Source: Parashewanella spongiae
GTDB lineage: Bacteria; Pseudomonadota; Gammaproteobacteria; Enterobacterales; Shewanellaceae
Assembly: GCF_004358345.1 (NCBI RefSeq)
Contig: NZ_CP037952.1
Coordinates: forward strand, 3,906,001-3,970,000
Direction of reading: 5' to 3'
DNA length: 64,000 nucleotides
Shown: positions 1-64,000 of the stretch, one piece after another
How positions within the stretch are numbered: position 1 is the stretch's first letter
Layout of the letters: each line of letters begins with the position of its first letter
Made by a program: the position numbers and the translations under genes
The notes under the pieces: generated by a model
The model's input: the letters and a program-made list of their open reading frames with translations, nothing else
Database searches by the model: none
What the model was told of the DNA's origin: nothing

Positions 1-70
1 TTAAAACTAATACTATTAGTGCAAAAAAAAGTACCACTCCCTGCTGTTTTTTCATTTTTAATTCCATCAT
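1..70 (-). CDS. pilX: Type IV pilus minor pilin PilX, N-terminal part only
   Basis: Only the beginning of this gene lies in the window; it continues past base 1. The minus strand reads MMELKMKKQQG followed by a hydrophobic run (VVLFFALIVLVL). This is the usual PilX start: a short basic leader, a prepilin cleavage site after a glycine, then a transmembrane helix. Possible ATG starts lie at 70, 67 and 55; I chose the first of the in-frame cluster. The gene follows pilW by a few bases and so is probably in the same operon as pilV and pilW. The name rests on leader type and gene order, since most of the protein is not visible. Confidence 0.7.
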   Translation of the reverse strand, partial: MMELKMKKQQGVVLFFALIVLVL

Positions 71-77
71 CTCATAC

Positions 78-1085
78 CTAATTCAACGAAAGGTTTTCAA
101 GTGATATCGTTGTCGAAACTACTTTGCGCCTAAAATTATCATTAAAAGCATTTAAATTTATATCACCAAGTTGATACGTGGTTTCATTGGTATAACTTGG
201 ATCTCGCTCAAGTGAACGAACCAATAAAAATATTCTCAGTGCAACGATTTTAGCTTTAGGCCCATCAGGTGCTCCAAAGTCTTTGGGGGCATTATCCCAA
301 AGGTCTTGCGTTACACTGTCTGCACCAACAAACACATCAGCAGATGGATCACCTTGATTGTCCACGCCATAAAGCACTCTAAGATTTTCAATACCTTCAA
401 CTAATTGTTCGTCAGAGCCAGCCATATTGTCGCCAACTAAAGTTTTTCTTCTTAAACTTGGGATGCCATCTTGGTTGCGTATGTAATAAATATGATGAGA
501 AAGTTCCCAATATCTAATGCTTTCGCCAGCTGGAGCAGGCTGATTTCCTCGAAAGAAGATAATTTGATTATTACTTGTCGTTCCTGCGTAGTGCCGATTA
601 ACATTATTTGGAGCAAGAGTTGGCGGACCGATTAAGCGCTTAACTTGTAGAACGTCAGTGTTATCAACCACACTATTTAAACAAGCGAAACTATCGGGGC
701 TGACATTAGATCGATATCCCCAAATCATTCTATATGGAACACTACTTACAACAGGTAAACTTCTATTATTTAATCCAGCACCAATACAATCATTCCCGTC
801 ATCAATATCCAAAGCATCTACTGTTATATTTTCACCTACGGTTAAGCGTTGCCCTGTAAGATCTCCCATAAATCCAGTTTGACTAAGGTCTCTTTCCAGT
901 ATTGCTAATGCTATGCGTCCATTTTCTTGCAGTTCATTAAATTGACTCGTCGTTGTCACATTTGTGGATGACATTCGAAACATCGTAAAAAGACCAAGGG
1001 TCAAAAACAGACCAACAACCATTGAAACCATAAGTTCAACGAGAGAAAAGCCCAGATTACGTTCTATTTTTATTATCTTATTCAT
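78..1085 (-). CDS. pilW: Type IV pilus minor pilin/assembly protein PilW
   Basis: The protein has 335 residues. It begins with a short leader ending in G and the prepilin processing motif FSLVE at about residues 13-17, then a hydrophobic helix to about residue 38. PrePilD peptidase cuts such leaders, and the helix packs in the pilus base. The length and the long soluble C-terminal domain fit PilW, a minor pilin that primes type IV pilus assembly with PilV and PilX. The start overlaps the end of pilV by 4 bp (ATGA), showing translational coupling. pilX follows immediately. Assignment of the minor pilin subtype relies mostly on order and size, because these proteins diverge quickly. Confidence 0.85.
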   Translation of the reverse strand: MNKIIKIERNLGFSLVELMVSMVVGLFLTLGLFTMFRMSSTNVTTTSQFNELQENGRIALAILERDLSQTGFMGDLTGQRLTVGENITVDALDIDDGNDCIGAGLNNRSLPVVSSVPYRMIWGYRSNVSPDSFACLNSVVDNTDVLQVKRLIGPPTLAPNNVNRHYAGTTSNNQIIFFRGNQPAPAGESIRYWELSHHIYYIRNQDGIPSLRRKTLVGDNMAGSDEQLVEGIENLRVLYGVDNQGDPSADVFVGADSVTQDLWDNAPKDFGAPDGPKAKIVALRIFLLVRSLERDPSYTNETTYQLGDINLNAFNDNFRRKVVSTTISLENLSLN

Positions 1086-1633
1086 ATTCTTATAACCGTA
1101 GTGACGGTGTAGAGCCTTCGGCGATTACCATCGGCTCCACAGTCCTGAGCCACACCACTATAATGCCCCGTAGCACCGTCAGAGGTTTCACGAATACTTC
1201 GCCAACTGATGGCAACTGTGAGCAAATCGTCATCTTGAGTAATGCAAGCTACTGGTGTATCTAACCCTCCAACACCAATATCATCAAGCATTTCTGAATT
1301 ACCAATAAGTAATTGCTCCCAAGAATATAAATCTGCCAGCCTCATCTGAGCCGGGCTACATTGATTATTAATATTATTGCAAAGCGTGGCGGGTGCAGAT
1401 AAGCTCCCATCGTACCCATCTGTATTTAAATAGTTAGCTAATTCAGTCCGATTAACTTTAATTCGATTAACAATGTCATGAGCAAGGTAAGCCGCTTGGG
1501 TATGCTGATAGGATTCAAAGCTACCTTGCTTAGAAACAATATGAAGATTAAAAACGCCGACTAAGCCTATTGCTAAAATCACTAAGGCAACCAACACCTC
1601 AACAAGGGAAAGCCCTTTTTCATTGCCATTCAT
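1082..1633 (-). CDS. pilV: Type IV pilus minor pilin PilV
   Basis: The start at 1633 gives 183 residues and a leader of seven residues, MNGNEKG, followed by LSLVEV and a hydrophobic helix (LVALVILAIGLVGVF). An upstream in-frame ATG at 1660 would lengthen the leader to 16 residues. I prefer 1633 because an AGGAGG ribosome binding site lies about 10 bases before it and short leaders are normal for type IV prepilins. PilV is a minor pilin in the initiation complex at the pilus base. It is the first gene of the visible pilV-pilW-pilX operon and shares 4 bp with pilW. Confidence 0.82.
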   Translation of the reverse strand: MNGNEKGLSLVEVLVALVILAIGLVGVFNLHIVSKQGSFESYQHTQAAYLAHDIVNRIKVNRTELANYLNTDGYDGSLSAPATLCNNINNQCSPAQMRLADLYSWEQLLIGNSEMLDDIGVGGLDTPVACITQDDDLLTVAISWRSIRETSDGATGHYSGVAQDCGADGNRRRLYTVTTVIRI

Positions 1634-1802
1634 TGGCGTCAATCCTCCTACTGTTGCCATTTTGTTGACTCAATAAATACCCAAATTATCTTATTCTACG
1701 GCAAGTTAATAGTCTAAAGGAAAAAGATTTTAGGCTAAATTTTATCCAAAAGCCATAACCAGCATAAAAATTTAACATTTATGCATTAATTTTCATCAGA
1801 AA

Positions 1803-1828
1803 TAAAAGGCCAACAAAATGCTGACCTT
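1803..1828 (-). terminator. Rho-independent terminator after cysS
   Basis: On the minus strand AAGGTCAGC and GTTGGCCTT form a 9-bp stem, including one wobble pair, followed by TTTATTT. It begins about 20 bases after the cysS stop codon. Confidence 0.65.
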
Positions 1829-1849
1829 GTGTGTTTATTCTTGTAAAAA

Positions 1850-3229
1850 TTACTTTTTCCGCCAAGTAGTACCGTTTATACCATCTTCAAGCACTACGCC
1901 TAACGCATTTAAGCCATCACGCGCTTTATCTGCTGCTGCCCAATCTTTCTCGGTTCTTGCTCGATTTCGTTCAACGATGAGAGCTTCAATTTCTGCAATT
2001 TCGTCTTGATCACCTTCACCTTTAAAGAAAGCTTCTGGCGTTTGATTTAATAACCCAAGCACTTCTGCAAGTTGTTTAAATTTTGCCCCTAAGGCACTTG
2101 CTGCCATTAGGTCAGATGTTTTCAAGCGATTAATTTCACGCGCCATATCAAAAAGCACTGAATAAGCTTCTGGTGTATTAAAATCATCGTCCATCGCAGA
2201 TTTAAATTTACTGACGTATTCATCGGCATCTGCCGGCGTTACCGTTAAATCTAAATCTTTAATCGAAGTGTATAAACGCTCTACTGCGGCACGAGACTGA
2301 TTCAAATTTTCTTCAGAGTAATTTATTTGACTACGATAATGGCCTGATAATAAAAAATAACGCACTGTTTCAGAATCATAATGTTCTAGCACATCACGGA
2401 TCGTGAAAAAGTTATTTAATGACTTTGACATTTTTTCACGATCAATCATCACCATACCACTGTGCATCCAATAATTGACGTATGGGGTATCATGAGCGCA
2501 ACAGGACTGAGCAATTTCATTTTCATGATGTGGGAATTGTAGATCTGATCCACCGCCATGAATATCAAAATGCAAACCCAGGTGCTTGCTGTTCATGGCT
2601 GAACATTCAATGTGCCATCCCGGACGACCGAGTCCCCATGGAGACTCCCATGTTGGTTCGCCAGGCTTAGACATTTTCCACAACACAAAATCCATAGGAT
2701 TTTCTTTAGAGTTCTCAACTTCAACACGAGCACCAGCTTGTAATTGCTCTAGATCTTGTCCCGATAAACGACCATAGTCGTCAAATGACGTTACGCGGAA
2801 CAACACATCCCCATTTAAAGCTACATAAGCATGATCGCGCTCAACAAGTCTTTCAATCAAGTCAATCATTTCAGGAATATGCTGAGTCGCTCTAGGCTCT
2901 AGATCTGGTCTAAGCATATTTAAGGCATCAAAATCCTTATACATGTCAGCAATCAATCGCTCTGTTAATACGTTACATGACTCGTTATTATCATTCGCAC
3001 GCTTAATGATTTTATCGTCTACATCAGTAATATTTCTGTGATAGTCCAACTGGTAACCACTGAATCGCAAATAACGTGAAATCATATCGAAAGAAACAAA
3101 CGTGCGACCATGACCAATGTGACAGAGATCGTAAATAGTAACCCCGCAAACATACATTCCAACGCGATCTGGACGGATTGGTTTGAACTCTTCTTTTTGA
3201 CGGGTCAAGCTGTTATATATTTTCAGCAT
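1850..3229 (-). CDS. cysS: Cysteinyl-tRNA synthetase
   Basis: The 459-residue product charges tRNA-Cys with cysteine in the cytoplasm. The class I signatures are clear: the HIGH box as HIGHGRTF (about residues 37-44) and KMSKS (about residue 266). The zinc-binding Cys of MYVCGVT is at about residue 28, and the second zinc cluster includes GWHIECSAM and HHENE. Length matches the family. It stands alone, divergent from ppiB with a 196-base gap that should hold both promoters. Confidence 0.98.
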
Positions 3230-3425
3230 TTGCGATCTCTTTAATTCACTTTTAATAAACTTATTACCCGTTATTGACGAGAAAGACCTGAAACTTTCAT
3301 CTTCATTAATGACGAGTAGTTAAAAGCAAAGTTTATCACGGCTGGATAAATCTTGAATACAGATCTTTATACCAATTCTCAGATACGGTAAACTTCGAAC
3401 TTTATTATTTCGGTACTTAAGACTC

Positions 3426-3920
3426 ATGATCATATTACACACGAATCACGGCGACATAAAAATTGAACTTAACGCAGAAAAAGCCCCAAATACGGCTGAA
3501 AACTTTCTGAACTATGTCAAAGATGGTTTCTACGACGGCACTATTTTTCACCGAGTAATCGATGGTTTCATGATTCAAGGTGGTGGTTTTACTGCTGATA
3601 TGGATCAGAAGAAAACCGGTGAAATGATCAAGAACGAAGCCAGTAACGGTCTTTCAAACAAGAAAGGCACAATTGCAATGGCTCGCACACAAGCGCCGCA
3701 TTCTGCAACCGCTCAATTTTTTATCAATGTAAGCGACAACACTTTCTTAGATTTTAAATCTGAAACACCTCAAGGCTGGGGCTACTGTGTGTTTGCTGAG
3801 GTTATTGATGGTATGGATGTTGTTGAAAAAATTAAGAATGTTGCAACTGGCACTAAAGGCATGCATCAAGATGTACCGCTAGAAACAGTTGTAATTGAAA
3901 GTGTTACGGTTGAAAGCTAA
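3426..3920 (+). CDS. ppiB: Peptidyl-prolyl cis-trans isomerase B (cyclophilin)
   Basis: The protein has 164 residues, the normal length for the cytoplasmic single-domain cyclophilin PpiB. It catalyses proline isomerisation during protein folding. Visible family blocks are [13 protein letters not shown] (catalytic Arg at about residue 39), [21 protein letters not shown] and [18 protein letters not shown]. There is no signal peptide. lpxH begins 9 bases after the stop, so the two genes form an operon. The ppiB-lpxH pair beside cysS is a conserved gammaproteobacterial arrangement. Confidence 0.97.
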
Positions 3921-3929
3921 CATTTAATA

Positions 3930-4640
3930 ATGACGACATTATTTATTGGTGATCTGCATTTAAGTGCAGATCATTCATACATCACAGACGCCTTTTTTCG
4001 TTTCTTGGACACCCAAGCCAAGAAAGCCGAAGCCCTGTATATTTTAGGTGACTTATTCGAAGTGTGGCTAGGTGATGATGTCGCTGAGCCTTTTGCAGAA
4101 AATGTAGCGAGTAAACTACGAGCAGCTTCTCGTTACACAAAAATCTATTACATCAATGGCAACCGAGACTTTTTACTGAGTTATCAGTACGCTAAACGTG
4201 CTGGAATGACAATTCTTCCAGAACATCACACGTTAAGTCTTTATGATATTCCTACTGTTATTCTCCATGGCGACACCTTGTGCACGCTCGATGAAAGCTA
4301 TCAAAAATTTCGTAAATTTCGTAATAATAGCTTTGTACGGTGGCTTTATTTCAGTTTTCCTAGCGCTATCAGGCGTTCCATTGCACAGCGTATACGTAAC
4401 AAAAGTAAAAAAAGTAACCAAGGTAAAAGCCAAGCCATAATGGACGTTGAACCATCAGCGGTTAAATCGTTAATGAAATCGACTCAAACTCAGCGCATGA
4501 TACACGGGCATACTCATCGTCCCGGTTTTAATGATGTAGCTGAAGGAAAAAAACGTATTGTCGTGGGTGACTGGTATGAAGAAGGCAGCGTTTTAGAAGT
4601 TAACCGAGAAGGTATTTCATTAACAACACTGCCTTTTTGA
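3930..4640 (+). CDS. lpxH: UDP-2,3-diacylglucosamine pyrophosphatase LpxH
   Basis: The enzyme hydrolyses UDP-2,3-diacylglucosamine to lipid X and UMP, the fourth step of lipid A synthesis. It acts as a peripheral protein on the cytoplasmic face of the inner membrane. The calcineurin-like metal-binding motifs are all present: GDLHL near the N-terminus, GDLFEVWLGDD, GNRDF, HGDTLC and GHTHRP. At 236 residues it is full length. It is co-transcribed with ppiB. A decayed duplicate of its 3' end occurs 3 kb downstream at 7268-7615, which bears on the history of the region. Confidence 0.96.
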   Translation: MTTLFIGDLHLSADHSYITDAFFRFLDTQAKKAEALYILGDLFEVWLGDDVAEPFAENVASKLRAASRYTKIYYINGNRDFLLSYQYAKRAGMTILPEHHTLSLYDIPTVILHGDTLCTLDESYQKFRKFRNNSFVRWLYFSFPSAIRRSIAQRIRNKSKKSNQGKSQAIMDVEPSAVKSLMKSTQTQRMIHGHTHRPGFNDVAEGKKRIVVGDWYEEGSVLEVNREGISLTTLPF

Positions 4641-4693
4641 CTTTTAGTGACTTCACTTACTTCTACATCAACCGTAACAAACTGGTTTAATAA

Positions 4694-5807
4694 CTCATGT
4701 TACGCACTAACAGCTTTTAGAGTTTGAAGTTCTGTAAAGGCTGTTTTTAATGCTTTTATATACAGTTTCGCCCTCAGTTGAAATTTATTCATTTTCAGTT
4801 TTAAAGCTAAGGTTTCAAGCCTAAATGCACTATAAATTGATAAAAATTGATGATTACTTTGTGTTTTAACTGTATGTGCTGGAGAACGGGTAATTGCCGC
4901 ATTTGACTTCAGGTTTTTATGGAAGAGTTCAACGTTCCATCGTTTTTGATAGACCGCTTGGATGAACTCATCATCACAACTTAAATCACTGCATAACAAG
5001 TAAAGCTCGCCTGTACTTCCATCTTTGTTTTTAAAGACTTTCTTGGATAACTGTAACTCAAAATCTACCCCAGATATCCAAACTTTGACAGACTGCCCTT
5101 CTTGAAACTCAAGTGTATCAACCCGTTGTGATTTCTTATGCTTCTTATCATCTTCACTCAAAGAAACAAGACGATTAGATTTGCACGCCATGATAAAATC
5201 CTTGTGGCATTTGTGTTTGATAAACACCATATTTTCATTTGAACAGAACCAACTGTCTGCTAGAACATATTTGAATTTAAGTTGGTTTTGGTAACTAATT
5301 TGTAAAAGCTCTCTAAAATCTTCATTCTTAGTTGTTTCAGACATTCTGCGAACTTTCTTAGTTTTCAGATCACAATAGGGAATTGGCTTAGTGATCAACT
5401 TATAAGATACTGGAATTGATACACCTTGGGAGTAGTAAAGACAATTAAGAAGGTTAATCCCTTTAACGGTTCGATTTTTTGTGTGGTCGTAGTGGTAAGC
5501 GATCAAGTCGCTTTCGTCCGTATAAGGCTTTTCTTCAATCGTATCATCGAAAATAAGAACGGCATCATCTTCTTCGACCTGTCTTACAGTGGATTTAACC
5601 ATTCCCCAAAGAGTTTTACTGGTGAACTCGTTAGTAGAAAGGAGTCTTGTTACCTGATCATGACTGTAAGCACCATCTAGTAAGTCTGACATCCCTGTTG
5701 CTGTTACTTGTCCAAAGCTAGATAGTTGGTAATCGCTATACAGCTCTAGTAATTCATCGTTCATAGCTTGATTATGCCACTAATTTTTAGGCGGTGCGTA
5801 ACATGAG
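4694..5807. mobile_element. IS4-family insertion sequence, complete
   Basis: The element has inverted ends CTCATGTTACGCAC at 4694 and its complement ending at 5807. It is bounded by an exact 7-bp direct repeat, TTAATAA, at 4687-4693 and 5808-5814. It carries one transposase gene on the minus strand. The right-hand target repeat supplies the stop codon of the neighbouring gene X1 at 5808-5810. The target sequence already contained that stop, so X1 was not truncated. Confidence 0.9.
4700..5764 (-). CDS. IS4-family transposase
   Basis: The 354-residue DDE transposase looks intact. Catalytic candidates are Asp in LIFDDTIEEKPY (about residue 73), Asp in VLADSWFCSNE (about residue 167) and Glu in the YREK-type signature YQKRWNVELFHKNLK (about residue 279). 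The gene fills almost the whole element, starting 43 bp inside one end and stopping 6 bp from the other. No frameshift or stop is seen. The clean ends and target duplication suggest that this copy arrived recently, unlike the broken transposases at 20-26 kb. Confidence 0.9.
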   Translation of the reverse strand: MNDELLELYSDYQLSSFGQVTATGMSDLLDGAYSHDQVTRLLSTNEFTSKTLWGMVKSTVRQVEEDDAVLIFDDTIEEKPYTDESDLIAYHYDHTKNRTVKGINLLNCLYYSQGVSIPVSYKLITKPIPYCDLKTKKVRRMSETTKNEDFRELLQISYQNQLKFKYVLADSWFCSNENMVFIKHKCHKDFIMACKSNRLVSLSEDDKKHKKSQRVDTLEFQEGQSVKVWISGVDFELQLSKKVFKNKDGSTGELYLLCSDLSCDDEFIQAVYQKRWNVELFHKNLKSNAAITRSPAHTVKTQSNHQFLSIYSAFRLETLALKLKMNKFQLRAKLYIKALKTAFTELQTLKAVSA

Positions 5808-6872
5808 TTAATAAGAAGGAAGTGGTGTTAAAGATAATTTAACACCAATCGCTATAGCTCGACGTTCCAAACAATATTTCAACTCAGTGAAATATTCCAT
5901 CACATCTTTTTTGATATCTTTTTGTTCAGAATAATAAGCGCTGTCATTTATAGAACGTGCCGAGCCATCATCTTTTGTCGTTGGATTTTTATACCCCTCT
6001 GATTCAGGAATATCTCTAATTAATACAGAACATATATGATGCAATTTTTGCATATTTGATGCATTAGAAGCCGACTTTGCTTGAGTTTTAACATTCATAA
6101 TTACCGTCTTTAACTTAGTCCTTGTATTTAATCTCTCCTCAAACAGCTTAATCTTGGGACATTTGCTACCATCTTTATTTTTTTTATTCGGATCTTCCCG
6201 GTAAGTATAGCAAGTCATCACTGAATCTAAATAATCTGCGCATTTATCAGACATTATTGGCCACGATGCTCCTCCTACGGCTAAAGATTGAAAAGGCATA
6301 GATGCACCTGAGCAACCGGAATTATCAGCTATAGTTAGAGAACTAAAGTTACTCTTTTCAATCTCAGTTAAATCAGTTTGCCTAGCTTCAAGCTGCTCTT
6401 TTGTCTTTTGCATTATGTTATCAATATTATTTTTTAGATATGGATAATTTTTCACTGCAGATTGAAACCATGGGAAAGTCATTGCATACTCATAAACACT
6501 CACAGATTCTTCTGGGTTTACATGAGCTAAGAAGCATAATCCTCTGATAAACATACCAATACCCATCTTAGGTTCTCTTCTAGTAGACTCGGTCAATGCA
6601 TTATATAAATGCTGAGAGACAGCCATATCTAATGGAAAAGTGCTACCTATTGAATCAAAATCAAGCTCTTGATATGTAAACGGAAAATTCCCTTTTTCAA
6701 CTTCTGAATCTATAGTAACAGAGAAATCAGAGTGTTCTTCTACCCAGCTTTTTTTTAATTCTTCAAATGCTATTTCGTATTTTCGATCAAACTCTTGAAA
6801 ATTTTGTTTTGTTTGTACTTCACAAGAAAATGAACTTTGAAGCTGTCTTCCATCAACTGAAACTACGGCCAT
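5808..6872 (-). CDS. Unrecognised protein X1, paralogue of X2
   Basis: I do not recognise this 354-residue protein. It has no signal peptide or membrane helix and is rich in charged residues. It is clearly related to the product of 7646-8917. Both share a block ending FLAHV (X1 residues 114-118), a motif LIRDIP (284-289) preceded by a His-rich helix, and a C-terminal region with YF-L and IELxL-type spacing. Both also share an N-terminal block of type GxxPxTYxxL/F. The start ATG at 6872 has GAGGG upstream. The gene is convergent with lpxH, and the IS4 element now sits at its stop codon. Function unknown; a soluble cytoplasmic or secreted effector-like role are both possible. Confidence 0.75.
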   Translation of the reverse strand: MAVVSVDGRQLQSSFSCEVQTKQNFQEFDRKYEIAFEELKKSWVEEHSDFSVTIDSEVEKGNFPFTYQELDFDSIGSTFPLDMAVSQHLYNALTESTRREPKMGIGMFIRGLCFLAHVNPEESVSVYEYAMTFPWFQSAVKNYPYLKNNIDNIMQKTKEQLEARQTDLTEIEKSNFSSLTIADNSGCSGASMPFQSLAVGGASWPIMSDKCADYLDSVMTCYTYREDPNKKNKDGSKCPKIKLFEERLNTRTKLKTVIMNVKTQAKSASNASNMQKLHHICSVLIRDIPESEGYKNPTTKDDGSARSINDSAYYSEQKDIKKDVMEYFTELKYCLERRAIAIGVKLSLTPLPSY

Positions 6873-7093
6873 AATACCCTCGATCTTTTAGTATCTAAAT
6901 TTAGAGTTATGAGATCCATCTTCGTATTTTTAAGCTGATAAGGAACCATATGTAATTTAAATATTAAAATCGAATTAAACCATTTTCATGAAAGTCTTTT
7001 AATATATTTCCGTGAAAGTGTTGAACAAGTGGATTAACACAAGCTTTCACTACGTAGAAGAATAAGCGTTGAAATGCCCACGCAGTAAGAGGC

Positions 7094-7259
7094 TAAGTAC
7101 CTGACCATAAGTTTCTTAAGATTTTCTAGTGCCCAGTTACAGCACTTTACGGTGTTGCAACTTCGGTTACATAGCTACGGCTATGCGCCCTACATTGCGT
7201 CTTGTATAGCACTAAACCTGAACACAATAATTATCAAAGAACTTATCGACAGGTACTTA
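7094..7259. repeat. Miniature element, family D, copy 1
   Basis: A 166-bp non-coding element with inverted ends TAAGTACCTG and CAGGTACTTA. Its interior includes a near-palindrome around CATAGCTACGGCTATG. Similar copies lie at 51937-52100 and 56125-56290. I see no clear target duplication. The 220 bases between X1 and this element hold nothing I recognise. Confidence 0.85.
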
Positions 7260-7267
7260 CATTGCCA

Positions 7268-7615
7268 TTAAAAAGTAACCAAGGTAAAAACGTATTGTCG
7301 TCGCTATTTAATATGAAGCAGGCAGCGTGTTAAACCTAAAAACATCAGTTGAACGTTGAGTATACGAGTAACTGCTTGAGCAATAAGATGATTTTATCAT
7401 CATGGCTTTCACCCAATGAGTGAAATGTTCTACGCTCACAAGCTTGCTAAAATGACTGCTATCTGCGTTGTAACTTTTGTAAGTAGAATAACTACTTGCT
7501 GCAAGCTACGCCTTACTATCAGCCATTTTTTCTTCGCTTAAGAACGCAGTCAACTGATGTTTCTAGGTTAAAAGTGAATAGAAATGACGATTCACTTACA
7601 ACACGGCCTTTTTGA
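7268..7615 (+). pseudogene. lpxH: Decayed duplicate of the lpxH 3' end, split by a miniature element
   Basis: Bases 7268-7334 and 7568-7615 resemble lpxH around 4404-4427 and 4549-4640. The first piece translates as RIVV..., an internal stop, then YEAGSVL (lpxH: RIVVGDWYEEGSVL). After removing element B1 the reading continues KVNRNDDSLTTRPF and a TGA stop (lpxH: EVNREGISLTTLPF). A segment of roughly 120 bases of the original is deleted between AAGGTAAAA and CGTATTGTC. The relic stops 30 bases from the stop codon of X2, the same convergent arrangement as lpxH and X1. Confidence 0.85.
7335..7567. repeat. Miniature element, family B, copy 1
   Basis: A 233-bp non-coding element with ends CCTAAAAACATCAGTTGA and TCAACTGATGTTTCTAGG. 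It is flanked by exact 5-bp repeats TTAAA at 7330-7334 and 7568-7572. It interrupts the lpxH relic, so it arrived after the duplication. Confidence 0.93.
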
Positions 7616-7645
7616 ATTTTCAAAAACATGGATAATTTATACTTT

Positions 7646-8917
7646 TTACAACTCGTCCATATACAATTCTATCTGAAGTTCGAATGCTTTAGATTCTATG
7701 GCGCTTAGAAGCGACTTAAAATATGGCAAAGCTAGCTTCATTAACTGAACTTGCTGATAGTAATTAGTAACACTCGCAACATAACTAGCACTACCTCCTC
7801 CCATTTCAACCACTTTTTTTGCTTCTGCAATAGCAGTCTCTTCATTGACTTCACTAAAATCCTGAAATTCATCTTTTCTCGGAATATCTCTAAGCAGCAC
7901 TTTAACGGCCACATGCAAACAAAATAATCGCTCAGCATCTTCTGGCGAAGCGCTTTCCATGCCGCACAAATGCTTTACCTGAGACTTAAAACTGCCGTAG
8001 CGTTTAAAATCTTTTGTAAAAAGCTCAAAATCTTTGAGAGAACCACCCATTTTGTAAAATGAATCTATACAACTCTCCTTAATATAATATTCAACTAGGG
8101 GATCTAAATTTGGCACCTCACAGGGTTCAAGTTTTGTCGGGAGGCTCGAAAACTGCTTTAATGATGATAATACACTTTCTTGATCTAGGCTTTTACTTCC
8201 GATGTCTTTTAATTGTTCAGTAAATACAGGTTTGTAGTTTGAGTCAATTTCCATAGGAATATAGCCAGAACCACCAATCACTGTGCAAGGGTTTTCTTTT
8301 TTGTTTTGTTCTTGCTGTTTTTCTTTTATATCCTGTAACTGTGTTTTTGTGTCCCAGAGCTCACTAGAATTAAATAGATTACTGCCGTGAGCACTTTTAA
8401 ATAGCTCTTCCCAATCAGAATACTCATTATCTGCTTCAACATGAGCTAAGAACTGTAAACATCGAACAAAATCTTCTTTTAATTCCAATAACAAAGGCGA
8501 TGTTGGCTCAGCACTTCTCGCAAGTTCTTTACACTCATTCATTCTTGTTAATATATGAGTTTCTAATGGTTGCATTTTTGCTGTACTAATAGGGCCAACT
8601 TCTTTTACACCCTTCTGAAAGTCGTCGTAAGTGATAGGAACTTCACCACGTTTATAAGCCGTTTCATATTCAGCTTTAAATTGAGAATCAGTTGATAATG
8701 GGTTTCTCCAACAGCGTTCTAGTTCGGTATAACTTGGTAAAAGCCTCTCATTAAAAGCTGAACTTTCATCAACATGTAAGCTATCTTTTTCAGTTCCGTA
8801 CATAGCTCTAGCCGAACTTAATAAAGAGCTTTCATCAGTTGCTTTCGCAGGCTCACCGACTCGCGGATCAGGGCACTGACTTAATGAACTCAGCGATTGT
8901 ATTGATTCAAATGACAT
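7646..8917 (-). CDS. Unrecognised protein X2, paralogue of X1
   Basis: The 423-residue product belongs to the same unrecognised family as X1 but is about 70 residues longer. Shared features are GEVPITYDDF (residues 91-100), CLQFLAHV (153-160), HVAVKVLLRDIP (335-346) and a C-terminal helix YFKSLLSAIESKAFELQIEL. The middle (about 190-265) is a low-conservation, Gln/Lys/Glu-rich linker. No signal peptide or membrane segment is visible. I place the start at the ATG at 8917, which has GAGAGTT about six bases upstream; a TTG at 8929 is also in frame. The gene stands alone, with the lpxH relic convergent to it. Function unknown. Confidence 0.75.
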   Translation of the reverse strand: MSFESIQSLSSLSQCPDPRVGEPAKATDESSLLSSARAMYGTEKDSLHVDESSAFNERLLPSYTELERCWRNPLSTDSQFKAEYETAYKRGEVPITYDDFQKGVKEVGPISTAKMQPLETHILTRMNECKELARSAEPTSPLLLELKEDFVRCLQFLAHVEADNEYSDWEELFKSAHGSNLFNSSELWDTKTQLQDIKEKQQEQNKKENPCTVIGGSGYIPMEIDSNYKPVFTEQLKDIGSKSLDQESVLSSLKQFSSLPTKLEPCEVPNLDPLVEYYIKESCIDSFYKMGGSLKDFELFTKDFKRYGSFKSQVKHLCGMESASPEDAERLFCLHVAVKVLLRDIPRKDEFQDFSEVNEETAIAEAKKVVEMGGGSASYVASVTNYYQQVQLMKLALPYFKSLLSAIESKAFELQIELYMDEL

Positions 8918-9041
8918 TTTAACTCTCAATGTAAATAATTTAATGTTTTTCGAGAGTAAACCGCCCTCCGAGCACAGACTAATTAATTAAAGTTAATTCA
9001 ATTTAAACAATAATTTAACGTACAGATGAGTTTAAAATTCA

Positions 9042-9306
9042 TACCAATTACAGTAATTAATCTCTCACTCAGCAAGAGCTAAAGGGTTTCAGTGCAAGGC
9101 GCGCAAGCTCGAAGTACTATCGGGATAATTCAAGTGCTTGTAACGCAGTAATGGAACCCTTTAGCATTGCCCTTTGGGAGCTTGTATGTGCTCAAATCAC
9201 TTCTCAAAATTGTCTTGACGTAGAACAATTATGTCTTCATCAATTTCGATCGCACTTTGAGCACATACATAGCTCTGAGTTGAGCATTTAATTACTGTAA
9301 TTGGTA
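9042..9306. repeat. Miniature element, family A, copy 1 (short form)
   Basis: A 265-bp element with ends TACCAATTACAGTAATTAA and TTAATTACTGTAATTGGTA. It lies between X2 and miaE. It lacks the 31-nt hairpin cassette present in longer copies. The flanking triplets differ (TCA and TTA), so the target duplication is not preserved here. Confidence 0.92.
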
Positions 9307-9331
9307 TTAAAAAAGATAACTGGTTATATGA

Positions 9332-10156
9332 CTAAAAATTAATTTTTGGATTTCCACTATGAAATTTAAAATCTCTATCTGGTGAAGAAATTAATTCAGA
9401 TTCTCGCTCACCAAAAAAAGCCACTCTTTCCGAAATATTTCCTGCCGCTATTTTCTCGGCCAAACTTAAGTAATCTTGATAATGACGTGCTTCAGAACGC
9501 AATAAAGATATGTAAAACTCTCCGAGTCTTTTGTTGACTAAAGGTGCCAGTTTTGCGAACCGTTCACATGATCTCGCTTCGATATAAGCACCAATGATAA
9601 GTTTATCAATTAACGTATTAGGCTCATGTGTTGTCACATGGCAGATCATCCCACTGGCATATCGGCTTGAAGTAATATTGACATACTCAATACCACATTC
9701 ATCCATAATCTCTAACACTTGATAAAAATGATGCAACTCTTCTTTAATAAGCAGTACCATTTTATCGATAAGATCTTGCCCGTATTTCGAATTTGATTTA
9801 GGCACAACAGCTTTAGTTAATCGATTTAATTTCGGTAACTCACGCCAATCACCTTCTTTTTTATAAGCAAATGCTTCAAAGGGTTTTAACCATTTTAATA
9901 AGGCTTCACCACTTTCTTTATCTACGGCGTATTTTCGTATTAAATACATGGCCGACTGAGCGGCTTTTAACTCACAGATTAAATGATCAATTAAAATTAT
10001 TGGTAGGTTTTCAGCTTTAGCGGCTTCATTCAGCCATTCTTGTGGGGTTTCGCAATGTAAAAATTGCTTAATTGGGGCGAGCAGTTGCTCCATAGGTGCC
10101 TGCATTTTCTGAGCGAATTCTTTATTAATTTTATCGTTTGCCAGAAGGCTTAGCAA
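9332..10156 (-). CDS. miaE: tRNA 2-methylthio-N6-isopentenyladenosine-37 hydroxylase MiaE
   Basis: MiaE is a non-haem di-iron oxygenase that hydroxylates the isopentenyl group of ms2i6A at position 37 of tRNAs. The 274-residue protein carries the ferritin-like metal-binding helices: EELHHFYQVLEIM (about residues 139-151), IEARSCERFAKLAP (about 192-205) and LRSEARHYQDYLSLAE (about 217-232). These supply the Glu and His ligands. It is monocistronic, bracketed by two family A miniature elements at 9042-9306 and 10241-10534. Other tRNA-hydroxylases of this fold are unlikely given the close motif match. Confidence 0.93.
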   Translation of the reverse strand: MLSLLANDKINKEFAQKMQAPMEQLLAPIKQFLHCETPQEWLNEAAKAENLPIILIDHLICELKAAQSAMYLIRKYAVDKESGEALLKWLKPFEAFAYKKEGDWRELPKLNRLTKAVVPKSNSKYGQDLIDKMVLLIKEELHHFYQVLEIMDECGIEYVNITSSRYASGMICHVTTHEPNTLIDKLIIGAYIEARSCERFAKLAPLVNKRLGEFYISLLRSEARHYQDYLSLAEKIAAGNISERVAFFGERESELISSPDRDFKFHSGNPKINF

Positions 10157-10240
10157 TTAACTACTTGACTCCAGCTGCTTTTTGTTTAATAAATAATCTA
10201 TAGCCATAGTTTTTGTGGTAGAAATAAAAAGTAGTAGTAA

Positions 10241-10534
10241 TACCAATTACAGTAATTAAATGCTTAACTCAGAGCTATGTATGCGCACAAAGTACAAGCG
10301 AAATTGGTGAAAACATAGTTATTACCGACATACAAAACTGTCGTTATTACATTGCTACGTTGAGATAATTTTGTTAAGTAATTTTTGTGCATACAAGCTC
10401 CCGTAGGGCAAAGCTAAAGGTTTCCATTACTACGTTGCACGTTCTTGAATTATCCCGATAGTACTTCGAACATGCGCCTTGTACTGATAACCTTTATCTC
10501 TTACTGAGTGAGAGATTAATTACTGTAATTGGTA
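10241..10534. repeat. Miniature element, family A, copy 2
   Basis: A 294-bp element in the opposite orientation to copy 1, with TACC/GGTA ends and exact flanking TAA repeats (10238-10240 and 10535-10537). It contains the hairpin CGACATACAAAACTGTCG at 10326-10343. The next 164 bases up to the following gene hold no recognised structure, but must contain that gene's promoter. Confidence 0.92.
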
Positions 10535-10698
10535 TAATACAGTCTTTTCAATTGTCTAGACCATAGAGTTTCGGATGTGGGTTAAGGCAGTTGCTTGAAC
10601 CGTTTCATAAAAAGAAAGATTGGTTCGTACTGTCGGAGCGTAATTTGCTCTTTGTCGTAGCAGGTGTGAGCCATCAATGTCGACAAAAGGATAATTAG

Positions 10699-11301
10699 AT
10701 GATCTTAAATCACCTGATGGGTTTATACACTCATCCCAAAAAAGAGTGGCACACCATAGAACAAAACCATGAATCTTTAAAAAGTAGCCTAAGCCATATT
10801 TTGCTTGTTGCGCTCATTCCTGCAATCTGTGCTTATATTGGCTCAGCGCACATCGGTTGGAACCCCACAGGAGAAGGTGAAAAGTTATTTTTAACCGATC
10901 AAAGTGCAATGCTCATGTCCGTTGGTATGTACTTTGGCTTAATTGCTGGTGTATTTGCACTGGCTTATTTGTCTTTTTGGATGGCAAAAACATTCGATTC
11001 AACACCAACTTTCACTCAAGCTCTTGAGTTAGCTTCATACACAGCAACACCTTTATTTATGGTCGGATTATCTGCTTTATTTCCGGTTCTTTGGTTTATG
11101 ATGGTTGTAGCTTTATTTGGTATCGCCTACTCGGTTTATCTTCTTTACACAGGCATTCCAATTATTATGAATATTCCTGAAGAAAAAGGCTTTATTTACT
11201 CAAGTTCGGTAGTTACTTGTGGGCTTGTGTTGTTAGTTGCGCTCATGGCTGCAAGCGTTATTTTATGGAGTAATGGCTTTGGTCCTGCAATAGCGAATTA
11301 A
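10699..11301 (+). CDS. Yip1-family inner membrane protein
   Basis: The protein has 200 residues and about five hydrophobic segments (roughly residues 30-50, 75-98, 108-130, 130-155 and 170-192). The N-terminal pattern of a short soluble stretch, the LYTHPKKEW motif, then multiple helices is that of the bacterial Yip1 domain family. Its members are poorly characterised integral membrane proteins. AGGAT precedes the ATG at a suitable distance. The stop codon TAA (11299-11301) is directly followed by the left end of miniature element A3. No operon partner is visible. Confidence 0.82.
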   Translation: MILNHLMGLYTHPKKEWHTIEQNHESLKSSLSHILLVALIPAICAYIGSAHIGWNPTGEGEKLFLTDQSAMLMSVGMYFGLIAGVFALAYLSFWMAKTFDSTPTFTQALELASYTATPLFMVGLSALFPVLWFMMVVALFGIAYSVYLLYTGIPIIMNIPEEKGFIYSSSVVTCGLVLLVALMAASVILWSNGFGPAIAN

Positions 11302-11311
11302 TGCCAATTAC

Positions 11312-13321
11312 GTAGAGTAGGCTACTGGCTTCGCTATCGCTTATCCAGCAGCCCCTCTTCGATTCCGTGCATGAGGTTTTCCCTCACACGGCTCTGTTGT
11401 TACACTTCTCTCAGCCCCTTCACTTTGCTTATCATCTTGTCGTGGGTAAATACTCAAGACCAGCTTGGCGTAATTTTTCGTAAGCACCTCGTGATAGATA
11501 CTTGCTGCGACGTTGACTTAAGCGACGATGCCATCGATAGAATCGGTTTACTACAAATCCATTTATTCTGAAAAATACTCCTCTGGGATATCCTATCCCA
11601 GCAAAATAGTGTTTCCATCCCCTCAGAACTTGATTAACTTTATTTATCAGTACGCCAAGTGTATTTGAGGTTCGATGCTTCACTATGTCTCTGAGTTTAT
11701 TTTTCAGCTTTGTTTGGCTCTTCTTAGACGCCTGTATCTTAATGTAACTGGTGCCTTTGATGAGGCCTGTGATCCGTTGAAAGTTAAAACCGAGGAAATC
11801 AAACTCATTCATCAGCTTTCCCATATCCACACAGTGGGTTTTACTTTGATTTAGCTTCAGACCTTCATCACTTAATTGCTGTGTTATCCAGTCCAGTTGC
11901 TCTTGTGTGTAGGTTTGCTTATGAAGTACAACAAAATCATCTGCATAGGTAACGATTTTACACGGTGTTTTTTCGTGTATTTTCAAACAGAAATCGTTGA
12001 GATAGATGTTAGCCAGTAGTGGAGAGATAACTCCGCCTTGCGGAGTGCCACATCGGCTTGCTTCTATTCGCCATTTCCCGTTGACCGTCTCTATGCTGAT
12101 GGGCGCTTTGATAAAGCTTTTCAGCAAACTCAGAAAGCTGCTGTCGCTTATTCGCCTTTCTACTTTTGCCATCAACTTAGCGTGCGGGATGGTATCGAAA
12201 TAGGCGCTCAAGTCAGCATCGAGTACGTGCTGATAGCCTTGTTTTAGGCTCATTTCAATGACTTTTACCGCTTGCTGGGCGCTTCGACATGGACGGTAGC
12301 CATAACTGTGTTCATGTAAATGAGGTTCGTAGACGGGTTGCATCACTATTGTCATCGCCATTTGCACAATTCTGTCACTGATTATCGGGATCCCAAGTTT
12401 CCGCGTTTTGCCGTTGTCTTTGAGTATTTCTACTCGTTTGACTGGGCTAGGTCGATAGTTTTTCTGTTGTAATTGAGTTTGAATTTCTTTTAACAGCGCA
12501 ACAACTTTCTTTTGCTGCTCTAGATAACTGAATGTGATGCCATCAATTCCTGCTCCGCCTTTATTGGCTTTGCATCGTCGATAGGCTTCTTCGAGTATAT
12601 CTAGGCGACTGAGTTTATCGTACAAGCTGTAAAATCGTAGCTCCGAGTTAAGCTTTGAGCGTAAGTAAAGTTTTCGCTGTAATATTCTGATATTTACTGG
12701 AGTGTTAGCCATATGGCAATTTCACCTCAAAAGTTACGTTAAAAACGGGTGTAACACTGAGCCCCTTCCCTGATGTGAAGTTATGTTGTCTTCACGGTTA
12801 ACGGTACTATGGGCTCATCCGACTGCCTGAGCGCCCTATCTGAAATTTCGGTTTACCTTATATTCGGATAGTGCAAGTCACTACCTTCCAACACTCAGGC
12901 TCTCCCACGTTCACTTTATTTCCTTCAATACATGCCACTTCATATTACGCCGGAAGATCAAACAGATGCATTTACCAGTTGCTTCTCTATTTGTGTCAGG
13001 GTTCGTCAACTAGGAAAGACTCCCCATCTTCATTTTTTGATTTACGACGCTTAACTGAATTCGCTTGATGCTGCGGTCTACATTGCATCTCAACCTTTAT
13101 TCAAGGCCTTTGTCACAGGGCTTCATGTCATAGCGGTTACCCATTATGCATGCCCGTCAGATTTCGGGATGAACTGGTAATTATCCCGTCAGGTACGTTT
13201 CAACCTGATGGACTTATTATAAATAATAACGTTGCTGTCTCTGGTTTATGGCCATGTAATCGCTTGGCTGCGTATACGTTGAGACAAATCCCGCAACGGA
13301 ATAAAGCGCTTCGTGGCGCTC
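11312..13321 (-). mobile_element. Group II intron 1 (complete)
   Basis: Domain V is visible on the minus strand near 11350-11400, from GAGCCGTGTGAGGG to CGAAGAGGGGC. Domain VI pairs GGCTGCTGG with CCAGTAGCC, and the intron ends in ...CTCTAC at 11312. The 5' end is set at 13321 (GAGCGCC...), directly against the end of miniature element B2; this is my inference from the junction, not from a full fold. The reverse transcriptase gene lies in the middle. About 610 bases upstream of it (12713-13321) correspond to the structured 5' domains and contain no gene. Confidence 0.75.
11432..12712 (-). CDS. ltrA: Group II intron reverse transcriptase/maturase
   Basis: The 426-residue intron-encoded protein combines an RT domain (about residues 50-300) with a maturase domain (about 320-400). 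The catalytic motif YADD occurs as VTYADDFVVL (about residue 247), and the block [17 protein letters not shown] precedes it. The maturase part includes RGWKHYFAGIG. I see no C-terminal HNH endonuclease. The reading frame is intact, so the intron could be mobile. It differs substantially from the two other intron proteins in the window, so this is a separate lineage. Confidence 0.92.
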   Translation of the reverse strand: MANTPVNIRILQRKLYLRSKLNSELRFYSLYDKLSRLDILEEAYRRCKANKGGAGIDGITFSYLEQQKKVVALLKEIQTQLQQKNYRPSPVKRVEILKDNGKTRKLGIPIISDRIVQMAMTIVMQPVYEPHLHEHSYGYRPCRSAQQAVKVIEMSLKQGYQHVLDADLSAYFDTIPHAKLMAKVERRISDSSFLSLLKSFIKAPISIETVNGKWRIEASRCGTPQGGVISPLLANIYLNDFCLKIHEKTPCKIVTYADDFVVLHKQTYTQEQLDWITQQLSDEGLKLNQSKTHCVDMGKLMNEFDFLGFNFQRITGLIKGTSYIKIQASKKSQTKLKNKLRDIVKHRTSNTLGVLINKVNQVLRGWKHYFAGIGYPRGVFFRINGFVVNRFYRWHRRLSQRRSKYLSRGAYEKLRQAGLEYLPTTR

Positions 13322-13554
13322 CCTAGAAACATCAGTTGACTGCGTTCTCAAGCGTAGAAGAAATGACTGATATTAAGACGTAGCTTTCAGCAAGTAGTTA
13401 TTCTACTTGCAAAAGTTACAACGCAGATAATAGTCTTTTTAGCAAGCTTGTGAGCGTAGAGCACTTCACTCATTGGGTGAAAGCCATTATGATAAAATCA
13501 TCGTATTGCTCAAACAGTTACTCGTGTACTCAGCGTTCAACTGATGTTTTTAGG
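13322..13554. repeat. Miniature element, family B, copy 2
   Basis: A 233-bp copy in inverted orientation, with ends CCTAGAAACATCAG and TTCAACTGATGTTTTTAGG. Its right flank is ATTAC (13555-13559). The matching ATTAC lies beyond intron 1 at 11307-11311. Confidence 0.9.
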
Positions 13555-13866
13555 ATTACTGTAATTAACTTCCCACTCAGCAAGAGCTAAAGGATTTCAG
13601 TACAAGGCGCAAGTTTGAAGTACTATCGGGATAATTCAAAAACTTGTAACCTAGTAATGGAATCCTTTAGCCTTGCCCTTCGGGAGCTTGTATGCGTTCA
13701 AATTACTACGCAAAATTGTCTCAACGTAGCAATGTAATAACGACAGTTTTGTATGTCGGAAATAACTATGTCTTCATCAATTTCACTTGTACCGTGTACT
13801 TTGCACACATACATAGCTCTGAGCTGGGAATTTAATTACTGTAATTGGTATTACAACCATTTCAAT

Positions 13867-13896
13867 AAAAATGCCAGTCGATTGACTGGCATTTTT
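13867..13896. terminator. Bidirectional rho-independent terminator after glnS
   Basis: ATGCCAGTC-GATT-GACTGGCAT forms a 9-bp stem with A and T tracts on both sides. It lies about 25 bases past the glnS stop on the minus strand. Confidence 0.88.
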
Positions 13897-13919
13897 GTGT
13901 CTATTTCAATGAGTATTGA

Positions 13920-15593
13920 TTACTCACCAAATGTGTCTCTTAAAGCAACAGTCAAGTTAAATACTAAGCTATCAGGCTTGGAATCTTTATTGTCGGCACA
14001 AAAATACCCTTCTCTCTCAAATTGATAGGCTTTTTCTGCTTTGGCAGTAACAAGGCTAGCTTCAGCAAAACCGTGTTTGACAACCAGTGAGGTAGGATTC
14101 AACACATCATCAATTGATTCTGCACCCGCTGGATTTGCTTCCGTAAATAAGCTGTTATAAATACGGAATTCTGCAGGTTTTGCACTCGCCGCTTCAACCC
14201 AATGGATAACACCTTTTACTTTTCGACCATCAGCAGGGTTTTTACCTAGTGTTTCAGCGTCATAACTGCAATAAACGGTTGTTACCTTGCCTTGCTCGTC
14301 TTTATCACAACGTAATGCTTTAATAACATAAGCATTGCGTAAGCGCACTTCTTTATCCAACACAAGACGCTTATATTTCTTGTTTGCTTCTTCTCTAAAG
14401 TCGGCTGCATCAATATACAATTCACGACCAAATGGTAGTTCACGCGTACCGAGGTGTTCATGAGTTGGATGTGCCGGAGCTGATAATGTCTCTTGTTGAG
14501 CTTCTGGGTAGTTTTCAATCACAACTTTAATTGGATCAACAACCGCCATTGCTCGAGGCGCATTTTCGTTGAGATCTTCACGAATGCAGGCATTTAACAT
14601 TCCAACTTCAATCAAATTCTCAACTTTCGTCACGCCAATACGCTCACAAAACTCTCGTATAGAAGCTGGTGTATAACCTCGTCGACGTAAGCCCGCGATT
14701 GTTGGCATTCTAGGATCATCCCAACCACTTACAATTTTACGATCAACAAGATCGTTAAGCTTACGCTTAGACATCAAAGTGTATTCGATATTCAGTCGCG
14801 AGAACTCATATTGTCTAGTACGATTAGGCTTATTAAAGTCATCTAAGTTATCTAACACCCAATCATAAACCCGTCGATTATCTTGGAATTCAAGGGTACA
14901 AATTGAGTGAGTGATCCCTTCAATCGCATCCGAGATACAATGTGTGAAGTCGTACATTGGATAAATGCACCACTTATCACCAGCTTGGTGATGATGAGCA
15001 AATCGAACACGATAGATGATTGGATCTCTCATCACCATAAATGAAGATGACATATCAATCTTGGCTCGTAGTGCGCACTCCCCTTCTTTGAATTCACCTA
15101 AGCGCATTTTTTCAAATAAGGCTAAGTTTTCTTCTGGAGTGGTATCACGATATGGGCTATTTTTACCTGGCTTTGTAAGCGTGCCACGATACTCTCGTGT
15201 TTCGTCCGCATTTAAGAAGCACACATAAGCGAGACCTTTATTGATGAGTTCAATCGCATATTGATGGATCTGATCAAAATAACCTGAAGAGTAATGAATA
15301 TCTCCTGACCACTGGAAACCTAACCAACGTACATCATCTTGTATAGAATGAACGTAATCAATGTCTTCTTTTTCAGGATTGGTATCATCAAAACGTAAAT
15401 TACACTTTCCCTGATAATCTTTTGCTATGCCAAAGTTAAGACAGATTGACTTAGCATGCCCGATATGAAGAAAGCCGTTCGGCTCAGGCGGGAAACGAGT
15501 TTGAACTTGAGTGTGTTTACCACTTTCAAGATCGGCATCAATAATGTTACGTATGAAGTTACTAGGACGCACTTCAGTGTCCACATGGTCCAT
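13920..15593 (-). CDS. glnS: Glutaminyl-tRNA synthetase
   Basis: Class I synthetase that attaches glutamine to tRNA-Gln. The start at 15593 (MDHVDTEV) gives 557 residues, the usual length, and has AGAGGA five bases upstream. An in-frame ATG at 15638 would add 15 mostly hydrophobic residues and is unlikely. Signatures are [15 protein letters not shown] (HIGH box, about residues 35-49) and [11 protein letters not shown] (KMSKS equivalent, about residue 269), with the C-terminal beta-barrel anticodon-binding domains complete. It is a single-gene unit with its own terminator. Confidence 0.97.
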
Positions 15594-15891
15594 GAAATTC
15601 CTCTTTGCGAAAAAGATGATAATTATAATTAATGGCATAATCCTACAGTTGCTTAGTAGTTACAATGCCTCTAGCGAAAATCTTTTATATCGAGTAGGGT
15701 GAGGCGTTAGTGCCTCATCCCTCTCACAGACCCGTACATACGGGTCTCGTATACGGCTCCAGCTTAATTTTATTCAATTACTTTGTACTGAGCACATAGC
15801 CCGTTCGCACTTCTTCAAGATTGTATAGCCCCATCTCTGCAAACCATTTATTCGGCATTGCATAATGAGAGAGTGGACTACTTGCGTTCTT

Positions 15892-17043
15892 CTACTTCAT
15901 CATTTGAATGAACTTAAATGGTGGCTTATAACCAAGTTGCTTAAGTCTTTGGTGTAGCCTACCTGGCTTTTTCCACAGTCTTAATTGTATGCTTCTCAGT
16001 CGTCGCCTTAACCATGCGGCTAGCTTCTTGAACTCGTTGCTCGCATTCGCTATTCGAAAATATTGGCTAAAACCTCTTAGTTTCGGGTTTAACTCTTTTA
16101 TCACCCGCTGTAATGGCTTACCACCGTTGCGTTTGGTGAGCGCTTTAAGCTGCACTTTGAAGCTTTTCAGTTTCTTGGCTTGGATTGTCGTATAGTTACT
16201 GCCAATCTCTACTCCGAGAAACTTTACCCCATCATCACTATGCGTGATATGAGTTTTACTTCGATTTACTGTCAGCTTTAAGTCTTTTTCAAGTAGCTTT
16301 GTCGCTTGCTTCAGTGCATTCTCTGCACCTTTGCGACTACGACATAATATCAGGATGTCATCTGCGTATCTGACCATTCGATGATTTCTACGTTTCATCT
16401 CTTGGTCAAAGGCATCAAGGTAGATATTCGCTATCAGTGGACTGATAACGCCACCTTGTGGACCTCCTGTTACTGTTGCTTGCCAGTTGCCTCCTACGAT
16501 AACACCACTTTCAAGGAACTGTTTTATCAACTTTAAGATACTGCCATCTTTTACCCTTCTGCTTATGCTCGTTAAGATTAGCTCTTGGTCGAGTAAGTCA
16601 AAGCATTTGGATAAATCCATATCCACCACATGTTTTAAGTCATATTGACGGATAAACATCATGGCTTTGTTTATGGCATCATGGCCGCTTCTGTGTGGTC
16701 GATATCCATAGCTTGATGGATGGAACTGCTCTTCAAATATCGGACTTAGTATATCGTTTAGGCATTGTTGTACGATTCGGTCTCGAACTGTTGGTATCCC
16801 AAGCTTTCTCACTCCACCATCATCTTTCGGGATTTCTACCCGTTTGACGGCTGAAGGTCGGTATTGCTTGGTCTTGAGTTCGATAAGAAGTTTATCAAGT
16901 TCGTTACTCAGATTTGAGGCGAATTGCTCTAAGCTCTGCTCATCAATTCCAGCAGTGCCTTTGGCTCTCCACACTTTCTTAAATCCGTTGTACAGTGATT
17001 CTTTGTTAAGTAAGCGACCATACAAGCTGTAATAAACTCTCAT
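15892..17043 (-). CDS. ltrA: Group II intron reverse transcriptase/maturase (group IIC type)
   Basis: The 383-residue protein has an intact RT domain with [18 protein letters not shown] and the catalytic [13 protein letters not shown] (about residue 220). A maturase-like C-terminal part includes LRGFSQYFRIAN and a basic tail. No endonuclease domain is present, typical of compact group IIC proteins, which use terminator hairpins as targets. The frame is open from MRVYYSLYG. The copy at 33792-35084 is nearly identical but broken, so this one may be the functional source or sister copy. Confidence 0.92.
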   Translation of the reverse strand: MRVYYSLYGRLLNKESLYNGFKKVWRAKGTAGIDEQSLEQFASNLSNELDKLLIELKTKQYRPSAVKRVEIPKDDGGVRKLGIPTVRDRIVQQCLNDILSPIFEEQFHPSSYGYRPHRSGHDAINKAMMFIRQYDLKHVVDMDLSKCFDLLDQELILTSISRRVKDGSILKLIKQFLESGVIVGGNWQATVTGGPQGGVISPLIANIYLDAFDQEMKRRNHRMVRYADDILILCRSRKGAENALKQATKLLEKDLKLTVNRSKTHITHSDDGVKFLGVEIGSNYTTIQAKKLKSFKVQLKALTKRNGGKPLQRVIKELNPKLRGFSQYFRIANASNEFKKLAAWLRRRLRSIQLRLWKKPGRLHQRLKQLGYKPPFKFIQMMK

Positions 17044-17557
17044 TGACCTCTCTGTGTGCGTTGTTTGGGTTCAGTGTCTTGTTTTCATCAGTTGGTGTAT
17101 TTCACTCAGCCTCAAAGCCTTCTAGCCCTTGGCAATTTACTTTGATATGACTGAATTACTCCCGTATACGGCTTCGGTCTCCAGAGTCATTATTCCTAAT
17201 GCCTCCAGTCGGAAATGCCTCACTCATCTTTTTGTGATTTTCTGTATCTTTGAAAAAAAATCCTGTCCATCACAAACTTAAATTAAGCTTCACCCCTTCG
17301 CCAACATCAAGGCTTTTGGCTGTTGATGCCGCCAATAAACTACGTCATTGGTCAATCCAGTTTTGCCCTCCACACCATTACTGGCTTTCATCGGCTTGAT
17401 TTTACTCACTACTACGGGCTCATCGGCCACCTCGCACCAACTTCTACCTTGAGTTTCCTCTTGTATAAAAGCTTCTGGACTATCCCAGATAAGGTGTCAG
17501 GCTTCCCCAGTTACTGCACTCGCTCCCTGTTAGAAATCCCACCCTCAAGCACATGAT

Positions 17558-17820
17558 CCTAAATAAATCGGTTGAACGCACAATTTAGCTTTAATCTATT
17601 GAAGTTAAATACAAAACTAAACAACCCTACTTCACCCATCAGGTGTGTACTGAACATTCATATACTTGCCAAAATCACCGCTAGCTGCGTTATAAATTTT
17701 GCAAGTAGAAACGAAGTAACGACAGTTTTGTATGTCGGTAACCACTACTTGCTGCTATTCATGCCTTGCTATCAGTAATTTTTTCTGCGTATATGAACGC
17801 TCCCAACCGATTTATTTAGG
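17558..17820. repeat. Miniature element, family C, copy 1
   Basis: A 263-bp element with ends CCTAAATAAATCGGTTG and CAACCGATTTATTTAGG. Exact 5-bp repeats ATGAT flank it (17553-17557 and 17821-17825). It lies inside the 5' domain of intron 2 and includes the hairpin cassette at 17720-17737. Confidence 0.94.
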
Positions 17821-18044
17821 ATGATAGAGCTGACTGAGTATATGGCGTTGCGCTATTTCGCACGCTTACCTCTCTATTATGCCGAATCAGGTTCGCTTTC
17901 GCTGTGTACCTCTAACTTCCTATGGCTTCCTTCAGACCTTGCCGTTAGCCCGCAATGCCCTTGCCATTCGGATTATCTTCCCCTCAGTCTGGGTGATACA
18001 GGCTTCTTTCTGCCTGTCGGGTTTGCCAGCTTCGCTGGGCAAAC

Positions 18045-18070
18045 AAAAAACCGCCCATTAGGGCGGTTTC
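18045..18070 (-). terminator. Rho-independent terminator of the rpsP-rplS operon
   Basis: On the minus strand ACCGCCC-TAAT-GGGCGGT is followed by TTTTTT. It lies about 40 bases after the rplS stop, and intron 2 starts right at the end of its T tract. Confidence 0.92.
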
Positions 18071-18111
18071 TCATGCGAACACTGCGTCTTAACTGTTGTG
18101 TATTGGTACTA

Positions 18112-18465
18112 TTACTTAGTTCCCAATTTTTCACGGATACGTGCAGATTTACCCGAACGTTCACGTAGATAGTACAGTTTAGCGCGACGAACGCGGCCGC
18201 GACGCTTAACTTCAATCTTAGCTATTGCTGGGCTGTGAATTTGAAAAGCACGCTCAACACCTTCACCATTAGAGATTTTACGTACTGTAAATGCTGAATG
18301 CACGCCACGATTACGTCTAGCGATAACTACGCCTTCAAAAGCCTGTAGACGCTCTTTGTTGCCCTCTTTAACGCGAACTGATACTACTACAGTATCACCA
18401 GCGCCAAACTCAGGTACGTCTGTTTTCATTTGCTCATCGTTGAGCATTTTAATGATGTTGTTCAT
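18112..18465 (-). CDS. rplS: 50S ribosomal protein L19
   Basis: The 117-residue protein is full length and carries the L19 block [32 protein letters not shown] and the C-terminal [22 protein letters not shown]19 sits at the 30S-50S interface. It is the last gene of the rpsP-rimM-trmD-rplS operon, 34 bases after trmD, and is followed by a strong terminator. Confidence 0.98.
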
Positions 18466-18499
18466 TTATAACTCCGTCCTAGTATTAACTGAGCTGCGG

Positions 18500-19246
18500 T
18501 TACGTCTTATGATTTGTATCTTTCACAAACTCATCGAGTAAATCCGTCTGTTCGTCAGTCAGAGCTAGATTTTCAAGTAATTCTGGTCGTCTTAGCAAAG
18601 TTCTACCGAGACTTTGTTTCATACGCCAGCTTCTAATTTTTTCGTGGTTGCCACTGAGTAATACTGCCGGCACGCTTAAATCATCCAAATGTTCAGGACG
18701 TGTATAGTGCGGACAATCCAGTAAACCTTCAGAAAATGAATCCTGTTCGGCTGAGGCTTGTTTTCCTAGTACACCAGGAATCAATCTCGATACTGAATCA
18801 ATTAAAGTCATGGCAGGAAGTTCACCGCCAGAAAGCACGTAATCTCCAATTGACCACTCTTCATCCACTTCGGTTTGAATAATGCGCTCATCGATACCTT
18901 CGTAACGACCACACACTAAAACTAACTTCTGATTAATTGCCAACTCTTCTACGCCACGCTGATCCAGCTTGCGTCCTTGAGGAGACAAATAAACCACTTT
19001 TACGTCATCGCCAGCTGCAGCTTTTGCAGCATGGATAGCATCACGTAACGGCTGAACCATCATCAACATTCCTGGACCACCACCAAACGGACGGTCATCC
19101 ACGGTATTATGCCGATCATGTGTGAAATCACGAGGATTCCATATACTCAACTCTAGTAAGCCGTTTTTTACGGCTCGACCCGTAACCCCAAAGTCTGTAA
19201 CGGTTCGAAACATCTCTGGAAACAGGGAGATAATCCCTAACCACAT
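18500..19246 (-). CDS. trmD: tRNA (guanine-37-N1)-methyltransferase
   Basis: TrmD methylates G37 of tRNAs with a G at position 36, preventing +1 frameshifting. It uses S-adenosylmethionine bound in a trefoil knot. The 248-residue protein shows [13 protein letters not shown] (about residues 50-62), [13 protein letters not shown] (about 110-122) and [14 protein letters not shown] (about 133-146), the knot and cofactor region. Length is normal. It is translated within the ribosomal protein operon, 15 bases after rimM. Confidence 0.98.
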
Positions 19247-19261
19247 GTTGCTAACCTCGAC

Positions 19262-19792
19262 TTAAAAGTCTGGATCCCAATCCACTAAAATCTGTTTCTC
19301 AAGCAAATCAACATTCTTGATGAATTGCTCCATGACAAGAGGGATCATACGTTCCCGCTTGCCAAAAGCATCTTTAACATTAGCTTTAACCATCAATACG
19401 TCATTTGAACCAGTCTCAAGGATTTGATCCACTTTTCCCATATTGTAGCCATTCGTATTAGTCACTTCACATCCAATAAGATCACGCCAGTAAAAATCAC
19501 CTTCAGGTAAATTTTGCATGCTCTCTTGCAAGACACCAATTTCACAATTTGTGAGTATTTGTGCTTGCTCTCTGGAATCAACACTTTCAAGAGAAGCAAT
19601 AACGCCTTTCCCTTGTTGGCGCCAGCGAAGTACTTTTACTTCACGCCATTGCCCTCGTTCATTTAACAACCAAGGCGAATAGTCAAAAATACCGGTAACA
19701 GAATCGGTATAAGTTGTGATTTTCATCCAACCATTGACACCATGACTGGCGCCGATTTTACCTAAAACTACAGGCTGTTGGTCTTTGTTCAT
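19262..19792 (-). CDS. rimM: 16S rRNA processing protein RimM
   Basis: RimM helps mature the 30S head and binds S19. The protein has the N-terminal beta-barrel beginning [18 protein letters not shown] and the C-terminal PRC-barrel block [14 protein letters not shown] and [14 protein letters not shown]. The ATG at 19792 is preferred over the in-frame TTG just before it, giving 176 residues. It lies between rpsP and trmD with short gaps in the operon. Confidence 0.97.
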
Positions 19793-19812
19793 CAATTTAT
19801 ACCTTAACGCTA

Positions 19813-20064
19813 TTAAGCTGCTGCTTTACGAGCGTCTTTGATCAATTTTTCTACGCGATCAGTCGTTTGAGCACCAGTACCAACCCAGTGTTCAACACGA
19901 TCTAGATCCAAGCGTAGAGTTTCTTCTTGGCCTTTAGCCAATGGGTTGAAGAAACCAACACGTTCAATGAAACGGCCATCGCGTGCGTTACGGCTATCTG
20001 TAACAACGATGTTATAAAATGGACGCTTCTTCGCGCCACCACGAGCTAAACGAATGGTAACCAT
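19813..20064 (-). CDS. rpsP: 30S ribosomal protein S16
   Basis: The start at 20064 gives [20 protein letters not shown], the conserved S16 beginning, and a normal length of 83 residues. The longer reading frame starting at 20100 adds 12 residues not found in S16. The body includes [16 protein letters not shown] and a helix ending in RKAAA. It is the first gene of the operon that continues through rplS. In relatives ffh lies directly upstream; here about 6 kb of insertion sequences intervenes. Confidence 0.97.
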
Positions 20065-20155
20065 GCGTCTTAAATCCTCTAATGATTTGCCATAAGGCAA
20101 AAATAAAAACTGAAACCCTGTGTTCGCAGTAGAGTCTCAGAAAGAAAGCCGCAAA

Positions 20156-20183
20156 ATTTTACCTGACTTTACGAAAAAAGCAA
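20156..20183 (-). promoter_or_regulatory. Candidate promoter of the rpsP operon
   Basis: On the minus strand TTGCTT and TAAAAT are separated by 16 bases, about 90 bases before the rpsP start. It is the best sigma-70 match in the 280-base leader. Predicted by eye only. Confidence 0.45.
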
Positions 20184-20338
20184 ACTTAACTTATATATCG
20201 TTGGCTTTTTGGAGAAAATAAAACCCTTAATAACAGGGCGGGATCGTGCTTTAGGTCTTGAAAATAATTAAATCAATTTTGAACTTTCCTGAGTAACGAT
20301 GATCAGATCGACAAATAAATACTGATTTGAGTCAGATT

Positions 20339-21275
20339 ATGGACGTAATGAAAGAGATTGAATAAGTTGAAGATCATCGTGTTGAAGCCAATAAAGAGTA
20401 TGATTTAGCTGATATTATTTTTCTTACAATTGCCGCAGTGCTTTGTGGTGCTACAGGCTGGAAAACCATCAACATTTTCGGTGAAGCTCAATTAGATTGG
20501 TTAAGACAATACCGGCCATTTAGTAATGGCATCCCGACACGACACTCAATCGGACGGATAATTAGAGGTGTTAAAGCCGAAAGTATGATGTCTTGCTTTA
20601 TTAACTTTTCCAATACATTACGAGATCGAGATGGTAAAGAGCATATCAGTTTTGATGGTAAAGTTGCTTGTGGCTCTAAACACGGTGATGACATAGCGGC
20701 GCTTCAACTAATGACGGCAATGGTTGTAGATAATGGGCTGATAATACGTCAACATGAAACGTCGACCAAAACGAATGAAATCCCCGTAATGCAATCCATG
20801 CTAAAACACATGGATATTGAAAATGCAGTGATTACCGCTGACGCCATGCACTGCCAGAAAGAAACTGCAACCTTAATACGTGAAGGAAATGGTGATTACG
20901 TTCTTCAACGTGAAAAAGAATCAAGGTAAATTACTTGCTGAAATAGAAGCTTATTTTCATAAGTGCTATCGAGACACACCAGAGCTTTTAAAGCAGAATC
21001 ACTTTACAGAGTTAGACGGTGAGCACGGACAAATAAATGAAAGACATTATCGCCTTTTGCCAATTACAAATTGGTTTGACGAAACGGCTAAATTTGTAGG
21101 CTGTCAGGCTGTTGTTGAAGTCACTCGGATGCGAGAAATGAAGAATAAATCAAGCCATGAAACGTCTTATTACATAACCTCGTTAGCCAGTGACGTGGAA
21201 GGAATCGCTAGATATATACGGAAGCACTGGACAATTGAAAATAGTCAGCATTGGGCTCTCGATGTCACTTTTAAC
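20339..21275 (+). pseudogene. Broken ISAs1-family transposase
   Basis: The remnant reads through three defects. An in-frame TAA at 20363 follows the ninth codon region, a frameshift occurs near 20915 (one frame ends REKESR, the other resumes KKNQGKLLAEIEAY), and the C-terminus is cut off after SQHWALDVTFNL. Diagnostic ISAs1 blocks are FDGKVACGSK, NEIPVMQSML, VITADAMHCQKET and IRKHWTIENSQHWALDV. The cut is at the junction with the adjoining IS630 remnant. It cannot encode an active transposase. Confidence 0.88.
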
Positions 21276-22508
<1,233 letters not shown>

Positions 22509-22540
22509 AGCCCCATAATGCAGTTAACTTCATCTAATCA

Positions 22541-24197
22541 TTGTTTAACTTGAAACTACCACTTCCAGATTTATCCATTTCAGTTTGCTCAGAGTGCCGA
22601 CCAATTGTTGAAGCTTTGCAGAAAATTATTGAGCTTCAAGCACCAGAAATTGTCGAGCTTAAAAATCAAGTTGAAATTCTGGAAGATGAAATGCGAGAAC
22701 TCAAAAAACTCAGCAAAAAACCTAAATTCAAGCCCAGCGGAATGGACAAAGGCACTGATCCAGACGAAGACCAAAATAAAGATGATGACGACATTGGCTC
22801 TGGTAAAAAGCGTTCAAGTAACCAGGGGAAGGGAAAACGCAGCAAAACCGCTTCTCTGAGTATTCATCACAAAAAAATTATCCAACCCGTTGAGCCTTTA
22901 CCAAAAGGTGCAAGATTTAAAGGCTACAGAGAATTTGTCGTTCAAGACATGAAAATCGAATCATATAATACCCTTTATCGTCTTGCGCATTATCAACTTC
23001 CTGATGGCTCAACGTTGACGGGGAAATTACCAAAAGAGCTAAACGGGCAGCATTTTGGTAAACGAGTTAAGAAGTTATGTACTGTATCAATATCATCACT
23101 GTCAAGTCACTCAACCTTTATTATGTGAGCAATTACGTGATTGGGGAGTCGATATTTCATCAGGTCAATTAAACCAAATACTACAACAAGGTCATGAAGG
23201 CTTTCATCAAGAAAAAGATGATTTGCTTAATAAAGGCCTGAGCAGTACTGGTTACATTACGACTGATGATACTGGTGGACGTCACTTAGGGAATAATGGT
23301 TATGTGACTCATATTGGTAATGAGTTTTTCGCTTGGTTCCAAAGTTCAGATAGCAAAAGTCGAATTAACTTTCTCTCAATTCTTTGCGGTCAACAGCAGG
23401 GCTACAAGCTAAATGCTACGGCTTTTGAGTATATGAAAGAGTACAAGCTACCAGAAGTCCAAAGAAAGCAACTTGCCAACCATCCTTGCCAATTTTTTGA
23501 AACCAAAGAAAAGTGGGATGCACATCTTAACCAGTTAAACATCACTCGAAGGCACCACATGCGTGCCGCTACTGAAGGCGCATTACTAGCGCAAGCTATT
23601 GAGATACACTCCATTGAATCACTGGTTGTTGTCAGTGATGGTGCTGGTCAATTTAATGTTCTTATTCATGCGTTGTGTTGGGTTCACGCTGAACGCTTAG
23701 TTTATAAGCTTGTGCCATTGAATGAAGCGCACCGAGAAGGCATCAAAAAGGTTCGAGGTGAAATTTGGGATCTATATCGAGATTTAAAACGGTATAAAGC
23801 TCAACCACAACCCAGCAAGAAAACAGAGTTAGAAAAGGAGTTTGAGCGAATTTTCACTCAAAAAACCAGTTATCAGCTTCTCAATCAACAACTGAAGCGA
23901 TTACATAAACATAAATCATCATTGCTTCGAGTATTAGACCGACCAGAAATACCACTTCACACCAATGGCAGTGAAAATGACTTAAGGGAACATGTAAAGA
24001 GACGAAAAATCAGCGGTGGGACGAGAAGTGATTTAGGGCGACAATGTAGGGATACATTTTCCAGTCTAAAGAAGACTTGTCGGAAACTGAAAATATCGTT
24101 TTGGCAATATCTTCAGGATCGACTTTCAATGAGCAATAGTATTCCATCCTTGGGAGAATTGGTGCTGAAAAAAACGAGGGCTGCCACGGGTTATTGA
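22541..24197 (+). pseudogene. IS66-family transposase with a frameshift
   Basis: The first part (22541-23128) has the coiled-coil N-terminus (LQKIIELQAPEIVELKNQ), a charged linker and the zinc-finger-like start of TnpC. The second part (23055-24197) continues in another frame with LRSYVLYQYHHCQVTQPLL, TDDTGGRH (first Asp), VVSDGAGQFN (second Asp), CWVHAERL and the final TNGSENDLREHVKRRKISGGTRSDLGR block containing the Glu. A frameshift lies within 23055-23090. No accessory IS66 genes are seen. The 110 bases after it hold nothing recognised. Confidence 0.88.
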
Positions 24198-24308
24198 GAA
24201 GTTACGAAAAAAACCTAAAACGCCACGCAGTATTTACGTGCTTGCTCTGGATGAATTAATACCAACTTTAAAGTGAGTTCAATCGTTCATCTTCACTGTG
24301 TTTGGGTA

Positions 24309-24405
24309 CTAGAAACATCAGTTGACTGCGTTCTCAAGCGTAGAAAAAATGGCTGATAGTAAGGCGTAGCTTGCAGCAAGTAGTTATTCTAATTGCAAAA
24401 GTTAC
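24309..24405. repeat. Half of a family B miniature element (B3)
   Basis: This 97-bp stretch matches one end of family B from CTAGAAACATCAGTTGAC to CAAAAGTTAC, then ends abruptly at the IS4-like transposase. Its sequence supplies the last residues of that transposase's open frame (24334-24405). The other half is not found next to the element. Confidence 0.85.
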
Positions 24406-25729
24406 TAATTTACAAGCAAAATCTAAATTTTGTAGACTGTCGCAAAGTAGGTTCCTTGAGTCACAGACTTTGCTGTTTTCATCATTTTGCTTCGCATGCA
24501 GAAGCAAGCAAAACCTCAACCCTGTTAGATGAATTGAAGCAATATAAGCACTGTAATGACGACTTTGCTCACTCAAAAAGCCAAGATGTTGTTTGGCTTC
24601 CTTGAAGTACACTTCAATTCCCCAACGCAAAGCGTAAATCTCAAGAATTTTTTCATCGCTTAGCGAAGCGTCCGTACTTAAAAATAATGCCCAATCGTGT
24701 TTACCTCCTTTTTTCTTATCAGGATTAACACCTCGACAAAAGACGAGTTTAACCTTAATCCAATTCGGCTCAAGCTTTGCCGTTTCTGCTAGATTCAACT
24801 CAACGACAATGGACTTTGTTTGATAAGGCAACCCTGCTAGTTTTTGCCATCGGCCTTTTACTTGAGTTTTGAATAGTTCGGCGGCACTGCACTCTGATTT
24901 ATCCGCTAAGCGGTACTTCATTTTGTTTTTTTTCATTCGGAGAATAGCCGTCAAATCATGCTCAAGCGTCATGCTGATAATAGGCTTGGTGGCAAACCAA
25001 GAGTCTGCAAGAAAATAATCAGCTACAATACCTACTCCCAGCGCACGTTTAACCATACCTGCAACCATAGCAGGCTTAGTTTGAGCCACAGATTGCTTGT
25101 AACGTTTAATCTTTAAATTTATGGGTTAGAGGTTGTGCTTTGGTTTGACTGATGAAGAGTTCATTATCCAGTGGGACAAATTGACTATCAGAAGCGTAGC
25201 CAAAACTCAGTACTTGCTGTCCCATAACACAACGCCCTGTCAAATGGTCGAAGTGACTGGATACGCCGGGCATTTTCTTACCACGACGTTGCTTTACTGA
25301 ATCATCGACAACAAAAGCTCTGACTTTACTCTTGCCTTCCTGTTTTATGAGTTTTTTAGCGGTGTAAAGTTGCAGTTTTCTCCAATTCAAGTCTTCTCGG
25401 TTGAGTAAATCATAAAGCACATCTTTCTTAGCAGAAGAAAAGCTGAGTAGTGACTCTTTAGCAAACATAGATATGGTATCAACCTTCAACCAAACCCAAA
25501 GCATTAGTAAGTAAACGACTTCGGTTGCTTCAATACCCGAACGTTTGCTGAAGCCACAAGATGTCAACATTGAAACAAAACCAAGCTGTTTCCATGATGT
25601 GCTGAACGAATTATCAATTTGAATGCCTGAACGCTGTAAAAAATTGGAAGTAAGTGATGGTAGAGAAAGTGATTTCATGTCAATATTTGTCTGAGAGTTG
25701 GTGTGTTTTAGTTTTTGTCTAAGCAACAA
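24334..25729 (-). pseudogene. Frameshifted IS4-type transposase
   Basis: The N-terminal part (25106-25729) ends THKFKD at a stop. The rest (24334-25089) resumes one frame away, with the natural join reading ...IKRYKQSVAQTKP. DDE candidates are VVDDSVKQRRGKKM (about residue 123), FLADSWFATKP and the YREK-type YALRWGIEVYFKEAKQHLG. The C-terminus runs into half of a miniature element, so its native end may be lost. It is unrelated in detail to the intact IS4 copy at 4.7 kb. Confidence 0.85.
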
Positions 25730-25863
25730 GATTATAACACATTAACTCTCATCTTTTCTTTATATATCAGTAAAATACGCTCACTTTATTATTGAATTTG
25801 AACTCCGAAACTTGAGTTATTATATACTCAATCAATTAAGTAAAAAGATTAAAAAGCTAAGTA

Positions 25864-26061
25864 TTGAAAGAGCTCGATCAAGCGAACCCTCCAGAAGCAA
25901 CTCAAAAAGCAAGATTGGATTATTTTTTTGATGATAAAATGATGCATGAAATAGAAAAAAAAGAAAATGAACGAAAAAAGCCTCATGCATGCGAATTGTT
26001 ACAACATGAGGCATTTAGGGAAATACAAGATAAGAAACTTAACTTCTTAAAGTCTCCATGA
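25864..26061 (+). CDS. Possible small hypothetical protein (weak)
   Basis: A 65-residue frame starting with TTG encodes a very charged peptide with many Glu and Lys residues. There is no clear ribosome binding site and no recognisable domain. Within it, GCCTCATG and CATGAGGC (about 25979-26011) could form a hairpin. The sequence upstream, including GAGTTATTATATACTC, is AT rich. I list it because the gap between the insertion sequences and ffh otherwise holds nothing; it may well not be a gene. Confidence 0.2.
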   Translation: MKELDQANPPEATQKARLDYFFDDKMMHEIEKKENERKKPHACELLQHEAFREIQDKKLNFLKSP

Positions 26062-26092
26062 TTTCTAAAAAGAAAAACTTGATTGTGTTATT

Positions 26093-27466
26093 TTATCTTC
26101 CAGGAAGCTTCATTCCGCCTGGCATCATGCCTTGCATGCCGCGCATCATTTTAGCCATGCCACCTTTTGATGACATTTTTTTCATCATCTTTTGCATCTG
26201 GGTAAATTGCTTTAAAAGACGGTTTACGTCTTGAATTTGTGTTCCAGATCCAGCAGCAATACGACGTTTTCTTGAACCTTTGATGATATCAGGGCGTTTA
26301 CGCTCCCCTTTTGTCATCGAATTAATGATAGCTTCCATTTGATTAGTCATCTTGCCATCTTGGACTTGAGCAAGTGCTTGAGGTGGTAGTTGACCTACGC
26401 CTGGCAGCTTCTCAATCATGTTCATCATTCCGCCCATATTCTTCATTTGATTAAGCTGTTCGCGGAAGTCTTCTAAGTCAAAGCTCCCACCCGACTTAAC
26501 TTTTGAAGCCAGCTTCATCGCCTTGTCTTTATCGACTCCGCGTTCCACTTCTTCAATTAATGAAAGTACATCACCCATACCAAGAATACGTGAAGCAACA
26601 CGATCAGGGTGGAATGGTTCTAACGCGTCAGTTTTTTCACCGACACCTAAAAACTTAATCGGTTTACCTGTGATATGGCGAATCGACAATGCCGCGCCAC
26701 CTCGAGCATCACCGTCGACTTTTGTTAATACTACACCTGACAATGGCAAAGCTTCGTTAAATGCTTTCGCGGTATTAGCGGCATCTTGACCTGTCATTGC
26801 ATCAACAACGAATAATGTTTCTACAGGATTAATTTGTGCATGAAGGTCTTTAATTTCGTCCATCATTGCTTCATCAACGTGCAAGCGTCCCGCCGTATCA
26901 ACAATAACAACATCGATAAATTTTAACTTTGCATGAGCCATTGCCGCGTTGGCAATATCAATTGGCTTTTGGCTAACATCGGAAGGAAAAAACTCAACTT
27001 CGACTTCTTTTGCAAGAGTTTCTAGCTGCTTAATCGCTGCTGGACGATATACGTCAGCACTGACCACGAGCACTGATTTTTTATTTCGCTCACGTAAAAG
27101 TTTGGCCAGCTTGGCAACACTCGTCGTTTTACCCGCACCTTGAAGGCCTGCCATCATGATGACAGCCGGTGGCTGAGCAGAAAGATCTAATTCTTCGTTA
27201 GCTTCCCCCATCGCTTTTTCAAGTTCGCTTTGTACTATCTTAACGAACACTTGCCCCGGAGTTAGGCTTTTAGCGACTTCATGACCGACGGCACGCTCTT
27301 TGACACTGCTTACAAATTCACGTACGACTGGTAATGCGACATCCGCTTCCAACAACGCCATACGCACTTCGCGTAAGGTTTCTTTTACGTTATCTTCAGT
27401 TAAGCGACCTCGGCCGCTGATGTTTTTTAAGGTTCGTGACAGTCTATCACTTAGATTCTCAAACAT
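26093..27466 (-). CDS. ffh: Signal recognition particle protein Ffh
   Basis: Ffh binds 4.5S RNA and signal sequences and delivers ribosomes to FtsY at the membrane. The 457-residue protein has the N domain (1-90), the G domain with GLQGAGKTT (about 108-116), DTAGRLHVDE and TKVDGDARGG. The methionine-rich M domain (from about 300) ends MMRGMQGMMPGGMKLPGR. It is full length. It normally precedes rpsP; here 6 kb of degenerate insertion sequences lies between. Divergent from ypjD. Confidence 0.98.
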   Translation of the reverse strand: MFENLSDRLSRTLKNISGRGRLTEDNVKETLREVRMALLEADVALPVVREFVSSVKERAVGHEVAKSLTPGQVFVKIVQSELEKAMGEANEELDLSAQPPAVIMMAGLQGAGKTTSVAKLAKLLRERNKKSVLVVSADVYRPAAIKQLETLAKEVEVEFFPSDVSQKPIDIANAAMAHAKLKFIDVVIVDTAGRLHVDEAMMDEIKDLHAQINPVETLFVVDAMTGQDAANTAKAFNEALPLSGVVLTKVDGDARGGAALSIRHITGKPIKFLGVGEKTDALEPFHPDRVASRILGMGDVLSLIEEVERGVDKDKAMKLASKVKSGGSFDLEDFREQLNQMKNMGGMMNMIEKLPGVGQLPPQALAQVQDGKMTNQMEAIINSMTKGERKRPDIIKGSRKRRIAAGSGTQIQDVNRLLKQFTQMQKMMKKMSSKGGMAKMMRGMQGMMPGGMKLPGR

Positions 27467-27707
27467 TGTCTTGAGCTTTGCCTTTGATCAGTTCCATAGA
27501 ATTGTTGGCATTATATACCCAAAATCGTTCAAGTTGCATGGTTTCAAATAAGTTTGAATTGCCCTAAAGAGGCAGAAGATGGTGAATAAACAATAATTAT
27601 TAGTCTTGTCTGGCATTTGTGCGAAAATAAACTCGCTCTTGAAGCAAAAAACAGTTAAATTTTACCGTATTGGTTGCTAAGTAACACATAGGATAGGTCT
27701 TTCTTAC

Positions 27708-28496
27708 ATGGTCATTTTTTCTGCATTCTCAATGTTTTTTTATTGTTGTGCGTTGATACTGGTTACCAGCCGACTTTTTCACGCAAATGGCCCTAATCGC
27801 ATAGCTGTTGTCGCCGTGGCCAGTATTGCAGTGTTGTTACATGCGACAGCGCTTTCTGAGGCAATTTTTACTCTAGATGGTCAAAACTTCAGTTTGACGA
27901 ATGTTATTTCATTGGTGAACTGGATTATCGCTTTGTCGTTTACCGCATTACTGGTAAGAATGAGAGTCATGGTTGTGGTGCCTGTGATTTATGCCTGCTC
28001 AATACTCTCTGTCGGGTTACTCTGGCTTGTACCACCAAAATTTATTTATCATTTTGAGCTTTATCCTGAAATTCTTGCTCATGTCATACTGTCTCTTATG
28101 GCGTACAGTACGTTGATGATTGCAGCACTATATGCCATTCAACTTGCTGTCATCCAAAATAAGTTAAAAAGCAAACAGTTAATGTTGAGCTCAGCAATCC
28201 CGCCTTTAATGACGGTTGAAAAACAGCTTTATCATTTAGTAATGATTGGCGTCATTTTACTGAGTTTGTCACTGGCAACAGGTTTTATCTTTTTGGATGA
28301 CATGTTTGCTGAAGGTAAAGGTCATAAGGCGGTGTTATCGATCGTCGCCTGGTTTGTTTATATTGCGATGCTTTGGCAGCAGTATTGGGTAGGCTGTAAA
28401 GTGAGAACTGCGGTGCTATACACTCTTATTGGAGCCACGCTTTTATCGCTAGGTTACTTTGGCGCAAGAATTGTCAAAGAGCTAATACTTACGTAA
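27708..28496 (+). CDS. ypjD: Cytochrome c assembly-like inner membrane protein YpjD
   Basis: This 262-residue protein has eight or so hydrophobic segments and belongs to the CcmC/CcsA-like family as the YpjD (CorE) group. The family is linked to magnesium and cobalt efflux genes rather than cytochrome assembly. The usual neighbours, ffh upstream in the opposite orientation and yfjD downstream, are both present. It starts with ATG at 27708. The 240-base gap to ffh should hold two divergent promoters. yfjD begins 88 bases after the stop. Confidence 0.88.
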   Translation: MVIFSAFSMFFYCCALILVTSRLFHANGPNRIAVVAVASIAVLLHATALSEAIFTLDGQNFSLTNVISLVNWIIALSFTALLVRMRVMVVVPVIYACSILSVGLLWLVPPKFIYHFELYPEILAHVILSLMAYSTLMIAALYAIQLAVIQNKLKSKQLMLSSAIPPLMTVEKQLYHLVMIGVILLSLSLATGFIFLDDMFAEGKGHKAVLSIVAWFVYIAMLWQQYWVGCKVRTAVLYTLIGATLLSLGYFGARIVKELILT

Positions 28497-28584
28497 AATT
28501 GTTGACAGCAGGTATGGTCTAAATAATCATACCTTTTGTAGTGTTAACTACTTGTACATTTAATTATCAAATACGGAGCCATTT

Positions 28585-29853
28585 TTGGACGCTATCTCGA
28601 CCGGAACCCTTCTGGTTATACTTGCAATTCTTATCTTTTGTTCAGCTTACTTTTCAGGTTCAGAAACAGCCTTGATGACTCTCAATCGTTATCGCCTTAA
28701 GCATCTTGCTAATGGCGGTCACCGAGGAGCTACTCGCGCAGCAAAGTTACTAGATAAACCTGATCGACTAATCGGCCTTATTCTGTTTTGTAATAATCTT
28801 GTCAATATTATTGCTCCAGTATTGGCGGCTGAAATTGGTCACAGGTTATCTGGTGATCTCGGTGTTGCTATTGCAACAGGTATTTTAACCGTTGTTATTC
28901 TTGTTTTTGCAGAAGTAACACCTAAGACGTTTTCTGCGCTTTACCCTGAAAAAGTTGCTTTTCCATCTAGCTATGTTTTGACATTTTTAGCCATTGTTTT
29001 ACGCCCGTTTGTTTGGGGACTCAATGTCATTACCACCATGTTTTTACGCTTAATGGGAGCAGACAAAGCCACCTCTGCTAATGCATTAAGCCAAGAAGAA
29101 CTGAGAAGTGTTGTGAATGAGGCTGGAGCACTGATACCACAGCGTCACCAAGAAATGCTACTTTCTATTCTTGATTTGGAAAATGTCACCGTTGAAGATG
29201 TGATGGTGCCAAGAGCAGATATTTATGCCATTAACGTAAACGATGATTTCAAGCTCATTAATAAGCAAGTGGTTCAAAGCCCTCATACGAGAGTTTTAGT
29301 CTATCGTGATAACGCCGATGATGTCGTTGGATTCATCCATTTGAGAGATGCATTACGCCTACAATCTAAAGAGCAATTCAGTAAATCATCATTATTAAGA
29401 GCCGTAAAAGAGCTTTATTTTATTCCAGAAGGTACGCCACTAAATGTTCAGCTAACAAACTTTCAACGCAACAAAGAACGTATTGGAATTGTGGTTGACG
29501 AATATGGCGATATTCAAGGACTGGTAACACTAGAAGATATTCTTGAAGAAATTGTCGGTGATTTCACCACATCCATGATGCCTGCACCAAGTGAAGAAAT
29601 TATTGCCCAGCAAGATGGTAGTTTATTAATTGATGCCAGCATCAATATTCGTGAACTCAATAAAGAAATGAAATGGGACTTGCCGATAAATGGCCCGAAA
29701 ACATTGAACGGTTTAATTATCGAATACCTTGAAGATATCCCGACCCAAAACACCAGCCTGCGTTTAGCTGGTTACCCAATTGAGGTCGTAGATGTGGGTG
29801 ATAACATGATAAAAAATGTTCGGATAATGCCACAGCATTACAAAAAACCTTAA
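28585..29853 (+). CDS. yfjD: CNNM/CBS-domain membrane protein of the CorB/YfjD (HlyC/CorC) family
   Basis: The 422-residue protein has an N-terminal CNNM transmembrane domain (about 1-190, four hydrophobic segments, with FSGSETALMTLNR). Two CBS domains follow (about 205-330, with VEDVMVPRADI and VVDEYGDIQGLVTLEDILEEIVGD), then a C-terminal CorC-HlyC domain. The family is tied to magnesium and cobalt export. The start is TTG at 28585, with GGAG upstream; no better ATG fits. The stop TAA overlaps the target duplication of element C2. Its original terminator now lies about 890 bases away at 30740. Confidence 0.9.
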   Translation: MDAISTGTLLVILAILIFCSAYFSGSETALMTLNRYRLKHLANGGHRGATRAAKLLDKPDRLIGLILFCNNLVNIIAPVLAAEIGHRLSGDLGVAIATGILTVVILVFAEVTPKTFSALYPEKVAFPSSYVLTFLAIVLRPFVWGLNVITTMFLRLMGADKATSANALSQEELRSVVNEAGALIPQRHQEMLLSILDLENVTVEDVMVPRADIYAINVNDDFKLINKQVVQSPHTRVLVYRDNADDVVGFIHLRDALRLQSKEQFSKSSLLRAVKELYFIPEGTPLNVQLTNFQRNKERIGIVVDEYGDIQGLVTLEDILEEIVGDFTTSMMPAPSEEIIAQQDGSLLIDASINIRELNKEMKWDLPINGPKTLNGLIIEYLEDIPTQNTSLRLAGYPIEVVDVGDNMIKNVRIMPQHYKKP

Positions 29854-30088
29854 GCCTAAATAAATCGGTTGGGAGCGTTCATATACGCAGAGAAAATTAC
29901 TGATAGCAAGGCAAGAATAGCAGCAAGTAGTGGTTACCGACATACAAAACTGTCGTTACTTCGTTTCTACTTGCAAAATTTATAACGCAGCTAGCAGTGA
30001 TTTGGCAAGTATATGAATATTCAGCACTCACCTGATGGGTGAATTCGGGTTGTTTAATTTTGTATTTAACTCCAATAGATTAAAGTTA

Positions 30089-30448
30089 TACCAATTACAG
30101 TAATTAATCTCTCACTCAGCAAGAGATAAAGTTTTCAATACAAGGCGCATGTTCGAAGTACTATATACCCTACGGCCGCCATACAAAGCTGGCGTTCAAC
30201 GCACTTCGTGCTTTTGTCGGGATAATTCAAGAACGTGCAACGCAGTAATGGAAACCTTTAGCCTTGCCCTTCGGGAGCTTGTATGCGCACACTTTAGTTT
30301 ATAAAGAATACTTCACAAAACTTTCTCAACGTAGCAATGTAATAACGACAGTTTTGTATGTCGGTAATAACTATGTTTTCACCAATTTCGTTTGTACTTT
30401 GTGCGCATACATAGCTCTGAGTTGAGCATTTAATTACTGTAATTGGTA
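30089..30448. repeat. Miniature element, family A, copy 4 (longest form)
   Basis: A 360-bp copy with TACC/GGTA ends and exact TTA repeats (30086-30088 and 30449-30451). It carries the 31-nt hairpin cassette (30346-30363) and a second cassette with the variant hairpin CGCCATACAAAGCTGGCG (30177-30194). Confidence 0.93.
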
Positions 30449-30478
30449 TTAAATTGTGCGTTCAACCGGTTCATTTAA

Positions 30479-30711
30479 CCTAAAATCGTCAGTTGAACGC
30501 TGAGTATATGAGTAACTGCTTGAGCAATATGATGATTTTATCATCATGGCTTTCACCCAATGAGTGAAGTGCTCTACGCTCACAAGCTTGCTAAAATGAC
30601 TGCTATCTGCGTTATAACTTTTGCAAGTAGAATAACTACTTGCTGCAAGCTACGCCTTACTATCAGCCATTTTTTCTACGCTTGAGATCGCAGTCAACTG
30701 ATGTTTCTAGG
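30479..30711. repeat. Miniature element, family B, copy 4
   Basis: A 233-bp copy with ends CCTAAAATCGTCAGTTGA and TCAACTGATGTTTCTAGG. Exact TTTAA repeats flank it (30474-30478 and 30712-30716). It landed in the terminal bases of C2. Confidence 0.92.
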
Positions 30712-30739
30712 TTTAAGTTAAGCGTTTAGTCATACATAT

Positions 30740-30776
30740 AAAGGCGGCTATTTCCATAAAAAATAGCCGCCTTTTT
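30740..30776 (+). terminator. Rho-independent terminator, probably of yfjD
   Basis: GGCGGCTATTT and AAATAGCCGCC form an 11-bp stem followed by TTTTTT. Without the nested elements it would lie about 20 bases after the yfjD stop. Confidence 0.85.
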
Positions 30777-30803
30777 TATTGTTACCGCAATCAGAGAATA
30801 ACG

Positions 30804-30995
30804 CTATTCATCTTGAAAAATGTCTTCAATCTTCATTTCGAACAACTTTGCAGCTTTAAAAGCCAAGGGTAAGCTTGGATCGAATTTACCTTTCTCAATT
30901 GCATTGATGGTTTGCCTTGATACCCCAAGCTCGGCAGCCAAATCAGCTTGCGTCCAATCTCTTTGAGCACGAAGTACTTTTAAGCAATTTTTCAT
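30804..30995 (-). CDS. Small XRE-family transcriptional regulator
   Basis: The 63-residue protein is a single helix-turn-helix domain: LRAQRDWTQADLAAELGVSRQTINAIEKGKFDPSLPLAFKAAKLF. The recognition helix is VSRQTINAIE. It resembles the YozG/HigA-type one-domain regulators. Its start overlaps the end of the membrane protein gene upstream by 4 bp, so the pair is co-translated. Two near-identical sites AAGTTAGCTT in the operon's promoter make autoregulation likely (inference). Confidence 0.9.
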   Translation of the reverse strand: MKNCLKVLRAQRDWTQADLAAELGVSRQTINAIEKGKFDPSLPLAFKAAKLFEMKIEDIFQDE

Positions 30996-31417
30996 AGATA
31001 ACGGATCCTGCCTGAAACAATACCAATCATATAAGTGGCAGATACTACCAATATCAAATGCGATGGTTCTAACACAGGAATTGTTGTTAACTCTTGAAGA
31101 ATCGAGTACCCAGAAAAAGTAATGATCGTTGTACCTACGGACAGTGCTAACGCATCTAATTGAATTTTCTTTTCCATTTCATCTAGCTCTATCAACATTT
31201 TTCTATATGCCAATACCATCCCAACACCGATAGCAACATTCGTTATAACAGCGACAGCAATCATTAAAGGTGACATAAACCATAATTCTTTCGATCCATA
31301 ATGAAAAATGACTAGACTGCCAACCCATGCCAATGCCCACAGATTTACTTTATTAGCATTCTTAATATCTCTTTTTGGTAAGCCTTGGCAAAAAATTGCA
31401 CTAATTACCTTTTTCAT
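30992..31417 (-). CDS. Small four-helix membrane protein of unknown function
   Basis: The start at 31417 (MKKVISAIF) has AAGGAGA seven bases upstream and gives 141 residues; a GTG at 31423 is in frame. Four hydrophobic segments are visible (about 25-42, 48-70, 90-112 and 118-136). A conserved-looking cytoplasmic loop, RKMLIELDEMEKKIQLDAL, lies between the second and third. Membrane proteins of this layout are often paired with small XRE regulators. I do not recognise a specific family or function. Confidence 0.8.
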   Translation of the reverse strand: MKKVISAIFCQGLPKRDIKNANKVNLWALAWVGSLVIFHYGSKELWFMSPLMIAVAVITNVAIGVGMVLAYRKMLIELDEMEKKIQLDALALSVGTTIITFSGYSILQELTTIPVLEPSHLILVVSATYMIGIVSGRIRYL

Positions 31418-31437
31418 GATCACTCTCCTTGTCTTTT

Positions 31438-31504
31438 AGTTAAGCTAACTTTACTTTTGTAGTTAATTTAGACAACAAACACTTTCATGTCAAGCTAACT
31501 TGAC
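31438..31504 (-). promoter_or_regulatory. Promoter and paired operators of the membrane protein/XRE operon
   Basis: On the minus strand TTGACA (31493-31488) and TAAATT (31470-31465) are 17 bases apart, a good sigma-70 promoter. A perfect inverted repeat GTCAAG-TTAG-CTTGAC (31489-31504) covers the -35 box. A second site sharing AAGTTAGCTT lies at about 31440-31453, just after the start region. These look like operators for the encoded regulator. Confidence 0.65.
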
Positions 31505-31813
31505 AAAATGGGGAACATACAATACTTATGTTCAGTTCGATAAGCGCCTAGTAGTCCATTCATATGAATTCTACAGTTAAAGCTGTTCTGGTAAACCATA
31601 GTCATAGGAGAGCTAAGAATCATGTATCGATATTTATTGTTTTAAACTCTTACTTAACTTTTGTTCACAATCAATTGACAAATAAGTGATGTCTGAACAA
31701 AACACTTCCTCCCCCCCCTTGGCAAGTCAGTAGGATTCTAGCTTTTCATGCTTTGATTAACGAATGTGTAACTGGATTTCGTTAATCAGTGAACTTCTGT
31801 TAAAAGGCTCACT
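31505..31813. other. Non-coding stretch, nothing recognised
   Basis: I see no gene, stem or repeat family here apart from a short run of C near 31711-31718. It lies between the promoter above and an IS630 remnant. Confidence 0.5.
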
Positions 31814-32026
31814 TTACTCTGGGAGTACGGGGTAAAGTTTCTTTAATTTTATACGTGCCTCCTCAGTCGTGAACTGCCAGTTCATCTTAGCCTTGGACTC
31901 ATTACGCTCGGTAATCCAGGCTTCGACTTCAGTATTTAGTGTTTCCTGATCGGGTATTCTTCGGTTTAAGCATTGCCTGCTCAAGATACTTAATTCAATT
32001 TCAGCCATATCCAACCAATTGTGAGC
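31814..32026 (-). pseudogene. C-terminal remnant of an IS630-family transposase
   Basis: The fragment reads AHNWLDMAEIELSILSRQCL and ends WQFTTEEARIKLKKLYPVLPE. This is the last catalytic block (with the Glu) and C-terminus of IS630-type transposases. The N-terminal two thirds are missing. It is a different lineage from the copy at 21-22 kb. A truncated family C element adjoins the broken side. Confidence 0.8.
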
Positions 32027-32041
32027 TTACGGCAGCATCGA

Positions 32042-32226
32042 GTGATAGCAAGGCATGAATAGCAGCAAGAAGAGGTTACCGACATACAAAACTGTCGTTA
32101 CTTCGTTTCTACTTGCAAAATTTATAACGCAGCTAGCGGTGATTTTGGCAAGTATATGAATGTTCAGCACTCACCTGATGGGTGAATTAGGGTTGTTTAA
32201 CTTTGTATTTAACCGATTTATTTAGG
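32042..32226. repeat. Truncated miniature element, family C, copy 3
   Basis: About 185 bases match family C from the region GATAGCAAGGCATGAATAG to the end CCGATTTATTTAGG. The left end is missing and about 35 bases are deleted before the right end. The hairpin cassette is at 32080-32097. Confidence 0.85.
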
Positions 32227-32257
32227 TTTAAGGAGATTTGGAAGCTTTTACCTCTCT

Positions 32258-32290
32258 CATACCCATGATACTTGAAGATGCATGGGTATG
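32258..32290. repeat. Inverted repeat after tyrA
   Basis: CATACCCATG and CATGGGTATG are exact inverted repeats with a 13-base loop, about 35 bases past the tyrA stop. There is no T tract, so it may be a REP-like element or a processed mRNA end rather than a standard terminator. Confidence 0.6.
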
Positions 32291-32321
32291 ATAACAGAGG
32301 CGCTAATTACTAAATTTAGAG

Positions 32322-33461
32322 TTAGTTTACCTTCATATCTGCAGCGGTCTGTAACATGACCCTACTTTCTTGTTGAAATTGTGCAGAGAAATCACCTAAC
32401 CAGTCAGCAACTAGATCAAATTTTTCAATGAACAATTTACGATCGCCACTTTTTAGCATTTCAAGGCCTTCTCGGAAATTTTCAAAATATCCTTCTATTT
32501 GTTCTACATTTTCAGTTTGCGCAAAAATAATATCGGCATATAACTGAGCATTCTGCGCAAATAATCGACCAACCATGGCAAGTTCGAGTCGGTAAATTGG
32601 CGAGCTGAATTGCAGCAACTGATTTATATCCGCTTTGCTTTCAAATAAGGCGACACCATATATGAATGTTGAAAAGTGACGTAATGCTTGTACTACTTGC
32701 ATGGCTTCATCGTGTTTATTTGCTTCTGCTTCTACAAGCTTTGCCCCCCAAATTTCAATTTGTTCGAGCAGCCACTGATATTTTTCTTGCTCTCGGCCAT
32801 GGCAAACCACAACGACTTGCTTAGCTAAACTGGTTACATCAGGGCCAAACATAGGATGAAAACCCACAATGGGACCTGAATGAGTCTCAAACATCGCTTC
32901 CATCGGGGATAATTTTATTGAAGTAAGATCTGCTAAAATACAATCTTCTGGAAGTTGTCCTAGTTTTTGTCTTATCAGATTGCAAGTAATTGAAATAGGA
33001 ACGGTAACAATAACAAGACCAACGCCATCGAATAGCATATCTGCAAGATGCCAATCATCCGCATCTAAAATATGTACCTGATAACCTGATAAAGACAACA
33101 TTTGCCTAAATAAATCACCAAGCTGCCCTCTACCACCAACTATGACTACATGGTTGATATCGGTATTAACCTGCTTGAAGCCAACGTTCTTTTCATTTTG
33201 ATAAGATTCGCGCATTAATCGGCGGAGAATATCTTCAATTAATTGAGGTGAAACACCTAGTTTTTCAGCTTCATCACGACGTTTATCCAACATGGAAGCT
33301 TCACGTTGAGGCGCGTATATAGGTAAACCTGCATTATGCTTTACCTCACCGACTCTTGCGACTAGATTTAACCGCTGCCGAAGTAAATTTAATAAACCTT
33401 GATCTACTGTATCAATTTCATTTCGCAATTTTTCTAGGGCGGCAGTTGTCTTTTCTGTCAT
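32322..33461 (-). CDS. tyrA: Bifunctional chorismate mutase/prephenate dehydrogenase (T-protein)
   Basis: TyrA converts chorismate to prephenate and then to 4-hydroxyphenylpyruvate in tyrosine synthesis. The 379-residue protein has an AroQ-type mutase domain (about 1-90: [30 protein letters not shown]). An NAD-binding dehydrogenase domain follows, with [18 protein letters not shown] (about 105-122), [15 protein letters not shown] and GFHPMFGPD. This fusion is typical of gammaproteobacteria and usually feedback inhibited by tyrosine. It stands alone; no pheA or aroF neighbour is present here. Confidence 0.97.
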
Positions 33462-33779
33462 AGCGCCTAACGTCCAACAATACTGATTTATATGGATCTA
33501 GCACTGTAACAGTTGTCATGCTCATGACACAAGCAGCTTATTCTTGATTTTTCTCAGAAAACATCTAGTAGGGTGAGGCGTTAGTGCCCCATCCCTCTCA
33601 CAGAACCGTACGTACGGATCTCGTATACGGCTCCTGCTTAATTTTATTCAATTACTTTGTACTGAGCACATAGCCCGTTCGTACTTCTTCAAGATTGTAT
33701 AGCCCCATCTCTGCAAACTATTTATTCGGCATTGCATAATGAGAGAGTGGACTACTTGCGTTCTTCCACTTCATCATTT

Positions 33780-35084
33780 GAATGAACTTAGGGAACTAGC
33801 GATTTAGAAAGTACCAATCAATATTTTAAATTTTTTTTGTCATACCTGCAAAGGCTGGTATCCAGTGACTTTTATAGAAAAGCTTAAAGGCACTAGGCTC
33901 CAGTCTGCGCTGGAGTGACGAGGATTCATCGGTATACTTTCTTCCGCAGCATCCCTTAAATGGTGGCTTATAACCAAGTTGCTTAAGTCTGCGATGTAGC
34001 CTACTTGGCTTTTTCCACAGTCTTAATTGTATGCTTCTCAGTCGTCGCCTTAACCATGCGGCTAGCTTCTTGAACTCGTTGCTCGCATTCGCTATTCGAA
34101 AATATTGGCTAAAACCTCTTAGTTTCGGGTTTAACTCTTTTATCACCCGTTGTAATGGCTTACCACCGTTGCGTTTGGTGAGCGCTTTAAGCTGCACTTT
34201 GAAGCTTTTCAGTTTCTTAGCTTGGATTGTCGTATAGTTACTGCCAATCTCTACTCCGAGAAACTTTACCCCATCATCACTATGAGTTATGTGAGTTTTA
34301 CTTCGATTTACTGTCAGCTTTAAGTCTTTTCGAGTAGCTTTGTCGCTTGCTTCAGTGCATTATCTGCACCTTTGCGACTGCGACATAATATCAGGATATC
34401 ATCTGCGTATCTGACCAATCGATGATTTCTACGTTTCATCTCTTGGTCAAAGGCATCAAGGTAGATATTCGCTATCAGTGGACTGATAACGCCACCTTGT
34501 GGACCTCCTGTTACTGTTGCTTGCCAGTTGCCTCCTACGATAACACCGCTTTCAAGGAACTGTTTTATCAACCTTAAGATACTGCTATCTTTTACCCTTC
34601 TGCTTATGCTCGTTAAGATTAGCTCTTGGTCGAGTAAGTCAAAGCATTTGGATAAACCCATATCCACCACATGTTTTAAGTCATATTGACGGATAAACAT
34701 CGTGGCTTTGTTTATGGCATCATGGCCGCTTCTGTGTGGTCGATATCCATAGCTTGATGGATGGAACTGCTCTTCAAATATCGGACTTAGTATACCGTTT
34801 AGGCATTGTTGTACGATTCGGTCTCGAACTGTTGGTATCCCAAGCTTTCTCACTCCACCATCATCTTTCGGGATTTCTACCCGTTTGACGGCTGAAGGTC
34901 GGTATTGCTTGGTTTTGAGTTCGATAAGAAGTTTATCAAGTTCGTTACTCAGATTTGAGGCGAATTGCTCTAAGCTCTGCTCATCAATTCCAGCAGTGCC
35001 TTTGGCTCTCCACACTTTCTTAAATCCGTTTTACAGTGCTTCTTTGTTAAGTAAGCGACCATACAAGCTGTAATAAACTCTCAT
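33780..35084 (-). pseudogene. ltrA: Broken group II intron reverse transcriptase
   Basis: Compared with the intact gene at 15892-17043 there are three lesions. Codon 18 has changed from TAC to TAA (near 35030), a base is missing near 34328 where CTTTTTC has become CTTTTC, and a 164-bp element (F1) lies in the C-terminal part. The catalytic block is still readable as [13 protein letters not shown]. The longest remaining pieces are 34320-35015 and 33826-34197. No functional protein is expected. Confidence 0.9.
33791..33954. repeat. Repeat element, family F, copy 1
   Basis: A 164-bp insert relative to intron 2, flanked by CTTA (33787-33790 and 33955-33958). It contains CATACCTGCAAAGGCTGGTA and CAGTCTGCGCTGGAG, resembling the widespread repeats built on complementary arms of the form CCTGCGAAGGCAGG. 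Related copies lie near 38806 and 49255. Confidence 0.75.
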
Positions 35085-35412
35085 TGACCTCTCTGTGTGC
35101 GTTGTTTCGGTTCAGTGTTTTGTTTTCATCAGTCGGTGTATTTCACTCAGCCTCAAAGCCTTCTAGCCCTTGGCAATTTACTTTGATATGACTGAAGCTG
35201 ACTGAGTATATGGCGTTGCGCTATTTCGCACGCTTACCTCTCTATTATGCCGAATCAGGTTCGCTTTCGCTGTGTACCTCTAACTTCCTATGGCTTCCTT
35301 CAGACCTTGCCGTTAGCCAACAACGCCCTTGCCATTCGAATTATCTTCCCCTCAGTCTGGGTGATACAGGCTTCTTTCTGCCTGTCGGGTTTGCCAGCTT
35401 CGCTGGGCAAAC

Positions 35413-35443
35413 AAAAAAAAGCGACTCTTTGAGTCGCTTTTTA
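35413..35443 (-). terminator. Rho-independent terminator of feoAB
   Basis: On the minus strand AAGCGACTC-AAA-GAGTCGCTT is followed by a T tract, starting about 25 bases after the feoB stop. Intron 3 begins directly at the end of the T tract. Confidence 0.92.
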
Positions 35444-35465
35444 ACCGTAAAACCAATTTAAATAA

Positions 35466-37715
35466 TTACTCGGCTACGATTCGTATTCCCGGAATAATCT
35501 GCTGTGCTTGTTTTCCTTTCTTTTTTAACCAACGATAAAACACAAAAAGCGTGATTAAAAAGCCACTTATCCAACAAAGTGATTGAACTGGATGGCTATT
35601 AAAGGTCAAAGCTTGATAAACAACTGTCCCGCTACCGTAAGCTAACCCGAATGTCCAAAGTGCCGCAAAACGCGCCCATTTAGCACCAAACTCATTCACT
35701 AATGCGCCCATAGCAGCAACACACGGCGTATAGAGTAAAACAAACAATAGATAGGAAAACGCAGCTGATTGAGTCACAAAACCTTTTTGCAACGCACTAA
35801 AGGTTGATTCATCAACCCCCTGTTCTTCCGCTGCAGCATTTAAATCTTTGATTTCGCCTACTGAAAGCGACAATGGATCTTCGATTTTAATGCCAAATAA
35901 GTTCTCAGGAATCGTCGCTAATGCTTCATTAAAGCTTTCAACAAAAGAAACTTCTTCCTCATTGTTATCTGCAGTGCTATACAAATTATTTAAGGTTCCT
36001 ACGACAGCTTCTTTAGCAAAGATGCCAGTAATAATCCCTACCGTTGCAGGCCAGTTATCAGGCTCAATTCCCAGCGGGGAAAATAATGGCGTTACTTTTT
36101 GACTGGCAACACTCAAGACTGAGTTACTTGAATCTTCATTACCAAAACTTCCGTCCGTACCTATTGCATTTAAAAAGTTTAGGAAGGTGACCACAATCAC
36201 AATGGTTTTTCCTGCACCAAATAAAAAGCTCTTAGTGCGCTTTGTCGTTCGAGTCATTACCGTTTTAAATTTTGGCATTTCATAATCAGGTAGCTCCATT
36301 ACGGCCGATGAACTGTTACCTGGCAGCAATGTACTTCTCAGTAACAAGCCTGTACCAACAGCCGCAGCAATACCTAAAAGGTAAAGTAAGAACACTAAAT
36401 TTTGACCTGAATGGGGAAAAAAGGCAGCGGCAAATAATGCGTACACTGATAATCGTGCACCACACGACATGAAAGGTGCCATCATGCCAGTCACGATACG
36501 TTCTCGCTCACTCCCCAGTGTTCTAGTCGCCATAATTGCAGGCACTGAACAACCGAAACCAACGATCATGGGTACAAATGCTTTGCCCGGTAAACCTATG
36601 CGGCGCATTAGCCCATCCACAACAAATGCAGCACGTGCCATATACCCAGACGCTTCAAGCACTGACAAGACAAGGAACAATGCCGCAATTACAGGAATGA
36701 ATGTCGCAACTGTTTGTATACCTTGGCCAACGCCACCCGCTAATATGGTGATTAACCAAGCTGGTGCGCCAACATTTGATAGTAATGCGCCAAACTGATC
36801 GACAAATAAAGCCCCAGCAGTAATATCAAAAAAGTCTATAAATGCGCTGCCCACATTTATACTCAGCATGAACATCATATACATCATAAACAGGAATACT
36901 GGGATACCCATCACTGGATGCAAAGCAATTTTGTCCAGTTTATCAGTGAATGTTTGTTTGCCTGCATTATCAACAGCGATGTGATATAGCTTATCAACAA
37001 AGTTATACCTAACCGTCGCAACTGAAGTCTCAAAATCTTCTGTTTCTGCATGAAAGGCCTTATCTTTGCAGCTTTGCTTTTTGGTTAGTAACACCAAGGC
37101 CTGAGCACGATTGATTTCAGTATTCTCTTGCATCATGCTTGCGATACTAGATTCAATTTCCTGATCATATTCAATCGTAAGGTTTTGCTGATTATTTTCA
37201 GCAGATAAAAGCTTTTGTAATTCTGTTTTTACTTTTTCAATATCAGACTGATTGCGCGAGCAAACATCAATAACAGGACAGCCAAGCTCTGTACTTAGTC
37301 TTTTTAGGTCAGCTTTGATGCCGCGCTTTATCGCAACATCAAATTTATTGAGAACAACAATAACAGGAATGCCTAACTCACGAAGTTGTGTCGTTAAGTA
37401 AAGGTGACGTTCAATATTAGAAGCATCGACAAGGTTAATGATGGCATCGACTTTTTGGCTCGATAAAAATTCTTGAGCAATCAGTTCATCTAACGAGCAA
37501 TCGCATCCCTCTTTTTCTGAAGATAAATCATAAATTCCCGGCAGATCCGTCAGCTTAATTGTCGCTTGATCAAGAGTAAATTCACCGGTTTTTTTCTCAA
37601 CGGTTACACCAGCCCAGTTCCCTACTTGCTGGTTAGAACCCGTTAGGGCGTTAAATAACGTTGATTTACCCGCATTTGGGTTACCAACCGTAACGCAATG
37701 AAATAGCGTCTTCAT
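35466..37715 (-). CDS. feoB: Ferrous iron transport protein B
   Basis: FeoB is the inner membrane ferrous iron transporter with a cytoplasmic GTPase domain. The 749-residue protein has G1 GNPNAGKSTLFNAL (about 10-23), G3 DLPGIYDLS (about 58-66), G4 NKFD (about 122-125), and a helical domain to about 270. A membrane domain with two Gate motifs follows, including GFGCSVPAIMATR and FMSCGARLSVYALF. The C-terminal part includes AAMGALVNEFGAKWA. It follows feoA with a 4-bp overlap. No feoC gene is seen. Confidence 0.97.
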   Translation of the reverse strand: MKTLFHCVTVGNPNAGKSTLFNALTGSNQQVGNWAGVTVEKKTGEFTLDQATIKLTDLPGIYDLSSEKEGCDCSLDELIAQEFLSSQKVDAIINLVDASNIERHLYLTTQLRELGIPVIVVLNKFDVAIKRGIKADLKRLSTELGCPVIDVCSRNQSDIEKVKTELQKLLSAENNQQNLTIEYDQEIESSIASMMQENTEINRAQALVLLTKKQSCKDKAFHAETEDFETSVATVRYNFVDKLYHIAVDNAGKQTFTDKLDKIALHPVMGIPVFLFMMYMMFMLSINVGSAFIDFFDITAGALFVDQFGALLSNVGAPAWLITILAGGVGQGIQTVATFIPVIAALFLVLSVLEASGYMARAAFVVDGLMRRIGLPGKAFVPMIVGFGCSVPAIMATRTLGSERERIVTGMMAPFMSCGARLSVYALFAAAFFPHSGQNLVFLLYLLGIAAAVGTGLLLRSTLLPGNSSSAVMELPDYEMPKFKTVMTRTTKRTKSFLFGAGKTIVIVVTFLNFLNAIGTDGSFGNEDSSNSVLSVASQKVTPLFSPLGIEPDNWPATVGIITGIFAKEAVVGTLNNLYSTADNNEEEVSFVESFNEALATIPENLFGIKIEDPLSLSVGEIKDLNAAAEEQGVDESTFSALQKGFVTQSAAFSYLLFVLLYTPCVAAMGALVNEFGAKWARFAALWTFGLAYGSGTVVYQALTFNSHPVQSLCWISGFLITLFVFYRWLKKKGKQAQQIIPGIRIVAE

Positions 37716-37942
37716 TTATTTACCTCAATAGCATCTGCCAACTCATTACGTATACATAATCGACTGCCGCGAACATCAATCTCTAATCCTGATCCCATAG
37801 GCGCACGTCGCAAAAGTAAAACTTTGGCATTTGGCGTAATTCCCATAGACAACAATTTACGTTTTAATGATTGCGACATCTCACCATCACCTACTTTAGC
37901 AACGGTTACGCAATCACCTGGACTGAGTTCACTCAATTTCAT
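37712..37942 (-). CDS. feoA: Ferrous iron transport protein A
   Basis: FeoA is a small SH3-like cytoplasmic protein that assists FeoB. The start at 37942 (MKLSELSPGDCVTV) gives 76 residues, the usual size, and has AAGGCGG about eight bases upstream. An in-frame start at 37981 adds 13 unrelated residues. The characteristic LSMGITPNAKVLLLRRAPMGSGLEIDVRGSRLCIR block is complete. feoA and feoB overlap by 4 bp in one operon, and the pair ends at a strong terminator. Confidence 0.95.
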   Translation of the reverse strand: MKLSELSPGDCVTVAKVGDGEMSQSLKRKLLSMGITPNAKVLLLRRAPMGSGLEIDVRGSRLCIRNELADAIEVNK

Positions 37943-38143
37943 TATTATATCCGCCTTGTCACAGCTTAATACTTCAGGCAAGGATTATACTCTGCCTTTC
38001 TTCTTATTACCTGTATCTGGATCATACTCCAACAATACTGGTAACGATAATGGTTTTCAATTCCATCAGCATTATGCTTCAAAAATGACTTTGAATAAAT
38101 GCTTAGAGTTAATTGTTCAAGAAATAGAAAGAATTCCTTTAAA

Positions 38144-38377
38144 CATAGAAACATCAGTTGACTGCGTTCTCAAGCATAGAAAAAATGGCTGATAGTAAGG
38201 CGTAGCTTGCAGCAAGTAGTTATTCTACTTGCAAAAGTTACAACGCAGATAGCAGTCATTTTAGCAAGCTTGTGAGCGTAGAGCACTTCACTCATTGGGT
38301 GAAAGCCATGATGATAAAGTCATCTTATTGACTCAAACAGTTACTCATATACTCAGCGTTCAACTGATGTTTTTAGG
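38144..38377. repeat. Miniature element, family B, copy 5
   Basis: A 234-bp copy with a slightly altered left end (CATAGAAACATCAGTTG) and right end CAACTGATGTTTTTAGG. Exact TTAAA repeats flank it (38139-38143 and 38378-38382). Confidence 0.92.
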
Positions 38378-38469
38378 TTAAATAAGATGGCAAAAAACGT
38401 CCAAAATCCACTTACCTCCTACACTCTACCTTCAACACTCTTTGATGACACAAAACTATCTTCGTTAAA

Positions 38470-38732
38470 CCTAAATAAATCGGTTGAACGCACAATTTAA
38501 CTTTAATTTATTGAAATTAAATACAAAATGAAGCAACCAGAATTCACCCATCAGGTGAGTACTGAACATTCATATACTTGCCAAAATCACCGCTAGCGGC
38601 GTTATAAATTTTGCAAGTAGAAACGAAGTAACGACAGTTTTGTATGTCGGTAACCACTACTTGCTGCTATTCATGCCTTGCTATCAGTAATTTTTACTGC
38701 GTATATGAACGCTCCCAACCGATTTAATTAGG
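38470..38732. repeat. Miniature element, family C, copy 4
   Basis: A 263-bp copy with ends CCTAAATAAATCGGTTG and CAACCGATTTAATTAGG and exact TTAAA repeats (38465-38469 and 38733-38737). The hairpin cassette is at 38632-38649. Confidence 0.94.
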
Positions 38733-38805
38733 TTAAATTGAGTATGAATGCTCATCAGTTAATCTAATGCGCAATTATTATAACCTTTTGAATTTAATTG
38801 CTTTG

Positions 38806-38896
38806 TAATTCCTACGAAAGTAGAAATCCAGCGATTTTTCATTTTTAGAGCAAAAAGGCAATGGATTCCCGCTCAAAACATGCGGGAATGACGAAA
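38806..38896. repeat. Repeat element, family F, copy 2
   Basis: The sequence TTCCTACGAAAGTAGAAATC followed by CAGCGATTTTT and GGATTCCCGCTC...GCGGGAATGACG is the same type as the inserts at 33791 and 49255. Arms GATTCCCGC and GCGGGAATG can form hairpins. Confidence 0.7.
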
Positions 38897-39479
38897 TTGC
38901 CACATGAAGTTATGTACATATCACTCACTCGTGGGTTGCCCTATTATTTAATAAAATAAGCTATGTGAAAGTAATTATTAATGTATTACTTAAATCAAAG
39001 AGAGCTTGTCATTAACATGTTGTATTTAATAAATTACAAACTTTTTTCAAACAACCAAATTAAATAAAACCTTACTAACTCCATCATTATTAGTAAACAT
39101 TGATTAAAATAACCGCATTCAGTTTTACAGAGTTAAATTCAACACATTTATCAATAAAAAAACATTAAATAAACACTGATAACAAAAATAAAACTTAAAA
39201 AACCATAAATAAACAACAAAGCCATAAAATAAACTAAATAAGATTAATCGACACTCACATATTAATAAATTAGCAGCCTTAATATTATTAAGGTCACACT
39301 ATTGTTAAAATTTAACATTTAATTATTAAGTTACGCGAAGGCTCTGATTATTGATGTAATTACTTTATTGTGTTTACATCTATCACGAAGTAAATCAAAA
39401 ACGTTATTTATTCGTGATAATAAAACTGATTTGCAATTAAAAAAATAACTATTCAAGTGTTTGTTAGGGAGAAATAACA
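38897..39479. other. AT-rich leader of the first TonB-dependent receptor
   Basis: About 580 bases with very high AT content and no gene. It probably holds the promoter and a long 5' leader; I see no riboswitch class or clear operator. Confidence 0.5.
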
Positions 39480-42092
39480 ATGCAAGCTAATGCTGTATTA
39501 GCCAAAGCAGTACGCCTAGCGTTAATTGCTGGTGCAACATCTGCAACATTGTCGACCGCTACTGTAATCGCTGCGGAAGATTCTGAAAAAGTAGAACGTA
39601 TTGAAGTTACAGGTTCACGTATTAAGCGTACCGAGCTTGAAGGTGCTTCGCCAATTACAACAATCGATGCTGGTAATATCGAAAAAACAGGTGTGTTGAG
39701 CGTAAGTGACCTACTTAGACAAAGTAACCTTAATTCGTTCGGTTCTTTCTCAGAACGTTCTGGCAGTTCTGCTCAGTCGCAAGCAAGCATTAACTTACGT
39801 GGCGCTGGTTCAGACCGTACTCTTGTATTGCTTAATGGTAAGCGTATGCCTGGTTCACCAACTTTAGGTGGAACATCAGTAAACCTTAATACTATTCCTA
39901 CTGCAGCTATTGAGCGTGTAGAAGTTTTGAGTGATGGTGCATCTGCTGTTTACGGCTCAGACGCTATTGCTGGTGTTGTAAACATCATCCTTAAAAAAGA
40001 TTTTGAAGGACTAGAGTTTTCAGCTTCAACATCTGCGCCGACACAAGATGGCGGTGAAGAATGGAAAGCGCACATTGTCGGTGGTGTTGTTGGCGAACGC
40101 GGTAACATTAGCTTCTCTATGGAACACTTGAATCGTGAAATCATTTTTCAGCGCGATCGTTGGTATTCGCAAGCTACTGGACAGGACGCTGTAAAATATA
40201 ACGATACAACTGGTATCTCTTTATTTGCACGTAACTTCGAAGATGAAGCGACAGGTAAGCTTCAGCCTCTAGCTGCTTGTGATAATCCTAAAATGGTAGG
40301 AAACGGTCACATTTTTGATGCTGGAGGAGGCGATTATGCTTGTGGATATGATTATACTTCTGTTGCCGCTGATCATGCTGCTCGTAGCTATACTGCTGGT
40401 TATGTTAACGGTGAATATGAACTCACTGACGAAGTCATTTTCCAAGGACAAGGCTTATTCGCTCGTAACGAAACCTTCGGTCGCTTTGCTCCAGCAGCAG
40501 GCTCTTTTGACGTAGATGCAGGTGTTGTTGACGTCAGGAATTATGATGAAAACGGTAATTTTACTGGCATCACTAAAAATGCTAAGAAGGGAAGTATTTA
40601 CTACCGATTCACTGATGTAGGTACTCGCGACTCCGAGACTGTTGATTACAGCACTGATATTCAACTTGCTTTAGTTGGTGAACATGATGACTTTAGCTGG
40701 GATGTGACTTATCACTACAGCTTAGCCGAAAACAATAACTTCGGTACTGGTTATGTGCATCGTCCCACAGTTGAAAAATACGTTCAAGACGGTACTTTCA
40801 ACTTCGGACCTGAAGGCAACACAGCTGATGTTATTGCTGACATTTCTCACAATATTCTAAAACGCGATACCATGAAGTTCCACAGCCTAAATGCAGGTGT
40901 AACGTTTGAAGCCCTTGAATTACCAGCAGGTATGGTAGGTTGGTATTTTGGTGCTGAAGCACTTAAATACGACTTTAATGCAGATGTAGATGCACAAACT
41001 GCTGCTGGTGATGTAATTGGTTCATCAGGTAACGGTTCAGCTGGTACTCGTGATGTCGTTGCCGCTTACATGGAATCTATTGTTCCTGTAACAGATGATT
41101 TAGAAATCAACTTTGCACTTCGTTTCGATGATTATAACGATTTCGGTAGTGCCACTACGCCAAAACTAGGTTTAAGATATCAATTACTTGATGATGTAGT
41201 GGTTCGTGCATCATGGGGTAAAGGTTTCCGCGCTCCGTCACTGACTGACTTATATGCTGCCGACTCATTCAGTTCTGATAGTGCAACTGATTTCCATTAC
41301 TGTGACGTAATTGACACTTCTGTGTCTGATTGTAAAGCAAAACAATATAATGTTACTCGCAAAGCAAATTCTGAACTTGAAGCTGAAAAATCAGATTTCT
41401 ATAACGTAGGTATTATTTGGGATATCACAGATAACCTAAATGCTAAAGTAGAGTACTACAATCTTGATATTGATAACGTAATTCAATTCATCAGCCTAGA
41501 TGCACTTCTAGAGCAAGAAGCTGTTGTTGGTTATGGTAATCTTGAGCAAGGTAAAATTGTTCGTGCAGGCAATAGCCCTGACGGAAAAATAATTGAAGCA
41601 GAAACACCACAAGTTAATGGAGCTGCTTTAAACACAGCTGGCATCGACTTCAGTATCAATTACACAGGTTTAGAAACTTCATTCGGTGAGTTTGGTACAA
41701 GTTATGACCAAAGCTACGTATTGAAGTATGAAGAAGAAGAGTTCTTCAATGGTCCAGTGGTTGATAAGATTGGTCGAAATGGCTTACCAAGTCTACGTTT
41801 CACGTGGACAATTGATTGGAGCATGGATGATCACCACGCTTCGCTTATTGCTAAGTATATCCACGGCCAATACGAAAAAACCACTAAAGGTGAATCTAGC
41901 GGTCACATAAACTCACAAGTTACCATGGACTTTAACTACAACTACCAAACTGAATGGGATGGTAAAGTAAGCTTTGGTATTCGTAATATTACTAATGAAG
42001 ATCCAGTATTGGATAGCGACTTAAACTACGATTCTGGCTTGTATAATATTTATGGTCGTACTTACACGACCACTTATACTCAAAAGTTCTAG
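39480..42092 (+). CDS. TonB-dependent receptor 1
   Basis: The 870-residue outer membrane protein has a signal peptide (about 1-31), a TonB-box-like segment VERIEVTGSRIKR (about 37-49), a plug domain (about 55-165, with RVEVLSDGASAVYGSDAIAGVVNIILK) and a beta barrel ending in F. It takes up an unknown substrate with energy from TonB. The long plug-barrel type is common in marine gammaproteobacteria that use polysaccharides or peptides. GGGAGA precedes the ATG. It is the first of three tandem paralogues, each with its own leader and terminator, so they are likely separate units. Confidence 0.92.
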   Translation: MQANAVLAKAVRLALIAGATSATLSTATVIAAEDSEKVERIEVTGSRIKRTELEGASPITTIDAGNIEKTGVLSVSDLLRQSNLNSFGSFSERSGSSAQSQASINLRGAGSDRTLVLLNGKRMPGSPTLGGTSVNLNTIPTAAIERVEVLSDGASAVYGSDAIAGVVNIILKKDFEGLEFSASTSAPTQDGGEEWKAHIVGGVVGERGNISFSMEHLNREIIFQRDRWYSQATGQDAVKYNDTTGISLFARNFEDEATGKLQPLAACDNPKMVGNGHIFDAGGGDYACGYDYTSVAADHAARSYTAGYVNGEYELTDEVIFQGQGLFARNETFGRFAPAAGSFDVDAGVVDVRNYDENGNFTGITKNAKKGSIYYRFTDVGTRDSETVDYSTDIQLALVGEHDDFSWDVTYHYSLAENNNFGTGYVHRPTVEKYVQDGTFNFGPEGNTADVIADISHNILKRDTMKFHSLNAGVTFEALELPAGMVGWYFGAEALKYDFNADVDAQTAAGDVIGSSGNGSAGTRDVVAAYMESIVPVTDDLEINFALRFDDYNDFGSATTPKLGLRYQLLDDVVVRASWGKGFRAPSLTDLYAADSFSSDSATDFHYCDVIDTSVSDCKAKQYNVTRKANSELEAEKSDFYNVGIIWDITDNLNAKVEYYNLDIDNVIQFISLDALLEQEAVVGYGNLEQGKIVRAGNSPDGKIIEAETPQVNGAALNTAGIDFSINYTGLETSFGEFGTSYDQSYVLKYEEEEFFNGPVVDKIGRNGLPSLRFTWTIDWSMDDHHASLIAKYIHGQYEKTTKGESSGHINSQVTMDFNYNYQTEWDGKVSFGIRNITNEDPVLDSDLNYDSGLYNIYGRTYTTTYTQKF

Positions 42093-42122
42093 TTTTCCTA
42101 GCGTTCCGATATGAATCTTTTT

Positions 42123-42148
42123 AAAAGCAGCCTTATGGCTGCTTTTTT
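42123..42148 (+). terminator. Rho-independent terminator of receptor 1
   Basis: AAAGCAGCC-TTAT-GGCTGCTTT is followed by TTT, about 30 bases past the stop codon. Confidence 0.92.
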
Positions 42149-42270
42149 ATTCTAGAAAAGAGACCAGGTTACGCTGCCTTTGATGCTTTTGAGCATTCAG
42201 TGTTGTGAGCCGCTCGTTTAGATAATAAAGCTTCACTGCCTACGTTTTAAACAGATAATCGCTCAAATAA

Positions 42271-42631
42271 TACCAATTACAATAATTAATCTCTCACTCA
42301 GCAAGAACTAAAGGGTTTCAGAGCAAGGCACAAGCTCGAAGTACTATATTCCCTACGGCCGCCATACAAAGCTGGCGTTCAACGCACTTCGTGCTTTTTT
42401 CGGAATAATTCAAGTGCTTGTAACGCAGTAATGTAACCCTTTAGCCTTGCCCTTCGGGAGCTTGTATGTGCTCAATTTGGTTTATAAAGAATACTTCTCA
42501 AAATTGTCTTGACGTAGCAATGTAATAACGACAGTTTTGTATGTCGGTAACAACTATGTCTTCATCAATTTCGATTGCACTTTGTGCACATACATAGCTC
42601 TGAGTTGAGTATTTAATTACTGTAATTGGTA
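42271..42631. repeat. Miniature element, family A, copy 5 (long form)
   Basis: A 361-bp copy with TACC/GGTA ends and exact TAA repeats (42268-42270 and 42632-42634). It has both hairpin cassettes, at 42529-42546 and 42360-42377. Confidence 0.93.
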
Positions 42632-42634
42632 TAA

Positions 42635-43161
42635 CACAAAACTCAATCCTAAAAGTTCATCATACCCAAAAAATTATTTAAAATAATATAAAAAGTGGGT
42701 GATTTACCATCAAAATATAAGTCATGGCAATTCATCCTTGATCATATTCTTAATATGACTTCATCACTATTTTATTACAAAATAACATATTTAGATTAAA
42801 TATTAAGCAATCAGATATTAAATTTAAATTATTACACTTGAAATTTTCTTACACAAACATCAAGCATAACAATTCAAAAAGAATGAATTTCGACCATCTG
42901 TTAACAATAGAGGTTACATTCTAACCACATGTTAATCAATAAGGTAAATAACATTCATATTTAAATTTAAAATATCTAGATTTAACATTTAACATTTGCC
43001 TAACTGTTTTTATGACATGTTGCTGGATAATTATTAATATGTTTATATCCTCCCAAGTAAATAAAGATACATATTTGTTAAGTATCAATTATATTTACAA
43101 CAAAATAAAAACAAACAAAAAATTAAACGAACAATTAATTAATGTAGTTAGGAATATAATA
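42635..43161. other. AT-rich leader of receptor 2
   Basis: About 525 bases of AT-rich sequence. The open frame extends into it from 43012, but that part lacks a signal peptide and is rich in Asn, Lys and Ile, as expected for non-coding AT-rich DNA. Confidence 0.5.
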
Positions 43162-45927
43162 ATGAAAACCAATACAACATTAACAAATGCTATTCGCCTT
43201 GCTTTAATAGCAGGAACGGCATCAGCAACTTTACCTGTCACAAATGCTATTGCTGCCGATGGAGTTGATAAAGTTGAACGAATTGCTGTAACTGGCTCTC
43301 GTATCAAACGTACTGATATGGAATCAGCAAGCCCAATCAGCAGTATTGATAGCTCTACTATACTTGCATCTGGTGCTACATCAATTGATGATATTCTACA
43401 AAATATGACCGCTGCAGGCGGTGCCATGACAAACTCTGGCATCAATAATGGTTCTGGCGGTAACAGTCGAATCAACCTACGTGGGTTAGGTTCTAATCGT
43501 ACTCTAGTACTTGTAAATGGCCGTCGTATGATTGCATCAGGTACTGGTGCTGCATCAACTGTCGATTTGAACACCATTCCAGTTTCAATGATTCAGCGAG
43601 TAGACATCCTAAAAGATGGCGCTTCGGCAATCTATGGTACTGACGCTATTGCTGGCGTAGTTAACGTGATTTTAAAGCGTGATTTTGATGGCTTAGAGCT
43701 GAACGCTCAAACAGGTATCTCTGGTCAAGGCGATGCTGACGAGACGAGCTTAGATTTAACATTAGGTAATACCTTTGATAAAGGTAATATCGTACTTAAT
43801 GCCCAGTACACCAAGCGTGGTGATGCGAGCCAAGCTGATCGTGACTTCTCCGACTGTCCTATATCAGAATCAAAAGACGGTTTATATTGTGGCGGTAGCT
43901 CTTACTCACAAGGCGGCCATGTTTGGGGAAATAAAAACCACGAAATAACGAAGTCTGGTAAAGACAAAGATGGCAAACCTATTTATGCCGTTGGTGATAG
44001 TGGTTTTTACGGTAAATATGTTGCTGACAAAGATGGCAACCCAGTTTTTGAGTATCATGATGATGCTAAGAAACAAGCTGATGTTAGTGGTCGTGGTGGT
44101 GAATACCATGATTTCGTTAACACAGGCGAAAACAATGATAAATACAACTACGCTAAAGACAGCTATCTTTCTACACCAATGGAAAGATTGAACCTGACAT
44201 TTGCTGGTACTTATGAAGTATCAGACACCACCATGTTCTTCGCTGAAGCGATGTATACCAAACGCTGGTCTACACAGCAAATGGCTCCACAACCAATTTG
44301 GAGTAAATCTGATTGGGTTTATGATCCTATCAGTGCTGGCGGTTGGATGACGGATGATTTAGTTGATTTTGTACAACCTGGTGAAGCGGTAAGTTATGGT
44401 CGCCGTATGGTTGAATCCGGCACTCGTGACTTTTCACAAACTGTCGACACAGTTCGTCTTGTTGTAGGTCTTGAAGGTGAGTTCGATAATGACTGGACTT
44501 GGGATGCATCATATAACAAAGGTAAAAATGACTCAGTCGATACACTAGCAAACCTACACAACATCGGCGCGATTGATGAGGCGGTAAAGAATAAGACATT
44601 TGATCCTTTCCTTCAGTCTTCATGGCAAGGCGAGAGCATTGCACCGTTCATTTACACTGAACTCAACAGTGGTGGAAGTGAGTTAGACATAGCATCCGCT
44701 AACTTAGCAGGTGAATTATTCGAACTACCTGCAGGTGTTGTTGGTTTTGCTTCTGGTGTTGAATACCGTAAAGAATCGGCACACTACACGCCAGACTCTT
44801 TAACGGCTCAAGGTTTAGCAAATGACCCACGTGTTGAACCTACTGCAGGTTCATTTAGTGTAAAAGAAGCTTATGTTGAATTAGCTATTCCTTTGTTGAG
44901 CGATATGCCTCTTGCTGAGCATGTTGAAATCAGCACTGCAATGCGTTTCTTTGACTACAACACATTTGGTTCTGATAATACTTGGAAGCTAGGTCTAACA
45001 TGGCGCGTAAATGAAAGCCTAATGTTCCGTGGTGTGAGCTCTACCGCATTCCGTGCTCCAACAGTAAGTGAATTGTTCGGTGGAGAATCTCCATCGTTTG
45101 ATCAAGTTGTTCACCCAGCAACAGAGCAAAGCCAAGCTCAAGTAACGGTTGGTGGCAACCCGTTATTGACGCCTGAAGAAGCGGATACAATCACGGCCGG
45201 TGTTGTGTTTGAACCAAGCTTTGTAGATGGTTTGTCTTTCACTTTGGATTACTACAAAGTAGACATTACAAATACTATTACTAAAGTTGATTCTAACTAC
45301 ATTGCGAATAAATGCTTAAGCGCAAGTGGTACTCAAATCAACACTGATACAGCTTTATGCCAATCAGCCGATATTAAACTAGATTCGACAGGTCGTATCA
45401 CTTTCAATAACGGCTTACAAAACATTGGTGCTTCTAGCACGTCTGGTTTTGATTTCAATGCAGCTTATAATTTTGAAGCTTTAGGCCTAGATTGGAACGC
45501 TAACTTAGATACATCTATTCTTACTGAGTTTGAAGAGCTTGATCCAGATGGCAATGCCGTTGATTACCGTGGTTTTGTTACTGGTGGCGTTGGTGCGTAT
45601 GCCAAGCTTAAAACTAACTTAAACTTGAAAGTGTCAGGTGATGACTGGTCAGCGACTTATGCGGCACGTTACATAGATGGAATGGATTCATTTGCTTGTA
45701 AAGATGATCCAAGTAAGTGTATCGCTCCAACTGTTGACAGCGTGATATATCATGATTTGTTAGGTTCGCTAGCCATAACCAACGATCTCACGATTTCAGG
45801 TGGCATAAAAAACATGTTTGATAAAACACCTCCTTATTACTCAGGTAATAATGACTCAAATACTGACCCTTTTACTTATGACGTAATTGGTCGCTATTTC
45901 TTTGTAAGAGCAAACGTTAAGTTTTAA
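43162..45927 (+). CDS. TonB-dependent receptor 2
   Basis: The start at 43162 (MKTNTTLTNAIRLALIAGTA) matches the signal peptides of receptors 1 and 3 and gives 921 residues; the open frame extends 50 codons upstream but without a signal sequence. Next come VERIAVTGSRIKRTDMES (TonB-box region), the plug domain (RVDILKDGASAIYGTDAIAGVVNVILK) and a barrel ending NVKF. An unusual Lys/Asp/Gly-rich loop (about residues 235-330) is longer than in the other two. Substrate unknown. Confidence 0.92.
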   Translation: MKTNTTLTNAIRLALIAGTASATLPVTNAIAADGVDKVERIAVTGSRIKRTDMESASPISSIDSSTILASGATSIDDILQNMTAAGGAMTNSGINNGSGGNSRINLRGLGSNRTLVLVNGRRMIASGTGAASTVDLNTIPVSMIQRVDILKDGASAIYGTDAIAGVVNVILKRDFDGLELNAQTGISGQGDADETSLDLTLGNTFDKGNIVLNAQYTKRGDASQADRDFSDCPISESKDGLYCGGSSYSQGGHVWGNKNHEITKSGKDKDGKPIYAVGDSGFYGKYVADKDGNPVFEYHDDAKKQADVSGRGGEYHDFVNTGENNDKYNYAKDSYLSTPMERLNLTFAGTYEVSDTTMFFAEAMYTKRWSTQQMAPQPIWSKSDWVYDPISAGGWMTDDLVDFVQPGEAVSYGRRMVESGTRDFSQTVDTVRLVVGLEGEFDNDWTWDASYNKGKNDSVDTLANLHNIGAIDEAVKNKTFDPFLQSSWQGESIAPFIYTELNSGGSELDIASANLAGELFELPAGVVGFASGVEYRKESAHYTPDSLTAQGLANDPRVEPTAGSFSVKEAYVELAIPLLSDMPLAEHVEISTAMRFFDYNTFGSDNTWKLGLTWRVNESLMFRGVSSTAFRAPTVSELFGGESPSFDQVVHPATEQSQAQVTVGGNPLLTPEEADTITAGVVFEPSFVDGLSFTLDYYKVDITNTITKVDSNYIANKCLSASGTQINTDTALCQSADIKLDSTGRITFNNGLQNIGASSTSGFDFNAAYNFEALGLDWNANLDTSILTEFEELDPDGNAVDYRGFVTGGVGAYAKLKTNLNLKVSGDDWSATYAARYIDGMDSFACKDDPSKCIAPTVDSVIYHDLLGSLAITNDLTISGGIKNMFDKTPPYYSGNNDSNTDPFTYDVIGRYFFVRANVKF

Positions 45928-45946
45928 TTATCGTTTTTGTTCATAA

Positions 45947-45981
45947 AAAGATAAAGGCTCCATTACTGAGCCTTTATCTTT
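45947..45981 (+). terminator. Rho-independent terminator of receptor 2
   Basis: AGATAAAGGCTC and GAGCCTTTATCT form a 12-bp stem with a 7-base loop, followed by T and C residues, about 20 bases past the stop. Confidence 0.85.
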
Positions 45982-46321
45982 CCTCCAACTTTAAGGAATG
46001 CTATAAGATTAAACTTTGTATACCTTCTCGATAAAAACCATTTCCCAGTTGGTTAAAAAGAAACAATAACAAAACACAATCAAAAACTTATGTAACACCA
46101 TATTTTACTCTTCTATCGATATAATTTTACAAATAAAATATAATGCCTTATAAAAATTAACGATTAAACATTATTAAAACAATATGTCACGCTTACCTGA
46201 TTTTACAGGTGATTTCCATGTTAATATTATTACTTAAAAGATAAATCAGTCCTTAAATGTGCAAAAAAGCCACATATTGCACTCCCCCCTTCCTCTATGG
46301 TTATATCAGCGATACTGTGAA

Positions 46322-46362
46322 CCAGATCTACTGTTTACCTCTACTCTCTGTTCTAGATCTGG
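46322..46362 (+). promoter_or_regulatory. Inverted repeat in the leader of receptor 3
   Basis: CCAGATCTA (46322-46330) and TAGATCTGG (46354-46362) are exact inverted repeats, about 50 bases before the ATG of receptor 3. It may be an operator or an mRNA stem. The remaining 340 bases back to receptor 2 hold nothing else I recognise. Confidence 0.5.
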
Positions 46363-46412
46363 CCAGTTACAAATATAAATAACTATCCAATGATGTATCC
46401 GGGAGAAACACA

Positions 46413-49223
46413 ATGCATGCTAATCCATCGTTAACCAAAGCAATCCGCTTTGCGTTAATTTCCAGTGCAAGTTTGGCAACTATAACTTCAGGTTATGCCA
46501 ATGCAGCTGACGGAGACAAAGTTGAAAGGATTCAAGTAACAGGTTCACGTATCCAACGAACAGATTTAGAAACGGCTAATCCAATTACCGTTTTTGATGC
46601 CAAAGACATTGAACAAACTGGTGTATCTACCATTTCAGATTTTTTACGAACCAATGTTGCGGCTGGCGGTTTTAATGAGTCATCGACGTTAAGCCAAGCT
46701 GCAGGAGCCTCATCCGTAGGTTTAAGAGGGTTTAGCTCTGACTTTACTTTAATCCTGCTTAACGGCCATCGTCTGCCGAAAAACTCCGCTGGGGGTATTT
46801 TTACTGATATTAACCAAATACCTCTCGCCGCTGTTAAGCGTATTGATATTCTCCCAGATGGTGCATCGGCCATTTATGGCTCTGATGCGGTTGCGGGTGT
46901 TATCAACATTATTACTAAAACAGATTTTGAAGGTCTCGCCTTATCAGCTAAATATGGCGCAGCCGTTGAGCATTTTGATGCTAATGAAGCCAACTTTTCC
47001 ATTGTTGGTGGTGCAAGCAACGAGAAAACTAACCTACTTTTCACTGCAGAACATTTTGAACGTGATAAAGTTATGGCGTCCGATCGAGAGCTAGGCGGAA
47101 GCGCGTATATACCAGGCCACCCTGGAGGTGAAGGCCGATCTAGCTTTGGGATTCCTGGTTTTACCAGCATCAGTGTGAAAGATGGAGTGACCATTCCGGG
47201 TATCACCGATGGTGATATAGGCTCAAAAGCTTGGTCTGATTGCCCTGCCGATCAGATATCAAATGGCCGCTGCCGATATGATTTTGCGCCACTTTATCAA
47301 TTGCAACCAGAATCTGAACGTCAATCAATCTATACTCAGCTCACTCATCAAGCGATGGACGATTTAATATTAAGAGGGGAGTTTAGATATTCAAGAGCAT
47401 ATACCCTTACCTCAAATGCCCCAGCTCCCGGTGTTATTGATGTTTCGAACAGTCCGTTTTTAAATGACTTTTTACGTGATGACCGATTTGGTGGTGATGC
47501 CACTAAAGCGCAAGCTATTATGGACGCGATTGCTGCTGGCAACGCTTCTGTGAGTGTTGGACGGCGTTATCTTGACTTCCCAAACCGTGAAAAAGACAAT
47601 ACCAATGAAACTTTCGAAGCAGTAGCTGGTTTCAACTACACAATCAATGATGACTGGGGACTTGATTTCAATATTGGCCACTCAAGACTGACAAATCGCC
47701 AGATTGGTGCTGCTGGACAATTGTTGGAACAACAAGTCGAAGACGCCTTTAACTCTTCTAACGCTGTGTTAAATCCTTTCAAGAAAAATACTTGTGAGGG
47801 GTTAAGTGCAGAGGATTGTATAACGCTTCAAAGCACACTAGATAGCTTGCAAGCTGCTATTCATCGTACAGGTGAATACACCATTAATTTTTCTACTTTA
47901 ACGGTAAGTGGCCTTCCTGGGGTTGAGTTACCTGGTGGTGAGATTGGGGTTGCTGCAGGTATTGATACTCGCCGAGAACAATATATCGATCGCTCAGATC
48001 CAAGTTCTGTTGCTGGTGAGGTTATTGGTGGTGCAGCTTCAAATGGTGGCGGTAGCTTTGAAAACTATGCCGGCTTCGTAGAACTGTCGTTACCTGTCAT
48101 TGAAGGAATGGACGTCAATTTAGCTGCTCGTTATGACAAAGCTGACTGGGGCATTTCTGACGAAGGAAAAGCCACTTACTCAGCAAAAATATCCTACCGA
48201 CCAATTGATGACTTATTGTTACGAGGATCATACGGTACCGGCTTTAAAGCACCTAATTTATCTGATTTGTTCCTCTCATCATCTGAAGGTGTGGTAAGAG
48301 CAATTGATACCACCCTTTGTAATGCTGCGGGTAATGATCAAACAAACGGCGACTGCCAGTTACAAGAAATAAATTCTCAAAGCGGTGGTAACCCAGCTCT
48401 CACATCTGAAACTTCAAAGTCATATAATGTCGGTGCCGTTTATCAAGTCACAGATGAACTTTCTGCAGCTTTAGATTATTGGTCCTTGGAAGTTGACAAT
48501 ATTGTTGGCTCTTTAGGGGTACAAGAAATTCTTAATATTGAAGCTAAACCAGTCAAAACACCTGAGGAACAGGAGCTGATAGACCAATTGATAAGTCGCG
48601 ATCCCAATACAGGTCGGGTAGATTCCACCAGTGATGGTTTTGTGAAAAGTAACTTACAGAATTTGAATGCTCAGAATGCCAAAGGATTAACATATTCTGT
48701 CGATTACACATCAGAGCTGTCTGGTGGTGATTTTGGTGCAAACCTTAAAATTGAGCAGTATTTATCAAGAGAGTCGCAAGCCGCTCCTGGGCAACCACTC
48801 TGCGACAGTATAAAAGACGATGCTGCAAGAAAATATCGTGTTAATGGCGGTGTAAGTTACGGTGCTAATGATTACGAAGTTTCGTTAAATATGCGTTTTT
48901 TACCTGGGTTTGATGATTATGACCAACGCAATACCATCGAAGATACATGCGAACTGATTGGTCATTATAATGCCAATACCAAGTTAAACGATGATGGGCA
49001 TATTACTTCAGCAGGAGATCCACAACACGTTGCTTCCTACTTTCAAATGGATTTAACCAGTACATATCACTTCTTAGAAGATAACTCGGTTACCTTTGGA
49101 GTTCGCAATATTTTAGATAAACAACCTGTTTTTAGTTCGCCCAAAAATTGGCCGTTCTATGACCAAGGCAGTTACGACAACATAGGGCGCTTTGTGTATT
49201 TACAAATTGATTCCAAGTTTTAG
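46413..49223 (+). CDS. TonB-dependent receptor 3
   Basis: The 936-residue outer membrane receptor shares the signal peptide style (MHANPSLTKAIRFALISSAS), TonB-box region (VERIQVTGSRIQRTDLE) and plug block (RIDILPDGASAIYGSDAVAGVINIITK) with its two upstream paralogues. The barrel is complete to the final QIDSKF. It is adjacent to, but probably not co-transcribed with, receptor 2. GGGAGA precedes the start at a good distance. Substrate unknown; the tandem paralogues differ most in their extracellular loops, suggesting different ligands. Confidence 0.92.
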   Translation: MHANPSLTKAIRFALISSASLATITSGYANAADGDKVERIQVTGSRIQRTDLETANPITVFDAKDIEQTGVSTISDFLRTNVAAGGFNESSTLSQAAGASSVGLRGFSSDFTLILLNGHRLPKNSAGGIFTDINQIPLAAVKRIDILPDGASAIYGSDAVAGVINIITKTDFEGLALSAKYGAAVEHFDANEANFSIVGGASNEKTNLLFTAEHFERDKVMASDRELGGSAYIPGHPGGEGRSSFGIPGFTSISVKDGVTIPGITDGDIGSKAWSDCPADQISNGRCRYDFAPLYQLQPESERQSIYTQLTHQAMDDLILRGEFRYSRAYTLTSNAPAPGVIDVSNSPFLNDFLRDDRFGGDATKAQAIMDAIAAGNASVSVGRRYLDFPNREKDNTNETFEAVAGFNYTINDDWGLDFNIGHSRLTNRQIGAAGQLLEQQVEDAFNSSNAVLNPFKKNTCEGLSAEDCITLQSTLDSLQAAIHRTGEYTINFSTLTVSGLPGVELPGGEIGVAAGIDTRREQYIDRSDPSSVAGEVIGGAASNGGGSFENYAGFVELSLPVIEGMDVNLAARYDKADWGISDEGKATYSAKISYRPIDDLLLRGSYGTGFKAPNLSDLFLSSSEGVVRAIDTTLCNAAGNDQTNGDCQLQEINSQSGGNPALTSETSKSYNVGAVYQVTDELSAALDYWSLEVDNIVGSLGVQEILNIEAKPVKTPEEQELIDQLISRDPNTGRVDSTSDGFVKSNLQNLNAQNAKGLTYSVDYTSELSGGDFGANLKIEQYLSRESQAAPGQPLCDSIKDDAARKYRVNGGVSYGANDYEVSLNMRFLPGFDDYDQRNTIEDTCELIGHYNANTKLNDDGHITSAGDPQHVASYFQMDLTSTYHFLEDNSVTFGVRNILDKQPVFSSPKNWPFYDQGSYDNIGRFVYLQIDSKF

Positions 49224-49254
49224 TCGTTACACATAGAAAAAGCCGCATTTTCGC

Positions 49255-49403
49255 GTAATGCAGGTCAGTCAAGATAAATCTAGAGCAAATTATCGTCGCT
49301 CCTGTGAAGGCAGGAGCCTAGCGACTTTGATTTTACTATGTAAGTCACTTCATACTTGCCTTCGCAGGTATGAAATTTTCCCTTATCTGACTGGCATTCC
49401 GCA
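49255..49403. repeat. Repeat element, family F, copy 3
   Basis: Outer arms AATGCAGGTCAGTCAAGATAA and TTATCTGACTGGCATTCC are inverted repeats. Inner arms CGTCGCTCCTGTGAAGGCAG and the CATACTTGCCTTCGCAGGTA type resemble the other F copies. It may also act as a terminator for receptor 3. Confidence 0.65.
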
Positions 49404-49453
49404 TTTTCGCGACTTTTTATGATTATATTTAAATTTATAGACAGCTTTACAAT

Positions 49454-50290
49454 TCAAAGATCATCTAATTTTTCAGTAGCTTTACGAGTTTTCATGGATT
49501 CAATATAAGCCAATATACTTTCTATATCTTGATCCGATAGTTCACTAAAACTTGGCATCTTGCTTCTCGCCCTAAAAGCATTTGAGTCTTTTATCCATTG
49601 TTGCAAAAAATCTAAGTTTCTATATTCAGTTATATTTTTAGGAATATTCAATTCCGGCCCTACTTTTCCGCCTACTAAGTTAATCGAATGACAAGCGATA
49701 CACTTTACTTTAAACAGAGCAAATCCATGCTGAATGTCTTTGTTTTCTTGTATAGCAGGGGTGACTTCAAAATATGGGTCGTATTCATTATTAACTACAA
49801 TATGGTTAATGGCGTAAGGCCAAGGAAACATTTTGTATGAACTAGATTCTTGCCACAATAAATAGAATGGCGCAGGGTTTGAAGTGGCCACGCCTTCATG
49901 GGCCAGAGTGAAGGCTTGCTCCTTCGGGGCTCCCAACTCTTCAAATGCGAGCCAAGGGTTTGGATACTTAACCAGTATAGAGCGTTCTAAAACTGCCTGA
50001 TAATCATCCTTAGAAATGATTGATGTTTGCTGTGCCTTCATAATATCTATATTGGCGAGCTTAGCGACCTGTCTAAACTTAAACGCCCGATAAGTTATCG
50101 TTTTTTTGTAAACCGGATTAAACAAAGTAACAGTATAGGTTGGCAGCGCTTTTTGGATTTCAGCTAAAGTGAAGGTGGTTGTTTTATCATGAACACTGAA
50201 CTGTATTTCAGCATTCGGTTCAAGTTTAGCTTGAACTGTACATGTGAAAACAATTAGCAATAAGGCATTAATCCACTTTTGAATAAACAT
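49454..50290 (-). CDS. Secreted class I c-type cytochrome-containing protein
   Basis: The start at 50290 (MFIQKWINALLLIVFTCTVQA) gives a clear signal peptide and 278 residues, with AAGGATG upstream. The longer frame back to 50419 runs into miniature element B6. The N-terminal half (about 25-150) is an unassigned domain with the motif TVTLFNPVYKKTITYRAFKF, perhaps related to molybdopterin-binding-fold proteins. The C-terminal half has a single haem site CIACH (about residue 194) and an axial Met in KMPSFSEL. Periplasmic electron transfer is likely; the partner is unknown. It follows a FocA-type gene on the same strand, separated by B6. Confidence 0.85.
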   Translation of the reverse strand: MFIQKWINALLLIVFTCTVQAKLEPNAEIQFSVHDKTTTFTLAEIQKALPTYTVTLFNPVYKKTITYRAFKFRQVAKLANIDIMKAQQTSIISKDDYQAVLERSILVKYPNPWLAFEELGAPKEQAFTLAHEGVATSNPAPFYLLWQESSSYKMFPWPYAINHIVVNNEYDPYFEVTPAIQENKDIQHGFALFKVKCIACHSINLVGGKVGPELNIPKNITEYRNLDFLQQWIKDSNAFRARSKMPSFSELSDQDIESILAYIESMKTRKATEKLDDL

Positions 50291-50338
50291 GACGCATCCT
50301 TGCGAAGTATCTTGTTCAAAAGTATAGCTTGCCTTCAA

Positions 50339-50570
50339 CCTAAAAAATATCAGTTGAACGCCAGTATATGAGTAACTGTTTGAGCAATACGATGATTCTA
50401 TCATCATGGTTTTACCCAATGAGTGAAGTGCTCTACGCTCACCAGCTTGCTAAAATGACTGCTATCTGCGTTGTAACTTTTGCAAGTAGAATAACTACTT
50501 GCTGCAAGCTACACCTTACTATCAGCCATTTGTTCTACGCTTGAGAACGCAGTCAACTGCTGTTTCTAGG
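50339..50570. repeat. Miniature element, family B, copy 6
   Basis: A 232-bp copy lying 48 bases upstream of the cytochrome start. Ends are CCTAAAAAATATCAGTTGA and TCAACTGCTGTTTCTAGG. The flanks are TTCAA (50334-50338) and, after one extra G, TTCAA (50572-50576). Confidence 0.88.
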
Positions 50571-50590
50571 GTTCAAAGAAGACAGTTTAT

Positions 50591-51442
50591 TCAGCTATTA
50601 CTTTTCCTTAAATAAATAGCCCAATAGAATAATCCCACAAATAAGCCGCCGCCAATAATGTTGCCAATGGTCACTGGAATAAGGTTATTGATAACAAAAG
50701 TAGAAAGCGTTAATTCAGGAAAATCAGCGGCCGTCATTCCAATTCCCTGCCAGAATTGTACAGGAGCAAATGTTTTGATCGCAATAGCAAGAGGAACTTG
50801 AAACATGTTAGCGATACAATGCTCAAAGCCTGCTGAAACAAACATAGCTACGGGTAAAATCATGACCATGATTTTATCGGTGATACTTTTAGCGCTATAT
50901 GTCATCCAAACCGCTACACACACTAATACATTACACATAATGCCGAGCATTACTGCCTGCCAAAAATCATGGTGTAATTTATGGGACGCAATATTCATCG
51001 TATTTAAACCCACTTGACCACCAGCAAACATATATTGTTTAGCAGCTAGCATAGCAAGCACGAGTAACAAAGCTCCGACTAAATTGCCAAAATACACAAC
51101 AATCCAGTTCCGAATCAATTGAAGCCAGCTTATCTTGCCACTCGCTTTAGCGACAACGGTTAACACAGAACTCGTAAACAGCTCACCTCCTGTAACTGTC
51201 ACCAAAATGAGCCCCAAACTAAAAGCTAACCCACCCATAAAATGTATTGGCCCCCAAGCAAGTTCAGATGTTCCAGTGGTAACCGAGGTATAAAAAACAA
51301 AGGCTATTGCGATGTGCGCCCCCGCTGCTATCGCGAGAAGAAATGATTTAAATTGATTTTTTTTGGCTTTACCCGCACCCACTTCGGCCGCCTGTTTTGC
51401 AGCTTGTTCAGGTAATGGTAAATCAAATTGGTTTGGATTCAT
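50591..51442 (-). CDS. Formate/nitrite transporter (FocA/NirC) family channel
   Basis: The 283-residue protein has six hydrophobic segments and the family pattern: an amphipathic N-terminus, AAGAHIAIAFVFY, GGELFTSS (about 85-92) in the omega-loop region, and GNIIGGGLFVG near the C-terminus. These proteins form pentameric channels for formate, nitrite or hydrosulfide. The exact ion cannot be read from the sequence. Proximity to a cytochrome on the same strand would fit a role in anion respiration or export (inference). Confidence 0.88.
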   Translation of the reverse strand: MNPNQFDLPLPEQAAKQAAEVGAGKAKKNQFKSFLLAIAAGAHIAIAFVFYTSVTTGTSELAWGPIHFMGGLAFSLGLILVTVTGGELFTSSVLTVVAKASGKISWLQLIRNWIVVYFGNLVGALLLVLAMLAAKQYMFAGGQVGLNTMNIASHKLHHDFWQAVMLGIMCNVLVCVAVWMTYSAKSITDKIMVMILPVAMFVSAGFEHCIANMFQVPLAIAIKTFAPVQFWQGIGMTAADFPELTLSTFVINNLIPVTIGNIIGGGLFVGLFYWAIYLRKSNS

Positions 51443-51632
51443 GAGTCACTAACAAAAAACAAATTAGGACTTTATACTCTATTTTCAAAGCCAGTTGTTC
51501 AAGCAACAATTCAATTAGTATGTTGTTTTTATGACAAGAAGGACAGTTTCATCAATAACTGTTTTACAACGCCTTCTCTTTCTGGCAATTCAATTCAATG
51601 ATTTTTGTGAACTGATTCAAACATTTTTACTG

Positions 51633-51660
51633 TTACTTAAATGTAGTCCTATTGTATAAT
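51633..51660 (+). promoter_or_regulatory. Promoter of the gene-less TPP riboswitch
   Basis: TTACTT (51633-51638) and a perfect TATAAT (51655-51660) are 16 bases apart, just upstream of the riboswitch. Confidence 0.6.
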
Positions 51661-51663
51661 CAC

Positions 51664-51835
51664 CAAAGCCAAGGGGGGGAGGCCAAAAAGCCTAGACTGA
51701 GATGTTTAAACAACCCCTTAGAACCTGATCCGGCTAATACCGGCGTAGAAATGGATTAAAGTACAAGTGCAACTGACTCTTTTTATGAGCGTTCGCACTG
51801 ATCACGCTTTCAAACCACTCTAGCTTTGCCGGATC
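51664..51835 (+). ncRNA. TPP (THI-box) riboswitch without a downstream gene
   Basis: The conserved core is present: CTGAGA (51697-51702), ACCCCTTAGAACCTGATC (51713-51730) and the stem CCGGC-TAATA-CCGG followed by CGTAGAAATGG. The element binds thiamine pyrophosphate. An 8-nt downstream segment GCCGGATC (51828-51835) is the exact complement of GATCCGGC (51727-51734), as in the second riboswitch. No start codon or gene follows; the next plus-strand feature is a terminator. The neighbouring gene 52103-52906 runs in the opposite direction. Confidence 0.92.
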
Positions 51836-51877
51836 TCAAACATTTTTTTGGTATTCCTGCAATCATCTAACGATTTA

Positions 51878-51926
51878 TACACCTACATTCACGCTGAAAC
51901 ACAATCTATGTAGGTGTATTTTTTTT
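51878..51926 (+). terminator. Strong rho-independent terminator after the gene-less riboswitch
   Basis: ATACACCTACAT and ATGTAGGTGTAT form a 12-bp stem followed by eight T. With the promoter it defines an RNA of about 255 nt. Confidence 0.9.
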
Positions 51927-51936
51927 GCCTAAAAGT

Positions 51937-52100
51937 TAAGTACTTGACGATAAATTATTAAACATTTTTCTCATATCTTAAGCACTCTACAGCGTTGTGT
52001 CTCAGGTTGCATATCTACGGCTATGCGTCCTTCCCCACGTCTTGTATTGCAGTCAATCTATGAACAAAAAAGTACTCAATAACTTATACTCAGGTACTTA
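51937..52100. repeat. Miniature element, family D, copy 2
   Basis: A diverged 164-bp copy with ends TAAGTACTTG and CAGGTACTTA. It is inserted between the riboswitch terminator and the stop codon of the next gene. Confidence 0.8.
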
Positions 52101-52102
52101 AG

Positions 52103-52906
52103 TTAGTTTACTGATATACGAATCTCTGAATAATAATGTTGCTCTATTACTGGGTTATACCCTCTAACTCTAACAATATATGTTTCTGGTTCCTGATAAG
52201 TAAATTCATAAGAGATTTTACATTCTTGACCAGACTTCAAGGTCTTACAATCATTAACATTACCAAGTTTTAAATTATCGCTAGGAGATAGGTTTAAACT
52301 TGTAGAATCTATATAAATGTATTTTTCTGGGTCATTTGTTAAATTTTTTATATAAATATCCCCAATAATAATTTGTCCTTGACGCCCTGTAACTGTAATC
52401 AAGTTTTTTACTGATGTGTCTTGCTCAGGAGAATAAAGTGTTACACCTGATTCTGTGGTATTTTCAAATAAGCAATCAGTACTGGAACCCAAACACGAAT
52501 CCATTTTCCACTTTGGAAAATCAATTGGACTAAATTGCAGAAAATTTTGCTCTTCCGCTATTGCATAAATGTAATGATTAGCATCACTTTCAAACGTTGT
52601 GTAATAACACCATAAAGGAACAAAATCACTTTCATGCCCTGTTAAATTGGGCAAAGACACTAAAGAAAATTTTATTTTATAGTGACCATTTTCAATTCTA
52701 CCACTTTGGTAAAGTAGCTTAAAATGCATATCCAATGTTTGAGGCCCATCTAAAGCACAATTTACTACTTTATCCTTTACGTGACACACTCCTGTATCGG
52801 GACAGCGCAGCGGCGTAGCTCCCACTGCAAAACTTGACCCCACAAAACAGATCAAACAGACTCCTACCTGAAAAGCTAACAAACACCTACATAATAAATT
52901 ATTCAT
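52103..52906 (-). CDS. Secreted protein of unknown function, paralogue of its neighbour
   Basis: The 267-residue protein has a signal peptide (about 1-29). After it comes LRCPDTGVCHVKDKVVNCAL, then a region with Cys pairs (CLGSSTDCLF) and a C-terminal beta-rich domain resembling an Ig-like fold (KNLTNDPEKYIYIDS, LKSGQECKISYEFTYQEPETYIVRVRGY). Cysteine placement and motif order match the adjacent 52919-53686 product. The two are 12 bases apart on the same strand and form an operon. I recognise no family. A periplasmic or extracellular location is inferred. Confidence 0.78.
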   Translation of the reverse strand: MNNLLCRCLLAFQVGVCLICFVGSSFAVGATPLRCPDTGVCHVKDKVVNCALDGPQTLDMHFKLLYQSGRIENGHYKIKFSLVSLPNLTGHESDFVPLWCYYTTFESDANHYIYAIAEEQNFLQFSPIDFPKWKMDSCLGSSTDCLFENTTESGVTLYSPEQDTSVKNLITVTGRQGQIIIGDIYIKNLTNDPEKYIYIDSTSLNLSPSDNLKLGNVNDCKTLKSGQECKISYEFTYQEPETYIVRVRGYNPVIEQHYYSEIRISVN

Positions 52907-52918
52907 GACGTTACAAAC

Positions 52919-53686
52919 CTAATAGACAAAGAAATCCATATTATTGATATATTTTTCTTCTGACTCTCCGACGCCGAGAAAAAGAATCTTCGACCAACCA
53001 GTCATCTTCGAAGTATACTCAAAATGATAATCCACTTCGCAGTCATCTTCAGGCACTAAGCTTTCACAACTCTTCGAGTACTCTATATTTAATTTTGGAT
53101 CCGCTACAATCTGTATCGAATGAATTAAAGATTTTGTTGTATTTTTTAAAAAAACTTTACCTTGAACCCAATCGCCAACACTTTTATTTTGGACATCGAT
53201 TCTATTTATTAATGCTCTATTTTGCTCTCTTGAATATACTCTAAAACCTTTTGATTTTGCATATTCAAAATTACAATCAAGGTTTGATGAACTACACTCT
53301 GAAACTCCTTCCCAAAAGGTTAAATTTTCAGGGTAAAACAAATGGTCTGCATACACTGAAACTAACATTGAGGATTTAGATTCAACAGGTAAGTTATAAA
53401 AGCATTGCAATGGGGTATAATGTTTTTTGTCCTTCACATAGCCAAAATTTGCACCAAGAACCACACGGCTAAATGACAACAGGTATTCTCCGTCGTAAGT
53501 GTCCTTACCGGCTAAGGTTACTCCTATTTTAAATGCGTTTGCATCACTACTTATAAAATGACAGTACTTTTTACCATCTTTTATCGTACAAGCAATATTT
53601 TCTGGGCAATGTAATACATCTTCAGCAACGGCATCATAAACAACCAACATCAATACAATCGTAAATATCAATCGGAAACGTTTCAT
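52919..53686 (-). CDS. Secreted protein of unknown function, first of the paralogous pair
   Basis: The 255-residue protein has a signal peptide (about 1-21). It shares with the next gene the N-terminal LHCPENIACTIKDGKKYCHF, a middle block ECSSSNLDCNFEYAKSKGFRVYSREQN, and a C-terminal part with KVFLKNTTKSLIHSI, ESLVPEDDCEVDYHFEYTS and FLGVGE. The common layout suggests tandem duplication. The pair lies between the two TPP riboswitches but is transcribed away from the second, so it is not under its control. Function unknown. Confidence 0.78.
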   Translation of the reverse strand: MKRFRLIFTIVLMLVVYDAVAEDVLHCPENIACTIKDGKKYCHFISSDANAFKIGVTLAGKDTYDGEYLLSFSRVVLGANFGYVKDKKHYTPLQCFYNLPVESKSSMLVSVYADHLFYPENLTFWEGVSECSSSNLDCNFEYAKSKGFRVYSREQNRALINRIDVQNKSVGDWVQGKVFLKNTTKSLIHSIQIVADPKLNIEYSKSCESLVPEDDCEVDYHFEYTSKMTGWSKILFLGVGESEEKYINNMDFFVY

Positions 53687-53781
53687 ACTTACCTACTTAT
53701 TTGTATTTTGTAGAAAGTACAATATCTACTCAAAAGGAAAAAAAGCTCAATATTTTTTTACTTCTATTTATTCCTTTCAGA

Positions 53782-53787
53782 TATAAT
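53782..53787 (+). promoter_or_regulatory. -10 box of the thiamine riboswitch transcript
   Basis: A perfect TATAAT lies a few bases before the riboswitch. The -35 box is weak; TTTACT at 53757 is the best candidate, with long spacing. Confidence 0.45.
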
Positions 53788-53789
53788 CA

Positions 53790-53963
53790 TACTACCCAAG
53801 GGGTGTTTGAGTACGACTCAAACTGAGATTACACCCTTAGAACCTGATCCGGCTTATACCGGCGTAGGAATGGAAAATTATTTACTCAGCGGATTTAAAC
53901 TGCTGAGTCGTCATATTTACTGATCCCGCTCAGCCGGATCTCAAATTTTAATTTTGAGGTCCT
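53790..53963 (+). ncRNA. TPP riboswitch controlling the thiamine receptor
   Basis: The core reads AAACTGAGATTACACCCTT, then AGAACCTGATCCGGC-TTATA-CCGGCGTAGG. Downstream, ACTCAGC/GCTGAGT forms a stem, and GCCGGATC (53933-53940) is the exact complement of GATCCGGC (53846-53853). Next, CTCAAA (53940-53945) pairs with TTTGAG (53953-53958), hiding the ribosome binding site GAGG (53956-53959) of the ATG at 53964. This suggests translational control: ligand keeps GATCCGGC in the aptamer so the GAGG hairpin forms (inference). Confidence 0.92.
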
Positions 53964-56123
53964 ATGCTCAACAAAACGTTTAACTCATATCGCCACAAGC
54001 TATCTCCACTAGCATTATCTGTTGCCGTAGCCTTTTCTGGCCAAGCTTTTGCACAAGATAACAATCCTGAAATTGAAGTCATTAAAGTTACTGCTGACTT
54101 TCGCAACCAAGAGTTGTTAACTTTGCCTGCGAGTGCCACCATCATCGGTGCTAAGCAAATCGAAGATGAAGGTAATCAACACTTTGAAGATGCGCTAAAT
54201 TCAATCGCTAACTTTAACTGGTCGGGCGGTAGCTCTCGTCCACGTTACTTCCAAATCCGTGGCGTGGGTGAACAAGAAGATTATCAAGGTGCACCTAATT
54301 CATCGGTAGGATATGTGATTGATGATATCGATTTGTCTGGTCTTGGTATGGTTTCAAGCATGTACGACTTACAACAAGTGGAAGTCCTTCGTGGACCTCA
54401 AGGTACTAGATATGGAGCAAATGCACTTGCCGGTTTAATTTACTTAAAGAGCAATGACCCTGAAGTTGAACGTGAGAATGGCGCAGAAGTCTCTTTTGGT
54501 GATGATAATTTGCGCACCTTAAGCAGCTATAGCACTGGTGCAATCAACCAATCTGAAACGCTACTTTATCGTGCGACGATTCAGCAACATTACCAAGATG
54601 GCTTCCGGGACAACACATACTTAGGTCGCAGCGATACTAACAAACGTGACGAGTTTACAGGCCGTATTAAATTACGCTGGTTAGCGACAGATGTTCTAAC
54701 AGCTAATTTAGCTATTTTACACGCCAACTTTGATAATGGTTATGATGCATGGACATTGGATAATAACGGTTTCAAAACCAATACCGATCAACCGGGTGTA
54801 GATAACCAAAAAACCACTGGTTCAAGCCTAAAGCTGAACTACACAGGTTTTGATAAATTTAACCTAACTTCTATTACATCTTACGCATCAACTGACCACC
54901 AGCATGCTTATGATGGCGACTGGGCAAACCCTGATTACTGGGCAAGCCGTAACTGTGGCACAGCAGAAGCACCTGAAGGTTGTGAATACGATTATTTGTG
55001 GGACAAGAAAGGCGATCGCCGCACTGTTTCTCAAGAATTCCGATTCAGCTCAAATGAAAATGGACGTATCTTCGCCGACTCAACAGATTGGTTAGTGGGT
55101 TTGTACACTATGAACCTGAAAGAAGACAACGACCTTTATTCAGAGTACAACACTTGGCCTGATGAAGTGATGCAGTCAAAGTATGATGCAACCAACTATG
55201 CAGTATTTTCACAATTAGATTCAAACTTTGGGAATGGCTATAACCTTTCAACAGGTCTTAGACTCGAACGCCGTAACAGCGAATACTCAGATACTAATGG
55301 TGATGCATTCAAACCATCTGAAAACATGTGGGGAGGTCATATTGCATTAAGCAAAAATCTGACTAACCAACACAGCACATACGTGCGTGTAGCTCGTGGT
55401 TACAAAGCGGGCGGCTTTAACATGAGCCTACCTGCTGAGCTGTCAGATAAGAAAGAATTTGATACTGAAATCCTTTATAACTACGAAGTTGGCTTAAAGT
55501 CTTTCTGGTTAGACAACGCTTTATCAACCAACTTATCTGTGTTCTACATGGATCGTCAAGAACAGCAAGTTTCAGCGTCTCAGCAAAACCCTGAAAGACC
55601 GCAGCGTTTCATCCTATTTACTGAAAATGCGGGTAGCTCTAAAAACTACGGTGCTGAGCTAGATACTAAATGGCAAGCTACCGATAACTTGGACTTATAT
55701 GCCAGCTTTGGTTGGTTAGAAGCAACTTACGGTGACTACATTTATAAAGATAAATACGGTACGCCAGTTGAACTTTCAGACCGTGAATTAGCACACTCGC
55801 CAAAATTCACTAATAGCCTTGGCGCAACTTATCGTACTGATAATGGTATCTTTGTAAACTTACACTCCAGTGGCAAGAGCAAATTCTTCTACTCAGATAG
55901 CAATGACTCACAATCAAAAGGCTATCAAATTTTGAATGCGCGTATCGGTTATGAAGCGGATAGTTGGGGTGTTTACTTATGGGGTCGTAATTTGTTTGAT
56001 AAGAAATATGGCGTACGTGGTTTCTACTTCGGTAATGAGCCAGATTTAGGATGGGCTGATAAGCAATACATTCGCTATGGCGATCCTCGCTCAATGGGTG
56101 TAACGGCTAACATTAGTTTTTAA
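53964..56123 (+). CDS. TonB-dependent receptor for thiamine (Omr1-type)
   Basis: The 719-residue protein has a signal peptide (about 1-30, ending GQAFAQ), a plug domain (about 40-165, with IRGVGEQEDY and VEVLRGPQGTRYGANALAGLIYLKS) and a barrel ending TANISF. Its place behind a TPP riboswitch marks it as an outer membrane receptor for thiamine or its precursors, as described for riboswitch-linked TonB receptors. It is smaller than the three receptors upstream and belongs to another subfamily. The remaining thiamine genes follow after about 700 bases of miniature elements. Confidence 0.9.
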   Translation: MLNKTFNSYRHKLSPLALSVAVAFSGQAFAQDNNPEIEVIKVTADFRNQELLTLPASATIIGAKQIEDEGNQHFEDALNSIANFNWSGGSSRPRYFQIRGVGEQEDYQGAPNSSVGYVIDDIDLSGLGMVSSMYDLQQVEVLRGPQGTRYGANALAGLIYLKSNDPEVERENGAEVSFGDDNLRTLSSYSTGAINQSETLLYRATIQQHYQDGFRDNTYLGRSDTNKRDEFTGRIKLRWLATDVLTANLAILHANFDNGYDAWTLDNNGFKTNTDQPGVDNQKTTGSSLKLNYTGFDKFNLTSITSYASTDHQHAYDGDWANPDYWASRNCGTAEAPEGCEYDYLWDKKGDRRTVSQEFRFSSNENGRIFADSTDWLVGLYTMNLKEDNDLYSEYNTWPDEVMQSKYDATNYAVFSQLDSNFGNGYNLSTGLRLERRNSEYSDTNGDAFKPSENMWGGHIALSKNLTNQHSTYVRVARGYKAGGFNMSLPAELSDKKEFDTEILYNYEVGLKSFWLDNALSTNLSVFYMDRQEQQVSASQQNPERPQRFILFTENAGSSKNYGAELDTKWQATDNLDLYASFGWLEATYGDYIYKDKYGTPVELSDRELAHSPKFTNSLGATYRTDNGIFVNLHSSGKSKFFYSDSNDSQSKGYQILNARIGYEADSWGVYLWGRNLFDKKYGVRGFYFGNEPDLGWADKQYIRYGDPRSMGVTANISF

Positions 56124-56124
56124 A

Positions 56125-56290
56125 TAAGTACCTGTCGATAAGTTCTTTGATAATTATTCTGTTCAGGTTTAGTGCTATACAAGACGCAATGTAGGGCGCA
56201 TAGCCGTAGCTATGTAACCGAAGTTGCAACACCGTAGAGAGCTGAAACTGGGCACTAGAAAATCTTAAGAAACTTATGGTCAGGTACTTA
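56125..56290. repeat. Miniature element, family D, copy 3
   Basis: A 166-bp copy, inverted relative to D1, with ends TAAGTACCTG and CAGGTACTTA. It starts directly after the receptor stop codon and abuts element E1. Confidence 0.88.
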
Positions 56291-56751
56291 ACCTGAGCTC
56301 TGCGTAACGAAATCAGTAAACGTTTAACCTAAATAAATCGGTTGGGAGCGTTCATATACGCAGAAAAAATTACTGATAGCAAGGCATGAATAGCAGCAAG
56401 AAGTGGTTACCGACATACAAAACTGTCGTTACTTCGTTTCTACTTGCAAAATTTATAACGCAGCTAGCGGTGTTTTGGCAAGTATATGAATGTTCAGCAC
56501 TCACCTGATGGGTGAATTAGGGTTGTTTAATTTTGTATTTACATTCAATGTATTAAAGTTAAATTGTGCGTTCAACCGATTTATTTAGGTTTAATTAGAA
56601 AACAATGCTCAATGTATTATCGACAATGCGGTTAGTTATTAGAAGTTCAAGGTGTAGTAGCCAAAAAACAACAGGCTATTTCGAGTTGCTACAACGCTGA
56701 AATCCGTATAAGCAGCTGTGCTGTAGAGGTTTGCTTACGCAGAGTTCAAGT
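56291..56751. repeat. Miniature element, family E, copy 1, interrupted by C5
   Basis: The left part (CTGAGCTCTGCGTAACGAAA, 56293 on) and right part (to TTACGCAGAGTTCAAG) have inverted ends and match copy E2 at 62339-62532. Element C5 lies 35 bases in. Without C5 it is about 195 bp. Confidence 0.78.
56328..56589. repeat. Miniature element, family C, copy 5
   Basis: A 262-bp copy with ends CCTAAATAAATCGGTTG and CAACCGATTTATTTAGG and exact TTTAA repeats (56323-56327 and 56590-56594). The hairpin cassette is at 56411-56428. Confidence 0.94.
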
Positions 56752-56827
56752 TAAATATTGCACCAAAACTCTGTAAGTTAAGGCTGCTTAGCCTCAACTT
56801 TTTCATATTCATTTTAAGAGGCACACC

Positions 56828-57088
56828 ATGAAACTCACTGCCGAAATTAGCATGTACCCATTTAACGAAAACTACCTTGAACCAATACAATGGTTCATCG
56901 ATAGATTAAAAACTTATCCTAATATTGAGCGCGTGACTAACGCTATGGCGACTCAAATTTGTGGTGATTACCTTGAGGTGATGACCATGCTTGCTCACGA
57001 AATGAAAGCGGCGAACGAAAAATGGGGCAAAGCCGTTTTTGTTTGTAAATTTATTGGTTCTGAAATCGACTTAACCTACAAACAATAA
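56828..57088 (+). CDS. Thiamine-binding protein of the YkoF/MTH1187 family
   Basis: The 86-residue protein is a single ferredoxin-like domain of the COG0011/YkoF type. It reads MKLTAEISMYPFNENYLEPIQWFIDRLKTYPNIERVTNAMATQICGDY. YkoF binds thiamine, and related small proteins occur beside thiamine transport genes. The location between a thiamine receptor and a PnuT-like permease supports that role. AGAGG precedes the ATG. It is cytoplasmic (no signal peptide) and 9 bases ahead of the permease gene, so the two are co-transcribed. Confidence 0.85.
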   Translation: MKLTAEISMYPFNENYLEPIQWFIDRLKTYPNIERVTNAMATQICGDYLEVMTMLAHEMKAANEKWGKAVFVCKFIGSEIDLTYKQ

Positions 57089-57097
57089 GGCTAACTC

Positions 57098-57712
57098 ATG
57101 GATATTTTCCAAACCCTATTTGGTGAAATGCACGCTATGACTGACTGGGAAATCATCGCGGTTGCGCTGGCACTCGCCTACTTGATCCTTGCGATGAAAG
57201 AAAACATATGGTGCTGGCCAGCAGCGTTTTTCAGTTCAGCGATTTATATGATCATTTTCTGGGAAGTGTCGTTGCTGATGGAATCAGTCTTAAGTTTCTA
57301 TTACATTGGCATGGCCGTGTACGGCTTTTGGGTATGGACTAAAGGCGGCAATGAACACCAAGGTGTTAATGTGGTGTCTTGGTCAGCATCAAAACACTTT
57401 CAGATTATCGCAATAACTGGATTAATTTCCATTATTGTTGGCTACTTGATGGCTAAATATACTTCAGCTTCGTTCCCATACCTTGATGCGGCAACCACTT
57501 GTTTTGCGGTAATGACGACCTATTTAGTCGCACAAAAAGTACTCGAAAACTGGTTGTATTGGATGGTGATAAATTCCGTGTCTATATACTTGTACCTGAA
57601 TAAAGGTTTAATACTGACATCAGTCTTATTTGTGATGTACTTAATCCTTGCAGTAATTGGGTATTATCAGTGGCGTAAATCGATGCAATCAGCGCAATCA
57701 ATAGCGAGTTAA
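57098..57712 (+). CDS. pnuT: PnuT-type thiamine transporter (PnuC family)
   Basis: The 204-residue inner membrane protein has about seven hydrophobic segments and the PnuC-family blocks ENIWCWPAAFFSSAIYMIIFWEVSLLMESVLSFYYIGMAVYGFWVW (about 37-80) and WMVINSVSIYLYLNKGL (about 150-166). PnuC members import nicotinamide riboside; those in TPP-linked clusters, called PnuT, import thiamine. The surrounding genes point to thiamine. These transporters work by facilitated diffusion and need a kinase to trap the substrate, which the next gene provides. Confidence 0.88.
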   Translation: MDIFQTLFGEMHAMTDWEIIAVALALAYLILAMKENIWCWPAAFFSSAIYMIIFWEVSLLMESVLSFYYIGMAVYGFWVWTKGGNEHQGVNVVSWSASKHFQIIAITGLISIIVGYLMAKYTSASFPYLDAATTCFAVMTTYLVAQKVLENWLYWMVINSVSIYLYLNKGLILTSVLFVMYLILAVIGYYQWRKSMQSAQSIAS

Positions 57713-57716
57713 ACGT

Positions 57717-58721
57717 ATGCTCCAACCTCAATGGCCAAATTCGATAAAAAATGCTTTGCTGTCTTGCCAACAGCAAACTGGTTTGCTGCTCATAGAACCA
57801 GCAATCGAATTATCGACATTGTCAGCAGGTTGGAGTAACCAAAACTTTAAACTAATAACATGCAAGCAACAGTTTGTACTAAGAGTTAACTCCAAACAAT
57901 CCAATGCAATTTGCAATCGTAATAACGAAGTCGAATGTTGGAGCATTGCCGAAAAGGCCGGTCTTGCGCCAAAGCTTTTTTGGGTCAGTGATGATAAGCA
58001 ATATTACCTAAGTGAATACTTACCGCAGCCACAAAATAAGCAGATACAGACCGCTCAATTGCTTAATCTTTTAAATCGCATAAAGCGTTTACCTTTGCCA
58101 ACCCATGCCATTACGACTTCAGATCAATGGAGGAGTTATTTCAAGCAAATCACAACAATCAATAACCAACTTCTTCTAAGAAAAAATAAAGCTCAAAATG
58201 CAATTTTATTAGCGCTTACCAAAACATGGTTGCAAGCTAAAGATGACCTCTTAAATAAAAAAAAACAGATTGAATCAGCGCTTACGGACATAGAGTCGTG
58301 TCAAATCAAACCTCAATTTTGCCATAGAGACTTGAATGCAAATAATATACTCATTAAAGACGACCAATTAGTTTGTATCGACTTTGAATACGCCTGCACT
58401 TCACACCCGCTATTTGAATTGGCTGCCGTCATTTGTAGCCATAATTTCAATAAAGCAGAAGAAGCATCATTAGTACGTGATTACTTAGTCAACAATTCTA
58501 ATTTGACTGAAAATGCACATATAAACCTTTCCTCTGCTTGTAAAATATTTTGGTGTTTCTTCCATTGTTGGGCCGTCATTATGATGGGTAATACATTATT
58601 GTCTGATACCAACGAATTGCAAGGCGATGAAAAAGAAACTGAAAAGCAGAACGATGAAATAGAAAAAAGCTTTAATAATTATTTTCAGATCTGTGAGCAG
58701 TACAAAAACAAGTTTTTTTAG
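57717..58721 (+). CDS. Phosphotransferase, probable thiamine kinase
   Basis: The 334-residue protein belongs to the aminoglycoside phosphotransferase/choline kinase fold. It shows LSAGWSNQNFKLIT near the N-terminus (nucleotide loop), the catalytic block FCHRDLNANNILI (about residues 201-213) and the metal-binding DFEYA (about 222-226). It begins 4 bases after pnuT. Thiamine kinase (ThiK-like) activity would phosphorylate imported thiamine. The substrate is inferred from the operon, as the fold alone does not distinguish thiamine, choline or others. Confidence 0.82.
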   Translation: MLQPQWPNSIKNALLSCQQQTGLLLIEPAIELSTLSAGWSNQNFKLITCKQQFVLRVNSKQSNAICNRNNEVECWSIAEKAGLAPKLFWVSDDKQYYLSEYLPQPQNKQIQTAQLLNLLNRIKRLPLPTHAITTSDQWRSYFKQITTINNQLLLRKNKAQNAILLALTKTWLQAKDDLLNKKKQIESALTDIESCQIKPQFCHRDLNANNILIKDDQLVCIDFEYACTSHPLFELAAVICSHNFNKAEEASLVRDYLVNNSNLTENAHINLSSACKIFWCFFHCWAVIMMGNTLLSDTNELQGDEKETEKQNDEIEKSFNNYFQICEQYKNKFF

Positions 58722-58801
58722 AATTAAAATTTGTGCGGTGAACTTTCAGTTTATAGAAAAGAGGCGATAATAGTGAATTACCGCCTGCAATAAATAAAAC
58801 G

Positions 58802-59779
58802 TTAAGCTGTCAGAGTGATCTTACCTACCGCTTTACCTGACTCAAGTAAATCATGCGCTTTAGCCACTTCCCATATTGAGAAGTTACTTTCATCAATAAT
58901 TGGCGTAATCTTTCCTGCGTCCACAAGCTCAGCAATATAAGTAAGAATGCGACCATGTGAAGCATGATTTAGGCCGTGACATAGTGGAATTAGCATTAAA
59001 ACACTGTGGAACGATAAGCTTTTTAGTGCGACTTGCAACGGATCAGCAATTGGTAATGTGGTTGTTACGTGACCATTATATTTAGCCGCTTCAAACGATT
59101 TTTGTATGTTATCACCTGCAACTGGGTCAAAGATTTTATCAAAGCCCATGCCATCAGTATATTTTTCAACATACTGTGAAACCGATTCTTTAGTGAAATC
59201 GACTAAATTATCTGCGCCTACAGTTTTAGCGAGTGCTTCATTTGCTGGAGCGTAAGTTGAAGTTACCGTTGCACCAAGTACCTTTGCTAACTGAACCGCA
59301 ATATGACCTACACCGCCAGTAGTGCCATGAATAAGGATATTATCACCTGATTGTACAGCCATTTTGTCGACAAGCGCTTCATATGAAGTAATAGCAACAA
59401 GTGGCAAAGCAGCAGCTTGTTTCATTGTCAGTGTTTTGGGTTTTAAAGCCATCAAACGTGCATCAACCAGCATGAATTCAGCCAAAGCACCATCGGCACC
59501 ATTAATACCGCCAGCCATTCCGTAAACTTCATCGCCCACATTAAAATCAGTTACGTCTGTACCTATTTCAGTAACAATACCAGCCACATCACCATGCAGC
59601 ACTTCTGGTAAATTGTTTGACCAAGGCAACTCAATAGAGCGAAGCATAGAATCAAGCGGATTCACACTAGTTGCTTTTACTTCTACAACCATATGACCTG
59701 ATTTAGCGACAGGTTTTGCTTTCTCTGCCATCTGAAAAACGTCCGTGCTGCCGATTTCTTTGATGATCATTGCTTTCAT
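58802..59779 (-). CDS. NADPH-dependent quinone oxidoreductase-like protein (MDR family)
   Basis: The 325-residue medium-chain dehydrogenase/reductase has a GroES-like N-terminal domain (about 1-130) and a Rossmann domain with GTTGGVGHIAVQLAKVLGATV (about 152-172). The usual catalytic zinc ligands of alcohol dehydrogenases are absent, as in quinone oxidoreductases. The natural substrate cannot be told. It is divergent from a LysR-type gene with a 178-base shared promoter region, and that regulator is its likely controller. Confidence 0.88.
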   Translation of the reverse strand: MKAMIIKEIGSTDVFQMAEKAKPVAKSGHMVVEVKATSVNPLDSMLRSIELPWSNNLPEVLHGDVAGIVTEIGTDVTDFNVGDEVYGMAGGINGADGALAEFMLVDARLMALKPKTLTMKQAAALPLVAITSYEALVDKMAVQSGDNILIHGTTGGVGHIAVQLAKVLGATVTSTYAPANEALAKTVGADNLVDFTKESVSQYVEKYTDGMGFDKIFDPVAGDNIQKSFEAAKYNGHVTTTLPIADPLQVALKSLSFHSVLMLIPLCHGLNHASHGRILTYIAELVDAGKITPIIDESNFSIWEVAKAHDLLESGKAVGKITLTA

Positions 59780-59957
59780 AATATTTACTCTTTATTCGTT
59801 TGTTGATTTGGTCTTTCGTTTCAGTGGGGCTATATTAGCCCATGCAGTTAGGGCAACCAACCACCCTTATGGCAAATTACTTTTGCCTATTAGGCAAGGC
59901 GGGGGTAGAGTGATATGTATCCACTCTAAATGACAATAAACGATACAAAGAGGAATA

Positions 59958-60860
59958 ATGAGCTCACTCAATCGTCTGCTGTATTTCAACTGTGTGGTAG
60001 AGACAGGGAGTATCTCTGAAGCCAGCAGAATATTTGATATTCAACCTTCTTCTATTTCCAGACAGTTAGCGGTTCTTGAACAAGAACTTGGCGTTCGCCT
60101 TTTAAATAAAACTACTAGAAACACAGGGTTAACAGAAGCTGGCCATAAATACTATGAATATTCACAACGCATTGTGTCAGAGTTTGATGAAGCAAAACGA
60201 GCGATAAACGACTTACAAGAAAAGCCAAAAGGTAAACTTAAGATAAGTATGACCGTAGGGTTTGGTGAAAGCGTTGTGCTACCACTTGTTTCCAAATTTA
60301 TGTCTCTGCATCCCGATATTGATGTAAAACTTGAGTTAACTGAGCGTGTTGTAGACCTTGTCGAAGAAAATATTGATGTAGCCATTCGTAGTGGTCGATT
60401 ACCCGATTCAACAATGATTGCCAAACGATTAGCTTTCAATAACTTTATTCTGTGCGCTAGCCCCCAATACTTAGCAAAGAAAGGGACGCCTCATCGCCCA
60501 GAAGACTTAATCGAACATCAATGTATACGCTACAGTTATTCCCGTTGGAAAGATTGGTTTTTAATGGCTGAAGAAAGAACAAAAATAACCATTAATAATG
60601 CGATTTCAGTCAACTCAGTAAATGGCCAAAAACAATTGGTGATAAATGATACTGGACTGGCACTAATGCCTTATTGGGCTGTTAAAAATGAATTAGCCGA
60701 AGGTTCGATAATCAGAGTGATGCCAGAGCATACCTTCAGCCCTTATGAAAAACTCACCGCCACTTATGCCATCTATTTAAAACGAGATCTGATTTCACCA
60801 AAGACTCGTGTTTTTCTGGACTTTTTAGCTGAGAACATCGTCGGTCTTGATATTGAGTAA
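59958..60860 (+). CDS. LysR-family transcriptional regulator
   Basis: The 300-residue protein has the winged helix-turn-helix N-terminus (LLYFNCVVETGSISEASRIFDIQPSSISRQLAVLEQELGVRLLNKTTR) and a periplasmic-binding-like effector domain (about 90-290). Such regulators usually control the divergent gene, here the quinone oxidoreductase. Its stop codon TAA (60858-60860) is also the left target repeat of miniature element A6, so the element sits directly against the gene without altering it. Confidence 0.93.
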   Translation: MSSLNRLLYFNCVVETGSISEASRIFDIQPSSISRQLAVLEQELGVRLLNKTTRNTGLTEAGHKYYEYSQRIVSEFDEAKRAINDLQEKPKGKLKISMTVGFGESVVLPLVSKFMSLHPDIDVKLELTERVVDLVEENIDVAIRSGRLPDSTMIAKRLAFNNFILCASPQYLAKKGTPHRPEDLIEHQCIRYSYSRWKDWFLMAEERTKITINNAISVNSVNGQKQLVINDTGLALMPYWAVKNELAEGSIIRVMPEHTFSPYEKLTATYAIYLKRDLISPKTRVFLDFLAENIVGLDIE

Positions 60861-61123
60861 TACCAATTACAGTAATTAATCTCTCACTCAGCAAGAGCTA
60901 AAGGGTTTCAGTGCAAGGCACAAGCTCGAAGTACTATCGGGATAATTCAAGTGCTTGTAACACAGTAATGGAACCCTTTAGCCTTGCCCTTCGGGAGCTT
61001 GTATGTGCTCAAATTACTTCTCAAAATTGGCTTGACGTAGAACAACTATGCCTTCATCAATTTCGATTGCACTTTGAGCACATACATAGCTCTGAGTTGA
61101 GCACTTAATTACTGTAATTGGTA
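60861..61123. repeat. Miniature element, family A, copy 6 (short form)
   Basis: A 263-bp copy with TACC/GGTA ends and exact TAA repeats (60858-60860 and 61124-61126). It lacks both hairpin cassettes. Confidence 0.93.
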
Positions 61124-61167
61124 TAAACATAATTTTACCGGTGTCATCGGAGATAAAAACTATCAAA

Positions 61168-61674
61168 TTATGTTATTGATTTTGATGGTCTGTTCTTTAT
61201 TTCAACATATTTGCTATCACAATTAAAATTAACCACGCTATTTTTTCTGGGAAATTGTTGTATAACTTGAAAGAATTTTTGCTTTAACACGCGGTCATAT
61301 ACCATTTTTGTTGCCTCGCTTTCAGATCTTTTTTTAAATTCCTTTGTATCTAAAGTTAAAAGATAGTCATATATTTCACTAATTGAAGCTGTTCCATTAT
61401 TGTAAATCAAAGCTTGCGCTAATTGTTCAGACCAGTTTGAATTACATGGATATTTTATTTCTACAACCCACCCTTTGTCTTTTATCGTTGACGTTTTTAA
61501 CCGAGTCCAAAGCTCGGTCGTTTGAAAAAATTGACTCACTTCAGAAGATGCAGAAGTGGGACGAACACTTTCTGACAATGTGGTTTTTTCTTTCTTAGCT
61601 AGAGAGGTCAACGGAGCCGAATTATTGTGTTCATATAATGTGCTAGCCTTTTCATATATGCTGCATCTAGCCAT
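61168..61674 (-). CDS. Unknown 168-residue protein between two miniature elements
   Basis: I do not recognise this protein. It has no signal peptide or membrane segment. The N-terminal 50 residues are Ser/Thr rich and probably disordered. The C-terminal part (about 80-160) contains WSEQLAQALIYNNGTASISEIYDYLL and a following helix, then VVNFNCDSKYVEIKN. That order of helices and strands could be a winged helix; this is a weak structural guess. Elements A6 and B7 flank it closely. Its lone, isolated position suggests an accessory gene. Confidence 0.6.
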   Translation of the reverse strand: MARCSIYEKASTLYEHNNSAPLTSLAKKEKTTLSESVRPTSASSEVSQFFQTTELWTRLKTSTIKDKGWVVEIKYPCNSNWSEQLAQALIYNNGTASISEIYDYLLTLDTKEFKKRSESEATKMVYDRVLKQKFFQVIQQFPRKNSVVNFNCDSKYVEIKNRPSKSIT

Positions 61675-61717
61675 AATAATAGCCCTATATAGAAGGTAGA
61701 TACCTGCCTTGCATTAA

Positions 61718-61950
61718 CCTAAAAACATCCGTTGAACGCTGAGTATATGAGTAACTGTTTGAGCAATTGGATGATTTTATTATCATGTTTTTCACCCAAT
61801 GAGTGAAATGCTCTACGCTCACAAGCTTGCTAAAATGGCTGCTATCTGCGTTGTAACTTTTGCAAGTAGAATAACTACTTGCTGCAAGCTACGTCTTAAT
61901 ATCAGCCATTTTTTCTACGCTTGAGAACGCAATCAACTGATGTTTCTAGG
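61718..61950. repeat. Miniature element, family B, copy 7
   Basis: A 233-bp copy with ends CCTAAAAACATCCGTTGA and TCAACTGATGTTTCTAGG and exact ATTAA repeats (61713-61717 and 61951-61955). Bases 61956-62338 after it hold no gene I can support. Confidence 0.93.
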
Positions 61951-62338
61951 ATTAACCAATGCTGCAATCCTACGAAAGATAACATTTACTGTTTTTTTCT
62001 GAACAAATTTAGCATAAATAAACTCTAAATCTATATTGTCTTTTGACAAATTACTGTGCCTGATATTTTGGTAAGCACAAGATGTTATTCACAAGAGTAG
62101 CTCATTTTTTTTAGAGCATCCAAACAGCACAGCCCCTATCTTTACCTGAATGTGTGGTTAATTTTTGGCAGAGATACAATGAAGTTCGAGGGTATGATAG
62201 CGGGCTTATTTCGCTGCAAAAGTTACAGCAGCACATTAGATTATCTTTCATAAAGTAGTCAAAGTTTCGCTGTAAAAAAATCTTAAAAGTTTTACACCCT
62301 CTAATTTTACTTTTCGATAAAGTCATGTAGAGTAAATA

Positions 62339-62532
62339 ATCTGAGTTTTACGTAACGAAATCAATAATAGTTTGATTTACATCACATCTTAAAGTTTTAT
62401 CTACTGTGCTGCTAATTATTTGAAGTTCAAGGTGTAGTTGTGAAGAAATAGCGTGCTATTTTAAGCAATTACAACGCTGGAATTCACATAATTAGTTGTG
62501 CTGTAGAGGCTTGCTAACGCAAAGCTCAGATT
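62339..62532. repeat. Miniature element, family E, copy 2
   Basis: About 194 bp with ends ATCTGAGTTTTACGTAACG and CTAACGCAAAGCTCAGAT, matching the two parts of E1. AAT occurs on both sides. It lies directly upstream of the hydroxylase gene, so it may carry or displace that gene's promoter. Confidence 0.78.
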
Positions 62533-62565
62533 AATATCCTATAAAAACAACAACAAGGTTAACTT

Positions 62566-63231
62566 ATGAGCGTAAAAGCGATGGAAGCTTTTCGAAAAAA
62601 TTATCGCGCTAACATCAGCAATTGGTATAACGGCTGGCTACACATGTTGTCTGTATTAACTGTTGGATTAGCCGCTATTGGTTATTCTGTAGTTCAGCTA
62701 AGTGATATATCACTCTTTGAATGGCTAACATTACCAATCACAATTATTGTTGTGAATTTTGCTGAGTATGCAGCTCACCGCTGGCTTGGGCACCTTAGAA
62801 CTAAATTAGGCGGGCTTTTTTATCAAAGGCATACTGGCGATCATCACAGTTTTTTCTTAGAAGATCACATGCCATTTCAATCAAAAAATGATTGGCGGGT
62901 TGTGCTTTTTCCAGTTTATTTGATTTTTGCCTTTCTGATTGGCTTAATTTTACCTATTGGCTCTCTGTTGTACTTTATCGTTTCCCCCAACACAGCCTAT
63001 TTAATGGCAGTAGGTGGCATTTTTGGTTATCTATTTTATGAAGTTATGCATTTTAGTTATCACTTGCCCGACGGCAGTCTTGTTGAAAAGATCCCTATTT
63101 GGCGCGAGTTAAGGCAATTGCACAACCTTCATCACAGACGAAATATCATGGCTAAAAAGAACTTTAATATTACTTTGCCTATATTTGACCTGTTATTAGG
63201 CACCCTTCAATGGGAAAAAACTAAGCGCTAA
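62566..63231 (+). CDS. Fatty acid hydroxylase/sterol desaturase superfamily membrane protein
   Basis: The 221-residue protein has four hydrophobic segments. The eight-histidine di-iron signature is spread as EYAAHRWLGH (about 65-74), RHTGDHHSFF (about 86-95), HFSYH (about 164-168) and LHNLHHRRN (about 184-192). The superfamily hydroxylates or desaturates lipids, sterols or carotenoids at the membrane; I cannot tell which substrate. It is a single gene ending at a bidirectional terminator shared with the thioesterase gene. Confidence 0.87.
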   Translation: MSVKAMEAFRKNYRANISNWYNGWLHMLSVLTVGLAAIGYSVVQLSDISLFEWLTLPITIIVVNFAEYAAHRWLGHLRTKLGGLFYQRHTGDHHSFFLEDHMPFQSKNDWRVVLFPVYLIFAFLIGLILPIGSLLYFIVSPNTAYLMAVGGIFGYLFYEVMHFSYHLPDGSLVEKIPIWRELRQLHNLHHRRNIMAKKNFNITLPIFDLLLGTLQWEKTKR

Positions 63232-63245
63232 CTGACTCCCGAAGC

Positions 63246-63287
63246 AAAGTTGAGTGTTTATCCTGTATCGACATAAACACTCAACTT
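63246..63287. terminator. Bidirectional rho-independent terminator
   Basis: AAGTTGAGTGTTTAT and ATAAACACTCAACTT form a 15-bp stem with a 10-base loop, between the convergent hydroxylase and thioesterase genes. Confidence 0.9.
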
Positions 63288-63725
63288 TTAATCGGCTTTG
63301 AATTCCGAATATTCGTTTAATAATTCCATCGTTTCAGAAGGTATATCGACCGGCCGACCTGAAGCATAATCGACCATCACAATCGTTGATGTTCCTTTGG
63401 TTGTAATCGCTTGCTGTTGCTTACTAAATACCGTGTATTCCATGGTAAATCGGTCGGATTCTATTTGGCAAATCGAGATACCAACTAACAATGTGTCAGG
63501 AAAGGTGACAGGACGTTTATATTTGGCATAGGTATCCGCCAATACAGGTCCAATCTTATCCATTTTATTTAAATTAAGCACACCAACTTTCGTACAGGCT
63601 TCTATCCGAGCTGTTTCAAAGTATCGAAAGTAAACGGCATTATTGACATGATTAAGCGCATCGAGCTCGCCCCATGCAACAGGTATTTCAGTGACTGATT
63701 TAAATTGTTCTACAAAGTCATTCAT
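63288..63725 (-). CDS. Acyl-CoA thioesterase of the 4HBT hot-dog family
   Basis: The start at 63725 (MNDFVEQFKS) gives 145 residues and has AAGGGGA upstream; an in-frame ATG at 63749 would overlap murJ. The block VAWGELDALNHVNNAVYFRYFETARIEA has the catalytic Asp and the helix of YbgC/FadM-type thioesterases. These hydrolyse acyl-CoA thioesters. The substrate chain is unknown. It lies 20 bases after murJ on the same strand and may be co-transcribed with it. Confidence 0.88.
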   Translation of the reverse strand: MNDFVEQFKSVTEIPVAWGELDALNHVNNAVYFRYFETARIEACTKVGVLNLNKMDKIGPVLADTYAKYKRPVTFPDTLLVGISICQIESDRFTMEYTVFSKQQQAITTKGTSTIVMVDYASGRPVDIPSETMELLNEYSEFKAD

Positions 63726-63745
63726 ATCGTCCCCTTTTTTCAAGT

Positions 63746-64000
63746 TCAAGCATCCAACTCAGGCTTTAACTTCCACGGCTTAATGCCTAAAAGTAATAAC
63801 GCACAAACGTATACTAAGCCACCTAAAGCAATCAATTTTGTCAATTCTCCAATCCGTTGCTCAAGTGAATATTGTAACCAAATACTGTCCGATGGAATGA
63901 GATATAGCAATAATCCTATCATTGAGGCCACAGCTAACACGTTTTTGAAAACAAAAATTAAGGTGGATATTGACAATCGATATACACCTGCTTTATGTAG
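63746..64000 (-). CDS. murJ: Lipid II flippase MurJ, C-terminal end only
   Basis: The frame stays open to the window edge, reading LHKAGVYRLSISTLIFVFKNVLAVASMIGLLLYL and ending LLLGIKPWKLKPELDA. The LxKxGVY motif followed by the last two transmembrane helices is typical of MurJ (MviN). MurJ flips lipid-linked peptidoglycan precursors across the inner membrane. About 85 residues are visible of roughly 510. The identification relies on this C-terminal part only. Confidence 0.75.
   Translation of the reverse strand, partial: LHKAGVYRLSISTLIFVFKNVLAVASMIGLLLYLIPSDSIWLQYSLEQRIGELTKLIALGGLVYVCALLLLGIKPWKLKPELDA

Follow-up and report, generated by a model that had tools for sequence, protein, structure and literature searches.

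Introduction

TPP riboswitches of the TonB-receptor class (THI element, RF00059), known from Shewanella and Parashewanella, are the closest described relatives of the element reported here. Judging from their sequences, in an intact leader of this class and without TPP, the aptamer strand GATCCGGC would pair with the downstream strand GCCGGATC, and the ribosome-binding element GAGGTCC would be open. When TPP is bound, the aptamer would hold GATCCGGC, and a CTCAAA...TTTGAG hairpin would then cover the ribosome-binding element. A second point of comparison is provided by the SAM riboswitches SreA and SreB and the B12 riboswitch Rli55 of Listeria, which are described in PMC8079631 as trans-acting RNAs with shown targets. 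The SreA and Rli55 transcripts depend, according to the same account, on ligand-controlled termination (PMC8079631).

The present study concerns a TPP riboswitch without a gene in Parashewanella spongiae. It lies in a stretch of 64,000 nucleotides (contig NZ_CP037952.1, positions 3,906,001 to 3,970,000), here called the window, and all coordinates are counted from the first nucleotide of the window. The orphan riboswitch has the aptamer layout, the -10 spacing, the GATCCGGC/GCCGGATC switch and the GCCGGATCTCAAA word in common with the TonB-receptor class, but it differs from the class by three core changes, a weakened P3 root and the lack of GAGGTCC, a start codon and a gene. With SreA, SreB and Rli55, as these are described in PMC8079631, it shares the combination of a riboswitch aptamer with a short transcript whose end could be set by a terminator. 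In contrast to SreA and Rli55, the orphan has a terminator that, by prediction, works independently of the switch; the orphan was not found to be conserved and has no known target. A literature search covering titles and the starts of abstracts gave, among the entries listed, no report on the orphan locus or on a gene-free TPP riboswitch. If it were retained and functional, the orphan would, to our knowledge, be the first gene-free TPP riboswitch RNA.

Results

Two TPP aptamers were detected in the window with Infernal, and the same two were detected in the entire 5.47-Mb genome. The orphan aptamer is located at 51662-51768 on the + strand and reaches the RF00059 gathering score with a margin of 0.1 bit (54.4 bits against a cut-off of 54.3, E 6.8e-08), which is the lowest score over the cut-off among the matches listed in 36 family genomes. 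The other (53789-53887, +, 73.2 bits) is the intact riboswitch of a neighbouring TonB-dependent receptor gene (53964-56123, +), for which thiamine uptake is suggested by the riboswitch and the neighbouring genes. This intact riboswitch-TonB unit is situated 2 kb downstream of the orphan on the same strand.

The orphan is preceded by a promoter-like sequence, TTACTT-16-TATAAT, at 51633-51660 (+), with TTACTT at 51633-51638, a spacer of 16 nt and TATAAT at 51655-51660. The -10 element is exactly 12 nt 5' of the aptamer GGGG, as it is in 23 of the 24 other TonB-type leaders, the spacing being 13 in that of genome G012. The promoter noted in a preliminary description of this DNA can thus be read in the sequence, with a poor -35 element, and a consensus promoter scan does not list it. 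The 8-nt complement of that description was also recovered: GATCCGGC on the aptamer side (51727-51734, +) and GCCGGATC on the platform side (51828-51835, +), a word of the class that has been retained, are exact complements.

The strong terminator described earlier was likewise found. It extends over 51878-51926 (+, -13.7 kcal/mol) and consists of an 11-bp stem (51878-51888/51908-51918), a 19-nt loop and a run of eight T (51919-51926). A custom scan (arm of 10 bp, loop of at most 25, T6) detected similar sites elsewhere in the window once on the + strand and once on the - strand; in 200 mononucleotide-shuffled sequences of 3 kb it detected none. A standard scan, which considers loops of 3-8 nt only, lists no terminator. 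Compared with 200 shuffles, the whole orphan element has a better fold than 198 (z -2.70). The terminator stem and the GATCCGGC-GCCGGATC pairing occur side by side in the predicted structure and have no strand in common, and TPP control of termination is therefore not expected. The terminator is present, but it is predicted to lie outside the switch, and on the simplest reading it would be the terminator of the lost transcription unit.

In agreement with the earlier observation that no open frame follows, no + strand ORF of at least 120 aa starts within 900 nt past the orphan aptamer (1,500 nt extracted), and tblastn gave no TonB or ThiC match within the 1,500 nt. The longest + strand ORF listed from the orphan to 53964 has 49 aa, and the next large ORFs past the orphan, at 52103-52906 and 52919-53686, are both on the - strand. 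The ribosome binding site and the start codon are also gone, as had been stated: intact leaders of the class have GAGGTCC and ATG at the site corresponding to 51849-51862 (+), and neither was found there in the orphan. As no fragment of a receptor gene was found in the 1,500 nt, it is the leader class that has to tell what the lost gene was. A receptor moved elsewhere in the genome was considered and rejected, since the next-best TonB match in the host genome has 35 % identity over part of the protein and no moved copy was seen.

The genes following TPP riboswitches were surveyed in the family genomes G000 (the host) to G035, G011 being without a match, by taking at most 1,500 nt 3' of every riboswitch. 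The 36 family genomes gave 68 TPP riboswitches, 34 of which precede a TonB receptor gene, 30 ThiC, two ThiD and one PnuC. Thus, 67 of the 68 precede a thiamine-type gene and the orphan is the sole exception. Gene-free copies are accordingly rare in the surveyed genomes, at least under the stricter Infernal filters used in the survey, which lose weak matches and may have missed weaker relics elsewhere.

The platform of the orphan indicates its class. The word GCCGGATCTCA, searched for up to 200 nt past the aptamer, is present in the orphan and in 19 of the 34 TonB-receptor leaders, and occurs in none of the 30 thiC leaders and none of the three others. All 19 TonB leaders with GCCGGATCTCA also have GAGGTCC before the start codon, an element that the orphan is without, and the 15 TonB leaders without GCCGGATCTCA are of other platform types. 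Because GCCGGATCTCA is restricted to TonB-receptor leaders among those surveyed, the orphan descends from a TonB-receptor leader, and it is a TonB-class leader minus the ribosome-binding element and the start codon.

The aptamer core was compared with that of 36 intact leaders. Columns of the anchored core segments were regarded as near-invariant when they were the same in all, or all but one, of these leaders, and each intact leader was scored against the rest for changes in the core columns. The orphan differs at three of the 45 near-invariant columns, and each of the 36 intact leaders at none or one (for L143 the start was set too far upstream in this comparison). The orphan has G at 51677 (+), where all 36 intact leaders have T (GGGGT), the leader pattern for the alignment comparison having been limited to T or G at the base following GGGG. 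At 51714 (+) it has C, or an inserted C, where A is found in 36 of 36. At 51749 (+) it has A in place of the G (GTAGG) of all 36 intact leaders, 13 of which had been fetched by a pattern that fixes the stretch from P4/P5 to GGAATGG, including the base at 51749, and 23 of which had not. The P3 helix of the orphan has one unbroken root pair compared to 2-14 in the others, which is a weak difference, since five others have two. Taken from the sequence, the three core changes would weaken binding of TPP, and they, like the loss of GAGGTCC and ATG, probably arose from relaxed selection. The preliminary description had called the TPP riboswitch complete; with a score that passes by 0.1 bit and three changed columns that are invariant in 36 of 36 intact leaders, this can no longer be maintained.

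Conservation of the element in relatives was looked for with the platform and terminator (query 51769-51960) in 152 family genomes. Contrary to what would be expected of the retained RNA suggested earlier, the query had no match in the 151 other genomes beyond 22-nt pieces in two. One of these pieces sits in an apparently ordinary TonB-class leader with GAGGTCC and ATG, and the other is a T-run plus part of a hairpin arm. Further matches in the host genome itself are to the MITE-like repeat that starts at 51937. A 34-nt string of the orphan, from P4/P5 to AAATGG, had no exact match in a species-genome collection, from which the window's own record had perhaps been left out. The comparison covered one genome of the host species.

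Homologues of thiC, thiG and thiE (TMP-TENI) were not found in the host genome and are present in all four congeners, which indicates a reduction of the set of thiamine genes in this lineage. It is probable that the host is a thiamine auxotroph that relies on the TonB-pnuC-kinase cluster. In this cluster the receptor gene is followed by a PnuC-family transporter gene (57098-57712, +), probably of the thiamine type judging from its context, and by a gene for an APH-fold kinase (57717-58721, +), which is thiamine-kinase-like below the curated cut-off only. An orphan of this kind is not a consequence of thiC loss alone, because the genomes G006, G009 and G012 are also without thiC and each has one riboswitch, placed before TonB.

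The order of genes in the slot differs between the host and its congeners. In the congeners G001 and G002 the order is TonB2-like receptor, cytochrome c, DUF3360 permease, riboswitch, TonB, pnuC and kinase, and G003 and G004 share this order, with no cytochrome c match found in the stretch. In the host, the order is TonB2, cytochrome c, focA (-), orphan, two paralogous genes (-), riboswitch, TonB, pnuC and kinase. The slot has been rebuilt. The DUF3360 permease gene (L078:4476-6002), which the four congeners have directly 5' of their riboswitch-TonB unit, was not found in the host genome. The possibility that the orphan was the leader of this permease gene was rejected, as the four congener stretches (L078, L080, L082 and L084) show only the pre-TonB TPP match, down to E 5. 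The two paralogous genes that separate the orphan from the intact riboswitch (52103-53686) are 25 % identical to each other, and no Pfam or NCBIfam match was found for them at E 0.001.

Discussion

The orphan is, with high probability, a decaying relic of a second TPP (vitamin B1-sensing) leader of the TonB-receptor type in this marine bacterium, the receptor gene of which has been lost. According to this explanation, a second leader of the TonB-receptor type would once have controlled a + strand gene at this place, most likely a gene for a thiamine receptor. The gene would have been lost, and the leader would then have lost its ribosome-binding element, the start codon and invariant core bases. 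The -10 element and the terminator are still there, so that a functionless RNA of about 260 nt may still be transcribed. Relatives carry this class of leader directly 5' of a TonB receptor gene, and in the orphan the core is changed and GAGGTCC and ATG are lost, which supports the earlier suggestion of a relic of a lost thiamine gene. The preliminary description had further reasoned that a gene directly behind the leader in relatives, together with a decayed aptamer here, would speak against a retained RNA, and this is essentially what was observed. The terminal branch of the orphan in the leader tree is long, 2.5 compared to a median of 0.12, in a tree with long branches and unsettled bootstrap, from which L143 was left out. 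The leader comparison was made without G006, the platform of which is off the pattern, and without L145 and L148, which share their contigs with G002 and G001, respectively. Several observations count against a relic: neither the -10 spacing nor either strand of the 8-nt switch shows any deviation, the Rfam score is above the cut-off, the fold is better than that of 198 of 200 shuffles, and the framing by a promoter and a terminator is tidier than expected of random decay.

Since the intact riboswitch at 53789 is on the same strand, 2 kb apart and of the same class, the orphan could be thought of as its recent local duplicate that was never joined to a gene of its own. The two have 41 nt in common at 95 % identity, and over aligned columns the neighbour is 86 % identical to the orphan, which is the top value of the 36 leaders, tied with that of G009. 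However, by alignment score, in which gaps are counted, the neighbour ranks 21st of the 36, with the Shewanella leaders L149 and L141 first, and in the leader tree the neighbour forms a group with G001 and G002 (100/99) that does not include the orphan, the position of the latter being unsettled. In addition, the stretch from TGAGA to GAACC, which can form an extra P3a hairpin, is 11 nt long in all five intact leaders of the genus, but measures 18 nt in the orphan, and 30 other leaders have 18-23 nt. A recent duplication is thus very unlikely, and the evidence from the sequences, although mixed, leans towards an older or foreign leader rather than a local duplicate. An origin from the leader of a thiC operon, left behind after the loss of thiamine synthesis, would agree with the disappearance of thiC, thiG and thiE from the host, as all four congeners have these genes, with a TPP riboswitch close upstream of thiC. 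The aptamer and platform of the orphan are, however, of the TonB class, and its position corresponds to the TonB/cytochrome c region of G001 and G002, away from their thiC locus. The features that would tie the orphan to a thiC leader having them are GCCGGATCTCA and the AAGGGG...GAACCTGATCCGGC core, and with GCCGGATCTCA in none of the 30 thiC leaders this origin is largely refuted by the class words and must be regarded as extremely improbable.

The preliminary description also offered the possibility of a retained RNA that would respond to TPP and work either in trans or as a TPP sponge. Such a small RNA, of about 260 nt, would bind TPP and have the terminator as its defined 3' end. A -10 promoter element, the switching pair and the terminator are indeed combined in one compact gene-free unit that folds better than nearly all of its shuffles, and riboswitch-derived trans-acting RNAs are known in Listeria, as described in PMC8079631. 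On the other hand, the platform and terminator are not conserved in the 151 other family genomes, beyond the two short pieces, and the core is altered at three columns invariant in the intact leaders. The predicted terminator forms alongside the switching pair, so that control by TPP is not expected, and a sponge effect at cellular levels of TPP seems implausible. There is thus little to support the proposal of a retained RNA, and we consider it unlikely. In a more specific form of it, a TPP-binding RNA of about 260 nt, no longer attached to a gene, would have been re-used in a thiamine auxotroph after the loss of the receptor gene, and its GATCCGGC and GCCGGATC strands would base-pair in trans with the mRNA leader of the remaining receptor gene, adjusting the synthesis of the receptor. 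Based on the sequence, this is conceivable but most unlikely.

As a decaying relic, the orphan provides a readable snapshot of the decay of a riboswitch after loss of its gene. In the orphan, the ribosome-binding element, the start codon and some core positions have been lost, and the -10 element, the 8-nt switch and a terminator persist. It also gives a warning that an Rfam match barely above the cut-off is no evidence of a working riboswitch.

The history of the receptor genes in the genus may have involved two lineages, one of which was perhaps once behind the orphan. In the TonB tree the host groups with G001 and G002 (100/99), excluding G003 and G004, whereas the rpoB distances, in a comparison that had no outgroup, place the host furthest out. 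This conflict fits with two receptor lineages, which we put forward as a suggestion. A xenologous replacement of the receptor was tried as an explanation of the same conflict and was not adopted beyond this suggestion.

The MITE-like repeat at 51937-52100 (strand not applicable) is a neighbour of the orphan riboswitch and not part of it, and has copies elsewhere in the genome. The repeat is about 165 bp long, has inverted ends (AGTACCTGAC...), is apparently flanked by TA and occurs in two subfamilies. Copies were seen at 51937-52100, 56125-56292 and 7094-7259 and in L136-L139, and also in the congener G004 (L084). The first of these starts 10 nt past the orphan terminator, and another is located directly past the stop codon of TonB. 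A different repeat of up to about 270 bp is found at 56323-56594, with full or partial copies in the window at 38465-38737, 17558-17820, 29845-30088 and 32043-32211. Between TonB and pnuC there is a small ORF of 86 aa (56828-57088) with sub-threshold matches to YkoF and thiamine-binding protein, and similar DNA is present at the same place in other TonB loci of the Shewanellaceae. A match to a Group II intron (RF00029) was obtained at 11312-11396 on the - strand.
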